A stretch of 64,000 nt of DNA from Prevotella sp. (GTDB lineage: Bacteria > Bacteroidota > Bacteroidia > Bacteroidales > Bacteroidaceae), in contig JAGAON010000003.1 of the NCBI GenBank assembly GCA_017623655.1, positions 327,601 to 391,600 on the forward strand. The letters run 5' to 3'. Shown one piece after another: positions 1 to 64,000 of this stretch (within the stretch, counting starts at the first letter, position 1; each line of letters begins with the position of its first letter). The translations under genes and the position numbers were made by a program. The notes beneath the pieces were generated by a model. It made no database searches. It was given only the letters and a program-made list of their open reading frames with translations, and had not been told where the DNA came from.

Positions 1-290
1 TACTCCACCGCCTTCACGTCATGGTTCGTCACCTTCTCGATGTCTTTCACTCTCTGCGCGTCTTCCTCTGAGAACGCCTCGTAAATGTTCCTCAGAAGCG
101 GGAACACCTCCTTGTCAAAGTCCTTCAACTGCGGCAGGGGCAGTTCGCAAAGTGTGATGAAATATTCTATCTCCACGCGCACCCTGTACTTTATCAAGGC
201 ATATTCGGAGAAATAACGTGCAAGCTCTTCTGTCTTTCCGCGGTAACGGCCATCTATCGGTGAGATGGCGGTAAGTAAATCGAGATTCAT
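1..290 (-). CDS. purB: adenylosuccinate lyase PurB, 5' part only
   Basis: PurB cleaves adenylosuccinate to AMP and SAICAR to AICAR in purine synthesis, in the cytoplasm. About 96 N-terminal residues are visible, starting MNLDLLTAISPIDGRYRGKT; the LTAISPIDGRY opening and the following RYFSEYALIKYRVRVEIEYF stretch are typical of the bacterial enzyme. The ATG is at 288-290 and the gene runs off the left edge, so catalytic residues are not in view. It is transcribed away from the ATPase gene at 442, which lies on the same strand upstream, with a promoter-like TACCTTTG between them. Confidence 0.93.
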   Translation of the reverse strand, partial: MNLDLLTAISPIDGRYRGKTEELARYFSEYALIKYRVRVEIEYFITLCELPLPQLKDFDKEVFPLLRNIYEAFSEEDAQRVKDIEKVTNHDVKAVE

Positions 291-325
291 ATCTGTTGTT
301 GTAATCGTAAAAGTGTAATTTGGTG

Positions 326-333
326 CAAAGGTA
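326..333 (-). promoter_or_regulatory. -7 promoter element of purB
   Basis: On the minus strand this reads TACCTTTG, the Bacteroidetes -7 consensus, 35 bases before the purB ATG. The -33 TTTG at the usual 19-20 base spacing is not clear, so only the -7 box is called. Confidence 0.45.
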
Positions 334-441
334 CGAATTTTTCTCCGCAAAACCTAATTTTGTGTGCGAAAAATATCGTTCCCGGCCATAATAATATTGT
401 TCGGGCGTGCGTGGAAAGCGTCTCCACGCACGTTTGTCCGG

Positions 442-1686
442 TCAGAATTTGTCTATCGGCACAACCTTTATCGTATATCCCTTTTCCTGTATCGTTTTCT
501 CTTCATCGCGTGTTACGATCACGAGGTTGTCGCATCCCAGCTCCTCCGCGCATTCCGTTATGCTGTTCGCTTCACGTTTTTCCGTCTTGGGGCTGCTCAT
601 GTCGTAGCATACCTGCACAAGGCATTCCACGTGATTGCCTTGCCGCAGCACGAAGTCCGTCTCCTTGTCGTTTCGCGAACGGTAGTAGAACAGTGTCCTT
701 TCCGTGTCGTAGCCTCGCCTTAACAGTTCCGTGAACACATGGTTTTCCAGCATTCTCCCGAGGTTTTCACTCGTGCTGAACGCCTTGGACGTAACGAAAC
801 CGTTATCTACCACATACACCTTTTGCGGGGCTTTCTGCATTATTTTCATCTTGTTGTTGTAGCGGGGCAGGTAGAAGAACAGGTACGGCTCATGCAGATA
901 CCCCATATATTTCTTCACGGTGCTGACGCTTGTCATGCTCAATGCGTCCGCTATGCTGTTAGCACTTAGCGGGTTGCAGAAGTTGGCCAGCAGGTATGCC
1001 GCCATGTCGCTCAACTCCGTGATGTTGCGGACACGGTGCCTGTGTGCTACATCTTTCCAGATAATGGAGTCGAACAGCGTGCCGAGATAGCTTCCCGTTA
1101 TGCTGCGTGCCGCCAGTGTCTCCGGATAACCGCCGTTGCGCAGGTAGTCGTTGGTCAGTGCCTCCGTGTCCGTGCTTGCCGCAATCCCTTTGCCGTCGTT
1201 TCCGGAGTAATGCCACTCCTTGAACTCCGCAAGGCTGAACGGCATCATTTCCACTTGCAGGTAACGCCCCGTGAGCGTCGTGGCCATCTCGCTTGACAGC
1301 ATCTTGGCGTTGCTTCCTGTTATCACGAGGTTCTTGCCGCGCCTGTAAAGTGTGCTTACCCATACGTCCCACTTGTCGAGGTTCTGCACCTCGTCGAGCA
1401 TCATGAACTCGTAACCGGGATAGATTTCGTCCAAAGTGCGCATGACCTTGTTCTCGTCCCATGCGGCGAGCAGACTGTTGTCGTCGAAGTTAAGATAGGC
1501 GAAGTTCCTGCCTTTGAGCATCAGCAGGGCCTGCGTCGATTTCCCTACGCGCCGCGGGCCGGTTATAAGTTTTATCATGGGGCTGCTCAAAAGCGTCTCG
1601 TCATCGTGGTGCGTATGGCGTGTTATGTATGGCCGTGACAATAGTTCGTCACGTTCCTTGCGTTGGTTCTGTATTATTTCCCTCAT
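442..1686 (-). CDS. AAA-family ATPase with C-terminal DUF4143-type domain
   Basis: Cytoplasmic P-loop ATPase of the AAA_14/DUF4143 kind, common in Bacteroidales and of unknown role. With the chosen start it has 414 residues: a Walker A (GPRRVGKST, near residue 43), a Walker B (FMMLDEVQ), a sensor segment (LVITGSNAKML) and a C-terminal half that resembles a restriction-endonuclease-like fold (the ETDFVLRQG stretch near the end fits a D-x(n)-E/D core). An in-frame ATG exists at 1713, but it overlaps the TATCTTTG promoter box, so the ATG at 1686 (MREIIQNQ) is preferred. It stands alone between purB and a repeat island. The palindrome at 1742-1780 suggests autoregulation. Function is not established. 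Confidence 0.85.
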   Translation of the reverse strand: MREIIQNQRKERDELLSRPYITRHTHHDDETLLSSPMIKLITGPRRVGKSTQALLMLKGRNFAYLNFDDNSLLAAWDENKVMRTLDEIYPGYEFMMLDEVQNLDKWDVWVSTLYRRGKNLVITGSNAKMLSSEMATTLTGRYLQVEMMPFSLAEFKEWHYSGNDGKGIAASTDTEALTNDYLRNGGYPETLAARSITGSYLGTLFDSIIWKDVAHRHRVRNITELSDMAAYLLANFCNPLSANSIADALSMTSVSTVKKYMGYLHEPYLFFYLPRYNNKMKIMQKAPQKVYVVDNGFVTSKAFSTSENLGRMLENHVFTELLRRGYDTERTLFYYRSRNDKETDFVLRQGNHVECLVQVCYDMSSPKTEKREANSITECAEELGCDNLVIVTRDEEKTIQEKGYTIKVVPIDKF

Positions 1687-1710
1687 TGTTCTGCTATGGT
1701 TTTGTGATTG

Positions 1711-1741
1711 CAAAGATAGTGATTTTTGTTCAATAAAACAA
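1711..1741 (-). promoter_or_regulatory. promoter of the DUF4143-type ATPase gene
   Basis: Minus-strand -7 box TATCTTTG at 1711-1718. About 20 bases upstream a TTG (1739-1741) can serve as a weak -33. Transcription would start near 1704, which fits the downstream ATG at 1686. Confidence 0.55.
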
Positions 1742-1780
1742 CTGTATTGGATAAAAAAGTACGTTTTTTATCCAATACAG
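1742..1780. promoter_or_regulatory. 39-bp palindrome, probable operator
   Basis: Two perfect 17-bp arms (CTGTATTGGATAAAAAA and its complement) separated by five bases. It abuts the -33 region of the ATPase promoter. Related half-sites flank it: CAATAAAA before it (from 1731) and TGAATAAAATGGATAAAAA after it (1781-1799). The arms are AT-rich, and this is not one of the GC-rich palindromes of the nearby repeat island. A dimeric repressor site is the simplest reading; a terminator from the opposite direction is less likely as there is no gene to end. Confidence 0.6.
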
Positions 1781-1858
1781 TGAATAAAATGGATAAAAAC
1801 GGGTGCTTCTGCCGTATGAGAGAAGCCGGTGTCATGCAGGAAATTAGCACCGGCAATT

Positions 1859-1885
1859 GTAGGGACGCACCTTGGTGCGTCCCTA
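1859..1885. repeat. repeat A, single palindrome
   Basis: GGGACGCACC TT GGTGCGTCCC flanked by GTA and TA. This is the half-unit of the composite A elements found elsewhere in the window. Confidence 0.85.
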
Positions 1886-2058
1886 TAAACCTCACGAATG
1901 CGATATTGCAAAATGTCAGTTATCTTACGGAAAATGTGATATTATGATATTTTGCATGCTTGTGCAATGGGACGCAAAATAGTGATTGTAACACGATAAA
2001 ATAGCCTTTGTTTCGTGATTTGCCCCTGTTGGTATTGCAATTTGATACCTTTTGCAAT

Positions 2059-2099
2059 GCAATCAGCACCTGATCACATTACAGTTAGGTGCTGATTGC
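2059..2099. repeat. repeat C palindrome
   Basis: Arms GCAATCAGCACCT and AGGTGCTGATTGC around a 15-base centre. Same family as the copies near 12060, 18986, 26300, 31158, 39239 and 52708. Confidence 0.8.
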
Positions 2100-2478
2100 T
2101 CCTCTTTTTACCGTCGCTTTTCGTGCAAAATGCCGTTTTTTATGGCGCGAGAACCGGTGTGTCGGAAAATGGGTTTTCCTTAATTTTCCGATGACCAACG
2201 GGTTGCGGATTTATCGGGAAAATGCGTTTTTCGTTTGAAAATACCCTTCGGTTCTTGTAATGCCGCTCGTTTGCTGTCGCGAAAAATCAAAAAGTAAGTA
2301 AATACGCGGTAAAAGTAACAAAATGACATCCCGCTAATCTCTTTCCCGCAGCTGTTTCTGCGCGATGGTAGGCGCGGCAGGACGCCGTGCCTGCTTAACG
2401 CAAACGATGTCACGAACGCCGCCAGCCTCCCGATGCGAATGGTTACAAACGTCGTTGGGGGCATATATAACTGCCCGC

Positions 2479-2562
2479 TTGTAGAGACGATGTACCACAT
2501 CGTCTCGGCAAACAATGGCGGACGACGAGGATAATGAGACGATGTAATACATCGTCTCTACA
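2479..2562. repeat. repeat B, paired palindromes
   Basis: Two palindromes of the form GAGACGATGT, two variable bases, ACATCGTCTC. They are joined by a spacer containing GGCGGACGACGAGGATAA and ended by TTGTA and TACA. Near-identical copies lie at 11837 and, inverted, at 19137. Confidence 0.88.
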
Positions 2563-2671
2563 TACGCCAGCCAAATGGCGGAACACAACAAAAGAACGCT
2601 GATTGCGACAGTAGGCACGGCATCTTGCCGTGCAATCGCCTTTCGTTACAATGTTTTTGCATGACAATGCC

Positions 2672-2749
2672 TTGTAGGGACGTACCTTGGTGCGTCCGGA
2701 TTGCCGCGTTCCTCCGCATCGGCGGACGCACCAAGGTGCGTCCCTACAA
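2672..2749. repeat. repeat A, composite inverted element
   Basis: TTGTAGGGACGTACC...GGTGCGTCC, a short spacer, then GGACGCACCAAGGTGCGTCC and CTACAA. Each arm is itself a palindrome, and the two arms are inverted copies of each other. Confidence 0.88.
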
Positions 2750-2923
2750 CGCCGTTTGTGCCCCTCGCGTCGGGAGATTGGCAACGGTTGCATCGCGATT
2801 GGCGCAATTTCGCGGGAATCCCCGTTGCAATGCCGCTGCCGGGGGAATACGGAACTGTTTACATCCAAAAAGAGCGGATTGGCATATTGTTTTGCCATAA
2901 TTCACGAAAAAAACGCCAAAAAG

Positions 2924-2955
2924 TTTGCAGGTTCTTTATTTTTTCTTTAACTTTG
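2924..2955 (+). promoter_or_regulatory. promoter of the surface lipoprotein cluster
   Basis: TTTG at 2924-2927, 20 bases, then TAACTTTG at 2948-2955. This is a full match to the Bacteroidetes housekeeping promoter. The first gene starts 264 bases later, leaving a long leader. Confidence 0.85.
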
Positions 2956-2962
2956 CAACCGA

Positions 2963-3219
2963 ATGATGCCTATTGTATAACGCGGGCGCGTCAGTACTAT
3001 ATACTTAAAGTAAGGGGCGTGCTATATACTTGAAAAAGGAGAGTAGAAGACGAAACGGACGGAAAGGACAGGGTGAAAACCGGAAAGCGCGGGATTGGGA
3101 CCATGACGCACGGACTGTCTTGCCGTGTTGCCGGCCGGAACGGTACCGGCCGCAGGAATCGCACGAAACAAATAAGAGACAAAATATAAACGTATTAATC
3201 ATTTAATTAACAAACAACA
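2963..3219 (+). other. long structured 5' leader of the lipoprotein gene
   Basis: About 257 transcribed bases before the ATG at 3220. It contains a direct repeat CTATATACTT at 2997 and 3022, a GC-rich hairpin (CGGCCGG / CCGGCCG, 3132-3152) and an A-rich stretch next to the start. No match to a known riboswitch was recognised and no small ORF is convincing. Confidence 0.45.
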
Positions 3220-5592
3220 ATGAGAATCATTACAAAAATCATGCTTGCATTTGCGTTTGTTGGCTCGTTGGCCTTTACGGCTTGTAAGGACTATGACGAG
3301 GACAACTACACTAATGCGGCCCTGAACAATCCCGGCACTATTGACGAGGCATTGAGAAAACAGTTGGCGGATATGCAGGCTGCCATTAAGGCTCTCCAGG
3401 AACAAGGCGGCGGTGACTGCTCTGACTGCACGGCGAAGGTGACAGCACTGGAACAGCGTGTGCAGAAAACAGAGGAGGCTCTGCAGTCCGAGAACCTCGG
3501 AAAGACAGTGGAAGCATTGCTTAGGAACAATACGTTGTTCCTGACCGAGTTTGGCGGAACGTCTCTCGTGGACACCATTCAGCGCTTGGGCACACGTCTG
3601 GACCGTCTTTATAGGGACAGCATCAAGCCTATCAACGAGTGGTATAATGAGCACAACGTGGAAGGCGACAAGGGCTTTGTATATAGAAAAGAATTGGTGG
3701 ACAGCATCAACAAGGTCAACGAGAGATACAAGAAGTACACTGACGACCAGATAAAGCTTACCATCGGTGATATTCCTGAGGGAAAGACCGTGAAATGGTA
3801 TGTTGACTCTGTGGCTAATGTATTGCAGGGTGTTGACAAGAAGATGAATGCAAGGGTTGACAGCCTGGCAGGCATTACCAAGGACCTTGGCGAAAGGCTC
3901 GATGTGCTTGAGGACGCTCGCAAGAAGCAGATAACAGGCATCATCGTAAACGAGGTCTATAACCCTGCATTCGGTACTTACCACACTGTCCTTGGAGATG
4001 TGAAAACAACTCTCCTCGTAGCTTACTTCGGCACTTCTAATATCTCCGATACATTCCCGATGGATGAGGCTTACAACGGCAAGAAGGTAGTAGTAAGAGC
4101 AGGCAGCCCGATTCTGTCTGATGACGAGGCTAACGCAGGTACTGTATATCTCACAATCAATCCTAACGATGTTGAGTTCGACGGCCTTGACGGTCTCAAA
4201 CTCGTAAACAGCCAGGACAGGGAGTCTGCCGTGAAGCTCGGCACATTCAAAAAGTCTGACGTAGAGTTGAACTCAGGTTACACTCGTGCCGCTGATAATG
4301 GTTTCTATGAGGCTCCGGCAAAGATTGATATCGCAGGTCTTCAGGATCCTAACGTTCAGATAAACATAGACAAGAGCGCTGTCAAGAACGCTCTCTCAGA
4401 CTTCATCGCTATAAGGGACGGCGCTTCCGCTAAGGTAGCACTCAAGGAATTTGCCAAGGTTGCGATAGACGTTGTGCAGGCTATGAGACTTCCGCTTTTG
4501 GCTGTTAAGTGCCCATGGAAAGATAAGGTCGGTGAGCACGCCGTATTGTCAGACTATACTATAAAAGCTGTGGCTGTTCAGCCTCTTGGCTTTAAATCTG
4601 TTGACGCAGTATTCGACAAGGAAGGCAACGGATTCTTCTGGCGTGCATACGACCAGATACAGGACTTCGTGACACGCGCTGCCAAGAAAGTCGGCAAGAA
4701 AATCGCTGACCAGATAGACAAGCAGTTTATGCTTAATCAGTTCGGTGGAAAGCTTTCTGACATTTCTGTCAAGCTTAAAGATTTGAATGACATTACAATG
4801 GACGAGTTCAAAAATGTTGAACTGACAGCCAAAGTTACAATCCCTGAAATCAAGTTGGACTTCTGGGTACCGGTTACAGAACAGGAAATTAATGTAGGAA
4901 AGATATATGTTGAGGTTCCTGATGTGTATAATCCAGTGACAGGTGAGTGGACTACCGCTTTGAAAGAGGTCGTATTTGAAGGCAATCCGACTGTTAGCGG
5001 CGGAAAGGTTCATGTCGTACATACTGTTCCTGCACAGACTGTTGACGCTAAGATAACAATGACTAAGGAGGAATTTGAGAAGGCTTTCGATGTCGTTATC
5101 AATAACATCAACAACAACTATGATGATATTAACGATGTGTTTGCCGCATTCAGGGATGTCATCAAAGATGTTAACACGATGATTGACAACATCAACAGGA
5201 TTGAGGATAAGCTTGAGAACGCTACATACCTCGGACGTGTGTTCGCTTATCTTGACAAGTTCGCAAACAAGTTCGCGAATGCCGTTCCTGCAATGTTCAA
5301 GCCTGTGATGCTCGTTAACTCAGACAATGGCTTTGGCGTAGCCGGCTTCAAGGCTGCACCGTCAACTGTTGCAGGTCAGGTTACAGTCATTCCGACAACA
5401 TACTCTGCCGAGCTTCTTGCGCCTATCTACAAGAGATATATCCGTGTTAACGATAATGAAGGCCAGATACTTGGCTCACGTTCTCTTGACATAACAGGCC
5501 AGTTGGTTAAGGGTGAGAACACCGTCATTTACGAGGCGATGGACTATACCGGCACTATCATATCACAAACATATACTTTGGTGCTTGAATAA
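3220..5592 (+). CDS. large surface lipoprotein of unknown function
   Basis: 790 residues. The signal peptide ends in a lipobox (LAFTAC, Cys22), so the protein is an outer-membrane or periplasm-anchored lipoprotein. Residues about 40-90 form a likely coiled coil (ALRKQLADMQAAIKALQEQ and on), interrupted by a CxxC (GGDCSDCTAK). The rest is rich in short beta segments with more helical stretches (VLEDARKK; FDVVINNINNNYDDINDVF), and the C-terminus looks Ig-like (YEAMDYTGTIISQTYTL). No domain family was recognised. It heads a same-strand group with the lipoprotein at 5618 (25-base gap) and the OmpA-type gene, so an envelope structural role is an inference only. Confidence 0.85.
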   Translation: MRIITKIMLAFAFVGSLAFTACKDYDEDNYTNAALNNPGTIDEALRKQLADMQAAIKALQEQGGGDCSDCTAKVTALEQRVQKTEEALQSENLGKTVEALLRNNTLFLTEFGGTSLVDTIQRLGTRLDRLYRDSIKPINEWYNEHNVEGDKGFVYRKELVDSINKVNERYKKYTDDQIKLTIGDIPEGKTVKWYVDSVANVLQGVDKKMNARVDSLAGITKDLGERLDVLEDARKKQITGIIVNEVYNPAFGTYHTVLGDVKTTLLVAYFGTSNISDTFPMDEAYNGKKVVVRAGSPILSDDEANAGTVYLTINPNDVEFDGLDGLKLVNSQDRESAVKLGTFKKSDVELNSGYTRAADNGFYEAPAKIDIAGLQDPNVQINIDKSAVKNALSDFIAIRDGASAKVALKEFAKVAIDVVQAMRLPLLAVKCPWKDKVGEHAVLSDYTIKAVAVQPLGFKSVDAVFDKEGNGFFWRAYDQIQDFVTRAAKKVGKKIADQIDKQFMLNQFGGKLSDISVKLKDLNDITMDEFKNVELTAKVTIPEIKLDFWVPVTEQEINVGKIYVEVPDVYNPVTGEWTTALKEVVFEGNPTVSGGKVHVVHTVPAQTVDAKITMTKEEFEKAFDVVINNINNNYDDINDVFAAFRDVIKDVNTMIDNINRIEDKLENATYLGRVFAYLDKFANKFANAVPAMFKPVMLVNSDNGFGVAGFKAAPSTVAGQVTVIPTTYSAELLAPIYKRYIRVNDNEGQILGSRSLDITGQLVKGENTVIYEAMDYTGTIISQTYTLVLE

Positions 5593-5617
5593 TATCCGGT
5601 GTACCATTAATAGATAA

Positions 5618-6286
5618 ATGTATCGCAGGCTATTATATATAGTACCCGCATTCTCATTGGGTCTGCTTCTGCTTGCTTCCGGCATCTCATGTACGGGATG
5701 TGGCGGGAACAAGGAGAAGCGGACGCAAGGGGAGGAAAGCCCGATAAACCCCATGGTGGCCCGGCTGGACGACACTCCCGATGAGGCTTTACTCGTCAGA
5801 CTGAACTCTTTTGACAGTGACTCCATGTATGTCACGGTCAGGGCTTCGGGCAGAAAATGGGCTTTCGCATACGGTGAGGCGATGGCTAACGGAATGTTCC
5901 ACGGAACGATGAGGAAGGGTGACACCTATTCTTTATTGCCGGATAACAGGCGGAAGACCGTTACCATTGCGGTGAATACCACCGAACTGAGCGGAAGATG
6001 GGTCTATGACCAACAGCAACACAGGGGCCTGGCCTTCAACCAAGGGGGCGGAATGGAAAGCGTTAATGCTGGAAACATCTGCTTTCGGGAATGGAAACTG
6101 CTAAACGGGAAGATGTATATATACTACGTTGACACGCAGCAGGTGGCAAGTGACAGGCAACAGTATCTGGTGGAAGAGGCGTATATCAACACGCTCAGCG
6201 CCAAGGAACTCATAATACAGTTCCGGGGAGAGAGGCTAAGATGCCTCAGACCGTCAGACAAACCGCTTATCTATGAGGGGAAATAG
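5618..6286 (+). CDS. putative lipoprotein with lipocalin-like body
   Basis: 222 residues. The N-terminal membrane segment (LGLLLLASGISC) is followed by Cys25 and Cys28, and lipidation at Cys25 is most likely. The remainder alternates short beta strands with glycine turns (AFAYGEAMANGMFHGTM; TELSGRWVYDQQQ), in the manner of Bacteroidales lipocalin-like lipoproteins, but the match is by character only. It follows the 790-residue lipoprotein by 25 bases and precedes the OmpA-type gene by 65, so co-transcription is likely. Function unknown. Confidence 0.75.
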   Translation: MYRRLLYIVPAFSLGLLLLASGISCTGCGGNKEKRTQGEESPINPMVARLDDTPDEALLVRLNSFDSDSMYVTVRASGRKWAFAYGEAMANGMFHGTMRKGDTYSLLPDNRRKTVTIAVNTTELSGRWVYDQQQHRGLAFNQGGGMESVNAGNICFREWKLLNGKMYIYYVDTQQVASDRQQYLVEEAYINTLSAKELIIQFRGERLRCLRPSDKPLIYEGK

Positions 6287-6351
6287 ACTGTAAAGGGTGC
6301 GTATATCTTATCAAGGTACATATAAACAAACTACTTATAAGGATTCATATT

Positions 6352-7491
6352 ATGAACATTAAGAAATCAATATTTGCAACACTGCTTGCCGGCATTGCCC
6401 TCGGTGCATCTGCACAGGAGGCCGCAAAGACGGAGTATGTGTTCCAGCCGCATTGGTATGTGCAGGGACAGTTCGGTGCACAATATACTCTTGGCGAGGT
6501 GAGCATGGGCAAACTCATATCCCCTAATGCACAACTCGGTGTGGGCTACAACTTCGGTAAGGTTGTAGGTGCGCGTTTCATTGTAAACGCATGGCAGAGT
6601 AAAGGTGGCTCAGAGATAATGGGTGAGACGTACAAGTGGAAGTATAACTACGTCGCTCCGATGGTGGACGTTACTTTCAACATATCAAACCTGATCTCGG
6701 GAGTGAACCCTTGCCGTCTTGTTGACGTGACAGCGTTCATCGGTGGAGGCGTGAATATCGCCTTCAATAACGACGAGGCGGTTGATGTTGACAATCAGCT
6801 CTGCGCCACTTACGGCAATATTTACAACGCAACAGAATACGAGAAGAGCCAGTATCTCCGCAATCTGTGGAGCAATACTTCTGCTCGTGCCGTCGGACAT
6901 GCAGGTCTTGCCGCTGACTTCAAGGTCGCAAAGAACCTCAGTGTTGGCGCGGAAATCGCCGCAAACTTCCTTTCTGACACCTATAACTCAAAGAAAGCCG
7001 GCAACGTTGACTGGTATTTCAATGGTTTGGTTGGCGTGAAGTACTCTTTCGGCGACACCTACAAGGAGAAGAAGATAGAGCCGGTTGAGCCGAAGATTGT
7101 ATATCGTGACCGTATAGTCGAGAAGATAGTCGAGAAGCCTGTGGAGAAGAAAGTTGTGCCGGAGGTAGAGCCTTTGCGCATGGACATCTTCTTCAACATT
7201 GCCAAGTTCAAGCTTCTTGCCAGCGAACAGCAGAAGGTTGGCGAGGTTGCCGCTTACATGAAGAAGTACCCGCAGACCAAGGTTGTCATAACAGGTCTTG
7301 CCGACAAGGGCACGGGTAACGACAAAATCAACATTCCTCTCTCAAAGAAGCGTGCTGAGATTGTTAAGGAGATGCTCGTGAAGCAGCATGGTATAGACGC
7401 AAGCCGTATCACTGCCGAGGGTAAAGGCTCATCAGAGCAGCCTTACACCATACCGGAGTTGAACCGTGTCAGCATCTGTGTGGTAAAGTAA
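6352..7491 (+). CDS. OmpA-family outer membrane protein
   Basis: 379 residues. Signal peptide cleaved after ASA (residue 21), then a beta-barrel region of about 210 residues ending VGVKYSFGDTY. A charged linker follows (about 238-273, IVYRDRIVEKIVEKPVEKK), then an OmpA-type peptidoglycan-binding domain (276-379). The domain shows the family signature INIPLSKKRAEIV, an upstream Asp (GLADKGTG) and a following GKGSSEQPY stretch. The protein would tie the outer membrane to the cell wall. It sits between two lipoprotein genes and the big InlB-repeat gene, and an imperfect stem-loop follows the stop. Confidence 0.9.
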   Translation: MNIKKSIFATLLAGIALGASAQEAAKTEYVFQPHWYVQGQFGAQYTLGEVSMGKLISPNAQLGVGYNFGKVVGARFIVNAWQSKGGSEIMGETYKWKYNYVAPMVDVTFNISNLISGVNPCRLVDVTAFIGGGVNIAFNNDEAVDVDNQLCATYGNIYNATEYEKSQYLRNLWSNTSARAVGHAGLAADFKVAKNLSVGAEIAANFLSDTYNSKKAGNVDWYFNGLVGVKYSFGDTYKEKKIEPVEPKIVYRDRIVEKIVEKPVEKKVVPEVEPLRMDIFFNIAKFKLLASEQQKVGEVAAYMKKYPQTKVVITGLADKGTGNDKINIPLSKKRAEIVKEMLVKQHGIDASRITAEGKGSSEQPYTIPELNRVSICVVK

Positions 7492-7520
7492 GCACATCTT
7501 ATTTATAATATAATACAGGT

Positions 7521-7570
7521 CCTATCCTTGAAAGTCTGTCCCCAGATGGAGGGAGAAAGTCAAGGATAGG
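7521..7570 (+). terminator. stem-loop between the OmpA-type and InlB-repeat genes
   Basis: Perfect 11-bp arms CCTATCCTTGA (7521-7531) and TCAAGGATAGG (7560-7570) around a 28-base loop, followed by GCTTTG rather than a T run. It may end transcription only partly, or protect the upstream mRNA. Confidence 0.45.
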
Positions 7571-7606
7571 GCTTTGTCAATGTTTATGGAATACAGAAAT
7601 AAATAT

Positions 7607-10600
7607 ATGAAAAGGATATTCTCTCTCTTGCTTCTTGCCATGTTGTCACATCTTTATGTGGCGGCGAAACTGGAAGGAAGCGGGTATTACCGTATATGGA
7701 ACGCAGCGGTACTGGCTAAAAACAAGGAGAAGGCCTATTGCTGCGTGTCATGTGACTCGTATTATATGAATACTTCGGCGGGAACAGACCAGAAGATAGC
7801 TTCCATACCGTTGTATCCTGAAAAGTACTCATTTACCGATCCGGCGGCTATCATTTATGTGCAGATGCCGGACGCTACGCATAAGTTCGACCTGAGTGCG
7901 CAGGGCGTTTGGGTGTCACAGCTGCTTGATGGGTCATCCCTTACGCTGTCAGGAAACACTGATGGCAATTATGTACTGACCGGAAAGGTGCAGGGAGTGG
8001 AAACACCTGTGTATAGTACATCGCAGAAATTCGGTATATATGGACCTAAGTATTATGTTCTTACATCCTCGAACAGTGACACTTCGTATAAATTCTGGGG
8101 TGCTGACAAAGTGGATAGCGAGAGCGCCAAGAACTATTTTGGCGTGAAGCCCACACTGTCCGCGAAAGGAAAGTATTACGCTCCGTTCTATGTGTCGTTT
8201 CCGTTTGAGACGGTATCAGATGGCATGAAGGTGTATTATGTGTCCAAAATGAACAAGAGCGGCTATACGTTGGAGGAGATAAACGGCATTATTCCTGCTG
8301 CGACACCGGTGCTGATAGAGTGCAGTTCAGATGACCCTTCAAAGAATAGGTTGAAACTTCACGAGCCGGGAACGGCAGGAACGAGTGTTGCCGGCAATAA
8401 ACTGAAAGGCGTATATTTCTGTAATCCAGATCTTGAAATAAGCCAATATAAGCACGCCGCTACCGAGTTTAAGGCGGAATCCATGCGTATCTGGAAAGTT
8501 GTAAATGACGAATTAGTGCTGTCCGACGATGGCAGTAGTTTAGTAGATGCAGAGTATGTGCCGGGAGTTCCTTATCTTTGCCTTAATGCCAACCAGTCAT
8601 ACCTTCCTGTTCCGGCAGGTTATGCATCCATAATGAAAGAAGGTCAGGCAGATCCTGTGACCGTAACGTTCCTTAATGACGAAGGCGGAATACTTACAAC
8701 CGTCGAGGGTTTTCCCGGAGATAAGATAACACTGCCTGCCGAACCAACCAAAACAGGATATACCTTCGCAGGCTGGGAAGGCCTGACTGATGTCTTCCCG
8801 GAAGAGAGCAAGACGGTAAAACCTCTGTGGACAATAAACCAATACACCATAACCTTTGACTCGGACGGCGGTAATGAGGTCGCTCCTGTAACGCAGAATT
8901 ATGGTACTGTTGTCGCAATCCCCGCCGCTCCGACCAAGACCGGACACACATTCTTGGGCTGGGAGCCTGCCGTGCCAACCACAATGCCGGCGGAGAATGT
9001 CACGGTAAAGGCCAAGTGGCAGGTCAATTCATATTCAGTGAAGTTCTTGATGGACGACAATACGGTCTTGAAAGAAACCACACAAGAATACGGAACGCCA
9101 ATTGTCGTGCCTGAGAATCCAACAAAGACAGGAGAGACTTTCTTGTGCTGGACACCGGAAGTGGATGCCACAGTTCCCGCCAAAGACGTGGTATATACTG
9201 CAGTCTTTACAGGAAGTGAGTTTACCATCACCTTTGATACCGACGGGGCTGGTGAGATGGAGCCTATGAAAGTTATCTATGGCACAGCCGTGCCGAAGCC
9301 TACTTCTCCAACCAAGGCAGGCTACACCTTCTTGGGTTGGGAGCCGGAGTTGCCTCAGACAATGCCTGCCGGCGACCTTACCGTTAAGGCTCTGTGGAAG
9401 GCTAACGCATATACCATCACCTTCGATGCCGCCGGCGGTTCTGCTGTCAGCCCCATAACGGCGGATTACAACACAGCAATAACCGCTCCTTCCGCCCCGG
9501 TTAAGGAGGGCTACACCTTCCTTGGCTGGGAGCCTGAGCTGCCGAAGACAATGCCTTTGGACGGGATGACGGTGAAAGCCAAATGGCAGATAAACCAATA
9601 CACCATCAAGTTCAACTGTGACGGCGGTTCTGCTGTCAGCGACATGACACAGGATTACGGCACGGCAGTGTCCGCGCCTGATGCGCCAACGAAGTTCGGT
9701 TACACGTTCGCAGGCTGGGAACCGGAGTTGCCGGCAACCGTTCCGGCGCAGAACATCACCGTGAAAGCGGTATGGCAGGCTGCCAAGACCGGTTACGACA
9801 TATCACTGTCAGAGGGCTGGAACTGGGTTTCCATACCGATGATGGACGAAGACATGACCGACATCAACACCCTGTTGGGGAACGGTGAATGGGAACTGGG
9901 CGACGAGGTGAAGTCAAAGACCGCCGTGGCCGCATACTCCAAGCGCAACGCCAAGTGGTTAGGCGCATTGGCACACCAGACAAAACTCAGCGGCACCGTC
10001 ATGTATAAAATACGTTCCGCAAAGACACAAGGCGTGGCTTTGAAGGAAGGCAGGGTGACAGTACCGGCGGAGATGAACGTGACTGTCAACGGCGGATGGA
10101 ACCATATCTCCTATCTCCCGGCAGAACCGATGCTCCTCTCCGAGGCACTTGCCAACTACCCGGCCGCCGACGGCGACGTGATAAAGTCTGAAACGGCTTC
10201 AAGTCTCTATTCCAATGACAAGGGATGGGAAGGCGAACTCACCGTACTTGAGCCGGAGCAGGGATATATGCTTATGCGCAATGCCGGCAACCCCGTCACT
10301 TTCCGTTATCCAAACGAGGCGCAGACAAAGGTTGAGGAACAGCCAACGGCAGGGACTGCAAACCGTTATGCGGACAACATGACCGTGGTAGCCACCCTTG
10401 CCGGCGTAGAGACAGAGGCCGGTGACAGCCTTGCCGCCATCGTTCGCGGCGAGATCCGCGGCACGTCCGCCGTGTCAGAGGACGGCACAACCATCCTCAC
10501 CGTGCAGGGAAGCGGTGCCGAACTTGTGTCAATAGCCCTGTTGCGCGGCGGTGAAGTGTTTGCCACTGCCAACACCTCGCTCTGCTATGAGGTTGACGCC

Positions 10601-10813
10601 GTAGTAGGCTCGCTTGGCAATCCTGCCGCAATATCATTCGTGGAGGATGACGATACAGCCTTGCCGTTCAACGGCGGCAATGTGGCGGCCATCTACTCGG
10701 CAGACGGCAAGAAGGTGAACACAACCAATTATAATTCTCTTCCGGCCGGAACATACATCGTATATGCAGTGGCTGACGGTAAGACAAACATAATAAAAAC
10801 AACAAAGAAGTGA
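7607..10813 (+). CDS. large InlB-repeat surface protein, probable type IX secretion substrate
   Basis: 1068 residues from the ATG at 7607 (MKRIFSLLLLAML signal peptide); upstream in-frame TTG and ATG codons would add a non-signal stretch. Order: N-terminal region to about residue 350; six InlB/Listeria-Bacteroides-type repeats of about 63 residues (pattern YTITFDxxGG...P.KxGYTFxGWEPxLPxTMP...VKAxW), the third with FLCW in place of FLGW; two modules with a GWNWVS or GWNHIS core; then a C-terminal segment SADGKKVN...LPAGTYIVYAV resembling the type A sorting domain of type IX secretion. Likely a secreted or surface adhesin. The stop overlaps the next lipoprotein start. Repeat number may vary between strains. 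Confidence 0.87.
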   Translation: MKRIFSLLLLAMLSHLYVAAKLEGSGYYRIWNAAVLAKNKEKAYCCVSCDSYYMNTSAGTDQKIASIPLYPEKYSFTDPAAIIYVQMPDATHKFDLSAQGVWVSQLLDGSSLTLSGNTDGNYVLTGKVQGVETPVYSTSQKFGIYGPKYYVLTSSNSDTSYKFWGADKVDSESAKNYFGVKPTLSAKGKYYAPFYVSFPFETVSDGMKVYYVSKMNKSGYTLEEINGIIPAATPVLIECSSDDPSKNRLKLHEPGTAGTSVAGNKLKGVYFCNPDLEISQYKHAATEFKAESMRIWKVVNDELVLSDDGSSLVDAEYVPGVPYLCLNANQSYLPVPAGYASIMKEGQADPVTVTFLNDEGGILTTVEGFPGDKITLPAEPTKTGYTFAGWEGLTDVFPEESKTVKPLWTINQYTITFDSDGGNEVAPVTQNYGTVVAIPAAPTKTGHTFLGWEPAVPTTMPAENVTVKAKWQVNSYSVKFLMDDNTVLKETTQEYGTPIVVPENPTKTGETFLCWTPEVDATVPAKDVVYTAVFTGSEFTITFDTDGAGEMEPMKVIYGTAVPKPTSPTKAGYTFLGWEPELPQTMPAGDLTVKALWKANAYTITFDAAGGSAVSPITADYNTAITAPSAPVKEGYTFLGWEPELPKTMPLDGMTVKAKWQINQYTIKFNCDGGSAVSDMTQDYGTAVSAPDAPTKFGYTFAGWEPELPATVPAQNITVKAVWQAAKTGYDISLSEGWNWVSIPMMDEDMTDINTLLGNGEWELGDEVKSKTAVAAYSKRNAKWLGALAHQTKLSGTVMYKIRSAKTQGVALKEGRVTVPAEMNVTVNGGWNHISYLPAEPMLLSEALANYPAADGDVIKSETASSLYSNDKGWEGELTVLEPEQGYMLMRNAGNPVTFRYPNEAQTKVEEQPTAGTANRYADNMTVVATLAGVETEAGDSLAAIVRGEIRGTSAVSEDGTTILTVQGSGAELVSIALLRGGEVFATANTSLCYEVDAVVGSLGNPAAISFVEDDDTALPFNGGNVAAIYSADGKKVNTTNYNSLPAGTYIVYAVADGKTNIIKTTKK

Positions 10814-11304
10814 TGAAAAGAAATATTATTACGATGGTTCTTCTTGCCATCTTCTCTCTTGTCTGCGTGTCATGTGGCGGCGGTGGCGATGATCCTGTGT
10901 CTTCGGACACTCCCAATCAGCCTGAACCGGGTGGAGACACACCCGCTCCTGTTGATAACACATTCCCCGACCCGCAGTGGGAGAACGCCGTGCGCGGCAT
11001 TGAGGGGATGTTCTCCGGCAACATGACCGTGTATCTCTCCGTGCCCGAAGAGGCCACACAGGTGGCGGTATTCTGCGGAGACGAGTGCCGTGGGGTGGCA
11101 TACAAGGAGAGCGTTGCCGATGGCAAGTCAGTGTGGATAGGATTAGTGCACGGCAATGACGGCGATGTATTGACGTTCAAGTATTATGCCGCAGCGTCAA
11201 GATTCATGTACCGTACTGATGTAACCGCAACCTACAAGGGCGAAACCGCATACGGAGATATTGACAATCCTGTGCAGGTTTCCTTCACGCAGGTGACGAG
11301 ATGA
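10813..11304 (+). CDS. small lipoprotein with ECRGVA Ig-like module
   Basis: 163 residues, ATG overlapping the previous stop (TGATG), so probably translationally coupled. Signal peptide with lipobox (LVCVSC), then a Gly/Asp/Pro-rich tether (GGGGDDPVSSDTPNQPEPGG). The body holds GNMTVYLSVPEEATQVAVFCGDECRGVA followed by a GDVLTFKYY strand. From general knowledge of the group, this module usually sits inside large Bacteroidetes surface proteins, just before the sorting domain; here it is a separate lipoprotein. It may be a surface partner of the InlB-repeat protein. A strong terminator follows. Confidence 0.85.
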   Translation: MKRNIITMVLLAIFSLVCVSCGGGGDDPVSSDTPNQPEPGGDTPAPVDNTFPDPQWENAVRGIEGMFSGNMTVYLSVPEEATQVAVFCGDECRGVAYKESVADGKSVWIGLVHGNDGDVLTFKYYAAASRFMYRTDVTATYKGETAYGDIDNPVQVSFTQVTR

Positions 11305-11324
11305 CATAGGTATATTTGCATATT

Positions 11325-11368
11325 AAACGGGAAAAGCGCGGAATATTATTTCCGCGCTTTTCTCGTTT
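11325..11368 (+). terminator. rho-independent terminator of the surface cluster
   Basis: Arms GAAAAGCGCGGAA (11331-11343) and TTCCGCGCTTTTC (11350-11362), extended outward by AAACGG/TCGTTT with one mismatch. A six-base loop separates them, and a T-rich side follows. Confidence 0.8.
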
Positions 11369-11387
11369 AATGGCGCAATGTAGTCTG

Positions 11388-11510
11388 TCTCCCGATGTGA
11401 ATGGTTACAAATGCCGTTGCGAACACCATCAACCTCCCGATGTGAATGGTTACAAATGTTGTCGCGAACACCATCAACCTCCCGATACAAATGGCTACAA
11501 ACGTTGTTGT
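11388..11510. repeat. repeat E, 45-bp tandem array (three copies)
   Basis: Units start at 11388, 11433 and 11478 (CCTCCCGATGTGAATGGTTA then CAAATG..GTTGCGAACACCATCAA), an exact 45-base period. The third runs directly into the A element. The 45-base period keeps an open frame, but there is no start context and the sequence recurs elsewhere inverted. Confidence 0.85.
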
Positions 11511-11605
11511 AGGGACGCACCTTGGTGCGTCCGCCGTTACGGGATAACATACCCGCCGATACGGGAAATGCGGTAATTCGGACGCACCAAGGTGCGTCCC
11601 TACAA
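11507..11605. repeat. repeat A, composite inverted element
   Basis: TTGTAGGGACGCACC...GGTGCGTCC, about 55 bases, then GGACGCACC...GGTGCGTCCCTACAA. The spacer shares GGGATAACATACCCGCCGATACGG-like sequence with the copy at 19694 (inverted). Confidence 0.88.
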
Positions 11606-11681
11606 AACATTGCCATTCAAAAACATTACAAACAACGCTGCAAATACTGCCAATAGTTCGATATGATGATTACAAACGTCG

Positions 11682-11780
11682 TTGTAGGGACGCACCTTGG
11701 TGCGTCCGCTGTTGCGGGTGAATATATATGTTGGTATGGAATACGTTGCCATTCGGACGCACCAAGGTGCGTCCCTACAA
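11682..11780. repeat. repeat A, composite inverted element
   Basis: Same ends and arm palindromes as the copy 75 bases upstream; the spacer contains TTGCGGGTGAATATATATG. Confidence 0.88.
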
Positions 11781-11836
11781 AATATCGCCATTCAAAAACA
11801 TTACAAATGCCGTCGAGGTCACGTATAATTGCCCGC

Positions 11837-11920
11837 TTGTAGAGACGATGTATCACATCGTCTCGGCAGATAACGGCGGATGACAAAGATAATGAGACGA
11901 TGTAATACATCGTCTCTACA
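11837..11920. repeat. repeat B, paired palindromes
   Basis: Two GAGACGATGT..ACATCGTCTC palindromes with the spacer GGCAGATAACGGCGGATGAC. Followed by the same CGCCAATCAAATGACAGGATA-type flank seen at 2563 and, inverted, at 19110. Confidence 0.88.
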
Positions 11921-12059
11921 TGCGCCAATCAAATGACAGGATACAACAAAGAACGCTGATTGCGACAATAGCAAACAAGGCATATAAGGATAAATAACAC
12001 ATTGGGTAAAAGGTACTTGCACGACATCCTGCCGTGCCTGCTGTCATGCCGCAAAACAA

Positions 12060-12140
12060 AAGGGTGCTGATTACACTGCAATCAGGTGCTGATTACCATA
12101 TAAAAAGGTGCTGATTACATTGTAATCAGCACCTTTTTAT
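12060..12140 (-). repeat. repeat C cluster; last palindrome may terminate the barrel gene
   Basis: Three GGTGCTGATTAC half-sites in a row. The last forms a perfect 20-bp palindrome (12100-12119 and 12121-12140, ATAAAAAGGTGCTGATTACA), with A/T runs at both ends, 23 bases beyond the stop of the minus-strand gene. It can act as a bidirectional terminator. Confidence 0.75.
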
Positions 12141-12163
12141 AAAGCCATTGGTTATGTACCGTT

Positions 12164-13510
12164 TTACCACAGGCGGTAAGACAGTCTAAAACTCAGTTCC
12201 GGGAATACGGGGAACTGCTTTACCGAACTCACATAATGGTCAACGCTGCCCGGCAGATCCGTAAGGTCCCGTGTCATGTCATACGTCATGTATATGGTCT
12301 CCCCCTGTGCGTTGACACCGATGGGCGTGCTTACATCCACCGACGGATGGTTGCCCCAGAACATTATGCCGGCATCCACACCAACGTTAAAACGCTTGTC
12401 GTTGTTGATGGAGAACTCGTAGCCGATGCCTATGTACGGCTTGAATTTGGCCGCGTTGGCACTTACGGACACCGTGTTGTTCTCGTCCGGTATCATGCGG
12501 AAGGTCTCGCCCGCCTTGTGCATCACCTCGCCTTTCCTGTACCTTATCTCCCCTTTCTTTATGTATCGTCCGTTGGCGTCCTTCTGATAGTGGTACTCGT
12601 CGGCTTCCACATCAATCGATATGTTCTGGTGCAGGGGATTGATGTCTCCCGTGTTCAGCTCTTGATACAGTTTCTCCGTGTAGTCATAGTAAACATCCTC
12701 CTGCGCTATCACGTCGCGGGCGTATTTGCCTACCGGCATGCTTATGCCGTGTTCGGAGAACGGCCCTGTCTTCAATACTATCTCGCCGTCAGTGTAATGC
12801 TCTCCGTCAAGCAGGTTGTCGTATTCATAGCTCACGGTATATTCTGTTATTTTGCCGCTTGAGCCCCATTTCCTCAGCTTATCCTTGTACTCCTGCACCT
12901 GTGTTATTTCAGAGTTGTCGAGGTCTATTCCTATTGACGAGAGGTCCAGCGGGCTCTTGTTTTCCAATGTCCTCCGGTACATGGTGTTGTATGTCGCCAC
13001 CGCCGTCAGTGTGTTCATGCTCTCCGCAGTGTTCTTGGCCTCTATCAGAGTGCCGTTGCCGTAATAGAAGCCTACGGTGGCATGCCAGTGCCTGTTGTTC
13101 TTGAACGGGAAGATGTCAACGAGGAACTTGAAGTTGTTCATGCTCAGGTCACCCGCCATTTGCACCTGCTTCTCGGGCTTGTAACCGGTGAACGTCTCCA
13201 TCATGGACGACAGCTTGTCAAACCTTTCGTTGCTCACGCCGGGCGAAAGCCCCTCCGCCACCTCCATTCCGAAGGTCGCTTCGTGGTGGGTCAGTGGCAG
13301 GAACACGCCGCCGGCTCTTACCCGGAACATATCCGTTATGGGTGTGGCAAACTCGAAACCTATGCCGCTTGTACCGCCGGTCACGGAAAAGTCAATGTGG
13401 TTGAATATGCCGTTCCTGAATAATCGTTGTTCCTGCTGTGTCTGTGCGTCAGCCGCTCCGCAAGCGCTTGCGCCTATCAGGGCCGCTATAAGGCTGTTCT
13501 TTAATGCCAT
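12164..13510 (-). CDS. outer membrane beta-barrel protein, function unknown
   Basis: 448 residues from the ATG at 13510, with signal peptide MALKNSLIAALIGASACGAADA before QTQQEQ. The frame stays open to 13702, but that region includes the promoter at 13611-13641, so the longer start is rejected. The mature protein shows alternating strand patterns (FSVTGGTSGIGFEF; HWHATVGFYYGNGTL; FKPYIGIGYEF; FNVGVDAGIMFWG) and ends with FPELSFRLSYRLW, a C-terminal aromatic strand typical of barrels. The middle (about 180-330) is long and charged. It is a single-gene unit with its own promoter and C-palindrome terminator. Confidence 0.8.
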   Translation of the reverse strand: MALKNSLIAALIGASACGAADAQTQQEQRLFRNGIFNHIDFSVTGGTSGIGFEFATPITDMFRVRAGGVFLPLTHHEATFGMEVAEGLSPGVSNERFDKLSSMMETFTGYKPEKQVQMAGDLSMNNFKFLVDIFPFKNNRHWHATVGFYYGNGTLIEAKNTAESMNTLTAVATYNTMYRRTLENKSPLDLSSIGIDLDNSEITQVQEYKDKLRKWGSSGKITEYTVSYEYDNLLDGEHYTDGEIVLKTGPFSEHGISMPVGKYARDVIAQEDVYYDYTEKLYQELNTGDINPLHQNISIDVEADEYHYQKDANGRYIKKGEIRYRKGEVMHKAGETFRMIPDENNTVSVSANAAKFKPYIGIGYEFSINNDKRFNVGVDAGIMFWGNHPSVDVSTPIGVNAQGETIYMTYDMTRDLTDLPGSVDHYVSSVKQFPVFPELSFRLSYRLW

Positions 13511-13610
13511 GTCGGAAATCAGTTTTTGTTTTATTCGTTTGCCCTCCCTTTCCGCTTGGTTATCAGGCGTTTTGCGAAAGCCTGTCGCGCAGGGAAACAA
13601 AATAGTTCGG

Positions 13611-13641
13611 CAAAGGTAAGAAAAAAAACTGACACTGACAA
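13611..13641 (-). promoter_or_regulatory. promoter of the barrel gene
   Basis: On the minus strand TTTG (13638-13641), 19 bases, TACCTTTG (13611-13618). It decides the start of the barrel gene at 13510. It lies about 70 bases from the divergent ribD promoter. Confidence 0.82.
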
Positions 13642-13710
13642 ATAAAAGGCACAGCCATAATGCGTTAGCCCCCATATTTAGGTAAAAAAGACAAAAAAAC
13701 ATAGCGAAAT

Positions 13711-13741
13711 TTTGCCGTTTGGGATTAATTTTCTAACTTTG
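13711..13741 (+). promoter_or_regulatory. promoter of the riboflavin operon
   Basis: TTTG at 13711-13714, 19 bases, TAACTTTG at 13734-13741, 45 bases before the ribD ATG. The leader is too short for an FMN riboswitch, so no RNA switch control is visible. Confidence 0.85.
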
Positions 13742-13786
13742 CAAACTATATATTATATTGCGGTAATGTAGCCGCATAATACCGAT

Positions 13787-14968
13787 ATGCTGACAGACGA
13801 CGATTTATTATTGATGCAGGACGCCATGCTTCTGGCGCAAAAAGGGGAGGGGATGGTCAATCCCAATCCCCTTGTCGGGGCGTTGGTAGTTAAGGATGAC
13901 GAGATCATAGCACAGGGTTATCACGCAAGATACGGAGGGTTGCACGCGGAAAGAATGGCTTTCAGGGATGCGGATGAGCGCAACGCCGACTGCAAGGGCA
14001 CCACAATGTACGTGACACTGGAGCCTTGTTGCCATGAGGGGCAGCAGCCGCCCTGCACCGATGCGATAATAGAGCGTGGCATATCACGCGTCGTTGTCGG
14101 CCTGAACGACCCCAACCCGCTTGTCGCAGGCAAGGGCATCGCCATACTCCGGGAAGCGGGTATAGATGTAGATGTGATGGAGGGAGAGCCTATGGCCGCG
14201 GCGCTTGTAAGGCAGATGCGGATGCAGAACAGGGTGTTCCTTAAATTCATGACGACGGGAAAACCGTGGGTGACGGCGAAATGGGCTATGACGCTGGACG
14301 GGAAGATTGCCTCCGTAACGGGCGACAGCCGGTGGGTGACAGGGAAACCGGCTCGGGAATACGTGCACAAGGTGAGGCGGCTGAACACCGGAATACTCTG
14401 CGGCATAGGCACGGTGTTGGCGGACGACCCCATGCTCAACGTGCGGCTGAAGCCGGAAGTGCTGGAAAGCATGGGGCTGAAAGAGCACGAGGTGCGCCAC
14501 CCGATACGCATAATAGCCGACAGGCAGGCACGGATACCGATGGAAAGCCAGCTGGTAAGCACGGCAAGGGAGTTCGCTACGGTGGTAGCTTACGCCGACG
14601 GAGCGGACGAAGAGAAACTGCAAATGCTCAGGGAAGCGGGCGTGGTGCTGTGGAACTGCAACACTCTCATGGAGCTGATACAGCGTGCCGGGGCGGAAAA
14701 GATAGACAGCATACTGCTGGAAAGCGGCGGAACGCTGAGCGAGGCACTGTTCAAACAGGAACTGATAGACGAGGTAATGGCGTTCGTCGCGCCGAAGATT
14801 ATAGGCGGAAAGACGGCCACCACACCCGTGGAAGGTGACGGGCTGGAACTGATGTCGGAAGCGATAGAACTGACAGACAGGGTCGTTGTGCCGGTTGGTG
14901 ACGACGTGCTCATCAGCGGATTGGTGCGGAAAGACGGCCTGCAAGGAAGAGAATGTTCACAGGAATAA
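13787..14968 (+). CDS. ribD: bifunctional riboflavin deaminase/reductase RibD
   Basis: Converts 2,5-diamino-6-ribosylamino-pyrimidinone phosphate to the ribitylamino uracil phosphate in two steps: deamination, then NADPH reduction. 393 residues, close to the normal length. The N-terminal deaminase has the zinc site HAE (53-55) and PCCHEGQQPPC (80-90). The C-terminal reductase starts near 150 and shows KWAMTLDGKIASVTGDSRWVTG and LLESGGTLSEAL. First gene of a four-step riboflavin operon; its end overlaps ribE by 16 bases. Confidence 0.96.
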   Translation: MLTDDDLLLMQDAMLLAQKGEGMVNPNPLVGALVVKDDEIIAQGYHARYGGLHAERMAFRDADERNADCKGTTMYVTLEPCCHEGQQPPCTDAIIERGISRVVVGLNDPNPLVAGKGIAILREAGIDVDVMEGEPMAAALVRQMRMQNRVFLKFMTTGKPWVTAKWAMTLDGKIASVTGDSRWVTGKPAREYVHKVRRLNTGILCGIGTVLADDPMLNVRLKPEVLESMGLKEHEVRHPIRIIADRQARIPMESQLVSTAREFATVVAYADGADEEKLQMLREAGVVLWNCNTLMELIQRAGAEKIDSILLESGGTLSEALFKQELIDEVMAFVAPKIIGGKTATTPVEGDGLELMSEAIELTDRVVVPVGDDVLISGLVRKDGLQGRECSQE

Positions 14969-15633
14969 TAGAAGAAATAGGACGGATAAAGTCCGTAAGG
15001 CGTGGGACGAAGAGCGTTACACTTGACGTGGAGGCGCCTTTCGTCATGCAGGGAACACGGATTGGCGACAGCATCGCCACTAACGGCGTGTGCCTTACGG
15101 TGACGACCATGTCCCCGCAGGGATTTACTGCCGACGTGATGCCTGAGACAGTGGCGCGCACTTCGCTCGCGGAACTGAGGGCGGGAAGTGAGGTTAACCT
15201 CGAAAGGGCGTTGACATTGCAGTCGCGTCTGGGCGGACACATAGTGCAGGGACACGTTGACGGGACGGGAAAGGTGTGCCGCCGCACAAGCGATGACAAC
15301 GCCGTGTGGCTGTGGGTGGAATGCCCTGCCGCACTGATGCGCCATATAATAGAGAAGGGAAGCGTCACCATTCAGGGGGTAAGCCTTACCGTTGCCAAGG
15401 TGGAAGACGGCAGATTCGCCGTCTCGCTGATACCGCATACACAGGGAAAGACCACGCTGCACTCGGTGAAAGTGGGCGACACGGTGAATCTGGAGACGGA
15501 TGTCATAGCCAAATATGTGGAGAAACTGCTCACGCAACAGGCCTCAGGAGACACTGCCGGCAACTCGGATGACAAAGTAACGGATAACAGGAAACTGGAA
15601 ATCTATCGCAGTTTCATGAACCATAAGGTGTAG
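14953..15633 (+). CDS. ribE: riboflavin synthase alpha chain RibE
   Basis: Dismutates two 6,7-dimethyl-8-ribityllumazine molecules to riboflavin and the pyrimidine precursor. 226 residues: the MFTGIIEEIG opening and two homologous lumazine-binding halves (SIATNGVCLTV... and VTIQGVSLTVA...), with GHIVQGHVDGTG at the junction. The last 32 residues (QQASGDTAGNSDDKVTDNRK onward) are a polar tail beyond the usual end. It overlaps ribD and is followed by ribBA after 28 bases. Confidence 0.95.
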   Translation: MFTGIIEEIGRIKSVRRGTKSVTLDVEAPFVMQGTRIGDSIATNGVCLTVTTMSPQGFTADVMPETVARTSLAELRAGSEVNLERALTLQSRLGGHIVQGHVDGTGKVCRRTSDDNAVWLWVECPAALMRHIIEKGSVTIQGVSLTVAKVEDGRFAVSLIPHTQGKTTLHSVKVGDTVNLETDVIAKYVEKLLTQQASGDTAGNSDDKVTDNRKLEIYRSFMNHKV

Positions 15634-15661
15634 ATTATGGTTTTAACAAACAGGAGATACT

Positions 15662-16888
15662 ATGCAAGAAGAATTTAAGTTCAATACCATTGATGAAGCT
15701 CTTGAAGCCTTGAAGGCCGGAAAATGCGTGCTTGTAATAGACGATCCCGACCGTGAGAACGAGGGAGACCTCATCTGTGCGGCGCAATTCGCGACCACGG
15801 AGAATGTCAACATGATGGCAAGCATAGCCAAGGGACTGATATGTATGCCGATGAGCAGGCAACTGTGTGAACGTCTTGACCTCCCGCAGATGGTGATGCA
15901 CAACAGTGATAACCACCAGACCGCGTTCACGGTCAGTGTGGACCACATCTCGACCACAACCGGCATCTCCGCCGTAGAGCGCGGTATCACGGCGCGTGCC
16001 ATAGCCGACCCCAACTCAAAACCCATCGATTTCCGCCGTCCGGGACACATGTTCCCGTTGCAGGCGAGGGACGGTGGCGTGCTGGTACGCACCGGACACA
16101 CCGAGGCTACCGTTGACCTTTGCCGCTTGGCGGGGCTGACGGAAGCCGGACTGTGCTGCGAGATAATGCGCGAAGACGGCACGATGATGCGGACGAAGGA
16201 ACTGAAAGAACTTGCGAAAGAGCACAACCTGACCTGCATAACCGTCCGTTCTCTCGTGGAATACCGCCGCCGCACGGAGAAACTTATAGAGTGTGTGACC
16301 GACGCCGAGCTGCCAACCAAATACGGTTCGTTCCGTGCTTACGGATACATTAACAAGGTAACGGGCGAGCATCACGTGGCTTTGGTAAAGGGAGACGTCA
16401 CTACTCCGGAGCCGGTATTGTGCCGCGTGCACTCCGAATGCCTCACGGGAGACGCCTTCGGAAGCCTGCGTTGCGACTGCGGAGAGCAACTTGCGGAGGC
16501 AATGCGCCGCATAGAGGAGCGCGGAAGGGGCGTGTTGCTGTACCTAAGGCAGGAGGGACGCGGCATAGGACTAATCAACAAGCTCCGCGCCTACAACCTG
16601 CAAGACGGGGGAATGGATACTGTCGAGGCCAACATCGCGTTGGGATTCGCCGCCGATTTGCGCGAATACGGAACGGGAGCGAGCATTCTTGCCGACCTCG
16701 GAATACGCGATTTGATACTCATGACCAACAATCCCCAGAAGATTTCAGGTATCGACGGCTTCGGACTTCATGTGGTGGGACGTGAGCCGATAGAGATGAC
16801 CTGCAACGAAAAGGATGAGTTCTACATGTACACCAAATATGCAAAGATGGGGCATCTGCTGCACGTGAAGAAGCCGAAAGGAAAATAA
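15662..16888 (+). CDS. ribBA: DHBP synthase / GTP cyclohydrolase II RibBA
   Basis: Supplies both riboflavin precursors: the N-terminal half makes 3,4-dihydroxy-2-butanone 4-phosphate from ribulose 5-phosphate, and the C-terminal half opens GTP. 408 residues. DHBP half: [12 protein letters not shown] (27-38), RPGHMFPL and TGHTEA. Cyclohydrolase half: zinc cysteines 260, 271 and 273 in [20 protein letters not shown], then [10 protein letters not shown]. All catalytic segments look intact. The stop at 16888 is 93 bases before the ribH ATG. Confidence 0.96.
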
Positions 16889-16980
16889 TGCGGCGGCGCA
16901 CGGCGTTTCCCGAAGCGGGAAAAGCCGTCAATCCGCCAACTGACACAACAATAAAACGACAAAAACACCAATCAATCACA

Positions 16981-17442
16981 ATGAAAATACTTGAAGGTAA
17001 ACTGGCCGCTGACGGCCAAAGAATAGGCATAGTGGCCTCCCGCTTTAACGACTTCATCGTCTCTCACCTCATAACCGGCGCCGAAGACTGCTTCGTGCGC
17101 CATGGGGGCGACACCGAAAACCTTACGCTTGCCTACGTTCCGGGGGCGTTCGAGATACCTGTAACGGCACAGAAGATGGCGGAATCAGGCAACTATGACG
17201 CCGTGGTATGCCTCGGGGCAGTCATCCGCGGGGCCACTCCGCACTTCGACATGGTGGCCAACGAGTCGGCGAAAGGCATCGCGCAGGCTGCCATGAAGAG
17301 CGGTGTTCCGGTGCTGAACGGCATACTTACCACCGACAGCATAGAGCAGGCGGTAGAGCGTGCGGGCACAAAGGCCGGCAACAAGGGTGCTGACGCCATG
17401 ATTTCCGCCATCGAGATGATAAACCTTAACAAAGCCCTCTAA
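16981..17442 (+). CDS. ribH: 6,7-dimethyl-8-ribityllumazine synthase RibH
   Basis: Condenses the RibD product (after dephosphorylation) with DHBP to make lumazine, in a hollow capsid or pentamer. 153 residues from the ATG at 16981 ([20 protein letters not shown]). An in-frame start further up, at the ribBA stop, would add 31 unrelated residues and is rejected. Motifs: [26 protein letters not shown] (substrate loop with catalytic His), GILTTDS. Thirteen bases separate it from the DUF1846 gene. Confidence 0.95.
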
Positions 17443-17455
17443 GCAAGAAGAGATA

Positions 17456-18919
17456 ATGAAGTTAGGTTTCGACAACGAGAAATACATACGCATACAGTCC
17501 GAACACATCAAGGAACGCATAGCACAGTTCCGTGGAAAGCTATACCTTGAACTCGGCGGGAAGCTCTTTGACGACCACCATGCCAGCCGTGTGCTGCCGG
17601 GATTCCAGCCTGATTCCAAGCTGCGTATGTTCAAACAGATCAGCGATCAGATAGAGATTGTCATCGTTATCAGTGCGGAAGACATAGAGAAAAACAAGGT
17701 TCGCGCTGACCTTGGCATCACATACGACGAGGATGTGCTGCGCCTTCGCGGCGAGTTTGCCAACCGCGGCTTCTTTGTAGGCTCCGTCGTGATAACCCAC
17801 TACAACGGGCAGCATGCCGCCGACGCGTTCCGCCAGCGGCTGAAACGTATGGGTGTCAAGTCATACGTGCATTACCTTATCGACGGCTATCCCCACAACG
17901 TGTCGCTTATAGCCAGCGATGATGGATTCGGCAAGAACGACTATGTGGAGACGGAACGTCCGCTTGTCATAGTGACGGCTCCCGGACCGGGTTCGGGAAA
18001 GATGGCCGTATGCCTGTCCCAGCTGTATAATGAGCACAAAAGGGGCGTGGAAGCCGGATACGCCAAGTTTGAGACGTTCCCCGTATGGAACCTTCCTTTG
18101 AAGCATCCGGTGAACATTGCCTACGAGGCGGCTACGGCAGACCTTAACGATGTCAACATGATTGACCCGTTCCACCTTGAGGCTTACAACAAGATAGCGG
18201 TCAACTACAACCGTGACATAGAGATTTTCCCCGTGCTCAACGCTCTCTTTGAGGGTATCTACGGCACCAACCCGTACAAGTCACCGACCGACATGGGCGT
18301 GAACATGGTAGGCTTCTGCATCAATGACGACGAGGTATGCTGCGACGCTTCCAAAGATGAGATAATACGAAGGTACTACGATGCCACAAACAAGTTTTCC
18401 GACGGGGCGGACAATGAGAACGAGGTGCAGAAGATACAGCTGCTCTTCAATCAGGCGAAAATCAGCACGGCTACGCGAAAGGTGACCACCGTGGCCAAGC
18501 AACGGCGTGAAGAGACGGGTACGCCATGCGCCGCGATAGAACTGGCCGACGGCACTATGATAACGTCAAAGTCAACGGAACTGCTCGGGCCGAGTGCCGC
18601 ACTGTTGCTCAATGCCACCAAGTATCTGGCGGGAATAGACCATAACGTGCGCCTTATACCGCAGGACATGATAGAGCCGATACAGAAAACCAAGATAGAT
18701 TACCTTGGCGGTAACAACCCGCGCCTGCACACTGACGAGGTCCTTGTGGCGCTGTCAGTGCTCAGCCAGGCAAACGAGGATTGCCGCAAGGCGCTTGAAC
18801 AGCTGCCGGCGTTGCGCGGTTGTCAGGTGCATTCCACGGTGATGCTGTCAGAGGTTGACCGCAAGATATTCAAGAAACTCGGCGTAGGACTGACCTGTGA
18901 TCCCGTGAAAAAGAAGTGA
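17456..18919 (+). CDS. DUF1846 family protein
   Basis: 487 residues, matching by eye the DUF1846 family of roughly 500-residue cytoplasmic proteins whose biochemical role I cannot name. It opens KLGFDNEKYIRIQSEHIKERI, has LRGEFANRGFFVGSVVITHYNGQ, and carries a glycine-rich phosphate-loop-like stretch TAPGPGSGKMAV (about 179-190). It starts 13 bases after ribH, so it appears to be the last gene of the riboflavin operon. A flavin link is an inference from position only. Confidence 0.88.
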   Translation: MKLGFDNEKYIRIQSEHIKERIAQFRGKLYLELGGKLFDDHHASRVLPGFQPDSKLRMFKQISDQIEIVIVISAEDIEKNKVRADLGITYDEDVLRLRGEFANRGFFVGSVVITHYNGQHAADAFRQRLKRMGVKSYVHYLIDGYPHNVSLIASDDGFGKNDYVETERPLVIVTAPGPGSGKMAVCLSQLYNEHKRGVEAGYAKFETFPVWNLPLKHPVNIAYEAATADLNDVNMIDPFHLEAYNKIAVNYNRDIEIFPVLNALFEGIYGTNPYKSPTDMGVNMVGFCINDDEVCCDASKDEIIRRYYDATNKFSDGADNENEVQKIQLLFNQAKISTATRKVTTVAKQRREETGTPCAAIELADGTMITSKSTELLGPSAALLLNATKYLAGIDHNVRLIPQDMIEPIQKTKIDYLGGNNPRLHTDEVLVALSVLSQANEDCRKALEQLPALRGCQVHSTVMLSEVDRKIFKKLGVGLTCDPVKKK

Positions 18920-18985
18920 AGGGCATAGTTCGTTTGCCTCTTTTGTAATGCGCAGGCAGTCAGGTATATACATGATGCCTGCGTG

Positions 18986-19066
18986 AAAGGGTGCTGATTA
19001 CCTTGTAAAAGGGTGCTGATTATACTGCAATCAGGCCTCTTTTACAAGGTAATCAGCACCCTTTTG
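18986..19066 (+). repeat. repeat C cluster, possible riboflavin operon terminator
   Basis: AAAGGGTGCTGATTACCTTG pairs with CAAGGTAATCAGCACCCTTT about 40 bases on, enclosing two more half-sites. Lies 67 bases after the last gene of the operon. Confidence 0.75.
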
Positions 19067-19136
19067 TTTTGCGGCATGCCGTGCCTACTGTCGCAATCAG
19101 CGTTCTTTTATTGTATTCGGTCATTTTGTCGGCACA

Positions 19137-19219
19137 TGTAGAGACGATGTATTACATCGTCTCATTATCTTTGTCGTCCGCCGTTGTCTGCCGAGACGAT
19201 GTGGTACATCGTCTCTACA
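19137..19219. repeat. repeat B, inverted orientation
   Basis: Same paired palindromes as at 2479 and 11837, read from the other strand, with the reverse of the GGCGGACGAC-type spacer. Confidence 0.88.
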
Positions 19220-19276
19220 CGCGGGCAATTATACGTGCCCCGGATGGTATTTGTAATGTTTTTGAACCACGATATT

Positions 19277-19293
19277 TTGTAGGGACGCACCTT
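19277..19293. repeat. repeat A, truncated
   Basis: TTGTAGGGACGCACCTT then unrelated TCTCTGCATG; the second half of the palindrome is missing, marking a breakpoint just before the D element. Confidence 0.7.
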
Positions 19294-19331
19294 TTCTCTG
19301 CATGTGTGAGGCACAATTAATTGTCGCCTCC

Positions 19332-19644
19332 GAACCCCGAAGGGGTGACAGAACATAGCACAGGGTGTTAACCCTGTGTTTATGTGTCATGTCCGCAAAA
19401 CGTATCGGGAACCCCGAAGCCGATAGGCGAGGCGGGTATTGGCTGCCGAGGGGTGATATACCTATCGTATATCACGCGCTGCGATACAAATATATGGTAG
19501 TGGTTCTTTACGGTATTGTGTCACCCCTCGTCGCACGTCGTGCTCCTCGCCTGCCGGCTTCGGGGTTCCCGATACCATTTTTTGCATGTAATACTAACAC
19601 AGGGTTAACACCCTGTGCTATGTTCTGTCACCCTTTCAGGGTTC
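19332..19644. repeat. repeat D, ~313-bp nested inverted repeat
   Basis: Outer arms GAACCCCGAAGGGGTGACAG...CACAGGGTGTTAACCCTGTG and their complement. An inner pair follows: GGGAACCCCGAAGCCGATAG with GCCGGCTTCGGGGTTCCCGA. The middle contains CTCGTCGCACGTCGTGCTCC. Copies at 26588 and 31396. Confidence 0.85.
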
Positions 19645-19693
19645 ATCATACCATGTTTTCGTTGCGTTGGTAATGTTTTTGAACGGCGATATT

Positions 19694-19793
19694 TTGTAGG
19701 GACGCACCTTGGTGCGTCCGAATTGCAACGTATTTCCGTATCGGCGGGTATGTTATCCCGCACCGGCGGATGCACCAAGGTGCGTCCCTACAA
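19694..19793. repeat. repeat A, composite inverted element
   Basis: Standard ends TTGTAGGGACG and CCCTACAA. The spacer holds GGCGGGTATGTTATCCCGCA, shared in inverted form with the copy at 11507. Confidence 0.85.
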
Positions 19794-20012
19794 CATCGTT
19801 TGCATTAAGCGGGTACGGCTTCCCGTCCACTTTTGGACTGGCGGAGCAATGATTTCTTACGCCAAGAATTAACAAATGACGAGAAAAAGTAAATCTGTAA
19901 GTAAAATAATGCTGTATAGTTACAATTTGTAATTGTACGGCGTTATTTTGCTTACAGATTGAAGATTTTGCCTGATTGATAGGTAAAAAGCCTGTAAAAA
20001 CGTGTCGAAAGA

Positions 20013-20044
20013 TTTGTCAAAAAGAAAGAATATATGTAATTTTG
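20013..20044 (+). promoter_or_regulatory. promoter of gltBD
   Basis: TTTG at 20013-20016, 20 bases, TAATTTTG at 20037-20044. About 95 bases before the gltB ATG. Confidence 0.78.
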
Positions 20045-20138
20045 CAGACGAAATGATGCAAAAAGCCGCTTGTTTATGACATGATGCAATGTAAAAGCGG
20101 TAAGAAGAGACAACAACACATAAAACATTTGACCGATT

Positions 20139-23100
20139 ATGAGAGAAGGATTGTATGATGCCCAATATGAGCATGACGCTTGCGGCGTGGGCATGGTGGT
20201 TAACATCCACGGCAACAAAAGCCATGATTTGGTGGACAATGCCTTGAGAGTGCTTGAGAACATGGAGCACCGTGGCGCGGAAACCCGTGACAAGACGGGC
20301 GACGGTGCGGGCATACTGTTGCAGATTCCTCATGAGTTCATCCTGCTGCAAGGCATTCCCGTGCCTGAAAAGGGGAAGTATGGGACGGGACTCGTCTTCC
20401 TGCCGAAAGACGGCGGGAGGCAGGACGAGATTCTGTCCGTTATGATTGAGGAGATAGAACGTGAGGGACTGACGCTGATGCACCTGCGCAATGTCCCCAC
20501 GTGTCCGGAGATTTTGGGCGCGGGAGCGCGTGATGTGGAGCCTGACATCAAGCAGGTCTTCGTCACGGGAGTGTCTGACGATAATGCGGAAGTCTTTGAA
20601 CGTATATTATATAAGGTACGCAAGAAGATAGAGAGGCGCATTGACGACGAGGATTTCTACATCTGTTCGCTGTCCAGCAAGGACATTGTCTATAAGGGAA
20701 TGCTGACCTCAGGGCAGCTGCGCCGCTACTACCCCGACCTTTCAAACAATTACTTTACGAGTGGCTTGGCGCTGGTTCATTCTCGCTTCTCCACCAACAC
20801 GTTCCCGAAGTGGAAACTGGCGCAGCCGTTCCGCCTGCTCTGTCACAACGGAGAGATAAACACCGTGCGCGGCAACCGCGGGTGGATGAAGGCCCGCGAG
20901 AGCGTGCTTTCGTCTGAGGCCTTGGGCGACATAAAGAACCTCCGGCCTATATTGCAGGAGGGAATGTCTGACTCCGCCAGCCTTGACAACGTGTTCGAGT
21001 TCCTCGTCCAGAGCGGGATGTCGCTGCCGCAGGCCATGGCCATCCTCGTGCCGGAGTCCTTCAACGACAAGAATCCTATCTCGGAAGATCTCAAGGCTTT
21101 CTATGAATACTACTCGATATTGATGGAACCGTGGGACGGGCCTGCCGCGCTGATGTTCTCTGACGGACGCTATGCGGGCGGAATGCTTGACAGAAACGGC
21201 CTGCGTCCGTCACGCTATACCATCACGAAGAGCGGCCTTATGGTCGTTGCCTCGGAGGTGGGCGTGATGGACTTTGAACCAAGTGACGTGGTAAGCAAGG
21301 GGCGCCTGCAACCGGGAAAGATACTGCTTATAGACACGCTTGAGGGCAAAATATACTATGATGGAGAGATAAAGGAGAAGCTGGCGGGTGAACATCCTTA
21401 CCGCCAATGGCTGTCAACGAACCGCATACAGCTGGAGAAACTGAAGTCAGGACGTAAGGTTGACAACGCCGTCAGCGACTTTGACCGCAAGCTGATAGCC
21501 TTTGGTTTCGGACAGGAGGACATAGACAAGACCGTAGTGCCGATGTGTACCAACGGGCAGGAGCCTGTGGCGGCCATGGGTAACGACACTCCTCTGGCTG
21601 TAATATCCGACAAACCGCAGATTTTCTTCAACTACTTCCGCCAGCAGTTCGCGCAGGTCACCAACCCGGCCATAGACCCTATACGCGAGGAACTGGTCAT
21701 GTCGCTCACGGAATATATAGGCCGCGTGGGCTCGGGAATACTCAATCCCGACGAAAGTAACTGCAAGATGGTGCGTCTGCCGCAGCCGGTGCTGACCAAT
21801 ACGGAGCTTGACATCCTCTGCAACATACGCTACAAGGGGTTCAAGACAAAGAAACTGCCGATACTGTTCAACGTTACTGACGGTGAGGCGGGGCTGTGCA
21901 AAGCCCTCAATGACCTCTGCAAGGCGGCGGAACAGTCGGTGGATGACGGCGTGAACTACATCATCCTGTCAGACCGTGACATTGACGGCAGCCGGGCGGC
22001 GATACCGTCTCTGCTCGCCGTAAGCGCCGTACACCACTACCTTATATCCGTCGGCAAGCGCGTGCAGACCGCACTTATCGTTGAGTCCGGCGAGATTCGC
22101 GAGGTCATGCACGCCGCGCTGCTGCTGGGATATGGCGCGTCCGCCATCAACCCTTACATGACATTCGCCGTCATTGACGACCTTGTCAGGAAGCATAAGG
22201 TGCAGGAAGAGTATGCCACAGCGGAGAAAAACTACATCAAGGCGGTTGACAAAGGACTGAAAAAGATTATGTCCAAGATGGGCATATCGACCATACGCTC
22301 CTACCGAGGAGCCAAGATATTCGAGGCGGTGGGCCTTTCCGACGAGCTGTTGCAGACCTATTTCGGTACTGACAAGTCAACGATTGGCGGCATAGGACTG
22401 CGTGACATCGCCCGTGACGCCGTCAGTCTGCATGACAGTGCGTTCCTGCCTAAGCGGCTTGACGGCTTCCTTCCCAACACGGGACTGTTCAACTACCGCA
22501 AGGATGGCATTGATCATGCGTGGAATCCTGATACCATCGCCAACCTGCAACTGGCCACACGGATGGGCTCTTACAAGAAGTATAAGGAGTGGGAGGCTAT
22601 GGTTGACAAGAAGGAAAGGCCGATATTCCTGCGTGACTTCATGGGTTTCAGGAAGGCCGCAAAGCCTGTTCCGCTGGAAGAAGTGGAGCCGGTGGAGTCC
22701 ATTGTCAGGCACTTTGTCACGGGAGCCATGTCCTTTGGCGCCCTGTCCATAGAGGCACACGAGGCTCTTGCGCTTGCGATGAACAAGCTCGGGGCACGCT
22801 CCAACACCGGTGAGGGCGGCGAAGACAATGCACGTTACCACACGATGGTCGATGGGGTGAGCCTTTCTTCCAAGACAAAGCAGATTGCCTCGGGACGCTT
22901 CGGAGTAACGGCCGAATACCTTGTGAATGCCGAGGAGATACAGATAAAGGTGGCACAGGGAGCCAAGCCGGGCGAAGGCGGACAGCTGCCGGGCTTCAAG
23001 GTGAACAAGATTATAGCCAAGACACGTAACGCGATACCCGGCATCACGCTCATATCACCACCGCCTCACCACGACATCTACTCCATCGAGGACCTTGCGC

Positions 23101-24623
23101 AGCTCATCTTCGACTTGAAAAACATCAACCCTACGGCTGCCGTCTCTGTGAAACTCGTTGCCGAAAGCGGCGTGGGAACCATCGCGGCAGGCGTTGCCAA
23201 GGCCAAGGCCGACCTCATAGTAATCTCCGGAGCGGAGGGAGGAACGGGCGCATCTCCAGCATCTTCCATGCGTTTCGCTGGCATATCACCGGAGATAGGG
23301 CTTGCCGAGACACAGCAAACGCTTGTGATGAACGGGCTGCGTAACCAAGTAAGGTTGCAGACTGACGGCCAGTTGAAGACGGCACGCGACGTGATTCTGA
23401 TGGCGATGTTGGGTGCGGACGAGTTCTCTTTCGGCACGTTGCCGCTGATAGTGCTTGGCTGTTTGATGATGCGCAAGTGCAACACCAACACCTGTCCGGT
23501 GGGTGTAGCGACGCAGGATGAGCGTCTTCGCGCCAAGTTCCGCGGCCGTGCGGAGTATGTAGTGAACTTCTTTACCTTCCTTGCGGAGCGTACCCGTGAG
23601 TATCTTGCGGAGATAGGGGTGCGGAATCTGAAAGAGATAATAGGCCGGACAGACCTTATCGAGGTTCATGCCGCAGACCCGACAACCAAGCAGGGCACGA
23701 TAGACTTCTCGCGTTTGCTTTACAAACCCGGGACGGACAAGCCCCTGTGTTGGGACCGTGAGGCGTTCACCAAGGTGGAAGGCGTGAAGGATTTTGACAT
23801 CATCAAGGCCTGTGCGCAAGCCATTGACAACAAGGAAGAGGTGAATCTCGATTACGCTATCAAGAACACCGACCGTGCCGTGGGCACCATGTTGTCAGGT
23901 GTCATAGCCAAGAAGTACGGTGAGGAGGGCCTGCCCGACAGCACGATAAACATCAAGTTCAAGGGCTCTGCCGGGCAATCATTCGGAGCTTTCGCCGTGA
24001 AGGGCGTGAACCTGAAGCTGGAAGGCGAGGCAAACGACTACTTCGGCAAGGGACTTTCAGGCGGAAGAATAGCCATATTGCCTCCTGCCAGAGCCAATGC
24101 CGACTTCGTGGCGGAGGATAATATCATAGCGGGCAATACCGGTCTCTACGGCGCCACAACCGGTGAACTGTACGTTAACGGCCGTGTGGGCGAGCGTTTC
24201 GCCGTCCGCAACTCCGGCGCCATGGCCGTCGTGGAAGGCGCGGGCGACCATTGCTGCGAGTACATGACCGGCGGCCGTGTGGTGGTCTTGGGCGAGACAG
24301 GGCGTAACTTCGCCGCCGGAATGTCGGGAGGCGTGGCATACGTATGGGACAAGAACCATAATTTCGACTACTACTGCAACATGGATCAGGTGGAGATAAA
24401 CCTCGTTGAGGAGGCTGCCTACCGCAAGGAGCTGAAAGAACTGATACGCAAGCACTACCTATACACCGGTTCCGCGCTGGCGGGCAGGATGCTTGACGAC
24501 TGGAACAGGTACGTGGAAGACTTCATACAGGTCGTGCCTATCGAGTACAAGCGTGTGTTGCAGGAAGAGCAGATGCGTGTGTTACAGGAGAAAATAGCAA
24601 ATATGCAGTTGATAAATAACTAA
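20139..24623 (+). CDS. gltB: glutamate synthase large subunit GltB
   Basis: Transfers the amide of glutamine to 2-oxoglutarate with electrons from the small subunit. 1494 residues, normal length. The N-terminal Ntn glutaminase opens ...HDACGVGMV, with nucleophile Cys15, so only a 14-residue propeptide would be removed. The central/FMN part has GEGGEDNARYHTMVDG, GAKPGEGGQLPGFKV and GAEGGTGASP. The 3Fe-4S cysteines lie in CLMMRKCNTNTCPVGVA. The C-terminal GXGXG beta-helix is rich in Gly (GKGLSGGRIAI, ATTGELYVNG). Good promoter upstream. gltD follows after a 112-base gap filled by an inverted repeat. Confidence 0.97.
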   Translation: MREGLYDAQYEHDACGVGMVVNIHGNKSHDLVDNALRVLENMEHRGAETRDKTGDGAGILLQIPHEFILLQGIPVPEKGKYGTGLVFLPKDGGRQDEILSVMIEEIEREGLTLMHLRNVPTCPEILGAGARDVEPDIKQVFVTGVSDDNAEVFERILYKVRKKIERRIDDEDFYICSLSSKDIVYKGMLTSGQLRRYYPDLSNNYFTSGLALVHSRFSTNTFPKWKLAQPFRLLCHNGEINTVRGNRGWMKARESVLSSEALGDIKNLRPILQEGMSDSASLDNVFEFLVQSGMSLPQAMAILVPESFNDKNPISEDLKAFYEYYSILMEPWDGPAALMFSDGRYAGGMLDRNGLRPSRYTITKSGLMVVASEVGVMDFEPSDVVSKGRLQPGKILLIDTLEGKIYYDGEIKEKLAGEHPYRQWLSTNRIQLEKLKSGRKVDNAVSDFDRKLIAFGFGQEDIDKTVVPMCTNGQEPVAAMGNDTPLAVISDKPQIFFNYFRQQFAQVTNPAIDPIREELVMSLTEYIGRVGSGILNPDESNCKMVRLPQPVLTNTELDILCNIRYKGFKTKKLPILFNVTDGEAGLCKALNDLCKAAEQSVDDGVNYIILSDRDIDGSRAAIPSLLAVSAVHHYLISVGKRVQTALIVESGEIREVMHAALLLGYGASAINPYMTFAVIDDLVRKHKVQEEYATAEKNYIKAVDKGLKKIMSKMGISTIRSYRGAKIFEAVGLSDELLQTYFGTDKSTIGGIGLRDIARDAVSLHDSAFLPKRLDGFLPNTGLFNYRKDGIDHAWNPDTIANLQLATRMGSYKKYKEWEAMVDKKERPIFLRDFMGFRKAAKPVPLEEVEPVESIVRHFVTGAMSFGALSIEAHEALALAMNKLGARSNTGEGGEDNARYHTMVDGVSLSSKTKQIASGRFGVTAEYLVNAEEIQIKVAQGAKPGEGGQLPGFKVNKIIAKTRNAIPGITLISPPPHHDIYSIEDLAQLIFDLKNINPTAAVSVKLVAESGVGTIAAGVAKAKADLIVISGAEGGTGASPASSMRFAGISPEIGLAETQQTLVMNGLRNQVRLQTDGQLKTARDVILMAMLGADEFSFGTLPLIVLGCLMMRKCNTNTCPVGVATQDERLRAKFRGRAEYVVNFFTFLAERTREYLAEIGVRNLKEIIGRTDLIEVHAADPTTKQGTIDFSRLLYKPGTDKPLCWDREAFTKVEGVKDFDIIKACAQAIDNKEEVNLDYAIKNTDRAVGTMLSGVIAKKYGEEGLPDSTINIKFKGSAGQSFGAFAVKGVNLKLEGEANDYFGKGLSGGRIAILPPARANADFVAEDNIIAGNTGLYGATTGELYVNGRVGERFAVRNSGAMAVVEGAGDHCCEYMTGGRVVVLGETGRNFAAGMSGGVAYVWDKNHNFDYYCNMDQVEINLVEEAAYRKELKELIRKHYLYTGSALAGRMLDDWNRYVEDFIQVVPIEYKRVLQEEQMRVLQEKIANMQLINN

Positions 24624-24628
24624 AATAC

Positions 24629-24721
24629 GGCCCCCTCCCAACCTCCCCGAGGGGGAGGAGAAGAATGTAAAGACGGGTATAAAGCATACCACGCCTCCCC
24701 TCGGGGAGGTTGGGTGGGGGC
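24629..24721. repeat. repeat F, inverted repeat between gltB and gltD
   Basis: Arms GCCCCCTCCCAACCTCCCC and its complement match at 18 of 19 positions. Each is followed by its own small palindrome (CTCCCCGAGGGGGAG; CTCCCCTCGGGGAG), and the inner gap is about 35 bases. It fills almost the whole gltB-gltD gap and could form a stable hairpin in the shared transcript. Confidence 0.82.
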
Positions 24722-24735
24722 TGCCAAAACAATTA

Positions 24736-26106
24736 ATGACAACAATGGGAAATCCAAAAGCATTTCTGACTATACATAGAAAGGAGGCCGGCTACCGCGA
24801 CCTTCATGACCGGATACAGGACTTTGGCGAGGTGGAACAGACGCTTAACTCTCACGACCGCAAGTTACAGGCAAGCCGTTGCATGGACTGCGGAGTGCCG
24901 TTCTGCCACTGGGCATGCCCGCTCGGCAACAAACCGCCGGAGTGGAACGATGCACTTTACAGGGGAGACTGGGCGCTTGCATACCGTCTTCTCAACTCTA
25001 CCAATGACTTTCCCGAGTTTACAGGGCGGATATGTCCGGCGCTTTGCGAGAAGGCCTGCGTGCTGAACCTTACCGACCATGAGCCGACCACCAACCGCGA
25101 GGATGAGTGTGCCATCACGGAAGGCGCATGGCGGGAGAACATTATACAGCCGCAGCAGTACGAACGCAATGGCAAGACCGTTGCCGTCATAGGCGCAGGG
25201 CCGGCCGGACTGGTCGCCGCCAACCGCCTGAACAAGATGGGTTACACCGTAACCGTGTTCGACAAGAACGAGGCTGCGGGCGGTCTTCTGCGCTACGGCA
25301 TACCTAACTTCAAGCTGAACAAGAAGGTTATAGACCGCCGCATGAACCTATTGGAGCAGGAGGGCATACGGTTCGTCTTCGGAACGGAAATAGACTTGCA
25401 ACAGCTTGCAACCGACGGACGGCTGCCGCAGGGCGAGTTTGACGCGTATGTGGTGGGCACCGGCACGCCGGTGGCACGTGACCTCAACATCCCCGGCCGC
25501 GAATTGAAGGGCGTGCACCTCGCCTTGGAACTGCTCTCACAGCAGAACCGCGTGCTGGCGGGCATGGAGTTCTCAAAGGACGAGCGTGTGACGGCCAAGG
25601 GCAAGGACGTGCTTGTCATCGGAGGTGGCGACACCGGCTCTGACTGCATAGGCACATCACACCGTCAGGGATGCCTCAGCGTGACGCAGATAGAGATAAT
25701 GCCGAAGCCCGTGGAGGGTCCGGAAGACCCCGCCAACCCTTGGCCAAACTGGCCGCGCACACTGAAGACCACCTCATCACACGAGGAAGGATGCGTGCGC
25801 CGCTGGAACATCAACTCCTTGGAGTTCCTCGGTAAGGACGGGAAACTGACCGGTGTGCGTGTGCAGCCTATCGACTGGGAACCCAATCCGGAAGGCGGCA
25901 GGCCGAAGATGGTGCCGGCAGGAGAACCGGAAGTAATCAAGTGCGAGATTTGCTTCCTCGCCATGGGCTTCCTGAAACCGGAACAACCCAAGTTCGCCGA
26001 CAACGTATTCGTATGCGGTGACGCGGCATCGGGAGCGTCACTCGTGGTCCGTGCCATGGCAAGCGGCAGGGATGCGGCAAGGAAAGTAGATGCGTATTTG
26101 GGGTAG
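24736..26106 (+). CDS. gltD: glutamate synthase small subunit GltD
   Basis: FAD/NADPH and iron-sulfur subunit that feeds electrons to GltB. 456 residues. N-terminal [4Fe-4S] cysteine sets CMDCGVPFCHWACPLGNKPP and GRICPALCEKAC. FAD-binding GAGPAGLVAANRL near 155 followed by GGLLRYGIPNFKL, NADPH-binding GGGDTGSDCIG, and a closing GDAASGASLVVRAMASGR. A second ATG three codons in (MGNPKAFL) is equally possible as start. Follows gltB in the same direction. Confidence 0.96.
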   Translation: MTTMGNPKAFLTIHRKEAGYRDLHDRIQDFGEVEQTLNSHDRKLQASRCMDCGVPFCHWACPLGNKPPEWNDALYRGDWALAYRLLNSTNDFPEFTGRICPALCEKACVLNLTDHEPTTNREDECAITEGAWRENIIQPQQYERNGKTVAVIGAGPAGLVAANRLNKMGYTVTVFDKNEAAGGLLRYGIPNFKLNKKVIDRRMNLLEQEGIRFVFGTEIDLQQLATDGRLPQGEFDAYVVGTGTPVARDLNIPGRELKGVHLALELLSQQNRVLAGMEFSKDERVTAKGKDVLVIGGGDTGSDCIGTSHRQGCLSVTQIEIMPKPVEGPEDPANPWPNWPRTLKTTSSHEEGCVRRWNINSLEFLGKDGKLTGVRVQPIDWEPNPEGGRPKMVPAGEPEVIKCEICFLAMGFLKPEQPKFADNVFVCGDAASGASLVVRAMASGRDAARKVDAYLG

Positions 26107-26117
26107 CCGATGGACAG

Positions 26118-26214
26118 GTTGTAGGTTTTAGGTGTTAGGTTGCGCTACGCTTGGTCATGGTTTGTCTTGTTCCAAGCCGAAAGACCTATAACCTAAAACC
26201 ATCAACCTACAACC
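26118..26214. repeat. repeat H, imperfect inverted repeat
   Basis: GGTTGTAGGTTTTAGG... pairs imperfectly with AACCTAAAACCATCAACCTACAACC. The interior (TAGGTTGCGCTACGCTTGGT) recurs in altered form at 32695-32815. It directly follows gltD and could terminate it. Confidence 0.6.
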
Positions 26215-26299
26215 ATGAAAGAATCATCCATTCTCTCATAATTATTATTTTCTTCAAGGCGGATGTCCTCTTTGGTGGAGGGCATCCGCCGACACGTTT

Positions 26300-26386
26300 T
26301 GCAATCAGCACCTGATTACCCGGTAATCAGGTGCTGATTGCAGTGTAAAAGGGCGCTGATTACACGGTAAACAGGTGCTGATTGCG
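26300..26386. repeat. repeat C cluster
   Basis: GCAATCAGCACCTGATTACC and GGTAATCAGGTGCTGATTGC form one palindrome; two further GCTGATTACAC/AGGTGCTGATTGC half-sites follow. Confidence 0.78.
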
Positions 26387-26587
26387 GCGGCATCCGTATG
26401 ATATTGTTTTTCAGTCATATAGAAATACGGAAAAGAAGTAGGCACGGCATTCAGCCGTGCAGCAAACGTTTCCTTGTCTGTAAGGCGCTTGCATGACAGG
26501 ATGCCGTGCCTGTTTCTTCGCCGTGCTGTTCGGAATTGCCATTGACGGAGGCTGGGAATGTGACAAAATAATAATGCAACAGGCGGT

Positions 26588-26903
26588 GAACCCCGAAAGG
26601 GTGACAGAATACAGCCCAGGGTGTCAACCCTGGGAATTGTAGCGTTTGACGATAAAATGTATTGGCACCCCGCAGCCGGCAGGCGAGGAGCACAACGTGC
26701 GACGAGGGGTGTTGAATCTCTGTTTGTCGTGATTTTGTTTTTCCTGTGTGGCCGTTTCTGTTTCCTCGCACCATTTTTCACCCCTCGCTGCCCTGCGGGC
26801 ATCTCGCCTTCCGGCTGCGGGGTGCCGATACTGTTATTTGCATTCACCGTCCGCCTCCCCGGGGTTGACACCCCGGGCTGTATTCTGTCACCCCTTTGGG
26901 GTT
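26588..26903. repeat. repeat D, ~316-bp nested inverted repeat
   Basis: Same outline as the copy at 19332, but diverged: GAACCCCGAAAGGGTGACAG at the left, CTGTCACCCCTTTGGGGTTC at the right, and inner arms around CACCCCGCAGCCGGCAGGCG. Confidence 0.8.
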
Positions 26904-27077
26904 CAACGCTGTTTCTGACATTCCTTTATATTTGGCGTTCCGAGCCATAGCCATGTAGGGACGATGTACCATACCTTCTCAACAAAGTTGACTGCTGACA
27001 GGCATACACCCGCCCCCGGACAGAGCGTCCGCAGACGTGTTTATTACGGCGCGTTAAATTCTTTTATCATACATTTA

Positions 27078-27109
27078 TTTGCATATTATAAATAAAATAT
27101 CTACCTTTG
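27078..27109 (+). promoter_or_regulatory. promoter of the acyltransferase gene
   Basis: TTTG at 27078-27081, 20 bases, TACCTTTG at 27102-27109. Seventy-six bases to the ATG at 27186. Confidence 0.83.
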
Positions 27110-27185
27110 CAAAGCAGAAAGCGGCCGTTTCGACAAATGTTGCGGGGCTGCCGGAGGACAAAAACACCAAACTATAATACTAATA

Positions 27186-28121
27186 ATGTTGGCAGATATA
27201 AAATATAAGTTGATGTATGGCGCTCTCTATGCCTTCTCTCTCTTGCCGCTGGGAGTGCTGTATGTTTTTTCAGACATCGCCTTTTTTATCGTATATTACC
27301 TCACCAAATACCGCAAGAAGGTAGTGCGCAAGAACCTCCGCAACTCCTTTCCCGGAATGTCGGAGAAGGAAATGCTGGGCATAGAGCGCAAGTTCTTCCG
27401 CTGGTTCTGTGACTATGTGTTCGAGACCATAAAGCTGACATCCATCAGCAAGAAAGAGATGGCGCGGCGAATGCGCTTCGAGGGCATGGAGGAAGCCCGC
27501 GTGTTCATGGACCGCAAGATACCGATTTATATGTATCTCGGCCATTATTGCAACTGGGAATGGGTCACGACATTTGCCATGCACGCCCCGGACTGCCTGT
27601 GCGGAAACCTGTATCACGAACTGGAAAGCAAGACTGCGGACAGGATTTTCCTGAAACTACGCACACGTTTCGGAGCGCATGGCGTGAAGATGGAGGACAC
27701 ATTGCCTACGCTGGCGCGCTGGCACAAGGAACAGAAGGCCATGGTCATTGGCTTCGTCTCGGACCAAGTGCCCGGCTTCAGCAGTATGCACTACTGGCCG
27801 ACATTCCTCAATCAGCTTACGCCTACATACTCCGGAGCGGAGAGAATAGCCAAGATTTTTAGCGGGGCGGCGTTCTATATGGACATAAAACGCCCCAAGC
27901 GCGGATACTATGTAGCCACACTCGTGAAGATGTGTGATAACGCCAAGGACGAGCCCAAGTTCGCATTGACGGAGAAATACTACCGCCTGCTTGAGGAAAC
28001 GATAAGGGAAAACCCGCCGTACTGGCTCTGGAGCCACAACAGGTGGAAACGCACTTGGGAGGACTTCTGCCGTGTATATCCTGACGAAAAGGAGAGAAAC
28101 AGGGTGTTAAGTAAATTATAA
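27186..28121 (+). CDS. lipid A biosynthesis acyltransferase, LpxL/HtrB family
   Basis: Adds a secondary acyl chain to lipid A at the inner membrane. 311 residues, normal length. An N-terminal hydrophobic anchor (LYAFSLLPLGVLYVFSDIAF) is followed by RKNLRNSFP, the acyltransferase motif as H-x4-E (GHYCNWEW, about 118-125), the DQVPG and GAERIAK segments, and a closing WLWSHNRWKRTWE. All of these are characteristic of LpxL-type enzymes. The GT6 gene follows after 17 bases, so the two may share a transcript. Whether it is LpxL- or LpxM-like in acyl position cannot be told. Confidence 0.93.
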   Translation: MLADIKYKLMYGALYAFSLLPLGVLYVFSDIAFFIVYYLTKYRKKVVRKNLRNSFPGMSEKEMLGIERKFFRWFCDYVFETIKLTSISKKEMARRMRFEGMEEARVFMDRKIPIYMYLGHYCNWEWVTTFAMHAPDCLCGNLYHELESKTADRIFLKLRTRFGAHGVKMEDTLPTLARWHKEQKAMVIGFVSDQVPGFSSMHYWPTFLNQLTPTYSGAERIAKIFSGAAFYMDIKRPKRGYYVATLVKMCDNAKDEPKFALTEKYYRLLEETIRENPPYWLWSHNRWKRTWEDFCRVYPDEKERNRVLSKL

Positions 28122-28138
28122 ATAATACGTAATAAAGT

Positions 28139-28915
28139 ATGAAAGTAGCGTTATTATATATAGGCGTAGGACGTTATTCATGTTTTTGGGAAGAGTTTTA
28201 CAACACTTGTGAGCGGAATTTTCTTCCGGAAGCGGAAAAACATTATTTCTTTGCGACAGATATGGAAGCTCAACTGAAAGTTGGAAATAATGTCACTTTG
28301 ATTCATCAGGAAGACCTTGGCTGGCCTTGTAACACCATGTACCGGTTCATGTTCTTTTTAAGAGTGAAGGAAGAACTAAGGAATTATGACTATATTTACT
28401 TCTGTAACGCCAATACTCGCTTCAAAGCGCCAATCACTCCGCAGGAGATAGTACCGACAAATGAAGATGGCGGTTTGTTGATGTTGACGTGGCAGGACAT
28501 GAATGCAGACCCGGATACTTTTCCTTTTGAGCGAAGACCGCAGTCAGCGGCTTGTGTTCCTTTTGGAACAAGGCAGATATACTATCAAGGAACACTCAAT
28601 GGTGGCAGCTGTGAAGAATTCATCAAACTGCTTGAGGGTTGTCATGAGATAGTGGATAGGGACTTTCATAACGGGTATGTGCCGACAGCCCATGACGAAT
28701 CGGCACTTAATGCTTATATGCAGGGGCGCAAATGCAAACTCGTTGACAGCACTTACGGCAGGCCGGAGCACCGTGACAAGAGGCACACGGCGAAGATAGT
28801 GTTCGCCACAAAGGAGAAAGTCTTGGGACGATCGTATATGCGTCACTTCAAGAAACGTGGGCATTCGGACACATGGTTGCGCAAGTTGCTGAAAAAGATG
28901 GGGTTGATTCATTAG
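28139..28915 (+). CDS. family GT6 glycosyltransferase (histo-blood-group-like)
   Basis: 258 residues. GT6 enzymes add alpha-1,3-linked Gal or GalNAc, as the animal ABO and alpha-1,3-galactosyl transferases do. Family marks: YRFMFFLRVKEEL, the donor site FCNANTRF (88-95), YYQGTLNGG (148-156) and HDESALN (185-191). The usual metal-binding DxD is replaced by NAN (90-92), as known for the bacterial GT6 branch, which works without a metal. There is no signal or membrane anchor; the C-terminus is basic. The first ~400 bases are more AT-rich than the gene before it, consistent with transfer. Likely decorates lipopolysaccharide or capsule with a host-like epitope. Confidence 0.92.
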   Translation: MKVALLYIGVGRYSCFWEEFYNTCERNFLPEAEKHYFFATDMEAQLKVGNNVTLIHQEDLGWPCNTMYRFMFFLRVKEELRNYDYIYFCNANTRFKAPITPQEIVPTNEDGGLLMLTWQDMNADPDTFPFERRPQSAACVPFGTRQIYYQGTLNGGSCEEFIKLLEGCHEIVDRDFHNGYVPTAHDESALNAYMQGRKCKLVDSTYGRPEHRDKRHTAKIVFATKEKVLGRSYMRHFKKRGHSDTWLRKLLKKMGLIH

Positions 28916-29248
28916 TAAGCAGTAATCGTTTTTGCCGTTTTTCATCGTAAGGAAATCTGCAACTGACAGCTGACTGTGAAGAAAGTTGCCTCTACACCCT
29001 GAAAGGGTGGTATAATATAGGATAGGGTGTAAACCCTATCTTTAATGGCTTTCACCCTCGCAAGCCCTGTAAGGGCGGTATATTTTCATATTTTGGCAAT
29101 GACATTAAGCGGCAATGTGGAATTATGTCGCACCTACGGCGCTCGCTGTTATTATAGATTATGCGCATAGATAGGGCTTACACCCTATCCTTTATTATGC
29201 CGCACCTACGGTGCTGTCATAGTTAACAACTGACAACAGAATGGGCAG
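28916..29248. repeat. gap filled by a D-like repeat
   Basis: From about 28994 to 29215: ACCCTGAAAGGGTGGTATAA, GGATAGGGTGTAAACCCTATC, then a later inverted ATAGGGCTTACACCCTATCC and CGCACCTACGGTGC twice. It resembles the D family in layout (paired small palindromes at each end) but is a separate sequence class. No gene in the gap. Confidence 0.65.
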
Positions 29249-31078
29249 ATGAATAGGATTTACGCAATATTAGTCATTTTTCTTATCTGGATTTTGCCGG
29301 GTGTGCTCAGCAAAGTCTGCTTTCTCACGTTGTATTGTGCGGACACCGGTTCGGTGACCGGGTGGCTTTCCGTGTTGTGGCACGGCCTGTTGCTTGATGC
29401 GGCCATTGCCGGATATTTCTCAATCATCCCCGGTTTGATGCTTATATGTTCCCTGTGGACGACGGGAAAATGGTGGAAATGGCTGTGGAACGGCTACTTC
29501 CTTGTCACCTCTTTCGCCTCTTTTCTTGCCTATACAAGCAATCTTGGGCTGTACGCCTATTGGGGATTCCCGCTTGACAGCACCCCTTTGCTTTACATAA
29601 AGACCTCTCCTTCGGCGGCCATGGCGAGTATGTCGTTGTGGCAGATGGTGCTGTTCCCGCTCGTTATGATATGCGGTACGGTATGTCTTTATAAGATTTT
29701 CGGTGCGTTGAGGCGGCAAGTCTTAGCCGTTCCGGCCGCTTCTGCCGCCCGGCGTATTGGCCTTTCGGTCTTCCTTTTGCTTGTTACCGCCGCCATGATA
29801 ATACCCATCCGTGGCGGCTTCGGCACCGGAACAAACCATACGGGCAACGTATATTTCTCGCAGGACGTGAGGCTTAATCATGCCGCCGTTAATCCTATAT
29901 TCAGTTTTCTGGAGTCGGTCATGCACCAAGAGGACATTGCCGGGCGTTACCGTTTTATGGAACCGGACAAGGCCGACAGTCTGTTTGCGGCACTGACGCA
30001 TACGGCGTTGCGTCCGGATGCAGTGAAAAAAGACTATAATGTGGTGCTGGTCTGCCTTGAGAGTTTCTCAAAATACATCATGACAGAGGCCGGCCACGTC
30101 AGCGGAGTGACACCGAACCTTGACCGTTATTCACGTGAAGGCATATATTTCACTAACTTCTACGCCAACAGTTTCCGCACGGACAGGGCGTTGGTGTCGG
30201 TATTGAGCGGTCTGCCTGCGCAGCCAACGATGAGCGTTATGGATATGCCCCGCATCAGCACGTCACTGCCTTCCATCGCCAAGTCGCTCGGAAAGGCCGG
30301 CTATGTGACGCACTTCTATTATGGGGGAGATACCAATTACAGCAATATGCGTTCATACCTTGTCGGCACAGGGTTTCAGAAAATTACCTCACAGTACGAT
30401 TTCCCGCCGGAACAGAGTACCGGCAAGTGGGGAGTGGCGGACGGTCCGGTGTTTGACCGGGTGCTGGCTGATATAGGGCGTGAGGCGAAGCAGGGAGAAA
30501 AGCCGTTCTTCAAGGTCTTCATGACGAGCAGCAGCCATGAGCCTTTTGACGTGCCCGACTACCGGAAACTGAGTTCGCCGGAGCTGAATGCCTTTTCATA
30601 TACCGACCATTGCCTTGGGGATTTCATCGGGAAACTGAGGAGAATGCCCTGCTGGCAGAACACTCTTGTCGTGATAGTGCCTGACCATCTCGGTGCATAT
30701 CCGCCTGAGATGGACAATTACCGGTTGTGGCGTTATGAACTCCCGATGGTGATGCTGGGCGGAATGATAACCGAACCGCGGCGTATTCCGGTTGTAGGTT
30801 CGCAGATAGACATCAGTGCCACGGTGCTTGCCATGTTGGGACGCTCTCATGATGAGTTTTTATATTCAAAGGACTTGATGGATGCCGCCGCTCCACATTA
30901 CGCCTTTTTCACCTTCCCGGACGCCATGGGGATGGTAGAAGGTGACAGTTTTATGTTTTATGACAACACCTCCGGGCAGGTCGTAGCCGCCGGTGGCGAC
31001 CAGTCGGTGGGACTGTTGCCGAAGGCGCAGGCGTTCCTTCAAAAGCTGTATGACGACCTTGGCAGGGCGGACAGGTGA
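29249..31078 (+). CDS. LTA synthase-like sulfatase-fold membrane enzyme
   Basis: 609 residues: about five N-terminal transmembrane segments (residues 5-30, 45-70, 80-105, 132-155, 170-187), then a periplasmic alkaline-phosphatase/sulfatase-fold domain. Visible metal and catalytic positions: Glu271 in VLVCLESFSKY, the presumed nucleophile Thr311 in NSFRTDRALVS, and a VIVPDHLG stretch holding the downstream Asp and His. Relatives transfer phosphoglycerol or phosphoethanolamine to glycans or lipids; the substrate here is unknown. In a Gram-negative, modification of lipopolysaccharide or a periplasmic glycan is the likely role. Neighbours (LpxL-type enzyme, GT6) agree with envelope glycolipid work. 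Confidence 0.88.
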   Translation: MNRIYAILVIFLIWILPGVLSKVCFLTLYCADTGSVTGWLSVLWHGLLLDAAIAGYFSIIPGLMLICSLWTTGKWWKWLWNGYFLVTSFASFLAYTSNLGLYAYWGFPLDSTPLLYIKTSPSAAMASMSLWQMVLFPLVMICGTVCLYKIFGALRRQVLAVPAASAARRIGLSVFLLLVTAAMIIPIRGGFGTGTNHTGNVYFSQDVRLNHAAVNPIFSFLESVMHQEDIAGRYRFMEPDKADSLFAALTHTALRPDAVKKDYNVVLVCLESFSKYIMTEAGHVSGVTPNLDRYSREGIYFTNFYANSFRTDRALVSVLSGLPAQPTMSVMDMPRISTSLPSIAKSLGKAGYVTHFYYGGDTNYSNMRSYLVGTGFQKITSQYDFPPEQSTGKWGVADGPVFDRVLADIGREAKQGEKPFFKVFMTSSSHEPFDVPDYRKLSSPELNAFSYTDHCLGDFIGKLRRMPCWQNTLVVIVPDHLGAYPPEMDNYRLWRYELPMVMLGGMITEPRRIPVVGSQIDISATVLAMLGRSHDEFLYSKDLMDAAAPHYAFFTFPDAMGMVEGDSFMFYDNTSGQVVAAGGDQSVGLLPKAQAFLQKLYDDLGRADR

Positions 31079-31157
31079 GGCTTTGCCGGAACGTGCGGCG
31101 GCGTGTTGATGAGAGGGACAAGGCCGTTTCCGTGAAGTCCTGTATTTGCCGTATTTG

Positions 31158-31240
31158 TAAAAAGGTGCTGATTACATTGTAATCAGCACCTTTTTATATG
31201 GTAATCAGCACCTGATTGCGGTGTAATCGGCACCCTTTTG
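31158..31240 (+). repeat. repeat C cluster, likely terminator
   Basis: TAAAAAGGTGCTGATTACA and its complement form a near-perfect palindrome (about 31158-31196) with T and A runs, 80 bases after the LTA-synthase-like gene. Two more half-sites follow. Almost identical to 12060-12140 in inverse orientation. Confidence 0.78.
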
Positions 31241-31395
31241 TTTTGCGGCATGACAGTAGGTACGGCAGGATACCGTGCAAGTGCCTTTTGCCCAATGCGT
31301 TATTTGTCCTTATATGCCTTGTTTGCTGCACGGCAGGATACCGTGCCTATTGTCGCAGTCAGCGCCTTATTGTGATGCCGTTGATTGTCGCCTCC

Positions 31396-31709
31396 GAACC
31401 CCGAAGGGGTGACAGAATATAGCACAGGGTGTAAACCCTGTGTTCAGATGTGATGCTCGCAAAACGTATTGGGAACCCCGAAGCCGATAGGCGAGGCGGG
31501 TATTGGCCGCCGAGGGGTGAAATACCTATCGTATATCATGTGTTGCGACACGAATATATGGTAGTGCTTTTTTGCAGTGTTGTGTCACCCCTCGTCGCAC
31601 GTTGTGCTCCTCGCCTGCCGGCTTCGGGGTTTCCGATACAATTTTTTCGTCCTAAATGGTAACACAGGGTTTACACCCTGTGCTTGGATATTTCACCCCT
31701 TCGGGGTTC
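31396..31709. repeat. repeat D, ~314-bp nested inverted repeat
   Basis: Very similar to the copy at 19332, including TGGGAACCCCGAAGCCGATA, GAGGCGGGTATTGG and CTCGTCGCACGTTGTGCTCC. The near-identity over this length points to recent spread or gene conversion. Confidence 0.85.
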
Positions 31710-31759
31710 ATTATACCATGTTTTTGTTGCGTTGGTAATGTTTTTGCGTGGCGATATTT

Positions 31760-31791
31760 TTGTAGGGACGCACCAAGGTGCGTCCCTACAA
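31760..31791. repeat. repeat A, single palindrome
   Basis: TTGTAGGGACGCACC AA GGTGCGTCCCTACAA: the two outer ends of the composite element joined with the spacer missing. Confidence 0.85.
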
Positions 31792-31930
31792 CGACGTTTG
31801 TAACCATCGCATCGGGAGGTTGATGGCATTCGCAACGACGTTTGTAATCGTTCGTGTCGGGAGGTTGGCGGTGTTCGCAATATTATTTGCAGCCATTCGC
31901 ATCGGGAGGTGGCGGTGTTCGCGGCATCGT
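31791..31930. repeat. repeat E, 45-bp tandem array (three copies, inverse)
   Basis: The GGGAGGT cores at 31814, 31859 and 31904 are exactly 45 bases apart. It is the reverse complement of the array at 11388 and is again fused directly to an A palindrome. Confidence 0.83.
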
Positions 31931-31937
31931 TGGTGTC

Positions 31938-32684
31938 TTATAGACGTTTCCTTTCCTTTAATTTCCCCATCATGACGATTTGGTATGTCGCTTCGAGGCA
32001 GGCGTAGATGAAGCCGGGAAACCCGTCACGGAATCCCCCCTTTATGATATAACTCTTGATGAAGCGGTGTGTCGGGCGTCCGAGATACGCCAATGCACCA
32101 TACCGTTTGCCCGCTTTTTTCATGCACTCATAGTCGGTGTATGTGTCGGTCTTGCGCAAACGGTCGGATATGCTGTCGTCGGCAAGGTGCTCGAATGCCA
32201 GTCCCTTGTGTTTCGGGGCGTGTATTACGGTGCCGTTTACGTTGGGCTGCACATGAATGACGGGTGGCCATTCCGTTTTGTCCTTGCGGAAGAAGCGCAG
32301 GATGTAGTCCGGGTAGAGGGAGTGCATGAACGTTCCCATGAAGTAGTTGCGGCGCGGTATGTATATCCCGTCAGGCGGATTGGGCTGTGATGTCTCGCGG
32401 TACAGGTAGTCGCGTAGTGCCTTCGGGACTGTCTCATCGGCGTCAACGACAAGCACCCATGGGTGGGTTGCCGACTGTATGGCGAAGTTACGTGCCGGTT
32501 CCACGATGGTGTGGTTCTGCTTTGGGAATGTCACTATTTTGCAACCGTAGCTTTTGGCTATGCTCAACGTGCCGTCGGTGCTTTCCATGTCGCAGATGAC
32601 CACTTCGTCAAAATCCTTTACCGATTCCAGTACTTTTGCGAGGTGTCTTTCCGCATTGTATGTATTGATAACGATGGAAATCAT
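31938..32684 (-). CDS. family 2 glycosyltransferase, WaaE/KdtX-like
   Basis: 248 residues of a soluble GT-A enzyme: ISIVINTYNAERHLAKVLESV at the N-terminus, DMESTDGT, and the metal-binding VVDADETVP (Asp-x-Asp near residue 78). A central PRRNYFMGTFMH and a C-terminal WHxxP-free basic stretch follow. This layout matches lipopolysaccharide core beta-1,4-glucosyltransferase relatives (WaaE/KdtX). It lies at the end of the lpxB-linked minus-strand cluster, 144 bases after the GT11-GT4 fusion gene, with an H-type repeat between. Exact sugar and acceptor unknown. Confidence 0.88.
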   Translation of the reverse strand: MISIVINTYNAERHLAKVLESVKDFDEVVICDMESTDGTLSIAKSYGCKIVTFPKQNHTIVEPARNFAIQSATHPWVLVVDADETVPKALRDYLYRETSQPNPPDGIYIPRRNYFMGTFMHSLYPDYILRFFRKDKTEWPPVIHVQPNVNGTVIHAPKHKGLAFEHLADDSISDRLRKTDTYTDYECMKKAGKRYGALAYLGRPTHRFIKSYIIKGGFRDGFPGFIYACLEATYQIVMMGKLKERKRL

Positions 32685-32694
32685 TTTTCTTTGT

Positions 32695-32815
32695 GGGTTT
32701 TAGGTTGCGCAACGTTTTGCGGTGCTTGGTTTTAGGTTTCAGGTTTTAAGGCGTAGGTTAAGTGATGTATGCAGGTGGAAGACCTGCAACCTTCAACCTT
32801 TACCCTTTTACCGCA
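32695..32815. repeat. repeat H copy
   Basis: GTTTTAGGTTGCGCAACG, GCTTGGTTTTAGGTTTCAGG and later GACCTGCAACCTTCAACC, like the repeat after gltD. It lies between two glycosyltransferase genes of the same orientation. Confidence 0.5.
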
Positions 32816-32828
32816 TACCTTGCCCGGT

Positions 32829-34841
32829 TCAGAACAGCTGTTCCAGTGTGGAGATGTTCTTTTCCGCCATGAAAGTCTTTTTATGTTTCTTTATCTCGTG
32901 CAGCAGGTTGCCTTGCAGCTGCTTGTCATACAGGGCGCGCTCCATGGCATTGCTGAACCCGTTTACGTCGCCTACCGGTACGAGAATGCCGGCTTTGCCG
33001 TGCTTTAATATCTCGTCCGGCCCTGTGGGACAGTCGCTTGACACTATTATCTTGTTCAGCATGAGAGCCTCTATCAATACCGTCGGCAGCCCCTCGAACT
33101 TGGAACTGTGGACTATCAGCCGTGCCTTGGCCATCCATGGGAAAGGATTTTCAATGAAACCGAGCAGTACTATCTTCTCGTTCAGATTGTGTTCGCTGAT
33201 GTGCCGCTCTATTTCGTCGCGGCTTTTGCCCTCACCTATTATATATAGTGGCGGCAGTGACGTGATGCCCGGCTTCTGATCGAGCATCGCGTATGCGTCG
33301 ATGAGGGTGGTGATGTCTTTCTGCGTCTCCTCCAACCGTTCCACCGCGAGTATGTATTCGCCGTTGATGCGCGGGTCTTCGACGGGTGCCTTCGCCTTTA
33401 CGAGTATTCGGTGGAGATTGACGGAGTTGTATATTCTGACGAACTTGTCTTCCAGTTCCGGGGCAACGTGCCGCGCCTCTTCAAGCATGGCGTTGCTGAG
33501 CGTCACCACATGGTCATATTTCTTCATGTTGTCCAGCCTGCGCTTCATGTGGCGTTTGTCCCGTTGCAGTTCGGTCGCAAAGCTGAAATGGAAGAAACTT
33601 ATCCTCTTGGCCGTGCCCTTGGTGCTTATGAGTGAGCCGAAAGTGGAGTCGAAGTCTATTATAACGTCAAACTGTTTTGTTATCTTCTTCAGCTTCCAGA
33701 TGGTGGATATTCTGCGTATCGGGTTGAGGAACAGCTCGTCAAGAGGTCCCATGTTCTTGTTCTTCGACATGATGCTGTGCTTCTTATACCATGTAAGCAG
33801 CTTGTTTTGCACAAGGTAGAAGACGTTGATGTTCTTTGGAAGCCGGTTGGTGAACACCTCAAACTCTTTCATCTTCAGCATAATGCCAAGCGAAATCTGG
33901 TGGCTTGTGAGCGTGCAGAAGTTGTTGATGTACTCCACCAGCACCGTGTCTATGCCTCCGTCAAGGAAACGGCTGATAAGGAAAAGCACCTTCTTCGGCG
34001 GCTTCGGCGGGTCAATCCAGTAGTTGTCAAAGGTTCGGAAGAGCGTGTCGAAGTCCTTGAAGTCATCAAGTGTTACGCTGTTGTGGTCGTTTGTCATCCA
34101 GTGCAGCTTGGCTTTGCCGTACATGGCGGCTACAAGTGAGTAGGAACTTGGCGGTCCTATGAGGTAGTCGCACTCTGACAACATGCAGAGATCTTCGCCT
34201 GCATTGCCGTTGGGGAACACCACTTTCGCCTCAGGCAGTTCCTTAATGTAGTACTTCCGGTTCAGTTCCGGGTCGTTGCCGCAGATATATACCGTGAAAT
34301 TCCTGCCCGGGAACATCGCGATAATCTGCTTGATGTAATGCATAAAGGCATAATCATAGAAGTAATATATGCCGTTGAAGAACGTAAGGTAGTCGCCGCG
34401 GCGTATGTGAACCCCTATCTTTATGGTGTTGTCATCGGACGTTTCGGCAAGGAGTTCGTTTATTTTGTGGTGTATTTCCTCCTTGAAGTCAAACAGTTCC
34501 AGTATGTCTTGCTTGTATTTTATGAACAAGTCGTAATACCTTACGCCCCATCCTTCGATGATAACGTTACGGTGTGACAGGGTGAAAGCCTCCTTTTCGG
34601 CCTTTCCCTCCTCGCCAAGATCGTATGTAACAACAGGCAGTATCTTGTATTTTGCTCCATACTTGCCCGCAATGTACGTCAGAAAGTTGTGGTTTTTGGT
34701 GTTGCAGATCTTGAAATACTGGTATTTGTATGCGAAGCGCATGGACATACTGTGCCGGTGGTTCTCCTTTGTCCACGCATATACATGGGCATATTGTAGA
34801 ATGTTGTTGCACATCTGTCCCTTGTCTCTTACGAATATCAT
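32829..34841 (-). CDS. two-domain glycosyltransferase: GT11-like plus GT4
   Basis: 670 residues. Residues 1-275 resemble GT11 alpha-1,2-fucosyltransferases: the GQMCNNILQYAHVYAWTKEN opening, the family motif HIRRGDY (145-151) and the SECDYLIGPPSSYSLVAAMYG donor region. After a PPKPPKK hinge (278-284), a second, GT-B retaining GT4 enzyme begins: LISRFLDGGIDTVL, YILAVERLEETQKD, and the E-x7-E type site SKFEGLPTVLIEAL. The single polypeptide therefore could add two successive sugars. The start overlaps the deacetylase stop by four bases (ATGA). It is unlikely to be a sequencing fusion, as the hinge reads cleanly in one frame. Specificities are inferred. Confidence 0.85.
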   Translation of the reverse strand: MIFVRDKGQMCNNILQYAHVYAWTKENHRHSMSMRFAYKYQYFKICNTKNHNFLTYIAGKYGAKYKILPVVTYDLGEEGKAEKEAFTLSHRNVIIEGWGVRYYDLFIKYKQDILELFDFKEEIHHKINELLAETSDDNTIKIGVHIRRGDYLTFFNGIYYFYDYAFMHYIKQIIAMFPGRNFTVYICGNDPELNRKYYIKELPEAKVVFPNGNAGEDLCMLSECDYLIGPPSSYSLVAAMYGKAKLHWMTNDHNSVTLDDFKDFDTLFRTFDNYWIDPPKPPKKVLFLISRFLDGGIDTVLVEYINNFCTLTSHQISLGIMLKMKEFEVFTNRLPKNINVFYLVQNKLLTWYKKHSIMSKNKNMGPLDELFLNPIRRISTIWKLKKITKQFDVIIDFDSTFGSLISTKGTAKRISFFHFSFATELQRDKRHMKRRLDNMKKYDHVVTLSNAMLEEARHVAPELEDKFVRIYNSVNLHRILVKAKAPVEDPRINGEYILAVERLEETQKDITTLIDAYAMLDQKPGITSLPPLYIIGEGKSRDEIERHISEHNLNEKIVLLGFIENPFPWMAKARLIVHSSKFEGLPTVLIEALMLNKIIVSSDCPTGPDEILKHGKAGILVPVGDVNGFSNAMERALYDKQLQGNLLHEIKKHKKTFMAEKNISTLEQLF

Positions 34842-35638
34842 GGCTTAATCCGGTTTTGTTTTATGATTGAAGAGCAAAACTCGCTGTATGTCCCGAAGAC
34901 CTCTCCCCGCGCCTTCAAGTCCTGTATTATGTGCTTCAGACGCTCGTACATCGGCTGTCCGGCATTGTTTCTGATGATGAAAGGCATCTTCAGCTCCGGG
35001 TGTTCGCCAAGGGGAAAGAACTCCCAAGGGTGGAAATAGGTGTTGAAGTAGCCGTCATGCTTTATTATTCTGTGGCACAAAGCCTTGTAAAGCCATAGCG
35101 GGAAGTTGTGCAGTGACAGCCAAAACATGGGTATTCTAAACCAAGGGCTGACAGAAGCGGGTATCTGTATCACGCCTTCCTGCACGAACCATGTCCGCGG
35201 AGTGGTGAGGTGCATATACCGGCCCGGTATGAAAGCCGGGTTGAGTGAGGCGTTGTAGGTGTACCCCTGACGCGCTTGCTCGGCAATATCAACCTTGAAC
35301 ATCCTCGGCTGTCGGTATCCTTTGATCTCCATTCCGGTCAGTTTTTCCAGTATTCTCTTGGAGTTTACCACGTCTTCCGCCTGTGGTTGCCAGTGGTCGC
35401 AGCCGTGTGCAGCCACCTCGTGACCCTCGTTTATGATGCGCTGCATCACCTCCGGCGCGTTCTCCGCGAAGTTTGTGGTGCAGAAGAAAGTACCTTTCAC
35501 ACCACATTCTTTAAGACAATCCAGTATGCGGTTGGTGCCATACCGTGACACTTCCATGCCTTCTTTCAATGTATCGTAGTCCACTCCGTGCTCACGGGGG
35601 ACGTCAAACTCCTCTGTGTCAAAGCTAAGTAGAATCAT
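34838..35638 (-). CDS. NodB-type polysaccharide deacetylase
   Basis: 266 residues of a carbohydrate esterase 4-like enzyme, which removes N-acetyl groups from amino sugars. Motif 1 is SFDTEEFDV (first metal/catalytic Asp region), motif 2 HGCDHW (His-x3-His) and motif 3 GYRQPRMF. Further on, PASVSPWF and YFHPWEFFP, the latter with the usual late His. No signal peptide, so it acts in the cytoplasm, probably on a lipid-linked intermediate. It overlaps the GT11-GT4 gene by four bases and follows the GT87-like gene by nine, so it belongs to the lpxB-linked operon. Confidence 0.9.
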   Translation of the reverse strand: MILLSFDTEEFDVPREHGVDYDTLKEGMEVSRYGTNRILDCLKECGVKGTFFCTTNFAENAPEVMQRIINEGHEVAAHGCDHWQPQAEDVVNSKRILEKLTGMEIKGYRQPRMFKVDIAEQARQGYTYNASLNPAFIPGRYMHLTTPRTWFVQEGVIQIPASVSPWFRIPMFWLSLHNFPLWLYKALCHRIIKHDGYFNTYFHPWEFFPLGEHPELKMPFIIRNNAGQPMYERLKHIIQDLKARGEVFGTYSEFCSSIIKQNRIKP

Positions 35639-35647
35639 AACTCTTGA

Positions 35648-36904
35648 TTATTGTTTTCTGATTGTTACCTCTTCCCGGTAGTCTCTCGTCATAAGCTCAA
35701 AGGAAAGACGCAGCCATACCAGCGTGACCGGCAACGCTTTCAGGGCGTAAGGCTGTATCCAGTCGCGCCTTATGAACGCCGGAAACAGGTCACTTGGTGA
35801 CATTGACGATATGATGAACACCGCAATGAGCAGCGCCGTGTCCCATTTTCCGCGTTGCCAAGGCACGCAGCAGTACCAGATGCAGCACCCTATGAATGGC
35901 GTTATGTAGCCGCTGGACTCGGAACCGGTAGAGAACAGCACCACGAACATCAGCACCATGGCGAGTATGTTCATGCGGAACATCCTGTTTTTCCATTGCG
36001 GAATGCGGAAATAACCGAGTGCGGCGATGACGCATCCGGCACCCATCACCCACAGCATGCTGAATGATTGCACCCACCAGTTGGCCATATTGGGCTTCGC
36101 GCCGTCGTGCATCACTGCCAGAACATGGCCGTGTCCCTCTGTCAGGCCATACCCGATTTTCGTTATCATGCCCATGATGGAGATGTTCTGTGCGGCCGAC
36201 AGTATGTTCTCCTCGTTCTTTCCGCTTAGCGATTGATACCACTCCGCGTACTGTTGGAACTGGTATTCAGGCGAAGAAAACGCCATCGGCAACGCGAACA
36301 GCACCACACTCCAGAGCAATAAGGACAATATGAACCTCGTCTTGTGCCGTGAGAAGAAGAAGAACGCCAGTCCCACAATGCCGTACAGCTTCACAAGCGT
36401 GCCTGTCACGATGAAGAACGTGGCATATTCGTCACGCTCTTTCTCCACGAAACAGTAGGAGAGTATGATTATTGCGGCAATGGCTATGTTGAACTGCTGC
36501 ATGAACAATGCCGTCAGCAGCTCATGCGCGCAGAACCATACGATAAAGACTTTCAGCCGCGGCAGCCCCTTGCACAGCAGGCTTACAGCCCAATACAGGA
36601 ACACTGCGAGGCACACGTCCCACAATAAAAGACCCAGCCATTCGGGCAACACGGCGAACGGGGCGATGATTGTGGCGAAGAAAGGGCCGTAATGGTTAGT
36701 GTCCCAGTAGCCGCCATCTACGCTTGGACGGTATAATGACATCCCGTTCCATGTGTTGTAGAACACATAGCGGAATATGTCATAGTTGTTATGATGCCTC
36801 AGTTTGGCCAATGCGCCGACTATGCCGAGCACCGTCCATAATGCGAACAGCACCCTGTCGTCACGCAGCCACGGGCTTTGTATCAGCTGTCTTATTCGTT
36901 TCAT
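35648..36904 (-). CDS. GT87-like (DUF2029) polyprenyl-phosphate-sugar mannosyltransferase-type protein
   Basis: 418 residues from the ATG at 36904, which overlaps the preceding GT2 stop (ATGA). A longer frame reaches 37108 but only re-reads the GT2 gene. It is almost wholly membrane-embedded, with about ten hydrophobic segments. The first periplasmic loop carries NNYDIFRYVFYNTWNGMSLYRP and NHYGPFFATIIAPFAVLP, in the manner of GT-C fold DUF2029 enzymes. These use polyprenyl-phosphate sugars, and the adjacent GT2 can make such a donor. Sugar and acceptor are not determined. Confidence 0.82.
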   Translation of the reverse strand: MKRIRQLIQSPWLRDDRVLFALWTVLGIVGALAKLRHHNNYDIFRYVFYNTWNGMSLYRPSVDGGYWDTNHYGPFFATIIAPFAVLPEWLGLLLWDVCLAVFLYWAVSLLCKGLPRLKVFIVWFCAHELLTALFMQQFNIAIAAIIILSYCFVEKERDEYATFFIVTGTLVKLYGIVGLAFFFFSRHKTRFILSLLLWSVVLFALPMAFSSPEYQFQQYAEWYQSLSGKNEENILSAAQNISIMGMITKIGYGLTEGHGHVLAVMHDGAKPNMANWWVQSFSMLWVMGAGCVIAALGYFRIPQWKNRMFRMNILAMVLMFVVLFSTGSESSGYITPFIGCCIWYCCVPWQRGKWDTALLIAVFIISSMSPSDLFPAFIRRDWIQPYALKALPVTLVWLRLSFELMTRDYREEVTIRKQ

Positions 36905-37857
36905 ACGTTGTCTTTTATCAGTTTCTGCGCAATGGTATATAGCGGTCTCCGCTTGACCTCCATGTATATCTTGCCTATGTATATGCCGACAATACCTATC
37001 GCAATGGTCACTACCGAGCCGATGAACCACAGCGACATCATCAGCGATGCCCATCCGGCCGTGTAGTGCTGCATACATATAGAGGCAATCACATACACGA
37101 ACATACACAAGGCGATGAACATCATCGCCAGTCCGGCGGTTATTATCAGTTCTATTGGGCGTGTGGAGAAGCTGGTTATGCCGTCGCAGGCAAGCCGTAT
37201 CATCTTCCGCAACGTGTACTTTGACTCCCCCGCCAGCCGCGGTTGTATCACGTCATCCACCGTACTCGTCTTATATCCGAGGCTTGTTATAAGCCCTCTC
37301 AGGTACAGGTTGCGCTCAGGATAGAGGGCAAGCGTGTCCAATACCCGTCGTGACAACAGCCGGAAGTCGGCGTGGTTATATACGGTCTTCACGCCCATGG
37401 CCTTCAATGCCTTGTAGTACAGCTCCGCGGAATACCTCTTTCTCCTTGAGTCCGCATCGCGGCTTACCTTCACTCCGAAAATAATGTCTGCCCCCTCACC
37501 TGAATGTTTGTCGATCATTTCCTCTATCGCATTGACGTCATCTTGCAGGTCACAGTCCATTGTTATCACGGCGTCGGCCATCGTTCTCGCCGTCATCATT
37601 CCCGCCATGAGCGCGTTCTGGTGTCCGACGTTCTGTGCAAGGCTTATGCCGTAGAACATATTTCCCTGTTCATACAGCCTCGTTATGATGTCCCATGTCG
37701 CGTCCTGTGAACCGTCGTTTACGTATAACACGAAACTGTCATCCGCGATTTTGCCCTTCGCTATGAGGCTTTTCATCACTTCCGCTATTTTTCCGGCGGC
37801 CTGTTCCAGCACCGCTTCTTCGTTATAGCATGGTGAAACTATGGCAAGTCTAATCAT
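36901..37857 (-). CDS. GtrB/DPM1-like family 2 glycosyltransferase
   Basis: 318 residues. The N-terminal GT-A domain (IVSPCYNEEAVLEQA; YVNDGSQDATWDI; TMDCDLQDD with the metal Asp-x-Asp; NHADFRLLSRR) is followed by two C-terminal membrane helices (about 232-262 and 269-295). This is the layout of enzymes that charge polyprenyl phosphate with a hexose or deoxyaminosugar (GtrB, ArnC, DPM1). It overlaps lpxB by eight bases and the GT87-like gene by four. The natural reading is that it makes the lipid-linked sugar used by the GT87-like protein. Confidence 0.9.
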   Translation of the reverse strand: MIRLAIVSPCYNEEAVLEQAAGKIAEVMKSLIAKGKIADDSFVLYVNDGSQDATWDIITRLYEQGNMFYGISLAQNVGHQNALMAGMMTARTMADAVITMDCDLQDDVNAIEEMIDKHSGEGADIIFGVKVSRDADSRRKRYSAELYYKALKAMGVKTVYNHADFRLLSRRVLDTLALYPERNLYLRGLITSLGYKTSTVDDVIQPRLAGESKYTLRKMIRLACDGITSFSTRPIELIITAGLAMMFIALCMFVYVIASICMQHYTAGWASLMMSLWFIGSVVTIAIGIVGIYIGKIYMEVKRRPLYTIAQKLIKDNV

Positions 37858-39052
37858 CTTGGTTACTTTTTGTTATTTCGTTGTCTGTCTTTTGGGCGAG
37901 TCCCACCATCGTCCTTGCCGCATTGTCCGGCGCGCATTCCGTGCCAAGGCGGCGGTGAACCTCCCCGTAGTCGTTCTCCATCTGCCGTCGTGCGGCAGTG
38001 CCGGGAAGTATCGCCAGCAGGCTTTCCCTTATGTTCCTGACGCTGAAACGGTCGGCGAAGAGTTCCCTTACCACCTCCTTGTCGGCTATCAGGTTGACGA
38101 GTGAGATGTAATTCACTTTCAGTATGTGGTCGAATCCCCATCGTGCCAGCCTTGGCGTTGACATACGGTAGCACACAACCTGCGGCACATTGAACATCGC
38201 CGTCTCCAGTGTCGCCGTGCCGCTGGTCACGAGTGCGGCGGTGGAGTGGGCGAGAAGCGGATAGGTCTCGCCATATACTATGCGGCATCCGCCCGCATTC
38301 ACGAACCGGTCGTAATACTCCCGCTCTATTCCCGGCGCGCCGGCAATGACCGTCTGGTATCCGTCCAGCTTGCGTTCTCCCTCTATGCTCTCCATCATTG
38401 CGGGCAGGTTGAGGCTTATCTCCTGCCTTCTGCTGCCTGCCAGCAACGCTATTACGGGGCGGTCGGGGTCAAGGCCGCAGCGCAGGCAGAAGTCCCTGAA
38501 CGTCTCCTTGTATTCGCTTCTGAACCGCCTCACCTCGTCAGCCGTAGGGTTTCCCACGTAATGGATGGGGTAATGGTGCTTCTTCTCAAAGAAATCCTTT
38601 TCAAACGGCAGTATGGAGAACAGCTCATCCACGTCACGCTTTATGTTCCTTATGCGGTACTCCTTCCACGCCCACAGCTTGGGGGCGATGTAGTAAAACA
38701 CCTTCGGCCTGTCCGTCACTGGGTGTTTGCGCAGGAATTTGGCTATGGACAGGTTGAAGCCGGCGTAGTCAACGAGTATCACCACGTCCGGTTTCCACTC
38801 CGTGATGTCCCGCTTGCACATCTTCATGTTGCGCAGTATGGTCGGCAGGTGCAGCAGTACGGGAATGAAGCCCATGTATGCCAGTTCGCGGTAATGCCTC
38901 ACCCTCACGCCGCGCTCACCCGCCGCCTCTGTCATGCAGTCGCCGCCGAAGAAGCGGAACGTCGCTTCCTTGTCAACGTCCGCCAGCGATTTCATCAGGT
39001 GTGAGGCGTGAAGGTCGCCCGACGCCTCTCCGGCTATAAGGTAATATCTCAT
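37850..39052 (-). CDS. lpxB: lipid-A-disaccharide synthase LpxB
   Basis: Joins lipid X and UDP-2,3-diacylglucosamine to the lipid A disaccharide at the inner membrane. 400 residues, near the usual length. Opens MRYYLIAGEASGDLHASHLMK, then FGGDCM, AYMGFIPVLLHLP, VVILVDYAGFNLSIAKFLRK, YYIAPKLWAWKEYRI, HYVGNPTADE and LLAGSRRQEISLNLP, all diagnostic. surE lies upstream on the same strand, a pairing common in Bacteroidetes, but here 454 bases of repeats separate them. The downstream GT2 overlaps it. Confidence 0.96.
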   Translation of the reverse strand: MRYYLIAGEASGDLHASHLMKSLADVDKEATFRFFGGDCMTEAAGERGVRVRHYRELAYMGFIPVLLHLPTILRNMKMCKRDITEWKPDVVILVDYAGFNLSIAKFLRKHPVTDRPKVFYYIAPKLWAWKEYRIRNIKRDVDELFSILPFEKDFFEKKHHYPIHYVGNPTADEVRRFRSEYKETFRDFCLRCGLDPDRPVIALLAGSRRQEISLNLPAMMESIEGERKLDGYQTVIAGAPGIEREYYDRFVNAGGCRIVYGETYPLLAHSTAALVTSGTATLETAMFNVPQVVCYRMSTPRLARWGFDHILKVNYISLVNLIADKEVVRELFADRFSVRNIRESLLAILPGTAARRQMENDYGEVHRRLGTECAPDNAARTMVGLAQKTDNEITKSNQDD

Positions 39053-39115
39053 TGTTCCTTTTTAATTAACGGTTAAGAGTTGGGAATTAACAATCAAGTC
39101 TTGAATTGCACCACG

Positions 39116-39191
39116 TTGTAGGGACGCACCTTGGTGCGTCCGAACTGGCGCATTTCCCGTGTTGGCGGACGCACCAAGGTGCGTCCCTACA
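39116..39191. repeat. repeat A, composite inverted element
   Basis: TTGTAGGGACGCACC...GGTGCGTCC, the spacer GAACTGGCGCATTTCCCGTG, then GGACGCACC...CCCTACA. Confidence 0.87.
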
Positions 39192-39238
39192 TGGCGGTTT
39201 GTTATTGTCTTGTCGGGTGTCGGGTTGCTGCCGCCGTT

Positions 39239-39321
39239 GCAATCAGCACCTCTTTACACTGTAATCAGCACCCTTTTGCATTGTAATCAGGTGCTGATTG
39301 CATGGTAAACGGCACCCTTTT
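39239..39321. repeat. repeat C cluster
   Basis: Four GCAATCAGCACC/GGTGCTGATTGC half-sites, one degraded (GTAAACGGCACCC). Confidence 0.78.
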
Positions 39322-39356
39322 ACTGCGGCTTTTGTAATCGCTTGAATAACAATGTT

Positions 39357-39433
39357 TTGTAGGAACGCGCCTTGGTGCGTCCTAACCGCCGCATTTCCCG
39401 TGTTGGCGGACGCACCAAGGTGCATCCCTACAA
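39357..39433. repeat. repeat A, composite, partly degraded
   Basis: TTGTAGGAACGCGCC at the left and GGTGCATCCCTACAA at the right: both arms carry point changes. The spacer is nearly the same as in the copy at 39116. Confidence 0.83.
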
Positions 39434-39506
39434 GGGCGGTTTATGATTGCCGTGGCGGGAGGAGGGTGGCATTTGTGCGGATTCCGGAATTATAAATTAT
39501 ACATTA

Positions 39507-40262
39507 TCAATTATAAATTCCAAAAGAAAAGTCCGCCGTCATGTCCGCCGTCAGCGGTGTTATGGCACAATATCCGTGTGCTATCGCCCAAGCGTCGGTG
39601 TCCTCCGCCTCCGGTTCATCGTTCTGATAATACCCCGTCATCCAGTAGTACGGCTTGCGCGTTGCCGGATGTTTGCGTTCATCCACCTCGTTACGCCAGT
39701 GCCCGAAAGCCATCCGGCAGTTGCGCACCTCGCCGTTCCACTCCCTCGGGACGTTGATGTTGAGGCACACATAGTGCGGCAGCCCCTCGGCAAGAACCTT
39801 TTTTACCACCTGCGTCACCAGCGGGCGCATAGGCTCGAAGTCCGCATCGTCGTCATAGTCGCAGAGGGAGAACGCCACGGACGGTATTCCTTTCAGTGCC
39901 CCCTCCACCACAATGCCCACCGTTCCGCTGTAATGCGCGTTGGTACTTGCGTTGTCTCCGTGGTTGATGCCGCCTATCAGTATGTCCGCCTTGCGCGGGC
40001 ATATCTTCGCGTAGGCCATCTTCACGCAATCCACCGGCGTGCCGGAGCAGCTCCATACGTCGATGGACGTGCCCTCGTAGTCCTCGTGCCGTCTGTGTTT
40101 CAGGGTCAGGGTGGTGGTGCTGAACGCCCTCGAGTAGCCCGAACGCGCGCTTTCCGGGGCGCAGACTATTATGTCTCCCGTGCCTTTCAGCATCTGTATC
40201 AGTTGGTTCAGCCCCTTTGCGTGGTAGCCGTCATCGTTTGCTATAAGTATCAGTGGTTTCAT
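39507..40262 (-). CDS. surE: 5'/3'-nucleotidase SurE
   Basis: Metal-dependent phosphatase acting on nucleoside monophosphates. 251 residues from the ATG at 40262 (MKPLILIANDDGYHAKG); the frame extends eight codons further, into the promoter. Signature positions: NDDG metal site (about 9-12), PESARSGYSRAFS with the metal Ser, SGTPVDCVKMA, and GGINHGDNASTNAHYSGTV with the metal Asn. Everything looks intact. It is divergent from the RluA-type gene, with about 160 bases between the two starts. Confidence 0.95.
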   Translation of the reverse strand: MKPLILIANDDGYHAKGLNQLIQMLKGTGDIIVCAPESARSGYSRAFSTTTLTLKHRRHEDYEGTSIDVWSCSGTPVDCVKMAYAKICPRKADILIGGINHGDNASTNAHYSGTVGIVVEGALKGIPSVAFSLCDYDDDADFEPMRPLVTQVVKKVLAEGLPHYVCLNINVPREWNGEVRNCRMAFGHWRNEVDERKHPATRKPYYWMTGYYQNDEPEAEDTDAWAIAHGYCAITPLTADMTADFSFGIYN

Positions 40263-40283
40263 TTCGCCTTGTATTTTATTGTG

Positions 40284-40311
40284 CAAATTTACAAAGAATT
40301 AATGATACAAA
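40284..40311 (-). promoter_or_regulatory. promoter of surE
   Basis: Minus-strand TAAATTTG (40284-40291) is a good -7 box. The nearest TTTG (40308-40311) is 16 bases upstream, shorter than usual, so the -33 is uncertain. Confidence 0.5.
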
Positions 40312-40330
40312 AGAGAAAACGCATGAAAAG

Positions 40331-40362
40331 TTTGTCCTTTACCGATAATATTCCTACCTTTG
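40331..40362 (+). promoter_or_regulatory. promoter of the RluA-type gene
   Basis: TTTG at 40331-40334, 20 bases, TACCTTTG at 40355-40362. It rules out the in-frame TTG at 40360 as a start. Confidence 0.83.
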
Positions 40363-40419
40363 CAGGGCGTAAGCAAGACTAAAAACCACGGCAAAACGGA
40401 AAACACGGAGTACATAAAC

Positions 40420-42015
40420 GTGGCCAAAGACCTTGTCATGGCCGACATCGCCTCACGCCCGGAGTGGCATGAGGAGGTGTCGCGCGGCAAGATGTTCGGC
40501 GTTCTTCTCGTCGCTTCCGCCGGCGATGCTTCCCCGGCCGGCCTCCCCCTGCTGCATGACGTGGGCGGTGTCAAGGCACTGTTCGCCTATTCCGGCCAGA
40601 TACTCGGGCGCAGCGACTGGGACGGTTACGTGCCGGCCATCTTCGATTACCTTCAAGAAGACGGCTATTTCAAGCGTCATGAGGCGCGGATAACGGAGCT
40701 GAACCGCAAGGTGGACGAGGCGGAACAGTCTCCCGCCATGGCCGATGCCCGCCGCATCCTGGCCGAGGTGAAGGCGCGGACGGAGCGTGACGTGGCCGCA
40801 TACCGCGCTTTCGTGCAGTCGCAAAAGGCAACCCGCACCGTGGAGGAGGCGCAATATCAGAATGCGGAGCTTAGGCGCATCAGGCGTCAGGCGGCCGCCG
40901 ATGTGGCGGAAGCGCAGGCTGCGGTAGATGCGGTGGAGCGTGACGTCGCCGGTATGAAGGCCGAGCGTCGCCGCCGTTCTGACGCCCTGCAACGCTGGCT
41001 TTTCACCCGGCACCGCCTCGTGTCGCCCGAAGGCGAGACACGTTCCATGCTCAAGGTGTTCACCGACTACGCCCTCCGCACCGGCAGCCGGCAGACGCTT
41101 CCGCCCTCAGGCACTGGCGAATGCTGTGCGCCACGCCTGCTTAACTATGCCAACGCCCACCGCCTTACGCCGCTGATGCTTGCGGAATTTTGGTATGGGG
41201 CATCGCCAAAGGGTGAGATACGGCACCACGGACAGTTCTATGAGCCGTGCCAATCCAAGTGCGTCCCTATACTCGGAGCACTCGCTGAACCGTCTCTGGC
41301 GGTGCTGACAGGTCGTGGCGTGCAGCCGTTGGCCACCCCGCAAACGGCGGAAACGGACGTGGCCGTAATCTATGAAGACGCTTGGCTGGTCGCCATCTCC
41401 AAGCCGTCGGGACTTCTTTCCGTGCCGGGCAGGGACGGAAAGCCCGACGCCGAGAACGCATTGAAGGCCCTGCGCCCCGGTTGCGGCTTCCTGAAAATGG
41501 TGCACAGGCTGGACATGGACACCTCGGGGGTGCTGCTTGCGGCAAAGGATGCGGCCACGCATACGGCCATGCAGGCACTCTTTTCCCGCCATGAGGCGGT
41601 GCGTAAGGAGTATGTAGCCATCGTTGTGGGGGCGGAAAGACGCAGTGACATCCCTCCGGTCATACGCCTGCCGTTGTCGCCAGACTACCTCAACCGCCCG
41701 CGGCAGCGTGTGGATTACGCCCGTGGCAAGACAGCCGAGACACGTTATGAGTTCACCTCGTCGCCGCTGTCACGTATGCCCCGCCACGGGACAACGCCGT
41801 TGCGCGAGGTGCGTCTCGTGCCGCTCACCGGCCGGACACACCAGCTTCGCGTGCACTGTGCGCACCCCGACGGCCTTGGTATGCCCATACTCGGTGACCC
41901 GCTTTACGGGAATGTCCCTGCGGAACGTATGTATCTCCACGCCCGGCTGCTGGAATTCATCCATCCCGTCACAGGAAAAACGGTGCGGATAGAGTGCCCG
42001 GCGGAGTGGACATGA
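40420..42015 (+). CDS. RluA-family pseudouridine synthase with long N-terminal extension
   Basis: Isomerises specific uridines in RNA. About 531 residues if started at the GTG at 40420; the ATG at 40438 is almost as good. The C-terminal RluA domain (from about residue 310) has the catalytic Asp in [10 protein letters not shown] (about 361-370), [12 protein letters not shown] and [16 protein letters not shown]. The first 300 residues are a family extension in Bacteroidetes: GKMFGVLLV, an Ala/Arg-rich coiled coil (about 85-190), and a Cys-bearing block [17 protein letters not shown]...QSKCVP. Target RNA unknown. The next gene starts 28 bases later but is unrelated. Confidence 0.88.
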
Positions 42016-42043
42016 TAATAATAAGCAAATCTATATACACCAA

Positions 42044-44353
42044 ATGAAACTACTGACTACCGTTCTTTCCATCCTCATTGCCGTCCCGGCGTTCTCGCAA
42101 CCGGGCAATCCCATCATCACGGACGCGTATTCCGCCGACCCGTCCGCCCGTGTGTTCGGCGACACTCTGTGGGTGTTTCCAAGCCATGACAAGGACGATG
42201 CCGCCTCTTTCTCCATGGAGGATTACCACGCTTACAGCACTACCGATATGGTGAACTGGCGTGACCACGGCGTGATATTCAATCCCATACGCCAGACTTT
42301 GTGGGCGAAGAGTGCGGCGTGGGCTCCCGACTGCATCTTCCGCAACGGCAAATACTACCTGTATTACCCTACCGACAAACGGCATATAGGCGTTGCCGTG
42401 GGCGACACCCCATACGGGCCTTTCCGTGATCCGCTCGGTCATCCGCTCATCTCGATAGACACTCCGGGCGTGGTATGCGACAGGGACTTCATCGACCCGG
42501 CCGTATTCATCGACGACGACGGGCAGGCTTATCTCTTCATGGGGCAGAACACCGTCTGCTGTATCAAACTGAACGACGATATGGTGTCATACGATGGCAA
42601 GGTGCATATCATCGAGGGCGTAAGGGATTTCTTTGAGGCCGTATGGGTACACAAGCGCAACGGCATTTATTATATGTCCTATTCCGACGGCCCTTTCCGC
42701 GGGCATGAGCCGCGGATAGCCTATTGTACCGCCACGTCTCCGTTGGGGCCTTACACCTATCAGGGCGTGATACTCGACCCGGTGAACAGTGGTACGAACC
42801 ATCATTCCATCGTAAACTACAAGGGGCAGGACTATCTTTTCTATCATACGGCGGACATCTCGCGCAGCCTTGCGCCCGGTTACCACTGCGGCGTGCGGCG
42901 TTCCGTGTGCGTGGATTCACTGTTTTACAACGCCGACGGCACCATACGCAAGGTGCGCCCCACGCTGAACACGGAGAAACTGCGCCTTGACGGCATCGGC
43001 GACCGTCGCAAGGCGTCTCTCATTGCCGGCAGCGTCAGAGAACCGTCCATAGCGAAGAGCGTGTTCACCCTTACTGCGGGACAGTGGGACAGACGGCACC
43101 TGCAAGCCGTTATGGACAGCGTTGCCTCGCAAGGTGGCGGAACCGTGGCGGTGCCGGCGGGCGAATACTATATGGACGGACCGCTGGAAATGAAAAGCGG
43201 GGTGCGCCTGCATTTGAAGGACGGTGCCGTGTTGCGTTTCACTTCCGAGCCGGACGCCTACCTGCCGGCTGTCCTTACGCGCTGGGAGGGCACGGAACTG
43301 TACGGGCGTTCGTCGATGATTCACGCCCACGGACAGCATAACATCGCCGTGACAGGCGAGGGGGCGGCGGTCATAGACTGCGGTGGCGGCACGATGGCAC
43401 GGTGGGGTATGCCCGTCGGTACGGTGGATTTTGAGGAGAATATACACGGCACTCACGGGGAAACGCCGGAGAAAGCCGATGTGGACCGTCTCCGGCAGAT
43501 GGGCGATGACCTTACGCCGGTCAGTGAAAGGGTGTTCGGCAAGGGTACTCGTCTGCGTCCCTGCGGCATGGAGTTTAATGCTTGCAGCCGGGTATTGGTG
43601 GAAGGCGTGACGCTGAAAAACAGCCCGTTCTGGTGCATACACCCGCTGTACTGTGAGGATGTGACGGTGAGGCGTGTGACCATAGACTCACATTTTCCTA
43701 ACAATGACGGCTGCGACCCGGAGTCAAGCCGCCGTGTGCTCATAGAGGACTGCACATTCCGCACGGGTGACGACGCGGTGGCCATAAAGGCAGGACGTGA
43801 CGCCGACGGCCGGCGTGTGGCCCGCCCGTCGGAGGACATAGTGATACGCCGCTGCCGTTTTTACAGCAAGTGCAACGGACTTTGCATCGGTTCGGAGATG
43901 TCAGGCGGCGTAAGGGGCGTGTATATGACCGACATTGAGGTGGGGAACGTGAAGAACGCATTGCTTTTTAAGTCAAACCTTGACCGTGGAGGGTACATAG
44001 AGGACGTTTTCGTGGATTCTATTTCTATCGGCGACGTGGCGGGTGCCGTGCTGCGCTTTGAGACCAATTACTTCGGATACCGTGGCGGTAACTTCCCCGC
44101 CCGCTACTCGGATTTCCGCATCAGCAATGTCTCCGCGCGCTCGTCATCGGCGTATGCCATATATTTTGACGGCAACGCCGCAGAGCCTGTCAGCGACATT
44201 ACCGTCAGCAACTTCTCTGTCGGCAACGCTCCTCATCCGCATTACCTCTACCAAACGCGCCGCTGCACTTTCAATGATTGCACCGTTGGCGGTGTCAAGC
44301 TGCCGTCTGTATTGCCCGAAAGTGCGGAGAGACAGCAGTGTGACGTGTGGTGA
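42044..44353 (+). CDS. secreted GH43-GH28 two-domain glycosidase
   Basis: 769 residues. Signal peptide MKLLTTVLSILIAVPAFS. Residues about 20-325 form a GH43 five-bladed domain (arabinofuranosidase/xylosidase type), with Asp32 in SADPSARVF, Asp151 in DFIDPAVFID and the acid Glu198 in FFEAVWVHKRNGIYYMSYS. From about 340 comes a right-handed beta-helix of GH28 (polygalacturonase type), with GGGTVAVPAGEYY, FPNNDGCDPESS (553-558 as the NxDGxD site) and TGDDAVAIK (Asp576-577). The usual GHG motif reads IGSEMSGG. This suggests action on pectic side chains and backbone, in the periplasm or outside. No SusC/D genes are nearby, so it is not in an obvious utilisation locus. Confidence 0.9.
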   Translation: MKLLTTVLSILIAVPAFSQPGNPIITDAYSADPSARVFGDTLWVFPSHDKDDAASFSMEDYHAYSTTDMVNWRDHGVIFNPIRQTLWAKSAAWAPDCIFRNGKYYLYYPTDKRHIGVAVGDTPYGPFRDPLGHPLISIDTPGVVCDRDFIDPAVFIDDDGQAYLFMGQNTVCCIKLNDDMVSYDGKVHIIEGVRDFFEAVWVHKRNGIYYMSYSDGPFRGHEPRIAYCTATSPLGPYTYQGVILDPVNSGTNHHSIVNYKGQDYLFYHTADISRSLAPGYHCGVRRSVCVDSLFYNADGTIRKVRPTLNTEKLRLDGIGDRRKASLIAGSVREPSIAKSVFTLTAGQWDRRHLQAVMDSVASQGGGTVAVPAGEYYMDGPLEMKSGVRLHLKDGAVLRFTSEPDAYLPAVLTRWEGTELYGRSSMIHAHGQHNIAVTGEGAAVIDCGGGTMARWGMPVGTVDFEENIHGTHGETPEKADVDRLRQMGDDLTPVSERVFGKGTRLRPCGMEFNACSRVLVEGVTLKNSPFWCIHPLYCEDVTVRRVTIDSHFPNNDGCDPESSRRVLIEDCTFRTGDDAVAIKAGRDADGRRVARPSEDIVIRRCRFYSKCNGLCIGSEMSGGVRGVYMTDIEVGNVKNALLFKSNLDRGGYIEDVFVDSISIGDVAGAVLRFETNYFGYRGGNFPARYSDFRISNVSARSSSAYAIYFDGNAAEPVSDITVSNFSVGNAPHPHYLYQTRRCTFNDCTVGGVKLPSVLPESAERQQCDVW

Positions 44354-44629
44354 CGAAAAGTATAAGGTGTGTCAGAATGAAGTAAACAGGAGTTAATGCT
44401 CCGCTTAGGAGTTACAGGGAGTTAGCGGACAAATGATTTTCAACTTGACATTCAGGCTATTGTCCGTTAACTTCATGCGGCACAAGCCGCATAACTTCCG
44501 TTAACTCCAGCTGACTTCCACATTTTGACACACCTTATACTGCCGCGCATTGTAGAGACGATGAACCTCATCGCCCCGATAAAGTGCTATCATCGATTTT
44601 TCCAAAATTAAATTAAAAAGCGGGAAAAA
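44354..44629. other. gap with MITE-like inverted element
   Basis: Holds the 183-bp element at 44359-44541, then a degenerate B remnant (about 44551-44575, TTGTAGAGACGATGAACCTC) and an AT-rich run up to the polysaccharide promoter. No gene. Confidence 0.7.
44359..44541. mobile_element. 183-bp MITE-like element with 21-bp terminal inverted repeats
   Basis: Ends AGTATAAGGTGTGTCAGAATG and its complement agree at 20 of 21 positions. The interior has further inverted pairs (GGAGTTAGCGGACAA with TTGTCCGTTAACT; TGCGGCACAAGCCGCA). It lies six bases after the GH43-GH28 stop and may serve as its terminator. No coding capacity; a target duplication is not evident. Confidence 0.6.
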
Positions 44630-44661
44630 TTTGGTGGTTATAAGATTTTTGCGTACATTTG
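44630..44661 (+). promoter_or_regulatory. promoter of the surface polysaccharide operon
   Basis: TTTG at 44630-44633, 20 bases, TACATTTG at 44654-44661. It is followed by a roughly 280-base leader and repeated, with its surroundings, at 53021-53052. Confidence 0.85.
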
Positions 44662-44943
44662 CAAAGATTTTACCATAGTGTCCACTTGTGGATTACATAG
44701 TGGGGTGCATGGAGAAATTCCATTTATTGTGGGAATATCGTTTGTTTACATGTTGCTACCCCCCCCGATTGGCTTTGGAGAAAAATCGCAAAGTTTCTTT
44801 CAAAACCGATAGGGAGTAGTAGATGTACGCTTATAAAATGATATATTATACGTTCAGGTTATGTCATTAGTGTATATCTTTTGCAGGATATGCAGTAGAA
44901 TGACGTGGCAGGTGTTGCATATCTCATTAAGAAGACTAAGAAA
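44662..44943 (+). other. long leader of the polysaccharide operon (copy 1)
   Basis: About 282 transcribed bases without a convincing gene. Segments TACCATAGTGT, TGGGGTGCATGG, GGGAATATCGTTTGT, ATCGCAAAGTTTCTTTC and GCATATCTCATTAAG have counterparts in the same order at 53045-53320. A run of eight C occurs at 44759-44766. Related loci in Bacteroides have long leaders controlled by NusG-like antitermination; no such gene is in this window. Confidence 0.6.
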
Positions 44944-46266
44944 ATGTCTATATGTAAAGGGGCTTTATTGAAGAAAATTGCCGATCGGGAAATTGTTGCA
45001 GGAGTTATAGGTCTTGGCTATGTCGGGTTGCCGTTGGCCGTAGAGATTGCGAAAGCCGGTTTCAAGACCATAGGCTTCGATGTTAAGAAAGAGAAAATAG
45101 ACTCCGTTAATCAAGGACGCAACTATATCGGAGATGTTGCCGATTCTGACTTGCGGACGCTTGTTGAGAAAGGTATGCTTGCTGCTACAACGGATTTCTG
45201 TGGCCTTGACAAGGTTGATTTCGTGGCCATTTGTGTCCCAACACCGCTTAACGGGCGCCGGCAGCCTGACATCAGCTATGTGGAGTCAGCGGTAAAATCA
45301 ATAGCGGAGAATCTACACAAAGGGATGATTGTTGTACTTGAATCAACTTCTTATCCCGGTTCTACCGAGGAACTGGTAAAGCCTATTCTTGAATCTTCTG
45401 GCCTGAAATGCGGTGAGGACTTCTATCTCGGTTTCTCTCCGGAGCGTGTCGATCCGGGCAACGCAATCTACAATACAAAGAATATTCCCAAAGTGGTGGG
45501 TGGTCTTGGTGCTGATGCCGGTGAACTTATTTCTGCAATGTATGAGACTGTGCTGGGGAGCAAGGTGTTCCGGGCTTCTTCTCCCGCCGTGGCGGAGATG
45601 GCCAAAATGCTGGAGAACTCTTACCGCAACATCAATATCAGTCTGATTAACGAGTTTGCCATTTTCTGCAAAAGGATTGGCATTGACGTATGGGAAGTGA
45701 TAGAAGCCGCAAAAACCAAGCCTTTCGGTTTCGCCCCGTTCTATCCCGGTCCTGGATTGGGCGGCCACTGCATACCTGTCGATCCCTGTTACCTGAATTA
45801 TAAAGCGGGTGCGTATGATTTCCGGTTTACGACGATAGAGGCGTCGATGGACGTTAACGACCGTATGCCGGAATACTGTGTGGAACGTATTGGGGATATG
45901 TTATACCGCCGTTTCCGCAAACCGCTCAACGGCTCAAAGATACTTATACTCGGCGTCGCTTACAAACAGGATGTTGACGATTGTCGCGAGTCTCCCGCAA
46001 TCCGTATAATCGACAAATTGCGCACCGAAGGAGCGGACATCAGTTTTTATGATCCGTATATTACCAGATACCTTTATCACGGCGAGGAATATGAAGGAGA
46101 GAGGGAACTGACGGCTGAACTTATACGTAGTGCTGACACAGTAGTGATAATCCCCCCCCATAGTAATGTGGATTACGAATTTGTCAGACGTCATGCAAAG
46201 GCCGTTTTCGATACCTGTAATGCTACCAAAGACCTTGCCGACAGGAGTAATGTAGAACTGCTTTAA
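44944..46266 (+). CDS. wbpA: UDP-N-acetylglucosamine 6-dehydrogenase, WbpA type
   Basis: Oxidises UDP-GlcNAc at C6 to UDP-GlcNAcA, using NAD twice. 440 residues from the ATG at 44944 (MSICKGALLKK); an upstream ATG in frame (44902 area) lies in the leader and is less likely. NAD fold GLGYVGLPLAVEIA (about 23-36), ICVPTPLNGRRQPDISYV, ESTSYPGSTEEL, FSPERVDPGN, the catalytic Cys in GLGGHCIPVDPCYL, and VAYKQDVDDCRESPA. First gene of the operon. The presence of wbpD, wbpE and wbpB partners favours the GlcNAc-specific over the glucose-specific enzyme. Confidence 0.9.
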   Translation: MSICKGALLKKIADREIVAGVIGLGYVGLPLAVEIAKAGFKTIGFDVKKEKIDSVNQGRNYIGDVADSDLRTLVEKGMLAATTDFCGLDKVDFVAICVPTPLNGRRQPDISYVESAVKSIAENLHKGMIVVLESTSYPGSTEELVKPILESSGLKCGEDFYLGFSPERVDPGNAIYNTKNIPKVVGGLGADAGELISAMYETVLGSKVFRASSPAVAEMAKMLENSYRNINISLINEFAIFCKRIGIDVWEVIEAAKTKPFGFAPFYPGPGLGGHCIPVDPCYLNYKAGAYDFRFTTIEASMDVNDRMPEYCVERIGDMLYRRFRKPLNGSKILILGVAYKQDVDDCRESPAIRIIDKLRTEGADISFYDPYITRYLYHGEEYEGERELTAELIRSADTVVIIPPHSNVDYEFVRRHAKAVFDTCNATKDLADRSNVELL

Positions 46267-46277
46267 TCGCGTATGGT

Positions 46278-46844
46278 ATGGAAGACAAAAGATATTTTGT
46301 ACATCCGTCAAGCTATGTCGATGATAATGTTACTGTTGGCGACGGCACGAAAATATGGCATTTCTGTCATGTTCAGACAGGAGCCTCAATAGGACGTAAC
46401 TGCTCTTTGGGGCAGAACGTGAATGTCGGCAACAATGTCAGAATTGGTAACGGGGTGCGTATCCAAAACAATGTATCGGTGTATGAGGGCGTTGAAATAG
46501 AAGACAATGTGTTTTGCGGTCCGTCATGTGTGTTTACTAACGTAATAACTCCACGTGCGCATTTCCCGGTACATGGCTTATATGCCAAAACTCTCGTAAA
46601 AGAGGGGGCGTCGATAGGTGCGAACTGTACTGTAATCTGCGGTCATACCGTAGGTCGTAGCGCATTGATTGCCGCAGGGGCCGTGGTGACAAAAGATGTC
46701 AGGGACTATGCGCTTATGGCCGGTGTACCAGCCCGGCAGATAGGGTGGGTGTGTGAATGCGGCCAGCGGCTCGATGAAACCTTGGAATGTTCGTGCGGAA
46801 GAGAGTATTCGTTTGACGGAGAATGCTTAAATAAGAAATGTTGA
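46278..46844 (+). CDS. wbpD: UDP-GlcNAc3NA N-acetyltransferase, WbpD type
   Basis: 188 residues of a left-handed beta-helix acetyltransferase, which acetylates the 3-amino group of UDP-2-acetamido-3-amino-glucuronic acid. Hexapeptide repeats run through VHPSSYVDDNVTVGDGTKIWHFCHVQTGASIGRNC, GNNVRIGNGVRIQNNVSVYEGVEI and SIGANCTVICGHTVG. The FTNVITPRAHFP loop is typical of WbpD/WlbB. The last 35 residues hold four cysteines (CECGQRLDETLECSCG), as known for the family's longer members. Overlaps the aminotransferase start by seven bases. Confidence 0.9.
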   Translation: MEDKRYFVHPSSYVDDNVTVGDGTKIWHFCHVQTGASIGRNCSLGQNVNVGNNVRIGNGVRIQNNVSVYEGVEIEDNVFCGPSCVFTNVITPRAHFPVHGLYAKTLVKEGASIGANCTVICGHTVGRSALIAAGAVVTKDVRDYALMAGVPARQIGWVCECGQRLDETLECSCGREYSFDGECLNKKC

Positions 46845-47971
46845 CCATGCAATTCCGGGATATAAAAAAGCAATATCAAGTTCTTAAGTCAGACATCGAC
46901 AAGGCCATACTCGATGTTGCAGCTTCAGGCACATATATAATGGGACCTCAGGTGAAAGAACTTGAAAGACAGCTTGCAGGGTATGTCGGGACGAAATATT
47001 GCATATCATGTGCCAGCGGCACCGATGCCTTGACGCTTGCCCTGAAAGCATTTGGCGTCAAACGTGGAGATGCCGTGTTTGTCCCTGACTTCACATTCTT
47101 TTCTTCGGCAGAAACGGTGTCGTTAGAGGGTGCAACCCCTGTTTTTGTCGATGTGGACCGCAACACCTTCAATATCGACCCTGCGGACCTTGAGGATAAA
47201 ATAGAAGTGACGATTCAAAAGGGAGAATTGGTACCGAAAGTCATAATCGCAGTTGACTTGTTCGGGCTTCCCGCAAATTATCCTGCCATCCTCAGGATTG
47301 CCCGCAATCATAATCTTCTCGTACTTGAAGACGGTGCCCAAGGTTTTGGCGGTTCTGTCAACGGCAAACGCAGTTGTTCTTTCGGCGATATTTCGATTAC
47401 TTCATTTTTTCCGAGCAAGCCGCTTGGGTGCTATGGTGACGGAGGGGCTTGTTTCACCGACAACGATGAATGGGCTGCACTGATGGAATCGTACCGTATG
47501 CACGGAAAAGGCTCTTCCAAATACGAAAACGTCCGCATAGGCATGAACTCGCGTCTGGACACCATTCAGGCATCCATCCTTATAGTTAAGTTGAAGGCTT
47601 TTGCCGGAGAACTTGCGGCCGTCAACAAGGCTGTGGCAGAATATACAGACCGTTTGACAGACATAGTGGAAACACCTGTTGTTCCTGACGGGTTCCTGTC
47701 AAGTTGGGCACAATACACCATCAAGCTGAACAGCAAAACTGAACGTGACGGGTTGCAGGCATATCTTAAAGGACAGGGAATCCCGTCGATGGTTTACTAT
47801 CCGACTCCAATGCACCGGCAAACAGCATACAGGAACATGAGGCTGCCAGAGACAGACTGTCCTGTTGCCGACAAATTGTGCGGGACTGTCCTCTCACTGC
47901 CGATGCACCCCTATATTTCATTGGAAGAAATTGATGGAGTATGTAATGCAATCAAGGTATTTCTGACGTAG
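46838..47971 (+). CDS. wbpE: PLP aminotransferase for the 3-amino sugar, WbpE type
   Basis: 377 residues of the DegT/DnrJ/EryC1/StrS family. Makes the 3-amino group from the 3-keto intermediate, with glutamate as donor. Opens MQFRDIKKQYQVLKSDIDKAI, has CASGTDALTLALKAFGV, FVDVDRNTFNIDP, LEDGAQGFGG, the PLP lysine in SFFPSKPLGCYGDGGA, and YRMHGKG...GMNSRLDTIQASIL. ATG at 46838 or, nine bases on, 46847. Together with WbpA, WbpB and WbpD it completes the route to UDP-GlcNAc(3NAc)A. Confidence 0.91.
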   Translation: MLTMQFRDIKKQYQVLKSDIDKAILDVAASGTYIMGPQVKELERQLAGYVGTKYCISCASGTDALTLALKAFGVKRGDAVFVPDFTFFSSAETVSLEGATPVFVDVDRNTFNIDPADLEDKIEVTIQKGELVPKVIIAVDLFGLPANYPAILRIARNHNLLVLEDGAQGFGGSVNGKRSCSFGDISITSFFPSKPLGCYGDGGACFTDNDEWAALMESYRMHGKGSSKYENVRIGMNSRLDTIQASILIVKLKAFAGELAAVNKAVAEYTDRLTDIVETPVVPDGFLSSWAQYTIKLNSKTERDGLQAYLKGQGIPSMVYYPTPMHRQTAYRNMRLPETDCPVADKLCGTVLSLPMHPYISLEEIDGVCNAIKVFLT

Positions 47972-48028
47972 AGAAGAGGAATAAGTAGGGGAAATACCTA
48001 TAAACAGTAATAAATAAGCGGAGTAATA

Positions 48029-49297
48029 ATGAAATCAGATTTGGACAATTCTCTTTTTAAGAATATCCTCAAACTGATATCGGGAGAGGGTATTGGTAGA
48101 ATCATAGGATTCATAGCAGCACCATTCATTACGCGGCTATACACACCGTCAGACTTCGGACTACTTGCTGTCTTTACATCAATATGTGCCTTGTGCTATC
48201 CATTCTGTACGCTTAGATATACGCTCGCCATTCCATTACATTTCAATGAAAAAATCGGTGTTAATTCATTGGCGGCATGTCTCTTTATGCTTGTCATCAA
48301 TACTTTGTTCATCAGCATAGTATTCGCCTTTTTCCATTTGCAGATTCTTTCGCTTTTCTCTTCTGAAAGTATAGATGCTTTTTGGTGTTTTATTCCATTG
48401 GCATTTTTCTTTTATGGAATATCTGAGGTCTTATCATATTACTCTACCCGCTACCGGGACTTTTCTACCATTGCGAAAGTTACAGTTGTTCAAAAAGTGA
48501 TTGGAACTTTAACCAAAATAGTTTTCGGACTGTTCCACTCTAATGTAATAGGTTTGTTGATAGGAAACATATTGGCAGAAAGCGGAGGACTTACCTTATA
48601 CATACGCTCCTATTGGAAAAGGCTGAAAGAGGACGCATACTATGTGACGCGGCGAAAAATTGTTTTTGTCCTTAAACGATATAAGGATTTCCCCTTATAT
48701 CGGATTCCTTCCCAAATTCTTCTCATGGCTGCAGGAAGCCTTCCCATACTTTATTTCGCATGGCATTTCGGCATTGGCACAACCGGCAAGATCAGTTTGG
48801 CTATGACCATGCTGTCTGCACCTGTTGCTATTGTATGCAAATCTGTGGGGAAAGCGTTCTATGGTGAGATTGCATCGTTGGGCAGGAAAAGCGGCAAGGA
48901 AATATCTACTCTTACAGTATGGATAATGATAAGGCTGTTTGTAGTCAGCATTATTCCCTTCATGCTTATCATCTGCTTCGGGCCTTGGATATTCCGGACG
49001 TTCTTTGGTGCCGAATGGACACAATCGGGAACTTTTGCCCGCTATCTTTGTTTCTATTTGATATTCCGGTTCGTTTATAGCCCGATAAGCGATGGCATAT
49101 TCAATGTGTTCGAGCAGCAAAAACTTGTGTTTTGGCTCGAAGTGTCACGTATCATGATTGTAGTGTTGAGTCTCTTTATATCATACTTATATGATTTCCC
49201 CGTTGCCAATACCATTATCATTTACAGCCTCGCTCTTACGGTTCAATATATTCTTTCTATTATTCTTGTATTTTATATTTTGAGGAAAGTGTTATGA
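48029..49297 (+). CDS. Wzx-type polysaccharide flippase
   Basis: 422 residues, about twelve hydrophobic helices and no soluble domain. Opens with ISGEGIGRIIGFIAAPFITRLYTPSDFGLLAVFTS, the classic start of MATE/MOP-fold O-unit flippases, and ends in a hydrophobic helix. It would move lipid-linked repeat units across the inner membrane. It is more AT-rich than the sugar-nucleotide genes before it. Its stop overlaps the next ATG by four bases. No Wzy polymerase is found beside it. Confidence 0.88.
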   Translation: MKSDLDNSLFKNILKLISGEGIGRIIGFIAAPFITRLYTPSDFGLLAVFTSICALCYPFCTLRYTLAIPLHFNEKIGVNSLAACLFMLVINTLFISIVFAFFHLQILSLFSSESIDAFWCFIPLAFFFYGISEVLSYYSTRYRDFSTIAKVTVVQKVIGTLTKIVFGLFHSNVIGLLIGNILAESGGLTLYIRSYWKRLKEDAYYVTRRKIVFVLKRYKDFPLYRIPSQILLMAAGSLPILYFAWHFGIGTTGKISLAMTMLSAPVAIVCKSVGKAFYGEIASLGRKSGKEISTLTVWIMIRLFVVSIIPFMLIICFGPWIFRTFFGAEWTQSGTFARYLCFYLIFRFVYSPISDGIFNVFEQQKLVFWLEVSRIMIVVLSLFISYLYDFPVANTIIIYSLALTVQYILSIILVFYILRKVL

Positions 49298-50508
49298 TGA
49301 AAAAGACAATCATTCATGTTGCCCCATTCGCCCTTTGGGATTCGGGGAAAGGGAAAGGACGAGTTTCCACTTATCTACCTATTAAGGGATTAGCAAATAA
49401 TGGATATGACAACATATATATAACCGATTCTTCTTATGCAAGTCCGGATGATTCCGAACAGGGAATACAGGTTGTTAAAATAAACAATCCATTTGCAGAT
49501 ACGAGGTTTTCCAACACAAAAATCTATCTGTTGCTTTTTTATTTACCAATAATTTATCCGCTTTTCATTTATCATGCCATAAGAATACAAAAAAAACATG
49601 ATGTAGATGTTGTCTATTCTCATTCAACTAATTTGGCTTTTGTGGGATACATACTTGCAAAAATATTTAAGGCAAAACATGTTTTAAGACTCTATGGTAT
49701 TGGTATGGTCAGTGCTCCCCGATTCCTACATTGGGGCTTGATGCGTAAGCACGCTTTTGGGTATCCTACGGATTTGTATATCATCGCGAATGATGGTTCA
49801 AATGGATATGAATATGCGCTAAAAAGAGGTGTACCTCCTCATAAAATAGCTTTCCTTCGTAATGGAATCGATAAACCGGAGAATCAGAAAAAGGACGAAC
49901 GCTTGTATAAAGAACTTGCTCCAAATAATGAAACACTTTTACTCTCAGTCTCTCGTCTTGCTGAAACAAAAAATATAGATAAAATAATAGAAACGTTCTG
50001 TGAAGTATCAAAGACTTTACCAAATACTCGATTAGTTATTGTTGGCGACGGATTGGAACGGAAGAATTTGGAAATAATGGCATCCCAATTGGGTATTTCT
50101 GACCGTATCAGTTTTGTAGGGTCAATCTGTCAGAAAGATGTTGTTAGATATCAAAGTGTTGCGGATGTATTTATCAGTATGAACGAAATCAGCAGTCTTT
50201 CAAATGCTGTCTTTGAGGCAATGAGTTGTGGAAAATGTGTTATAGCCTTGGACCGGGGTACTACCCGAGACTTAATCAAAGATGGAGAAAACGGAATAGT
50301 AATAAAATCGTATGAGGAACTGAAAGACGCGATAATAAGGCTTCTTTCAGATTCCAGTTTGATTGCCCGATTGGGGGAAAACGCAAAAAGTACTATCTCT
50401 ACATGGCCTTCTTGGGAAGAAAGAGTTCAAATAGAAATTGAAATGATAAACAGTCTATGCGAGAATAATACTCCATCAATTCATAATCGTCAGAATGGAA
50501 AAAATTGA
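49294..50508 (+). CDS. family 4 glycosyltransferase
   Basis: 404 residues, GT-B fold. The N-terminal half (IIHVAPFALWDSGKGKGRVSTYLPIKGL...VYSHSTNLAFVGYILAKIF) binds acceptor. The C-terminal half is the usual donor domain: FLRNGID, LLSVSRLAETKNIDKIIETF, LVIVGDGLERKNL, and MNEISSLSNAVFEAMSCGK in place of the E-x7-E. It starts inside the wzx stop and its end overlaps the Stealth gene by 14 bases. AT-rich with many ATA and TAT codons, unlike core genes. Sugar specificity unknown. Confidence 0.9.
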   Translation: MMKKTIIHVAPFALWDSGKGKGRVSTYLPIKGLANNGYDNIYITDSSYASPDDSEQGIQVVKINNPFADTRFSNTKIYLLLFYLPIIYPLFIYHAIRIQKKHDVDVVYSHSTNLAFVGYILAKIFKAKHVLRLYGIGMVSAPRFLHWGLMRKHAFGYPTDLYIIANDGSNGYEYALKRGVPPHKIAFLRNGIDKPENQKKDERLYKELAPNNETLLLSVSRLAETKNIDKIIETFCEVSKTLPNTRLVIVGDGLERKNLEIMASQLGISDRISFVGSICQKDVVRYQSVADVFISMNEISSLSNAVFEAMSCGKCVIALDRGTTRDLIKDGENGIVIKSYEELKDAIIRLLSDSSLIARLGENAKSTISTWPSWEERVQIEIEMINSLCENNTPSIHNRQNGKN

Positions 50509-51487
50509 TTTTGTGATAACATGGGTAGATTGCAATGACCCGGTATGGCAGAAAGAGTTTAATGCTTACCTGCCTCAAAACCATTATATGAATGACATCC
50601 GTACAGAGCGCTACCGTAATTGGGATAACTTGCGTTATTGGTTCCGTGGCGTGGAGAAGTTTGCTCCATGGGTGAATAAAGTGCATTTTGTTTCCTGCGG
50701 GCAGGCACCGGAATGGTTGAACCTAAATGCACACAAACTGCATTTCGTGAAACATTCGGATTATATTCCGGGCGAATATCTGCCTACATTCAGTTCGCGC
50801 CCCATAATATTGAACCTGCACCGCATAGAAGAATTGTCAGAACATTTCGTCTGTTTCGACGATGACTGCTTCTTGATTGACAGGGTTGAACCGGAAAGAT
50901 TTTTTAGGAAAGGGTTGCCATGTGACAAGGCGGCGTTTAATGCTTTGTGCCCTAACAACTTTTTTTGGCATAACATAGTAAGTGATTTGTGTGTCATCAA
51001 TTCTTCTTTTAATAAATATGAGATGGTGCGCAAGAATTTCTGGAAATGGTTTTCCCCTCAGGCTGGTAGTAAACTGCTGCGCACGCTTCTTTTATTGCCT
51101 TGGCCTAATATTACAGGATTTTATGAGCATCACCTTCCGCAAGGTTATCGCAAGTCCACTTTTGAAGAAGTATGGGAAAGACATGAGGATATTTTGCTTC
51201 GCACTACAGCTTCACGATTTAGAAGCATTGCTGACGTCAATCCATGGCTGCTACGTTACTGGCAGTTGGCAAAGGGGGATTTTGTTCCGTTAAATGTACA
51301 GAAAGATGGTGCATGTTTTAAAATTTTGGATAACACATTAGATAAGATTGTTAAGACAATTGAACGCCAAAAGAAGAAAATAGTTTGTTTGAATGACGGG
51401 GAAGTCTCTTCTTTTGAAGCGGCCAAAGAAGGGATAAATGCTGCCTTCCATAAAATCCTGCCGGAGAAATCATCGTTTGAAAAATAA
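50495..51487 (+). CDS. Stealth-family capsular polysaccharide phosphotransferase
   Basis: 330 residues. The Stealth family, which includes the human GlcNAc-1-phosphotransferase, moves sugar-1-phosphate onto another sugar to give phosphodiester-linked glycans. Conserved region 1 DFVITWVDCNDPVW (5-18), region 2 RYRNWDNLRYWFRGVEKFAP (39-58) with KVHFVSCGQ, region 3 HFVCFDDDCFLID, and later FYEHHLPQGYRKSTFEEVW with the late His pair. All blocks are present. It implies the polysaccharide contains phosphodiester bridges. Starts within the GT4 gene. Confidence 0.92.
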   Translation: MEKIDFVITWVDCNDPVWQKEFNAYLPQNHYMNDIRTERYRNWDNLRYWFRGVEKFAPWVNKVHFVSCGQAPEWLNLNAHKLHFVKHSDYIPGEYLPTFSSRPIILNLHRIEELSEHFVCFDDDCFLIDRVEPERFFRKGLPCDKAAFNALCPNNFFWHNIVSDLCVINSSFNKYEMVRKNFWKWFSPQAGSKLLRTLLLLPWPNITGFYEHHLPQGYRKSTFEEVWERHEDILLRTTASRFRSIADVNPWLLRYWQLAKGDFVPLNVQKDGACFKILDNTLDKIVKTIERQKKKIVCLNDGEVSSFEAAKEGINAAFHKILPEKSSFEK

Positions 51488-51514
51488 GTGACACAAACCG
51501 AAAAGATAGAAATA

Positions 51515-52498
51515 ATGGATAAAAGAAATTTCGCATTAATCGGTGTGGCAGGTTACATCGCACCGCGTCACATCAAGGCTATAGCCGATACAGGCAATAA
51601 CCTTATTGCCGCTTATGACTGTTTTGACAGTGTCGGACGCTTGGACAGTTCTTTCCCTGAATGTTATTTCTTCACAGAGAACGAACAATTCGGCCGTTTC
51701 TGTTCCAAGCGGATGAAAACAGACAATCCGCTGCACTATACTTCAATCTGTACGCCAAACCATACTCATGACGCTTTTATCCGCTACGGACTGCATCTCG
51801 GTACGGATGTCATCTGCGAAAAGCCCATTGTGCTCAATCCGGATAACATTGACAGACTGCTGGATATAGAAAAAGAAACGGGACATAAAGCATATACCAT
51901 TCTTCAACTGCGTCTTCATGAATCAATCATGGCCTTGAAGAAAAAGGTTGACGAAGGTCCTAAGGACAAGATTTATGATGTAGATCTGACCTACATCACT
52001 TCGCGAGGAAAATGGTATTATGCCTCATGGAAAGGCGACATTCAAAAGAGTGGCGGTGTTGCCACCAATATCGGGGTACACTTCTATGATATGCTCCAGT
52101 GGATATTCGGTCCGGTAAGACAGAATGTCGTTCATGTGATGAGCTTTGACCGTGTTGCCGGCTATCTGGAACTTGAGAAAGCGCGGGTACGTTATTTCCT
52201 CAGTATCAGTTCCGACTGTCTGCCTGAAAACGCCGTGCAGGGAGAAAAGAGAACTTACAGAACCATCAGCATCGACGGGGACGAGTTTGAATTCAGTGCA
52301 GGCTTTACCGAACTTCACACCATGAGCTACCGGAAAATTCTGGATGGAGAAGGCTTCCGCATCAGCGAGGCACGTAACAGCATACAGATTGTAAGCGACA
52401 TACGTCATGCCACGCCCGTAGGCTTGAAAGGGGACTACCATCCGCTTGCGAAGCTGCCGCTTAGTGCCCATCCGCTTGGATGGGATGAGAACCGGTAA
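51515..52498 (+). CDS. wbpB: UDP-GlcNAcA 3-dehydrogenase, WbpB/WlbA type
   Basis: 327 residues of the Gfo/Idh/MocA fold, start at the ATG 51515 (MDKRNFALIGVAGYIAPRHI). Oxidises the C3 hydroxyl of UDP-GlcNAcA for the aminotransferase. The NAD fold GVAGYIAPRHIKAI and the SICTPNHTHDAFIRYGL, VICEKPIVLNPDNID and YTILQLRLHESIMALK stretches match WbpB/WlbA closely. VATNIGVHFYDMLQWIFGP carries the conserved His. It is the last gene of the operon, separated from its pathway partners by wzx, GT4 and Stealth. GC content is nearer to wbpA than to the middle genes. Confidence 0.92.
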   Translation: MDKRNFALIGVAGYIAPRHIKAIADTGNNLIAAYDCFDSVGRLDSSFPECYFFTENEQFGRFCSKRMKTDNPLHYTSICTPNHTHDAFIRYGLHLGTDVICEKPIVLNPDNIDRLLDIEKETGHKAYTILQLRLHESIMALKKKVDEGPKDKIYDVDLTYITSRGKWYYASWKGDIQKSGGVATNIGVHFYDMLQWIFGPVRQNVVHVMSFDRVAGYLELEKARVRYFLSISSDCLPENAVQGEKRTYRTISIDGDEFEFSAGFTELHTMSYRKILDGEGFRISEARNSIQIVSDIRHATPVGLKGDYHPLAKLPLSAHPLGWDENR

Positions 52499-52707
52499 TA
52501 ATTCCTACATATAGGCGAATCTGTTTGCCTGTATATAACAGGAATAAGCATCCTTTCCAGAATATAAAACGCCAACAACAAATATCCCCCGAATTGTTAA
52601 AGTTTCCTTAATGACCGGCAAAAAGGTTGTGGTTACCGCAAAAATGGTGCGAAAACATCTCCCCAAAGTCCCTCCTTGCTTCGGTAATCAACGGTCGTTA
52701 ACACTGT

Positions 52708-52743
52708 AAAAGGGTACTGATTACATTCTAATCAGTACCCTTT
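52708..52743 (+). terminator. repeat C palindrome, likely operon terminator
   Basis: AAAGGGTACTGATTA and TAATCAGTACCCTTT around CATTC, ending in a short T run. The core GGTGCTGA has become GGTACTGA in both arms, a paired change that keeps the hairpin. Confidence 0.65.
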
Positions 52744-53020
52744 CGCATAATAATGCCCTATCTCTAAAAACATACCAAAATGTCCGTCCGGTTCTTGGCG
52801 GTTTACAGCCGCTCTGACGGCGGCAGTGTCTCAGTGGCATACCAGCCCGCCGCCATCAATTTAACACGGCAGAATGAGTTTTCTGTTTTTTGCCGTTGCT
52901 GTGGTGAAAACGAGGTGGAGGCAGTGGGCATCACCATCCTTGAAAGACCACTGTCTGTGCATGAAAAATCCGAACCGGAAGGGGCGGTAGGCTGAAAAAG
53001 AGAATAAAAAGGCGGAAAAA

Positions 53021-53052
53021 TTTGGTGGTTCTGATTATTTTGCGTACATTTG
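53021..53052 (+). promoter_or_regulatory. second copy of the polysaccharide promoter
   Basis: TTTG at 53021-53024, 20 bases, TACATTTG at 53045-53052, in the same context (GGAAAAATTTGGTGGTT, TTTTGCGTACATTTGCA) as at 44630. No gene follows on this strand. Confidence 0.75.
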
Positions 53053-53340
53053 CAGCGGTTTACCATTGTTCTCTTCTGCGGAAAACACGGTGGAGTGCAG
53101 CGGAAACCTCTATTTATGGAAATAGCGTTTATCGTGCGCTATGTCTCTGACATTCCGAAATTCTCGCAAAATTTCTTCCAAGTCAGGGCAGTAGCAGCAG
53201 GTAGATGCTCATAGGTGACGTATATTCGCCTGGCTATGTCATGCCCATCGCTTTATCATGTAAAGGTGTATTGTGGCGTGATGTGTCAGGTATCGTATAT
53301 CTCATCGGCGTGGGTATCTTGCTGTTGCTCGTCCAACTTG
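53053..53340 (+). other. second copy of the polysaccharide leader, orphaned
   Basis: Parallels 44662-44943: TTTACCATTGTTCTC, GTGGAGTGCAG, GGAAATAGCGTTTAT, TCTCGCAAAATTTCTTCC, CAGTAGCAGCAGGTAGATG, GTGTCAGGTATCGTATATCT. Diverged throughout by substitutions and small indels, so it is an old copy, not an assembly artefact. Confidence 0.6.
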
Positions 53341-53529
53341 GAAGGGCAATGCGAGAAGCCTCGGAATGTGGGACGAGTAACAGGATCAGACTCTCACGCT
53401 TGAACTTATTTCAACTTTCTATAACGCTGATAATCAACTAAAACACAAGGTTCTACCCATTGTTTGATACCACAAAGTTCCCATAGCATAGAAGTATCTC
53501 AAATTACAATTACACTAACCTTTAGTTAT

Positions 53530-54042
53530 TCATTGTGATTTGCCATAACTTTCGATGGGTTCTGCCACCATGCTATATTCTTCTTCTGTTCTCTCATATG
53601 ATTTGATACTTTTATCTTCAAGATAGATATGGTAAAGCGTGTATTCCAAAGCTTCTAAAGTCTGTTGGCGGACTTTTGATTTTAATTGACATTCCCAAAC
53701 AGTAATACAATGCCATCCCATCGAAGTTATCTGTTGCCGTTCCTCTATATCCCTACTCCGATTACGCTCAATTTTATTCTTCCAAAATTCAACATTTGTC
53801 TTTGGTAGAACGTAGTATTTGCATCCTTCGTGACCGTGCCAAAAGCAACCATTTACGAAAATAACAGTTCTGTATTTGCGCAAAACCAAGTCGGGATGCC
53901 CAGGAAGCCGTGGATGATTCAGTCTATACCGAAACCCACGGCCGAACAAGAACTTTCTCACCAGCAATTCTGGCTTCGTATTCTTGCTTTTTATCGCAGA
54001 CATACAACGATGGCGCTGCTCTTGGGTCAAGACATCAACCAT
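53530..54042 (-). CDS. vsr: very short patch repair endonuclease Vsr
   Basis: 170 residues. Vsr nicks T:G mismatches that arise by deamination of 5-methylcytosine and normally accompanies a Dcm-type methyltransferase. Motifs: MSAIKSKNTKPELLVRK, LPGHPDLVLRKYRTVIFVNGCFWHGHEGC (Asp51; zinc-binding Cys/His), FWKNKIERNRSRD and GWHCITVWECQL. At the position of E. coli His64 there is Asn (VNGCFW). The ATG overlaps the herA stop by eight bases. No methyltransferase is in the window. It is the last gene of the defence run. Confidence 0.93.
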   Translation of the reverse strand: MVDVLTQEQRHRCMSAIKSKNTKPELLVRKFLFGRGFRYRLNHPRLPGHPDLVLRKYRTVIFVNGCFWHGHEGCKYYVLPKTNVEFWKNKIERNRSRDIEERQQITSMGWHCITVWECQLKSKVRQQTLEALEYTLYHIYLEDKSIKSYERTEEEYSMVAEPIESYGKSQ

Positions 54043-56113
54043 TGCATTTGTTATTTTTGTCTTTATCAGTCACAACTTCTTTGTAAAACCATTCCATCTT
54101 AATGTCACAGTTCTTGCTATTTGGTGCTGGCTCAGCTTCTTTAATTTTAACCATAATTGGCATAGGTACACAATTTCCGAAGATTAACGCCTCACCAGGA
54201 ACAGCTTGTTTGATTTTTGTTATATAATCTTCACTGAAGTATGGAAGAACTGAATAGATATATTTCATATCAACTTCGTTCTGTATTCTATGAACGATAT
54301 AGTTTCCACATTGCGACAAAACCGTCTGGGATAACTCTGAGGGTCTTTGTGAAGATATAATCAAATATAGAGAGTATTTCCGGCCTTCTCGTGCTATTTT
54401 TTCAAAAATATTCTCACGCATTATGTAATTAGCGTCTTTTCGAATATAGCGATGTGCTTCATCAAGAATCAGATGTATTGGTTTTTGCTGTCGCAATTTC
54501 CCAAACTTATGTTTTCTATAATCGAACACCATTCGAGATACGACACTTGTCATCAATTCTAAAGCATCCGTTCCCACTTCACTCGAATCTATAGTGATAA
54601 GTTGTTTGCTTTTTCCCTCAGAATCTGAGATGCCAAACATTTTTTCTAAGTAGTCATTGCAATCTTGATAATCTGGAGTTTCAATACGCATAAACGCGCA
54701 CTCTGGGTTATAAAGAAAGAAATCCAACCGACTCATCAGCGTAGATGTGAAGTCTCTAATGTGCAGATTACCATGAGCCTCTTCTTCCAAAAGTACCATA
54801 TCAACCGCAGTTCGCAGATAGTGGTAATCAAAGTATTTACCAGGCATAAGCTTGTTTTGGTCTACCGACAAAGCATCACTTTCATCGATTTGTCGGAATG
54901 CACCTTCTGTTTGGGTACCTGAAAGGTTCGCTTCGCAATGGTCACGATGTTTTGTTATACATACGTATTTCGGCTTGTCTTCTATAGCTGTAAAAAGATT
55001 AAGTGCATTAGACAAGGAATCATTATTGTTGCCAAAGTTAACCACGCACAGGTCGTTACATGCATTGAGAAAGTTAGAAAGATCTGTCAAGACATTATTA
55101 TCAGCATCATCACCAAGACCTCGATCGCATGTCTGCCTAAGCATTGCGATAGCTCCTTTTGCCGCTGTCATTTTGGAGGTGTCACTATCTATTCTGCTTA
55201 CAATATTGAATAGCATTTGCTGTAATTTCCATTTGATATAATTGGCAAATCGATGAGTATCGTTTCTTTTATCAGTATTGAAAATGCTATAAAACTTATA
55301 ACTCTCTTGAAGGACTCTGTCCCAGAACGGTTTTTGAGTTCGTTCCGATGCCATTAAAAATGACAACCACTCATCAAGGTTCATCAAATAATAAGGTAAT
55401 ATGAACCGTTTATGTACACCATTCTCCTCACATATATTAGGCTTATAGAAAATAGATTCTATCTCGTTATTCAAATGTGCCTCTACTCCCAAAGCCATAG
55501 GATATTCACCATTTGCATCGAATATGATTGTTTTGGCTCCTATAGCTTCATTTTCATGCTTGCGATATACTTCATGCAAAATATGAGCTATTGTATTAGA
55601 CTTGCCGCTACCACTATTCCCAAGTACGGCTGAATGTATATTGAAGAAACGGTTGATATCAAGTTCTATAGAGTAATTAATCAAACTTTTACTTGTCCCA
55701 ATGAAAATTGTTGAATGTACGCCTTCAATGTCATATCCTTCATTACAAGACAATATTGAATCCAAATCATTAAAAGTCACGATTTCCACGTCACTATACA
55801 AAGAAGGGAAAATACCCACACCCATACAGAACTTTTCGTGCATTAATGTTCCTATTGGCTTAATGATAATCTCTCTTGAACTGTCGAGATTATATGTACT
55901 ATATACTTGATTTTCCTTGCCTACCCAATCAACTATTGATACCACCTCACACAAAATATACTCTCCTGAAGAGTTTATTGTCTTCAAGTAACTACCAATA
56001 TTGCCAAAATAGTATACTTTTCCATCAATATTGACAGTAGAGTTTCTTGTAGTGTGAAACAAACGAACTCTAAACTTGTCATATTCCACTGATATTATTT
56101 TACCTATTTTCAT
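54035..56113 (-). CDS. herA: HerA-like hexameric ATPase of a SIR2-HerA defence pair
   Basis: 692 residues from the ATG at 56113 (MKIGKIISVEYDKFRV); a TTG four codons up is possible. An N-terminal HAS-barrel-like part (1-150) is followed by the HerA/FtsK RecA-fold: Walker A VLGNSGSGKSNT (about 163-174), Walker B LILDEAHRYIRK (548-559) and SSQRPSEL (about 588-595). These ATPases form hexameric rings on DNA. The overlap with the SIR2 gene (14 bases) and the vsr gene (8 bases) implies joint expression. SIR2-HerA pairs are known anti-phage systems that deplete NAD on infection. Confidence 0.9.
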   Translation of the reverse strand: MKIGKIISVEYDKFRVRLFHTTRNSTVNIDGKVYYFGNIGSYLKTINSSGEYILCEVVSIVDWVGKENQVYSTYNLDSSREIIIKPIGTLMHEKFCMGVGIFPSLYSDVEIVTFNDLDSILSCNEGYDIEGVHSTIFIGTSKSLINYSIELDINRFFNIHSAVLGNSGSGKSNTIAHILHEVYRKHENEAIGAKTIIFDANGEYPMALGVEAHLNNEIESIFYKPNICEENGVHKRFILPYYLMNLDEWLSFLMASERTQKPFWDRVLQESYKFYSIFNTDKRNDTHRFANYIKWKLQQMLFNIVSRIDSDTSKMTAAKGAIAMLRQTCDRGLGDDADNNVLTDLSNFLNACNDLCVVNFGNNNDSLSNALNLFTAIEDKPKYVCITKHRDHCEANLSGTQTEGAFRQIDESDALSVDQNKLMPGKYFDYHYLRTAVDMVLLEEEAHGNLHIRDFTSTLMSRLDFFLYNPECAFMRIETPDYQDCNDYLEKMFGISDSEGKSKQLITIDSSEVGTDALELMTSVVSRMVFDYRKHKFGKLRQQKPIHLILDEAHRYIRKDANYIMRENIFEKIAREGRKYSLYLIISSQRPSELSQTVLSQCGNYIVHRIQNEVDMKYIYSVLPYFSEDYITKIKQAVPGEALIFGNCVPMPIMVKIKEAEPAPNSKNCDIKMEWFYKEVVTDKDKNNKCNG

Positions 56114-57374
56114 CTTTTGTTTCAATCTTTAAGCTTTCGACGAATCGGTTAAGTACATTTTCTTCTTTTTGGAATGTGTCAAGATTTGGCAAGAGATTAT
56201 TAACTATATAATCAAAGTAATTAATTGTTCCCTTTTTATCCTTTTTGTCTTCGTCATTATACTCTATCCCACTAATTGTAAAGATGCGCTTATCGTCAAT
56301 AAAGAAGATTGGCTTAGTTTTCTTTTCCTCGATTTTTGGTTTGGAGCCAAAGATCACCACATTTATAGTTGAATTAGTAGCCAAGGCCCTATATATTATA
56401 TCGTTTACATGCCTGTCACTGAAACTATATCCTATAACAAATAGGACAGAATGTGGTTCTAGTAATTTGTTTTGGAACTCGCGAAAGAGGTCAACATATG
56501 GGCTGCCCAAGCTTTTGTCCTGCTTTGTTGGGGTGGGATATATTAGAACAGAGCCATTGGGGGTTGTTTCAGAAGGAACAACTTCCTCAATCTCGAAATA
56601 ATTATTAGTTTGATTATGCGATTCACGCCAATTGACAGAACCATGAATTTTATAAAGATATACCATATTTTCAACAGGTTCATATTTGTCAATACTAGTG
56701 TCCATTCGTTTAGACCATGTATAGTTGAAAATAGCAGGATTAAAGTACTTGTGAAGTCCTCCGCTAAAACCATTAATGTAATGAATATTTAATGCGTCAA
56801 GAGCTGTTTCACTGAACAAATCGTTATTTGTCGTAAACACTCGAATTCTGGAATTATCCTTAGTCCTAAGAGCCAACTTTTGATAGAAAGTTTTATAGTA
56901 TCCTAAGACCTTATTGTGATTATCTTTATCGAACCCAATATTGATACTGTTAAAAATATGCTTTTCAACTTTATCTATCATGGCTTCATAAAGTTTCAAC
57001 CAAGATTCTATGTTCTCTTGTTGCTCCTTGACCGTGATCTCTATCCCCTGATAATGTGTTCTTGCGGCATACATTACTGTCAGACATTTCTCTAAATTGC
57101 TTTCACATTTTGCAGCGATACTTTTGAACTCTGTTTCCATTTCTTTCTCTTCGGCGGTGAAGGACAACGAAGTATAAAGTTCCGACATTGTAGGAATTGC
57201 TCCACTACTTGTGCCGGACCCAAAAAGAAAATTGACATTTTTCAAATTAAACAACTCTCGTATCTTGTCCTTAAGTAAAGAAAGCTGTTCTTCAAAATTA
57301 GAACCCGATTGAAAATAATCAGAAGTGCCTTGGGTCATAACCAAGTCACCAAATTTATGTTTATTATCTGTCAT
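56100..57374 (-). CDS. SIR2-domain NADase of a SIR2-HerA defence pair
   Basis: 424 residues from the ATG at 57374 (MTDNKHKFGD); a GTG two codons up also fits. SIR2-like fold: NFLFGSGTSSGAIPT (about 48-62, NAD loop), FTTNNDLFSE (180-189), YKIHGSVNW (241-249, catalytic His near 244) and FVIGYSFSDRHVNDII near 315-328. The long helical insert after the first motif (about 75-165) is typical of defence SIR2 proteins. It would hydrolyse NAD when activated, with HerA as partner. It lies 40 bases after the AlbA_2 gene. Confidence 0.9.
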   Translation of the reverse strand: MTDNKHKFGDLVMTQGTSDYFQSGSNFEEQLSLLKDKIRELFNLKNVNFLFGSGTSSGAIPTMSELYTSLSFTAEEKEMETEFKSIAAKCESNLEKCLTVMYAARTHYQGIEITVKEQQENIESWLKLYEAMIDKVEKHIFNSINIGFDKDNHNKVLGYYKTFYQKLALRTKDNSRIRVFTTNNDLFSETALDALNIHYINGFSGGLHKYFNPAIFNYTWSKRMDTSIDKYEPVENMVYLYKIHGSVNWRESHNQTNNYFEIEEVVPSETTPNGSVLIYPTPTKQDKSLGSPYVDLFREFQNKLLEPHSVLFVIGYSFSDRHVNDIIYRALATNSTINVVIFGSKPKIEEKKTKPIFFIDDKRIFTISGIEYNDEDKKDKKGTINYFDYIVNNLLPNLDTFQKEENVLNRFVESLKIETKDENR

Positions 57375-57414
57375 AATCACTTGTCAATATGAGGTTGTTA
57401 ATTCAAATTTGTCT

Positions 57415-58914
57415 TTATATTCTATCAAAGAATCCCTCGTATTCTTCGTCGATAATCTTCCATTCTCCCATTTTTCGCCCACCTATACGAGCTATCTTTC
57501 CTAATTCTTGAAGACGTCTCAGGTATTTCTGAACCTGGCGAGGTGAAAGATCCATGCTCTCGCTCATTTGTATAGCGCTGATATGAGGATTTTGAGAAAT
57601 CAACTTGTATATCTGGCGACTTGCTTTTACGAACTCTTTTGCGAACTTGGACGGTCCTTTTACGAACTCTTTTACGACCACTTCGCCATTGTCTTTTACG
57701 AACTCTTGTATTAAGGGAATGTTGTCTGGCGTGAGTTCTTCCATTATCTCACCCTTATAATTCAAGTTCCATAGAGTCACGTGAAATTCAGAAGCATTGG
57801 AGGTGAATGCTGGTACATGGTAGTCTGAAAGATGCTCATAAAGCCTATATGTGTTTATGATCTTCTTCATTCCACTGCCTCGTCTCTCCATAAGTCCCAA
57901 TCTACTGAAGAAATCAGCCAGCAAGGGATTCCTTCTTTTGGATGGCACTGTAAGTGGGTTTAACTGCTGGATAAGCCTGCCGTCCATCATTCCTCCAGGT
58001 GAGTATATTTCTAAACGGTCGTCATACATATCTATGTGTATCTCACTTCCCATCTGCATATAATCCCTATGGATAATGGCATTTGCTATCGCTTCTGTTA
58101 CGGCACGTTCTGGATAATCAGGCAGTTCCTCACGATAGTCATTCTCTTTCCACCATTTCTTCCGGGAATTGTTCCTGACAAAAGAAACGGCATCCTGTAA
58201 CTGGCTTATCACGCAACCTTCTAATTCCACATCATCAATCGCTTCACCTAAGCCGCTTGTCATATCAAGACCATTCCAGCGTGTGCAAAATATACGTGAC
58301 TGCCGAACAGGAGATTCATCAGCCAATAATGCACCAGCATTTGTCAACATACCATTTTCATCAATGATTCCCCACGAAACGAACTCATTGTCTTCAAACG
58401 AACGCTGTAGCCTTTTGTAGTGGACAGACTTGAGTTTGGAGAATGCCATATCCTCAAATCTATAATTGGAAGGCAAACTGTCATATGTGCGCCCGGAACC
58501 TTTCAACACAAGTGTTTTCAGTTGAGTGCGGTCTGCTGTAACAGACTCATTGCCTATGCGTACAAAGGCGATGCGCTGTTTGTCGCCAATGTAATAATAT
58601 GGCGTTTCCTGTCCGGGATATACATGCAATAATACAAGGGTTTTACCTTCTGCTTCCTTTAGTTCAAGATTGACTGCAGGAACTGGATCCATTTTACTCT
58701 TAATCTCCTCACTTATTCTCTCTGCATCGCCTTTTGCGTCAGCGAGTCCGACTATATGGTCATCATCACTGACACCAAATATCAACGTGCCGCCCTCGCC
58801 ATTAGCAAAAGCCGATACACTCTTGAGCCAACTTTTAGGGCGTTTGACCTCAAGCATCTGTTTCTTGTCATAGGTTGTAGCTTCACCTATGAGTTTCTGT
58901 ATATCTGTATTCAT
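57415..58914 (-). CDS. AlbA_2 / HATPase-like putative regulator with winged helix
   Basis: 499 residues. The AlbA_2 (Schlafen-like) domain spans about 14-125, with LEVKRPKSWLKSVSAFANGEGGTLIFGV and the YIGDKQRIAFVRIGNESV strand. A GHKL-like segment (266-312) has ERAVTEAIANAIIHRDY and YDDRLEIYSPGGM. Residues 404-431 repeat EFVK units (QEFVKDNG, KEFVKGPS, KEFVKAS), then a winged helix (about 436-490, ISAIQMSESMDLSPRQVQKYLRRLQELGKI). This layout is common in Bacteroidales and thought to be regulatory; target unknown. ATG overlaps the LlaJI-like stop by four bases (ATGA), linking it to the restriction module upstream. Confidence 0.85.
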   Translation of the reverse strand: MNTDIQKLIGEATTYDKKQMLEVKRPKSWLKSVSAFANGEGGTLIFGVSDDDHIVGLADAKGDAERISEEIKSKMDPVPAVNLELKEAEGKTLVLLHVYPGQETPYYYIGDKQRIAFVRIGNESVTADRTQLKTLVLKGSGRTYDSLPSNYRFEDMAFSKLKSVHYKRLQRSFEDNEFVSWGIIDENGMLTNAGALLADESPVRQSRIFCTRWNGLDMTSGLGEAIDDVELEGCVISQLQDAVSFVRNNSRKKWWKENDYREELPDYPERAVTEAIANAIIHRDYMQMGSEIHIDMYDDRLEIYSPGGMMDGRLIQQLNPLTVPSKRRNPLLADFFSRLGLMERRGSGMKKIINTYRLYEHLSDYHVPAFTSNASEFHVTLWNLNYKGEIMEELTPDNIPLIQEFVKDNGEVVVKEFVKGPSKFAKEFVKASRQIYKLISQNPHISAIQMSESMDLSPRQVQKYLRRLQELGKIARIGGRKMGEWKIIDEEYEGFFDRI

Positions 58915-61082
58915 GCGTCATTGTTTTCTTTTATTAAACTCTTTATGGATAACAAGTGTGGTGAGTAACTATCACCACTCTTGGTAATGGGAGTGAAATC
59001 CAATTCGCCAAATGCAGGGATTGCATTCAGTTCTGCATTATAGACAAGATAGATGGATGCTCCTTTCTTTGTCGTCACCATATCTGTCATCTCATTTGCG
59101 GAAATCAGCCTCGGCCCTTTCCCATCAACGAAGAAGGCAGCATATTTGTTGCTTTTGTTGTGGATAATGAGATATTTGGCAGTGGTAAAACCTTCAACCA
59201 ATTGCAATGTAGCTCCATTCATATTCAGTGCTATGCCAAGTTTGCCAGTCTGCTTCATTTTTGCCACAGCATTGTCGAAATGTATTCCCTCTTTAGTTAC
59301 ACATAGAGCCAATTCTTGATCTTTTGGCTTTACTGCTACATTGGCAGCAATGGCAGGCAGCACTTCGTCCGGATTCTGCCCTAAACTACAAGGTTCCACA
59401 TAGAAGAACTCGGACAATGCCGCCTTAATATCTTCATTGTCACCTTCTGGATCTTTATTATCCAATGCAAGCGAATAAGTCTTTTCGTCTGCGAATGGAG
59501 TATAAATCTTGCCAACAACGTTCTTGAAGTTTCGCCTGATATATTCTTCTCCATCGACTCCCGGACGGGCACGCATGGCATAGAAGTCATAATCCTTTTG
59601 CAGCCATTCTTGTATTTCTTTGCGGAACTTGTCCCTAATGTCATTCTTCCATCTGGCTTTCTGTGATATGTTGTCACGCGCATAGAGTGACAACACAAAT
59701 AAGAAGTTCACATCATAGTGGAACAACAGAAGAGTGTCACGGTCGAACAGGCGGTTTTTGAATTGCTCCTTCTTGTGCTTGTTCTTCTTGCGGTCTGTTT
59801 TCTCAATCCCATCATTGGAATAGTCAAACACCATATCCATCTTCGCACTTATGAAGAAGTTAGGTATGATATTGTAGCCTTCTGTCACATCATCACGCAG
59901 GCGTACACCAGACTTCGTCTCTCCACCCACATTGAAGATGTCCAGATTCCATTGGATTACGTTGCGGGCGTATGTATATTGCTTGTAAATGGATTCTGTG
60001 GTCAGTTCATGACCAATCTTATAATACTTGCTGTCACCAATGTAGTATGTCTGCTTTGCTTCGCCGTCAATCAGACTTGGCGCAGAGAAAAGATGGTCAA
60101 CGATTTTCCCGTCCTCCTGTTTCTTTTCCATACCGTCTGGAAGAGGTTTGTCGCCAATCAGTTCGTCAATGATTGCTTCAAAGACAATATAGAAATTCTT
60201 GACCAGCAAGTATTCTTTCTGCTCTGTGTTGATGAACACCTGCCGTGACTCGTCAAAGAAAGCATAACAAAGTTGCCATAGCTCCAAAGCCTTGTCTGAG
60301 AAATACTTGTACTTGATTTGCAGCAACCTTGTCTTGCCATAACCTTTCAGATAGGTTGCAAACTGTTTACCCTTGACAAGTTCAAACTGGCAGCTTATTT
60401 CCTTGGAGAATCCGTAGGTGTCACCGATATAATTCAATATGGAGAAGAAGATGACAAGCAGTTCCTCATCGAAGTTTATTTTCCGTTTCTTGTTTACGGG
60501 GTTCAGATAGATGGGACGGTTTCGCTGCACAATGGCTGTTGTCGTGCCGATGGTGCGCGTCCAGTTTATCTTATTGAAGCCGGAATGAAGATTTTTCAGT
60601 ATAAAAAAGAAAAAGTTCTGGTTCTCGCGATTAAACTGTATCAAAGACAACAAGATGTCAAGATAGGTATTGCTCAGCCTGCGCTGTCCCTTGCCCACTT
60701 GCGCTATTTGGGCATGATAAATGATGGAACTGTCGGTTTGTTTGTCGTTCTTGTAAACCACGATTGCCCGATAAACCCATACCGCAAATTTATAGATGAA
60801 ATCCCGCTCCCTTTGAGAAAGCGGATTCTTTTTGTCAAGGTTTGCAATGTCCTCTGGCTTGTACTTGCCGAAAACCAAATCCGGACTGTAAGCAGCGTCT
60901 GCGCCTCCCTGTAGTAATACTTTAGGAAGAATAAATACGCAGTCCTTCAATAGGCTGTTGTAATAATAGCCTACATAATGTATTGACCCCTTGCCCTCTA
61001 TGTTGGTCAAGGGGTCAATGCCGTGGAGGATGTCCTTCACGGCAGCCACTTCGTATTGATATTCTTCAATGAGGATGCGCAT
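58911..61082 (-). CDS. McrC/LlaJI-like restriction nuclease subunit
   Basis: 723 residues, longer than a typical McrC. The middle carries a PD-(D/E)xK core: Glu302 in VFEAIIDEL, Asp329 in KIVDHLFS, and Asp350-x-Lys352 in YYIGDSKYY. This matches the LlaJI-type partner of McrB-like NTPases. The N-terminal ~200 residues bind partner or DNA, by analogy. The C-terminal ~170 residues (from about 550, with LALCVTKEGIHFDNAVAKM and KYLIIHNKSNKYAAFFVDG) are a separate block I do not recognise. It overlaps the McrB-like stop by one base. Likely cuts modified or invading DNA as a complex. Confidence 0.82.
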   Translation of the reverse strand: MRILIEEYQYEVAAVKDILHGIDPLTNIEGKGSIHYVGYYYNSLLKDCVFILPKVLLQGGADAAYSPDLVFGKYKPEDIANLDKKNPLSQRERDFIYKFAVWVYRAIVVYKNDKQTDSSIIYHAQIAQVGKGQRRLSNTYLDILLSLIQFNRENQNFFFFILKNLHSGFNKINWTRTIGTTTAIVQRNRPIYLNPVNKKRKINFDEELLVIFFSILNYIGDTYGFSKEISCQFELVKGKQFATYLKGYGKTRLLQIKYKYFSDKALELWQLCYAFFDESRQVFINTEQKEYLLVKNFYIVFEAIIDELIGDKPLPDGMEKKQEDGKIVDHLFSAPSLIDGEAKQTYYIGDSKYYKIGHELTTESIYKQYTYARNVIQWNLDIFNVGGETKSGVRLRDDVTEGYNIIPNFFISAKMDMVFDYSNDGIEKTDRKKNKHKKEQFKNRLFDRDTLLLFHYDVNFLFVLSLYARDNISQKARWKNDIRDKFRKEIQEWLQKDYDFYAMRARPGVDGEEYIRRNFKNVVGKIYTPFADEKTYSLALDNKDPEGDNEDIKAALSEFFYVEPCSLGQNPDEVLPAIAANVAVKPKDQELALCVTKEGIHFDNAVAKMKQTGKLGIALNMNGATLQLVEGFTTAKYLIIHNKSNKYAAFFVDGKGPRLISANEMTDMVTTKKGASIYLVYNAELNAIPAFGELDFTPITKSGDSYSPHLLSIKSLIKENNDA

Positions 61083-62797
61083 TAGTTAATCCTTTCAATA
61101 CTTATATCCAACTTTTGTTTTACGTTCTGTATGAACTTCCTAAATAAGGCTTCTGTCCAGCCCATAATCAACCAGGCAATAGAGTTTCCCCATTCAATTT
61201 TGACACGCCTTTTATTTGCAAATGGTTGATTGTCATTGGGTGATGGTTGCCATGTGGGGACTAATAGATTATTCCTTTCGGCAATACCATTCCAAAGTTG
61301 AATCATTTCATCAACTGAAATGTTCTCGTTCTGCTTTGCATAATTTTCAATTATGTATCGAACTGCATTTGGGGTGGAAAATTGTTCAGAACTCCCATTA
61401 ATAGAATATTTGGGTATTGTCTTACCATTGGAATTTTCAGACTCATCGTCAACCTCCTCTGAGTATTCTTCTATTGGCATCATCCCAAGGTTTTCAAGGA
61501 ACATCTTAATCTTCCCCTCATTCACATTACCATTTGCCATATAGAATTTGTCAAACGAGAGTTTTGTTTTCTCATTATCTTCATTGTCGTCAAATATTTT
61601 GTCGTCAAATCCGAAATCCTTGAACACATAGTTCCATAGGTAGAAGATGACTTTGCAAACGAATGTTTCTGCACTGATGATATTGTTCTTAGCCTTACAG
61701 AAGAAAAAGCCCAATTGCTTGTCTTCCGAATTGGTCGTGTCAAAAACATGCTTATTGATAGTTCTGACAAAAGTCCACCAATCGTATAAGCCACCATCAA
61801 CATCTATCATCCAATTCAATTCTTTTCCATTGTCATTTCCCTTGAAAATAGGCACGTACTTCCAATCCCAACGGCGTTTAAAGGCACTGTCTATTGGGAA
61901 CAGACTCTGGTCGGAGGTATTCATCGTAGCGCGGATATAGAGGTTACTTGGCAAAAGCAGTTCCTTTCCCGTCTTTATATTAGGGTAATCTGCTATCTCC
62001 ACGTCCTCGAATGCTTTGCTCAAATGTTTCTGTAAATCCCGATCAGCTCTTATGGCATACTCAGAATAGCCATCATCACCTCTGTCCAAAAGCTGGAACA
62101 AATCACCGAATACCTGAGCACAGTTGCCACGGTTGATTTCCTCGATTATCAAGAACTCAGGCTCATCTCTGTTCTTCCATGCATCAATGTAAGCTTGCAA
62201 GAAAGCCTGTTCTACAAACTCGTAGGTGATAATCTGTTCCATGACAGGCACTCCATCTCTTGTCATAGGTTTGTTGTAGATGTCATATCTTTGCACACTC
62301 TCTGTGGTAGGCTTGTATGCCCCAACAAATGTGGAATAGTCGCTGTCGGGATGGAAGGTCGTCCTTACCACTCTGTCTCGCCCTTCCCATGCTTCTGTTT
62401 CCTTTTTCACGGCATGGGACTTACCTGTGCCTGGTGCACCGTAAAAGATTTGTTGAAAGGGGGTATTGATACATTTTAATGCCGTTTGCATATGATTTAT
62501 ATCTCCGGAAAAATCATCTTCAAGAAGCATTTTTGCCATGGTGACAAGAGACGCTGCATAACCATATTCAAATTTGTCTATTCTACTTTTCCCTACTAAA
62601 GCCTCTCTTACATCATTCGCTACTGCATCAGGATGTTGGCTGACGTATTTTGTGAATTCATCCAAAAGTGCTTTTGATATTGTACGAATCCCCTTTGCTC
62701 CTTTACTGGCATTCTCCACCTGATAGCACAATCTATCTTCGTCCACAATAACAATGTTACCGAGTGGAGAGACATCACCTATTTTTAACTTTCTCAT
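61082..62797 (-). CDS. McrB-like AAA+ NTPase
   Basis: 571 residues. The N-terminal ~110 residues are the probable DNA- or base-reading part. Then an AAA+ motor: Walker A FYGAPGTGKSHAV (118-130), HPDSDYSTFVGAYKP, Walker B FLIIEEINRGNCAQVFGDLFQLLDR (215-239), the McrB signature MNTSD (292-296) and AFKRRWDW. These place it with McrB/LlaJI motors that translocate DNA using GTP or ATP. The remaining ~250 residues are helical. Stop overlaps the nuclease start (TAATG); the FRG gene ends 12 bases upstream. Confidence 0.9.
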   Translation of the reverse strand: MRKLKIGDVSPLGNIVIVDEDRLCYQVENASKGAKGIRTISKALLDEFTKYVSQHPDAVANDVREALVGKSRIDKFEYGYAASLVTMAKMLLEDDFSGDINHMQTALKCINTPFQQIFYGAPGTGKSHAVKKETEAWEGRDRVVRTTFHPDSDYSTFVGAYKPTTESVQRYDIYNKPMTRDGVPVMEQIITYEFVEQAFLQAYIDAWKNRDEPEFLIIEEINRGNCAQVFGDLFQLLDRGDDGYSEYAIRADRDLQKHLSKAFEDVEIADYPNIKTGKELLLPSNLYIRATMNTSDQSLFPIDSAFKRRWDWKYVPIFKGNDNGKELNWMIDVDGGLYDWWTFVRTINKHVFDTTNSEDKQLGFFFCKAKNNIISAETFVCKVIFYLWNYVFKDFGFDDKIFDDNEDNEKTKLSFDKFYMANGNVNEGKIKMFLENLGMMPIEEYSEEVDDESENSNGKTIPKYSINGSSEQFSTPNAVRYIIENYAKQNENISVDEMIQLWNGIAERNNLLVPTWQPSPNDNQPFANKRRVKIEWGNSIAWLIMGWTEALFRKFIQNVKQKLDISIERIN

Positions 62798-62809
62798 ATA
62801 ATTCCTTCT

Positions 62810-63814
62810 TTATTCTCTGTGACTGTCAGGAAAACTTCCTGGATATTTTTTATGATAGTTATTAATAATGTATTCTAATTCCAAATCCGTATATTTAAAT
62901 GGAGACGTAGAATAGAAATGACATCCTCTTTCTTCCAATGCTTTCTTGGCAAATTCATAAGAAACATCATATTTAGATGAATGTATGACTTTTTGCAAAG
63001 AATCTTCGCCGTACATACGATATTTGCTCATTTCCCGTATTTTCTCTGCCATTGGGTCATAAGGCAACAGTAGCTTTCCTTCATCAAAATAATCATAACA
63101 TCTTTTTGATGCTTGCGGATTTTGCCAAAAGAAAAATCTAATAGGACAGATTGCATTAAAATCTTCTCCTTTTCGCAGTTCCGCTCCGTAGGCACGTTGT
63201 TCACCAGGACGTGCCAAAGCCTCCATACCTATGGGAAGTATATAGTCTTTACGATTTCTGTCAAAATTAGAAAGGAATCCACCTGTTGGCATAAAATATA
63301 TGACACCTTTTGTGATAGACCATGGGATTGGAATATAGCAATTAGTAATTAGATCATAATATGTTGTTGCAAAAAATGCGGCGACCCCGAAACTGTTGGT
63401 TAGATCCATAATGTTTGTGTCAATTCCATAGTGCTGTGCTAATCCTGTATAATTTACAACTAAACCATTGTCTTTTAAATCTTTAATTTCCGGATTTTTA
63501 TCTAAAATCGTTTTGAAATCCTCAAACTTAATGTCTCTTTCTAGCAAATCTAATTCAGACATTTCTTTCCTGTATAACGAAGGATAAGAGGGGGAATGAA
63601 AAAGATTTTGTCCACGAAATAACGGAGACATTGGCATAGGTGCTGCAACCAATCGGTTTGCCTCCAATTGCATGATTTCAAAATTAGGCGCTGCATACCA
63701 ACCAAAACTCCATCCGCTTTTTATGTGAAGATAGTCATATACGTCAAAAATATCGCGGAAAACATATTTCCCAGAACGGATATCTTCATTAGATACATTT
63801 GACCAGCGTTCCAT
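62810..63814 (-). CDS. FRG-domain protein
   Basis: 334 residues. The FRG domain is named for its FRGQ motif, seen here as LFRGQNLF (65-72). The second hallmark follows: YTGLAQHYGIDTNIMDLTN (122-140) with FGVAAFFAT. A conserved Arg and Asp are thus in place. The domain recurs in phage-defence neighbourhoods, but its biochemical action is not established. The N-terminus (residues 1-50, YDYLHIKSGWSFGWYAAPN) and the C-terminal helical part (KALEERGCHFYSTSPFKYTDLE) are not recognised. It lies between the XRE regulator (2-base gap) and the McrB-like gene. Confidence 0.85.
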   Translation of the reverse strand: MERWSNVSNEDIRSGKYVFRDIFDVYDYLHIKSGWSFGWYAAPNFEIMQLEANRLVAAPMPMSPLFRGQNLFHSPSYPSLYRKEMSELDLLERDIKFEDFKTILDKNPEIKDLKDNGLVVNYTGLAQHYGIDTNIMDLTNSFGVAAFFATTYYDLITNCYIPIPWSITKGVIYFMPTGGFLSNFDRNRKDYILPIGMEALARPGEQRAYGAELRKGEDFNAICPIRFFFWQNPQASKRCYDYFDEGKLLLPYDPMAEKIREMSKYRMYGEDSLQKVIHSSKYDVSYEFAKKALEERGCHFYSTSPFKYTDLELEYIINNYHKKYPGSFPDSHRE

Positions 63815-63816
63815 TT

Positions 63817-64000
63817 CTATTCTATCTCATAATTAAAATCTGCCTCTATGAGGTCTTTAATATCTACCTTGAGCAATTTGGCAATCTCAACGAATTGCAT
63901 CATAGATGGTTGAATCTTATTTGTTTTCCATCGTGAAACTGTCATATCAGTAACGCCCATTTGTTCCGCCAACCATCGGTTGGTTATTTCTTTTTCAGCT
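63817..64000 (-). CDS. XRE-family helix-turn-helix regulator, 3' part only
   Basis: Sixty C-terminal residues before the stop at 63817; the start lies beyond the right edge. NRWLAEQMGVTDMTVSRWKT is a lambda-repressor/Cro-type helix-turn-helix, followed by QPSMMQFVEIAKLLKVDIKDLIE, the usual closing helices. Two bases separate it from the FRG gene. The position at the head of a restriction operon suits a controller (C-protein-like) role, which is an inference. Confidence 0.85.
   Translation of the reverse strand, partial: AEKEITNRWLAEQMGVTDMTVSRWKTNKIQPSMMQFVEIAKLLKVDIKDLIEADFNYEIE

Follow-up and report, generated by a model that had tools for sequence, protein, structure and literature searches.

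Gene organization of the locus

The window, a stretch of 64,000 nucleotides from a Prevotella sp. contig, carries a run of eight genes, all called on the minus strand and following one another from XRE to vsr in the order given by the sequence-only reading. The features of the run, together with one domain and the adjacent element end, are as follows.

63817..64000, minus strand: HTH regulator of the XRE/Cro type, truncated 5′ where the contig stops (HTH_3, 8.9e-7)
62810..63814, minus strand: FRG-domain protein, 334 aa (FRG, 7.4e-12; PDC-S15 of PADLOC, 2e-9)
61082..62797, minus strand: McrB/R1.LlaJI-like AAA+ GTPase, 571 aa (AAA_5, 1.2e-8; Walker A/B and MNxxD)
62441..62797, minus strand: N-terminal domain of McrB, named NTD-A here (alignment of 11 sequences)
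58911..61082, minus strand: R2.LlaJI/McrC-like PD-(D/E)xK nuclease, 723 aa (30-member alignment)
57415..58914, minus strand: AlbA_2 protein, 499 aa (SLFN_AlbA_2, HATPase_c_4 and winged HTH)
56100..57374, minus strand: SIR2 NADase-type protein of the SIR2-HerA pair, predicted inserted module (PADLOC SIR2, 4.4e-144)
54035..56113, minus strand: HerA ATPase of the SIR2-HerA pair, predicted inserted module (HerA DUF87; PADLOC HerA, 8.3e-230)
53530..54042, minus strand: Vsr endonuclease, predicted restriction module (Vsr, 1e-33)
53395..53404, minus strand: right element end, TTCAAGCGTG (end shared by complete copies of the mobile element)

With ATG starts taken at 57374 for SIR2 and at 56113 for HerA, the spacings claimed from XRE to vsr (gaps of 2, 12 and 40 bases and overlaps of 1, 4, 14 and 8 bases) are reproduced exactly. 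The XRE gene is indeed present at the start of the run, but it is truncated at 391600, where assembled contig and window both stop; in the related copy L044 it is a 74-aa ORF (L044 7042-7266). The ORF calls leave the reading frames of all genes of the run open, and inspection of the sequences found the expected motifs in McrB, nuclease, SIR2, HerA and Vsr. GC content is 0.347 for SIR2, 0.360 for HerA and 0.356 for FRG versus 0.401-0.428 for McrB, nuclease, AlbA_2 and vsr.

The run as part of a mobile element

Window positions 53304-64000 (10.7 kb) are 98.8% identical to L044, a locus from another genome of the genus, and because this second genome holds all eight genes, the packing exceeds what chance co-location would give, as had been proposed. 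The run is the cargo end of an integrative, probably mobilizable, Bacteroidales element of about 21 kb. Upstream of the run, L044 contains genes for a MobPre relaxase, DUF6371, DUF3987 and HTH_17 proteins together with two integrases; both element ends are present in it and are common to L044 and L049, the two complete copies, in each of which AAGCGTG starts the left end too. Integrases, MobPre (detected by Pfam in L044 and by similarity in L049) and defined ends thus occur in both copies. In the window just the cargo and the right end are assembled, and a search of the host contigs did not find the element backbone, the window and the complete copy both being contigs of incomplete assemblies. 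Candidates for exchanged 3′ cargo are SIR2-HerA in the window, Avs2-like and viperin-like proteins in L049 and, in L062, a related operon, a HamB-like helicase.

A promoter-like site of the Bacteroidota type, TTTG-N19-TAnnTTTG, lies just 5′ of XRE in both complete element copies, and scanning both strands of window positions 53300-64000 for that one promoter type yielded no match; L049 has one more match, within the AlbA_2 gene. Since the site precedes XRE and the pattern has no match in the window's run, a single transcription unit is plausible.

Restriction core and methyltransferase content

The set XRE-FRG-McrB-nuclease-AlbA_2-vsr is, by predicted gene content, a LlaJI/McrBC-type restriction operon devoid of methyltransferase. 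Genes of the McrB-like GTPase and the nuclease are adjacent and overlap by 1 base; McrB matches PRK11331 of NCBIfam (1.7e-9, 36.9 bits), far under the cut-off of 637. The "LlaJI" label previously given to the nuclease has no direct model match behind it (none in Pfam, PADLOC or NCBIfam at E ≤ 0.001) and stands by way of relatives, RE_LlaJI being matched by 6 of the 30 aligned homologues (best 2.1e-8, searched up to E 1). All 30 sequences keep D329, D350 and K352 of the D...(D/E)xK motif unchanged. Searches for nuclease relatives returned none in viral contigs and a single one in plasmids, in Pedobacter.

FRG-McrB-nuclease-AlbA_2 proved to be a real block, recurring without SIR2-HerA in L049 and as a degraded copy in L045, where FRG and AlbA_2 persist as fragments. 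AlbA_2 likewise comes after the nuclease in L045 (fragment), L047, L048 and L049. The role of a bridge between modules proposed for AlbA_2 was rejected; this protein accompanies the nuclease, also in L047, a relative that bears a methyltransferase. FRG occupies the position where many relatives have a methyltransferase. Passages of PMC9503650 suggest an ART/NADase role for FRG domains, and the FRG protein of the run is a candidate ADP-ribosyltransferase-fold NADase effector.

NTD-A retains 31 invariant columns across the 11 aligned sequences and has no credible match in Pfam or PDB, neither of which links it to a homologue with an established function or structure; it is a conserved domain, undescribed in the libraries searched. 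In several loci the partners of NTD-A McrB are FRG, HNH_2, RhuM, Fic or Bro-N proteins, and in L093 NTD-A is found on an AAA protein adjoining a DUF2357-PDDEXK_7 nuclease. Plasmid records contained no relatives of the domain, and phage records one, an unannotated faecal record with NTD-A McrB, nuclease and no methyltransferase flagged, which is likely bacterial DNA.

An upstream m5C methyltransferase was detected in 0 of 15 NTD-A loci versus 34 of 45 loci with other N-termini (Fisher p 1.5e-7, a value overstating independence since the loci are related by descent); these counts supersede the 0/12 versus 17/24 of a smaller earlier locus set. At least 1 kb upstream was needed for a locus to be counted, whereby L048 and L198 (NTD-A) and L050, L060 and L211 (others) were dropped; L196 (the same as L053), L222 (the L044 element, cut short of McrB) and L088 (the same as L045) were left out. 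For m5C enzymes the profile was one made for this analysis out of nine ORFs chosen on their motifs, one of them (L047) confirmed as PF00145. Nuclease matches were obtained in 35 genomes of the genus, with 28 loci fetched from 27 of them (L195-L221 and L223) plus L222; the genus set also comprises the window's genome and G347 (L092), and excludes G599, G620, G634, G687 and G703 for short or weak matches. Lack of methyltransferase is not confined to NTD-A loci: 11 of the 45 others are without the m5C enzyme and 7 without any methyltransferase flagged.

No methyltransferase is present in the window's run, the DNA 5′ of XRE being unassembled there, and none was flagged in the complete L044 element. 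Two m5C methyltransferase genes lie elsewhere in the host genome, each on another contig and directly after a co-directional ORF, which could be its restriction partner. Because of these two enzymes, a nuclease that simply depended on 5mC would be liable to cut the DNA of its own host, unless it had a different target.

Position of vsr

Vsr usually accompanies m5C methylation. The protein of the run exceeds the Pfam and NCBIfam cut-offs and has the conserved catalytic residues, and a partner methyltransferase was not found in the window operon. Of the 15 NTD-A loci 7 retain vsr, a persistence that a pure 5mC-repair role leaves unexplained. The gene follows AlbA_2 directly, with no insert, in L047 (fragment) and L048, while L049 has a degraded vsr start immediately 3′ of AlbA_2; it follows the nuclease in L046, L050, L056, L064 and L065. 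Because in relatives vsr accompanies the nuclease and not HerA, we assign Vsr to the restriction side. A HerA-Vsr unit was considered and rejected, vsr standing beside none of nine other SIR2-HerA pairs. On the mismatch map a recombination breakpoint lies inside vsr: over its 5′ 326 bases the gene shows no difference from L044, and its 3′ part is divergent, with the first mismatch at 53716.

SIR2-HerA as an inserted module

Both proteins match chains of solved SIR2-HerA entries in PDB (e.g., 8j4u and 8su9), and both score far below the NCBIfam anti-phage models, with 116.7 bits versus a cut-off of 500 for SIR2 and 189.3 versus 850 for HerA. Judged by position and composition, the pair is a lower-GC module slotted between AlbA_2 and vsr. 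Among 65 McrB-like loci SIR2-HerA lies near McrB in one, which belongs to the same element, and the flanks analysed around nine other SIR2-HerA pairs contain neither McrB, nuclease, FRG nor vsr. These nine come from eleven HerA loci with flanks, taken from 55 other genomes with HerA matches (order and family sets); L079 and L142, where HerA has no SIR2 match beside it, were not counted as pairs. HerA relatives were absent from viral contigs, and 637 plasmid records contained them, all below 60% identity.

Interpretation and alternatives

We consider it fairly probable, reasoning from gene content and comparison of relatives, that two independent systems are stacked here on one promoter, a methylase-independent, perhaps modification-dependent, restriction system and one that depletes NAD. 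What NTD-A of McrB recognises in foreign DNA would be a feature, most likely a modified base, for which no methylase partner is required; translocation of McrB along the DNA and cutting by the nuclease would follow, as in McrBC, with FRG as a putative accessory NAD-using effector. The complete SIR2-HerA pair, apparently inserted between AlbA_2 and vsr, would work alone, as known complexes do, depleting NAD upon infection and sharing with the host operon just promoter and mobility. Both systems are probably expressed together, and most likely they function separately.

In the single composite system that the sequence-only reading had suggested, FRG and AlbA_2 would pass a signal from DNA cutting by McrB and nuclease to NAD depletion by SIR2-HerA. 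Close packing in common orientation and the lack of Bacteroidota-type promoter matches within the window's run agree with this, as does the roughly 99.9% identity of AlbA_2-SIR2-HerA in two hosts, implying that the arrangement has been transferred whole on at least one occasion; two distant SIR2-HerA pairs (L075 and L140) even have an AlbA_2-family gene beside HerA, but it is just 21-28% identical. However, among the 65 McrB-like loci the combination was seen in one element only, the FRG-McrB-nuclease-AlbA_2 block does without SIR2-HerA in L049, and GC differs between the modules, though FRG is also low. Since in the loci compared the two modules occur almost always apart, the composite system is not supported, and we regard it as quite unlikely.

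An ordinary Type II LlaJI-like R-M system, served in trans by a methyltransferase encoded elsewhere in the host genome, would suit both the two host m5C enzymes and the usual company of Vsr, but each of these enzymes has a possible restriction partner of its own, none of the 15 NTD-A loci has such a gene upstream, and a mobile element relying on a methylase of its host would put most new hosts in danger; this alternative seems unlikely. That the run is a collection of defence genes in decay and no longer functional, as the degraded state of L045 might imply, is very improbable given open frames and present motifs; SIR2 and HerA differ from L044 by 0 and 1 amino acids, respectively, but with one synonymous change each this is too little to gauge selection.

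Beyond the stacked arrangement favoured here, NTD-A could tentatively, at somewhat less than even confidence, define a novel class of restriction systems, derived from LlaJI and free of methyltransferase, within the bacterial family to which the window belongs, with one fixed target, interchangeable partners (FRG, HNH_2, RhuM, Fic and Bro-N) and a 3′ end where vsr, as homology anchor, makes a loading site swapping whole unrelated defence systems under one promoter. The vsr breakpoint would be a concrete route for such exchange of defence cargo within an operon. If NTD-A reads a modified base, it would add a new modification reader and suggest a path from LlaJI-like R-M to Type IV-like systems via N-terminal domain swap and methylase loss. 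A multi-gene defence locus may thus resemble one machine yet be two, a methylase-free restriction operon and a nested NAD-depleting system.

Comparison with known systems

Vsr of the run shares family match and conserved residues with known representatives and differs in residing in an operon without methyltransferase partner. With LlaJI (R1/R2 and two m5C methyltransferases, Lactococcus pNP40) the run shares the order of McrB-like GTPase and PD-(D/E)xK subunit, whereas the window operon and its L044 copy lack a methyltransferase, and the operon has FRG, AlbA_2 and Vsr. In the passages of PMC1459862 dealing with LlaJI, the R1 subunit binds DNA and has a unique N-terminal half, and McrBC is said to act alone on methylated DNA while LlaJI acts with methylases on unmethylated DNA; NTD-A is likened to this half of R1 by its description. 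Type IV McrBC, assigned ADAM/DUF3578 on McrB and DUF2357 on McrC in passages of PMC11090510, resembles the run in having no methyltransferase in the operon and in combining an MNxxD GTPase with a nuclease, but the window proteins match neither DUF3578 nor DUF2357 in Pfam, and their nuclease is of LlaJI type. As for the SIR2-HerA anti-phage system, the window pair is distinguished by being nested, within a mobile element, in an operon of a different defence system and by scores far under the anti-phage cut-offs of NCBIfam, and has in common with it the adjacent genes of both families, recognised by PADLOC and PDB matches, and the active motifs.

Gene run and family assignments

Eight genes, all transcribed from the minus strand of window 53530..64000, were confirmed where the sequence-only reading had placed them, together with the gaps of 2, 12 and 40 bases and the overlaps of 1, 4, 14 and 8 bases. 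In operon order their Pfam families are HTH (the XRE gene), FRG, AAA_5/McrB, a nuclease without match, SLFN_AlbA_2+HATPase_c_4+winged HTH (the AlbA_2 gene), SIR2_2, HerA DUF87 and Vsr. The XRE gene is truncated, contig C8, which carries the window, and the window itself stopping at the same point; completeness of the host assembly is 60%.

The nuclease found no match in the libraries searched and none among solved structures at E <= 1. Residues D329, D350 and K352 are invariant across 30 aligned homologues, six of which match Pfam RE_LlaJI (best 2.1e-8), and these relatives, along with the position after an McrB-like gene, suggest a nuclease of LlaJI type. For SIR2 and HerA, matches were obtained to chains in solved entries holding both proteins (8j4u, 8su9, 8sub, 8suw, 8uae and 8uaf), but the scores of the two against the NCBIfam anti-phage models lie far under the cut-offs. 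FRG proteins are described, in the accessible part of PMC9503650, as members of the ADP-ribosyltransferase superfamily with possible NADase action.

Association of SIR2-HerA with the restriction module

The dense packing had been read as a possible composite, co-expressed system, in which FRG and AlbA_2 connect DNA-cutting and NAD-depleting modules. Loci of relatives were annotated mechanically by longest open frames, blastp against the window genes and a home-built profile of m5C methyltransferases (nine motif-picked ORFs, one confirmed as PF00145), giving 65 de-duplicated McrB-like loci, 63 of them with a nuclease of the window's family. Within the flanks covered, some of which are short, SIR2-HerA lies near McrB in only one of these 65 (L044), and no match to McrB, nuclease, FRG or vsr was obtained in the fetched flanks of nine other SIR2-HerA pairs (L074-L077, L139-L141, L148 and L149), two of which (L075 and L140) have a distant AlbA_2-family gene adjoining HerA. 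Counts over whole genomes point the same way: among 295 order-level genomes the nuclease occurs in 11, HerA in 31 and both in three, on a single contig only in the window's genome. G441 also holds both, 1.6 Mb apart on its contig. Co-occurrence, within the flanks covered, in 1/65 loci and in none of the nine other pairs renders the composite system unlikely.

SIR2-HerA is situated between AlbA_2 and vsr, and its GC content (SIR2 0.347, HerA 0.360), like that of FRG (0.356), departs from McrB (0.401), nuclease and AlbA_2 (0.428 each) and vsr (0.409), a split which is consistent with insertion of SIR2-HerA. The likely picture is of one module nested in the other on a mobile element, the two being probably independent.

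The mobile element and its 3′ cargo

Search of genome contigs with the nuclease returned 23 loci, including L044 from the Prevotella sp. RGIG4603 MAG, which carries all eight genes and shares 98.8% identity with window 53304-64000. MobPre, DUF6371, DUF3987, HTH_17 and AbiEii genes lie 5′ of its XRE gene, with two tyrosine-integrase matches farther upstream. The AbiEii-type toxin gene and the 231-aa ORF upstream of it, which has no Pfam match, fall at L044 490-2057, with the integrases on one side and the DUF3987/MobPre genes on the other. L049 is a second, diverged copy with a common backbone. Similarity of the two copies starts on the left at one shared point, opening AAGCGTG, and the right end, TTCAAGCGTG, is common to L044, L049 and the window (53395-53404); the element in L044 spans ~21.2 kb as computed from contig coordinates. 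Its exact core site is uncertain, since weak similarity between window and L044 runs ~90 bases past the right end. A search of the rest of the host assembly, which had no positive control, gave no match to the backbone, as expected if the backbone lies beyond the contig end.

One promoter-like site, TTTG-N19-TAnnTTTG, precedes XRE in L044 and in L049, a pattern with no match in window 53300-64000; one further match falls within AlbA_2 in L049 and one outside the element in L044, against a chance expectation of 0.13 per strand per 10.7 kb. Elsewhere in the window, Acido-Lenti-1 RNA matches form four divergent pairs (minus then plus; 19333-19643, 26589-26903, 28995-29215 and 31397-31708) spanning 221-315 bases, the minus members of the first and last lying within 267-nt direct repeats of 91% identity.

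Among relatives, vsr comes straight after the nuclease, or after AlbA_2, for instance in L046, L048, L050, L056, L064, L065, L094, L202 and L204, and L049 has a degraded vsr start immediately 3′ of AlbA_2, ahead of the next cargo. An alignment of the window with L044 shows 135 differing positions, 100 of them at or below 53749, with the first mismatch inside vsr at 53716; identity is 93.7% for vsr and 99.9% for AlbA_2, SIR2 and HerA. Because mismatches concentrate in and past the 3′ portion of vsr, a recombination breakpoint inside vsr is very likely. Cargo differs between loci: in L049, AlbA_2 is followed by a viperin-like radical-SAM protein (1e-16) and by one resembling Avs2 (1.2e-37); L062 has a HamB-like helicase (1.9e-51) with an unassigned 234-aa ORF between nuclease and vsr, and L051 a CD-NTase (2.7e-101) 3′ of the nuclease; AbiH and vsr of L054 are located upstream of its methyltransferases. 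In the few loci scanned, the 3′ end of the operon looks like a recurrent landing place.

The N-terminal domain of McrB

The most interesting lead is the N-terminal domain of the window McrB (residues 1-119, here NTD-A), a predicted recognition domain free of a methylase and common to only some relatives. Eleven aligned examples share 31 invariant columns; no credible match was found in Pfam (best E 0.089-0.13, for two members) and none in the PDB (best E 0.4). It is present in 8/301 family genomes and 2/295 order genomes, the second order-level match being a 50-residue stretch with stops.

Where 1 kb or more of upstream sequence was available, none of 15 NTD-A loci has an m5C methyltransferase in the same direction within the preceding 4 kb, compared with 34 of the 45 remaining loci (Fisher p 1.5e-7, shared ancestry ignored). 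With methyltransferase-like motifs of other kinds counted too, the figures become 1/15, owing to an ORF 3.7 kb upstream in L204, and 38/45, seven other-type loci likewise having no methyltransferase of any flagged kind. Two m5C methyltransferases occur in other arrangements, one ~1 kb upstream and divergently transcribed in L094, and a partial one ~8 kb downstream on the opposite strand in L092. In the same set vsr is retained in 7/15 NTD-A loci vs 14/45 others, a pattern hinting that Vsr does more than repair DNA following methylation by its own operon.

Partner genes at NTD-A loci
FRG: L044, L049; remnant in L045
HNH_2 endonuclease gene, immediately 5′ of the NTD-A McrB gene: L056 7058-7897; L202 5984-6895; L204 12398-13237
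RhuM-family gene, between McrB and nuclease genes: L045, L055
Bro-N, flanking both sides: L090
Fic-domain protein, DUF2357-PDDEXK_7 nuclease and vsr: L093 9218-14904

In L093 the domain sits on a different AAA protein adjoining the DUF2357-PDDEXK_7 nuclease, and NTD-A thus appears to shift from one restriction type to another. Beside McrB, neither FRG nor RhuM was matched in L048, L089, L091, L092, L094, L155, L198 and L207, loci that lay outside the Pfam search of neighbouring genes. RhuM is not limited to NTD-A loci, being found, likewise between the McrB and nuclease genes, alongside a methyltransferase in L195.

Comparison with known systems

Neither the eight-gene arrangement nor NTD-A was found described in the accessible portions of the literature on LlaJI/McrB, FRG, SIR2-HerA, Vsr and nested defence. 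Since the eLife census of McrBC, in its accessible part, leaves methyltransferase-associated McrBC to separate description (PMC11090510), NTD-A may already be covered in such separate work. Vsr-type nuclease domains are also reported, in the available text of PMC12458937, for defence proteins of the YprA family. Specific DNA binding was assigned to the R1 subunit of LlaJI in the portion of PMC1459862 available, where McrBC is said to act alone on methylated DNA and LlaJI together with methylases on unmethylated DNA. The conserved NTD-A, not seen with an operon methylase, fits the McrBC mode, acting alone on methylated DNA, and may read a modified base.
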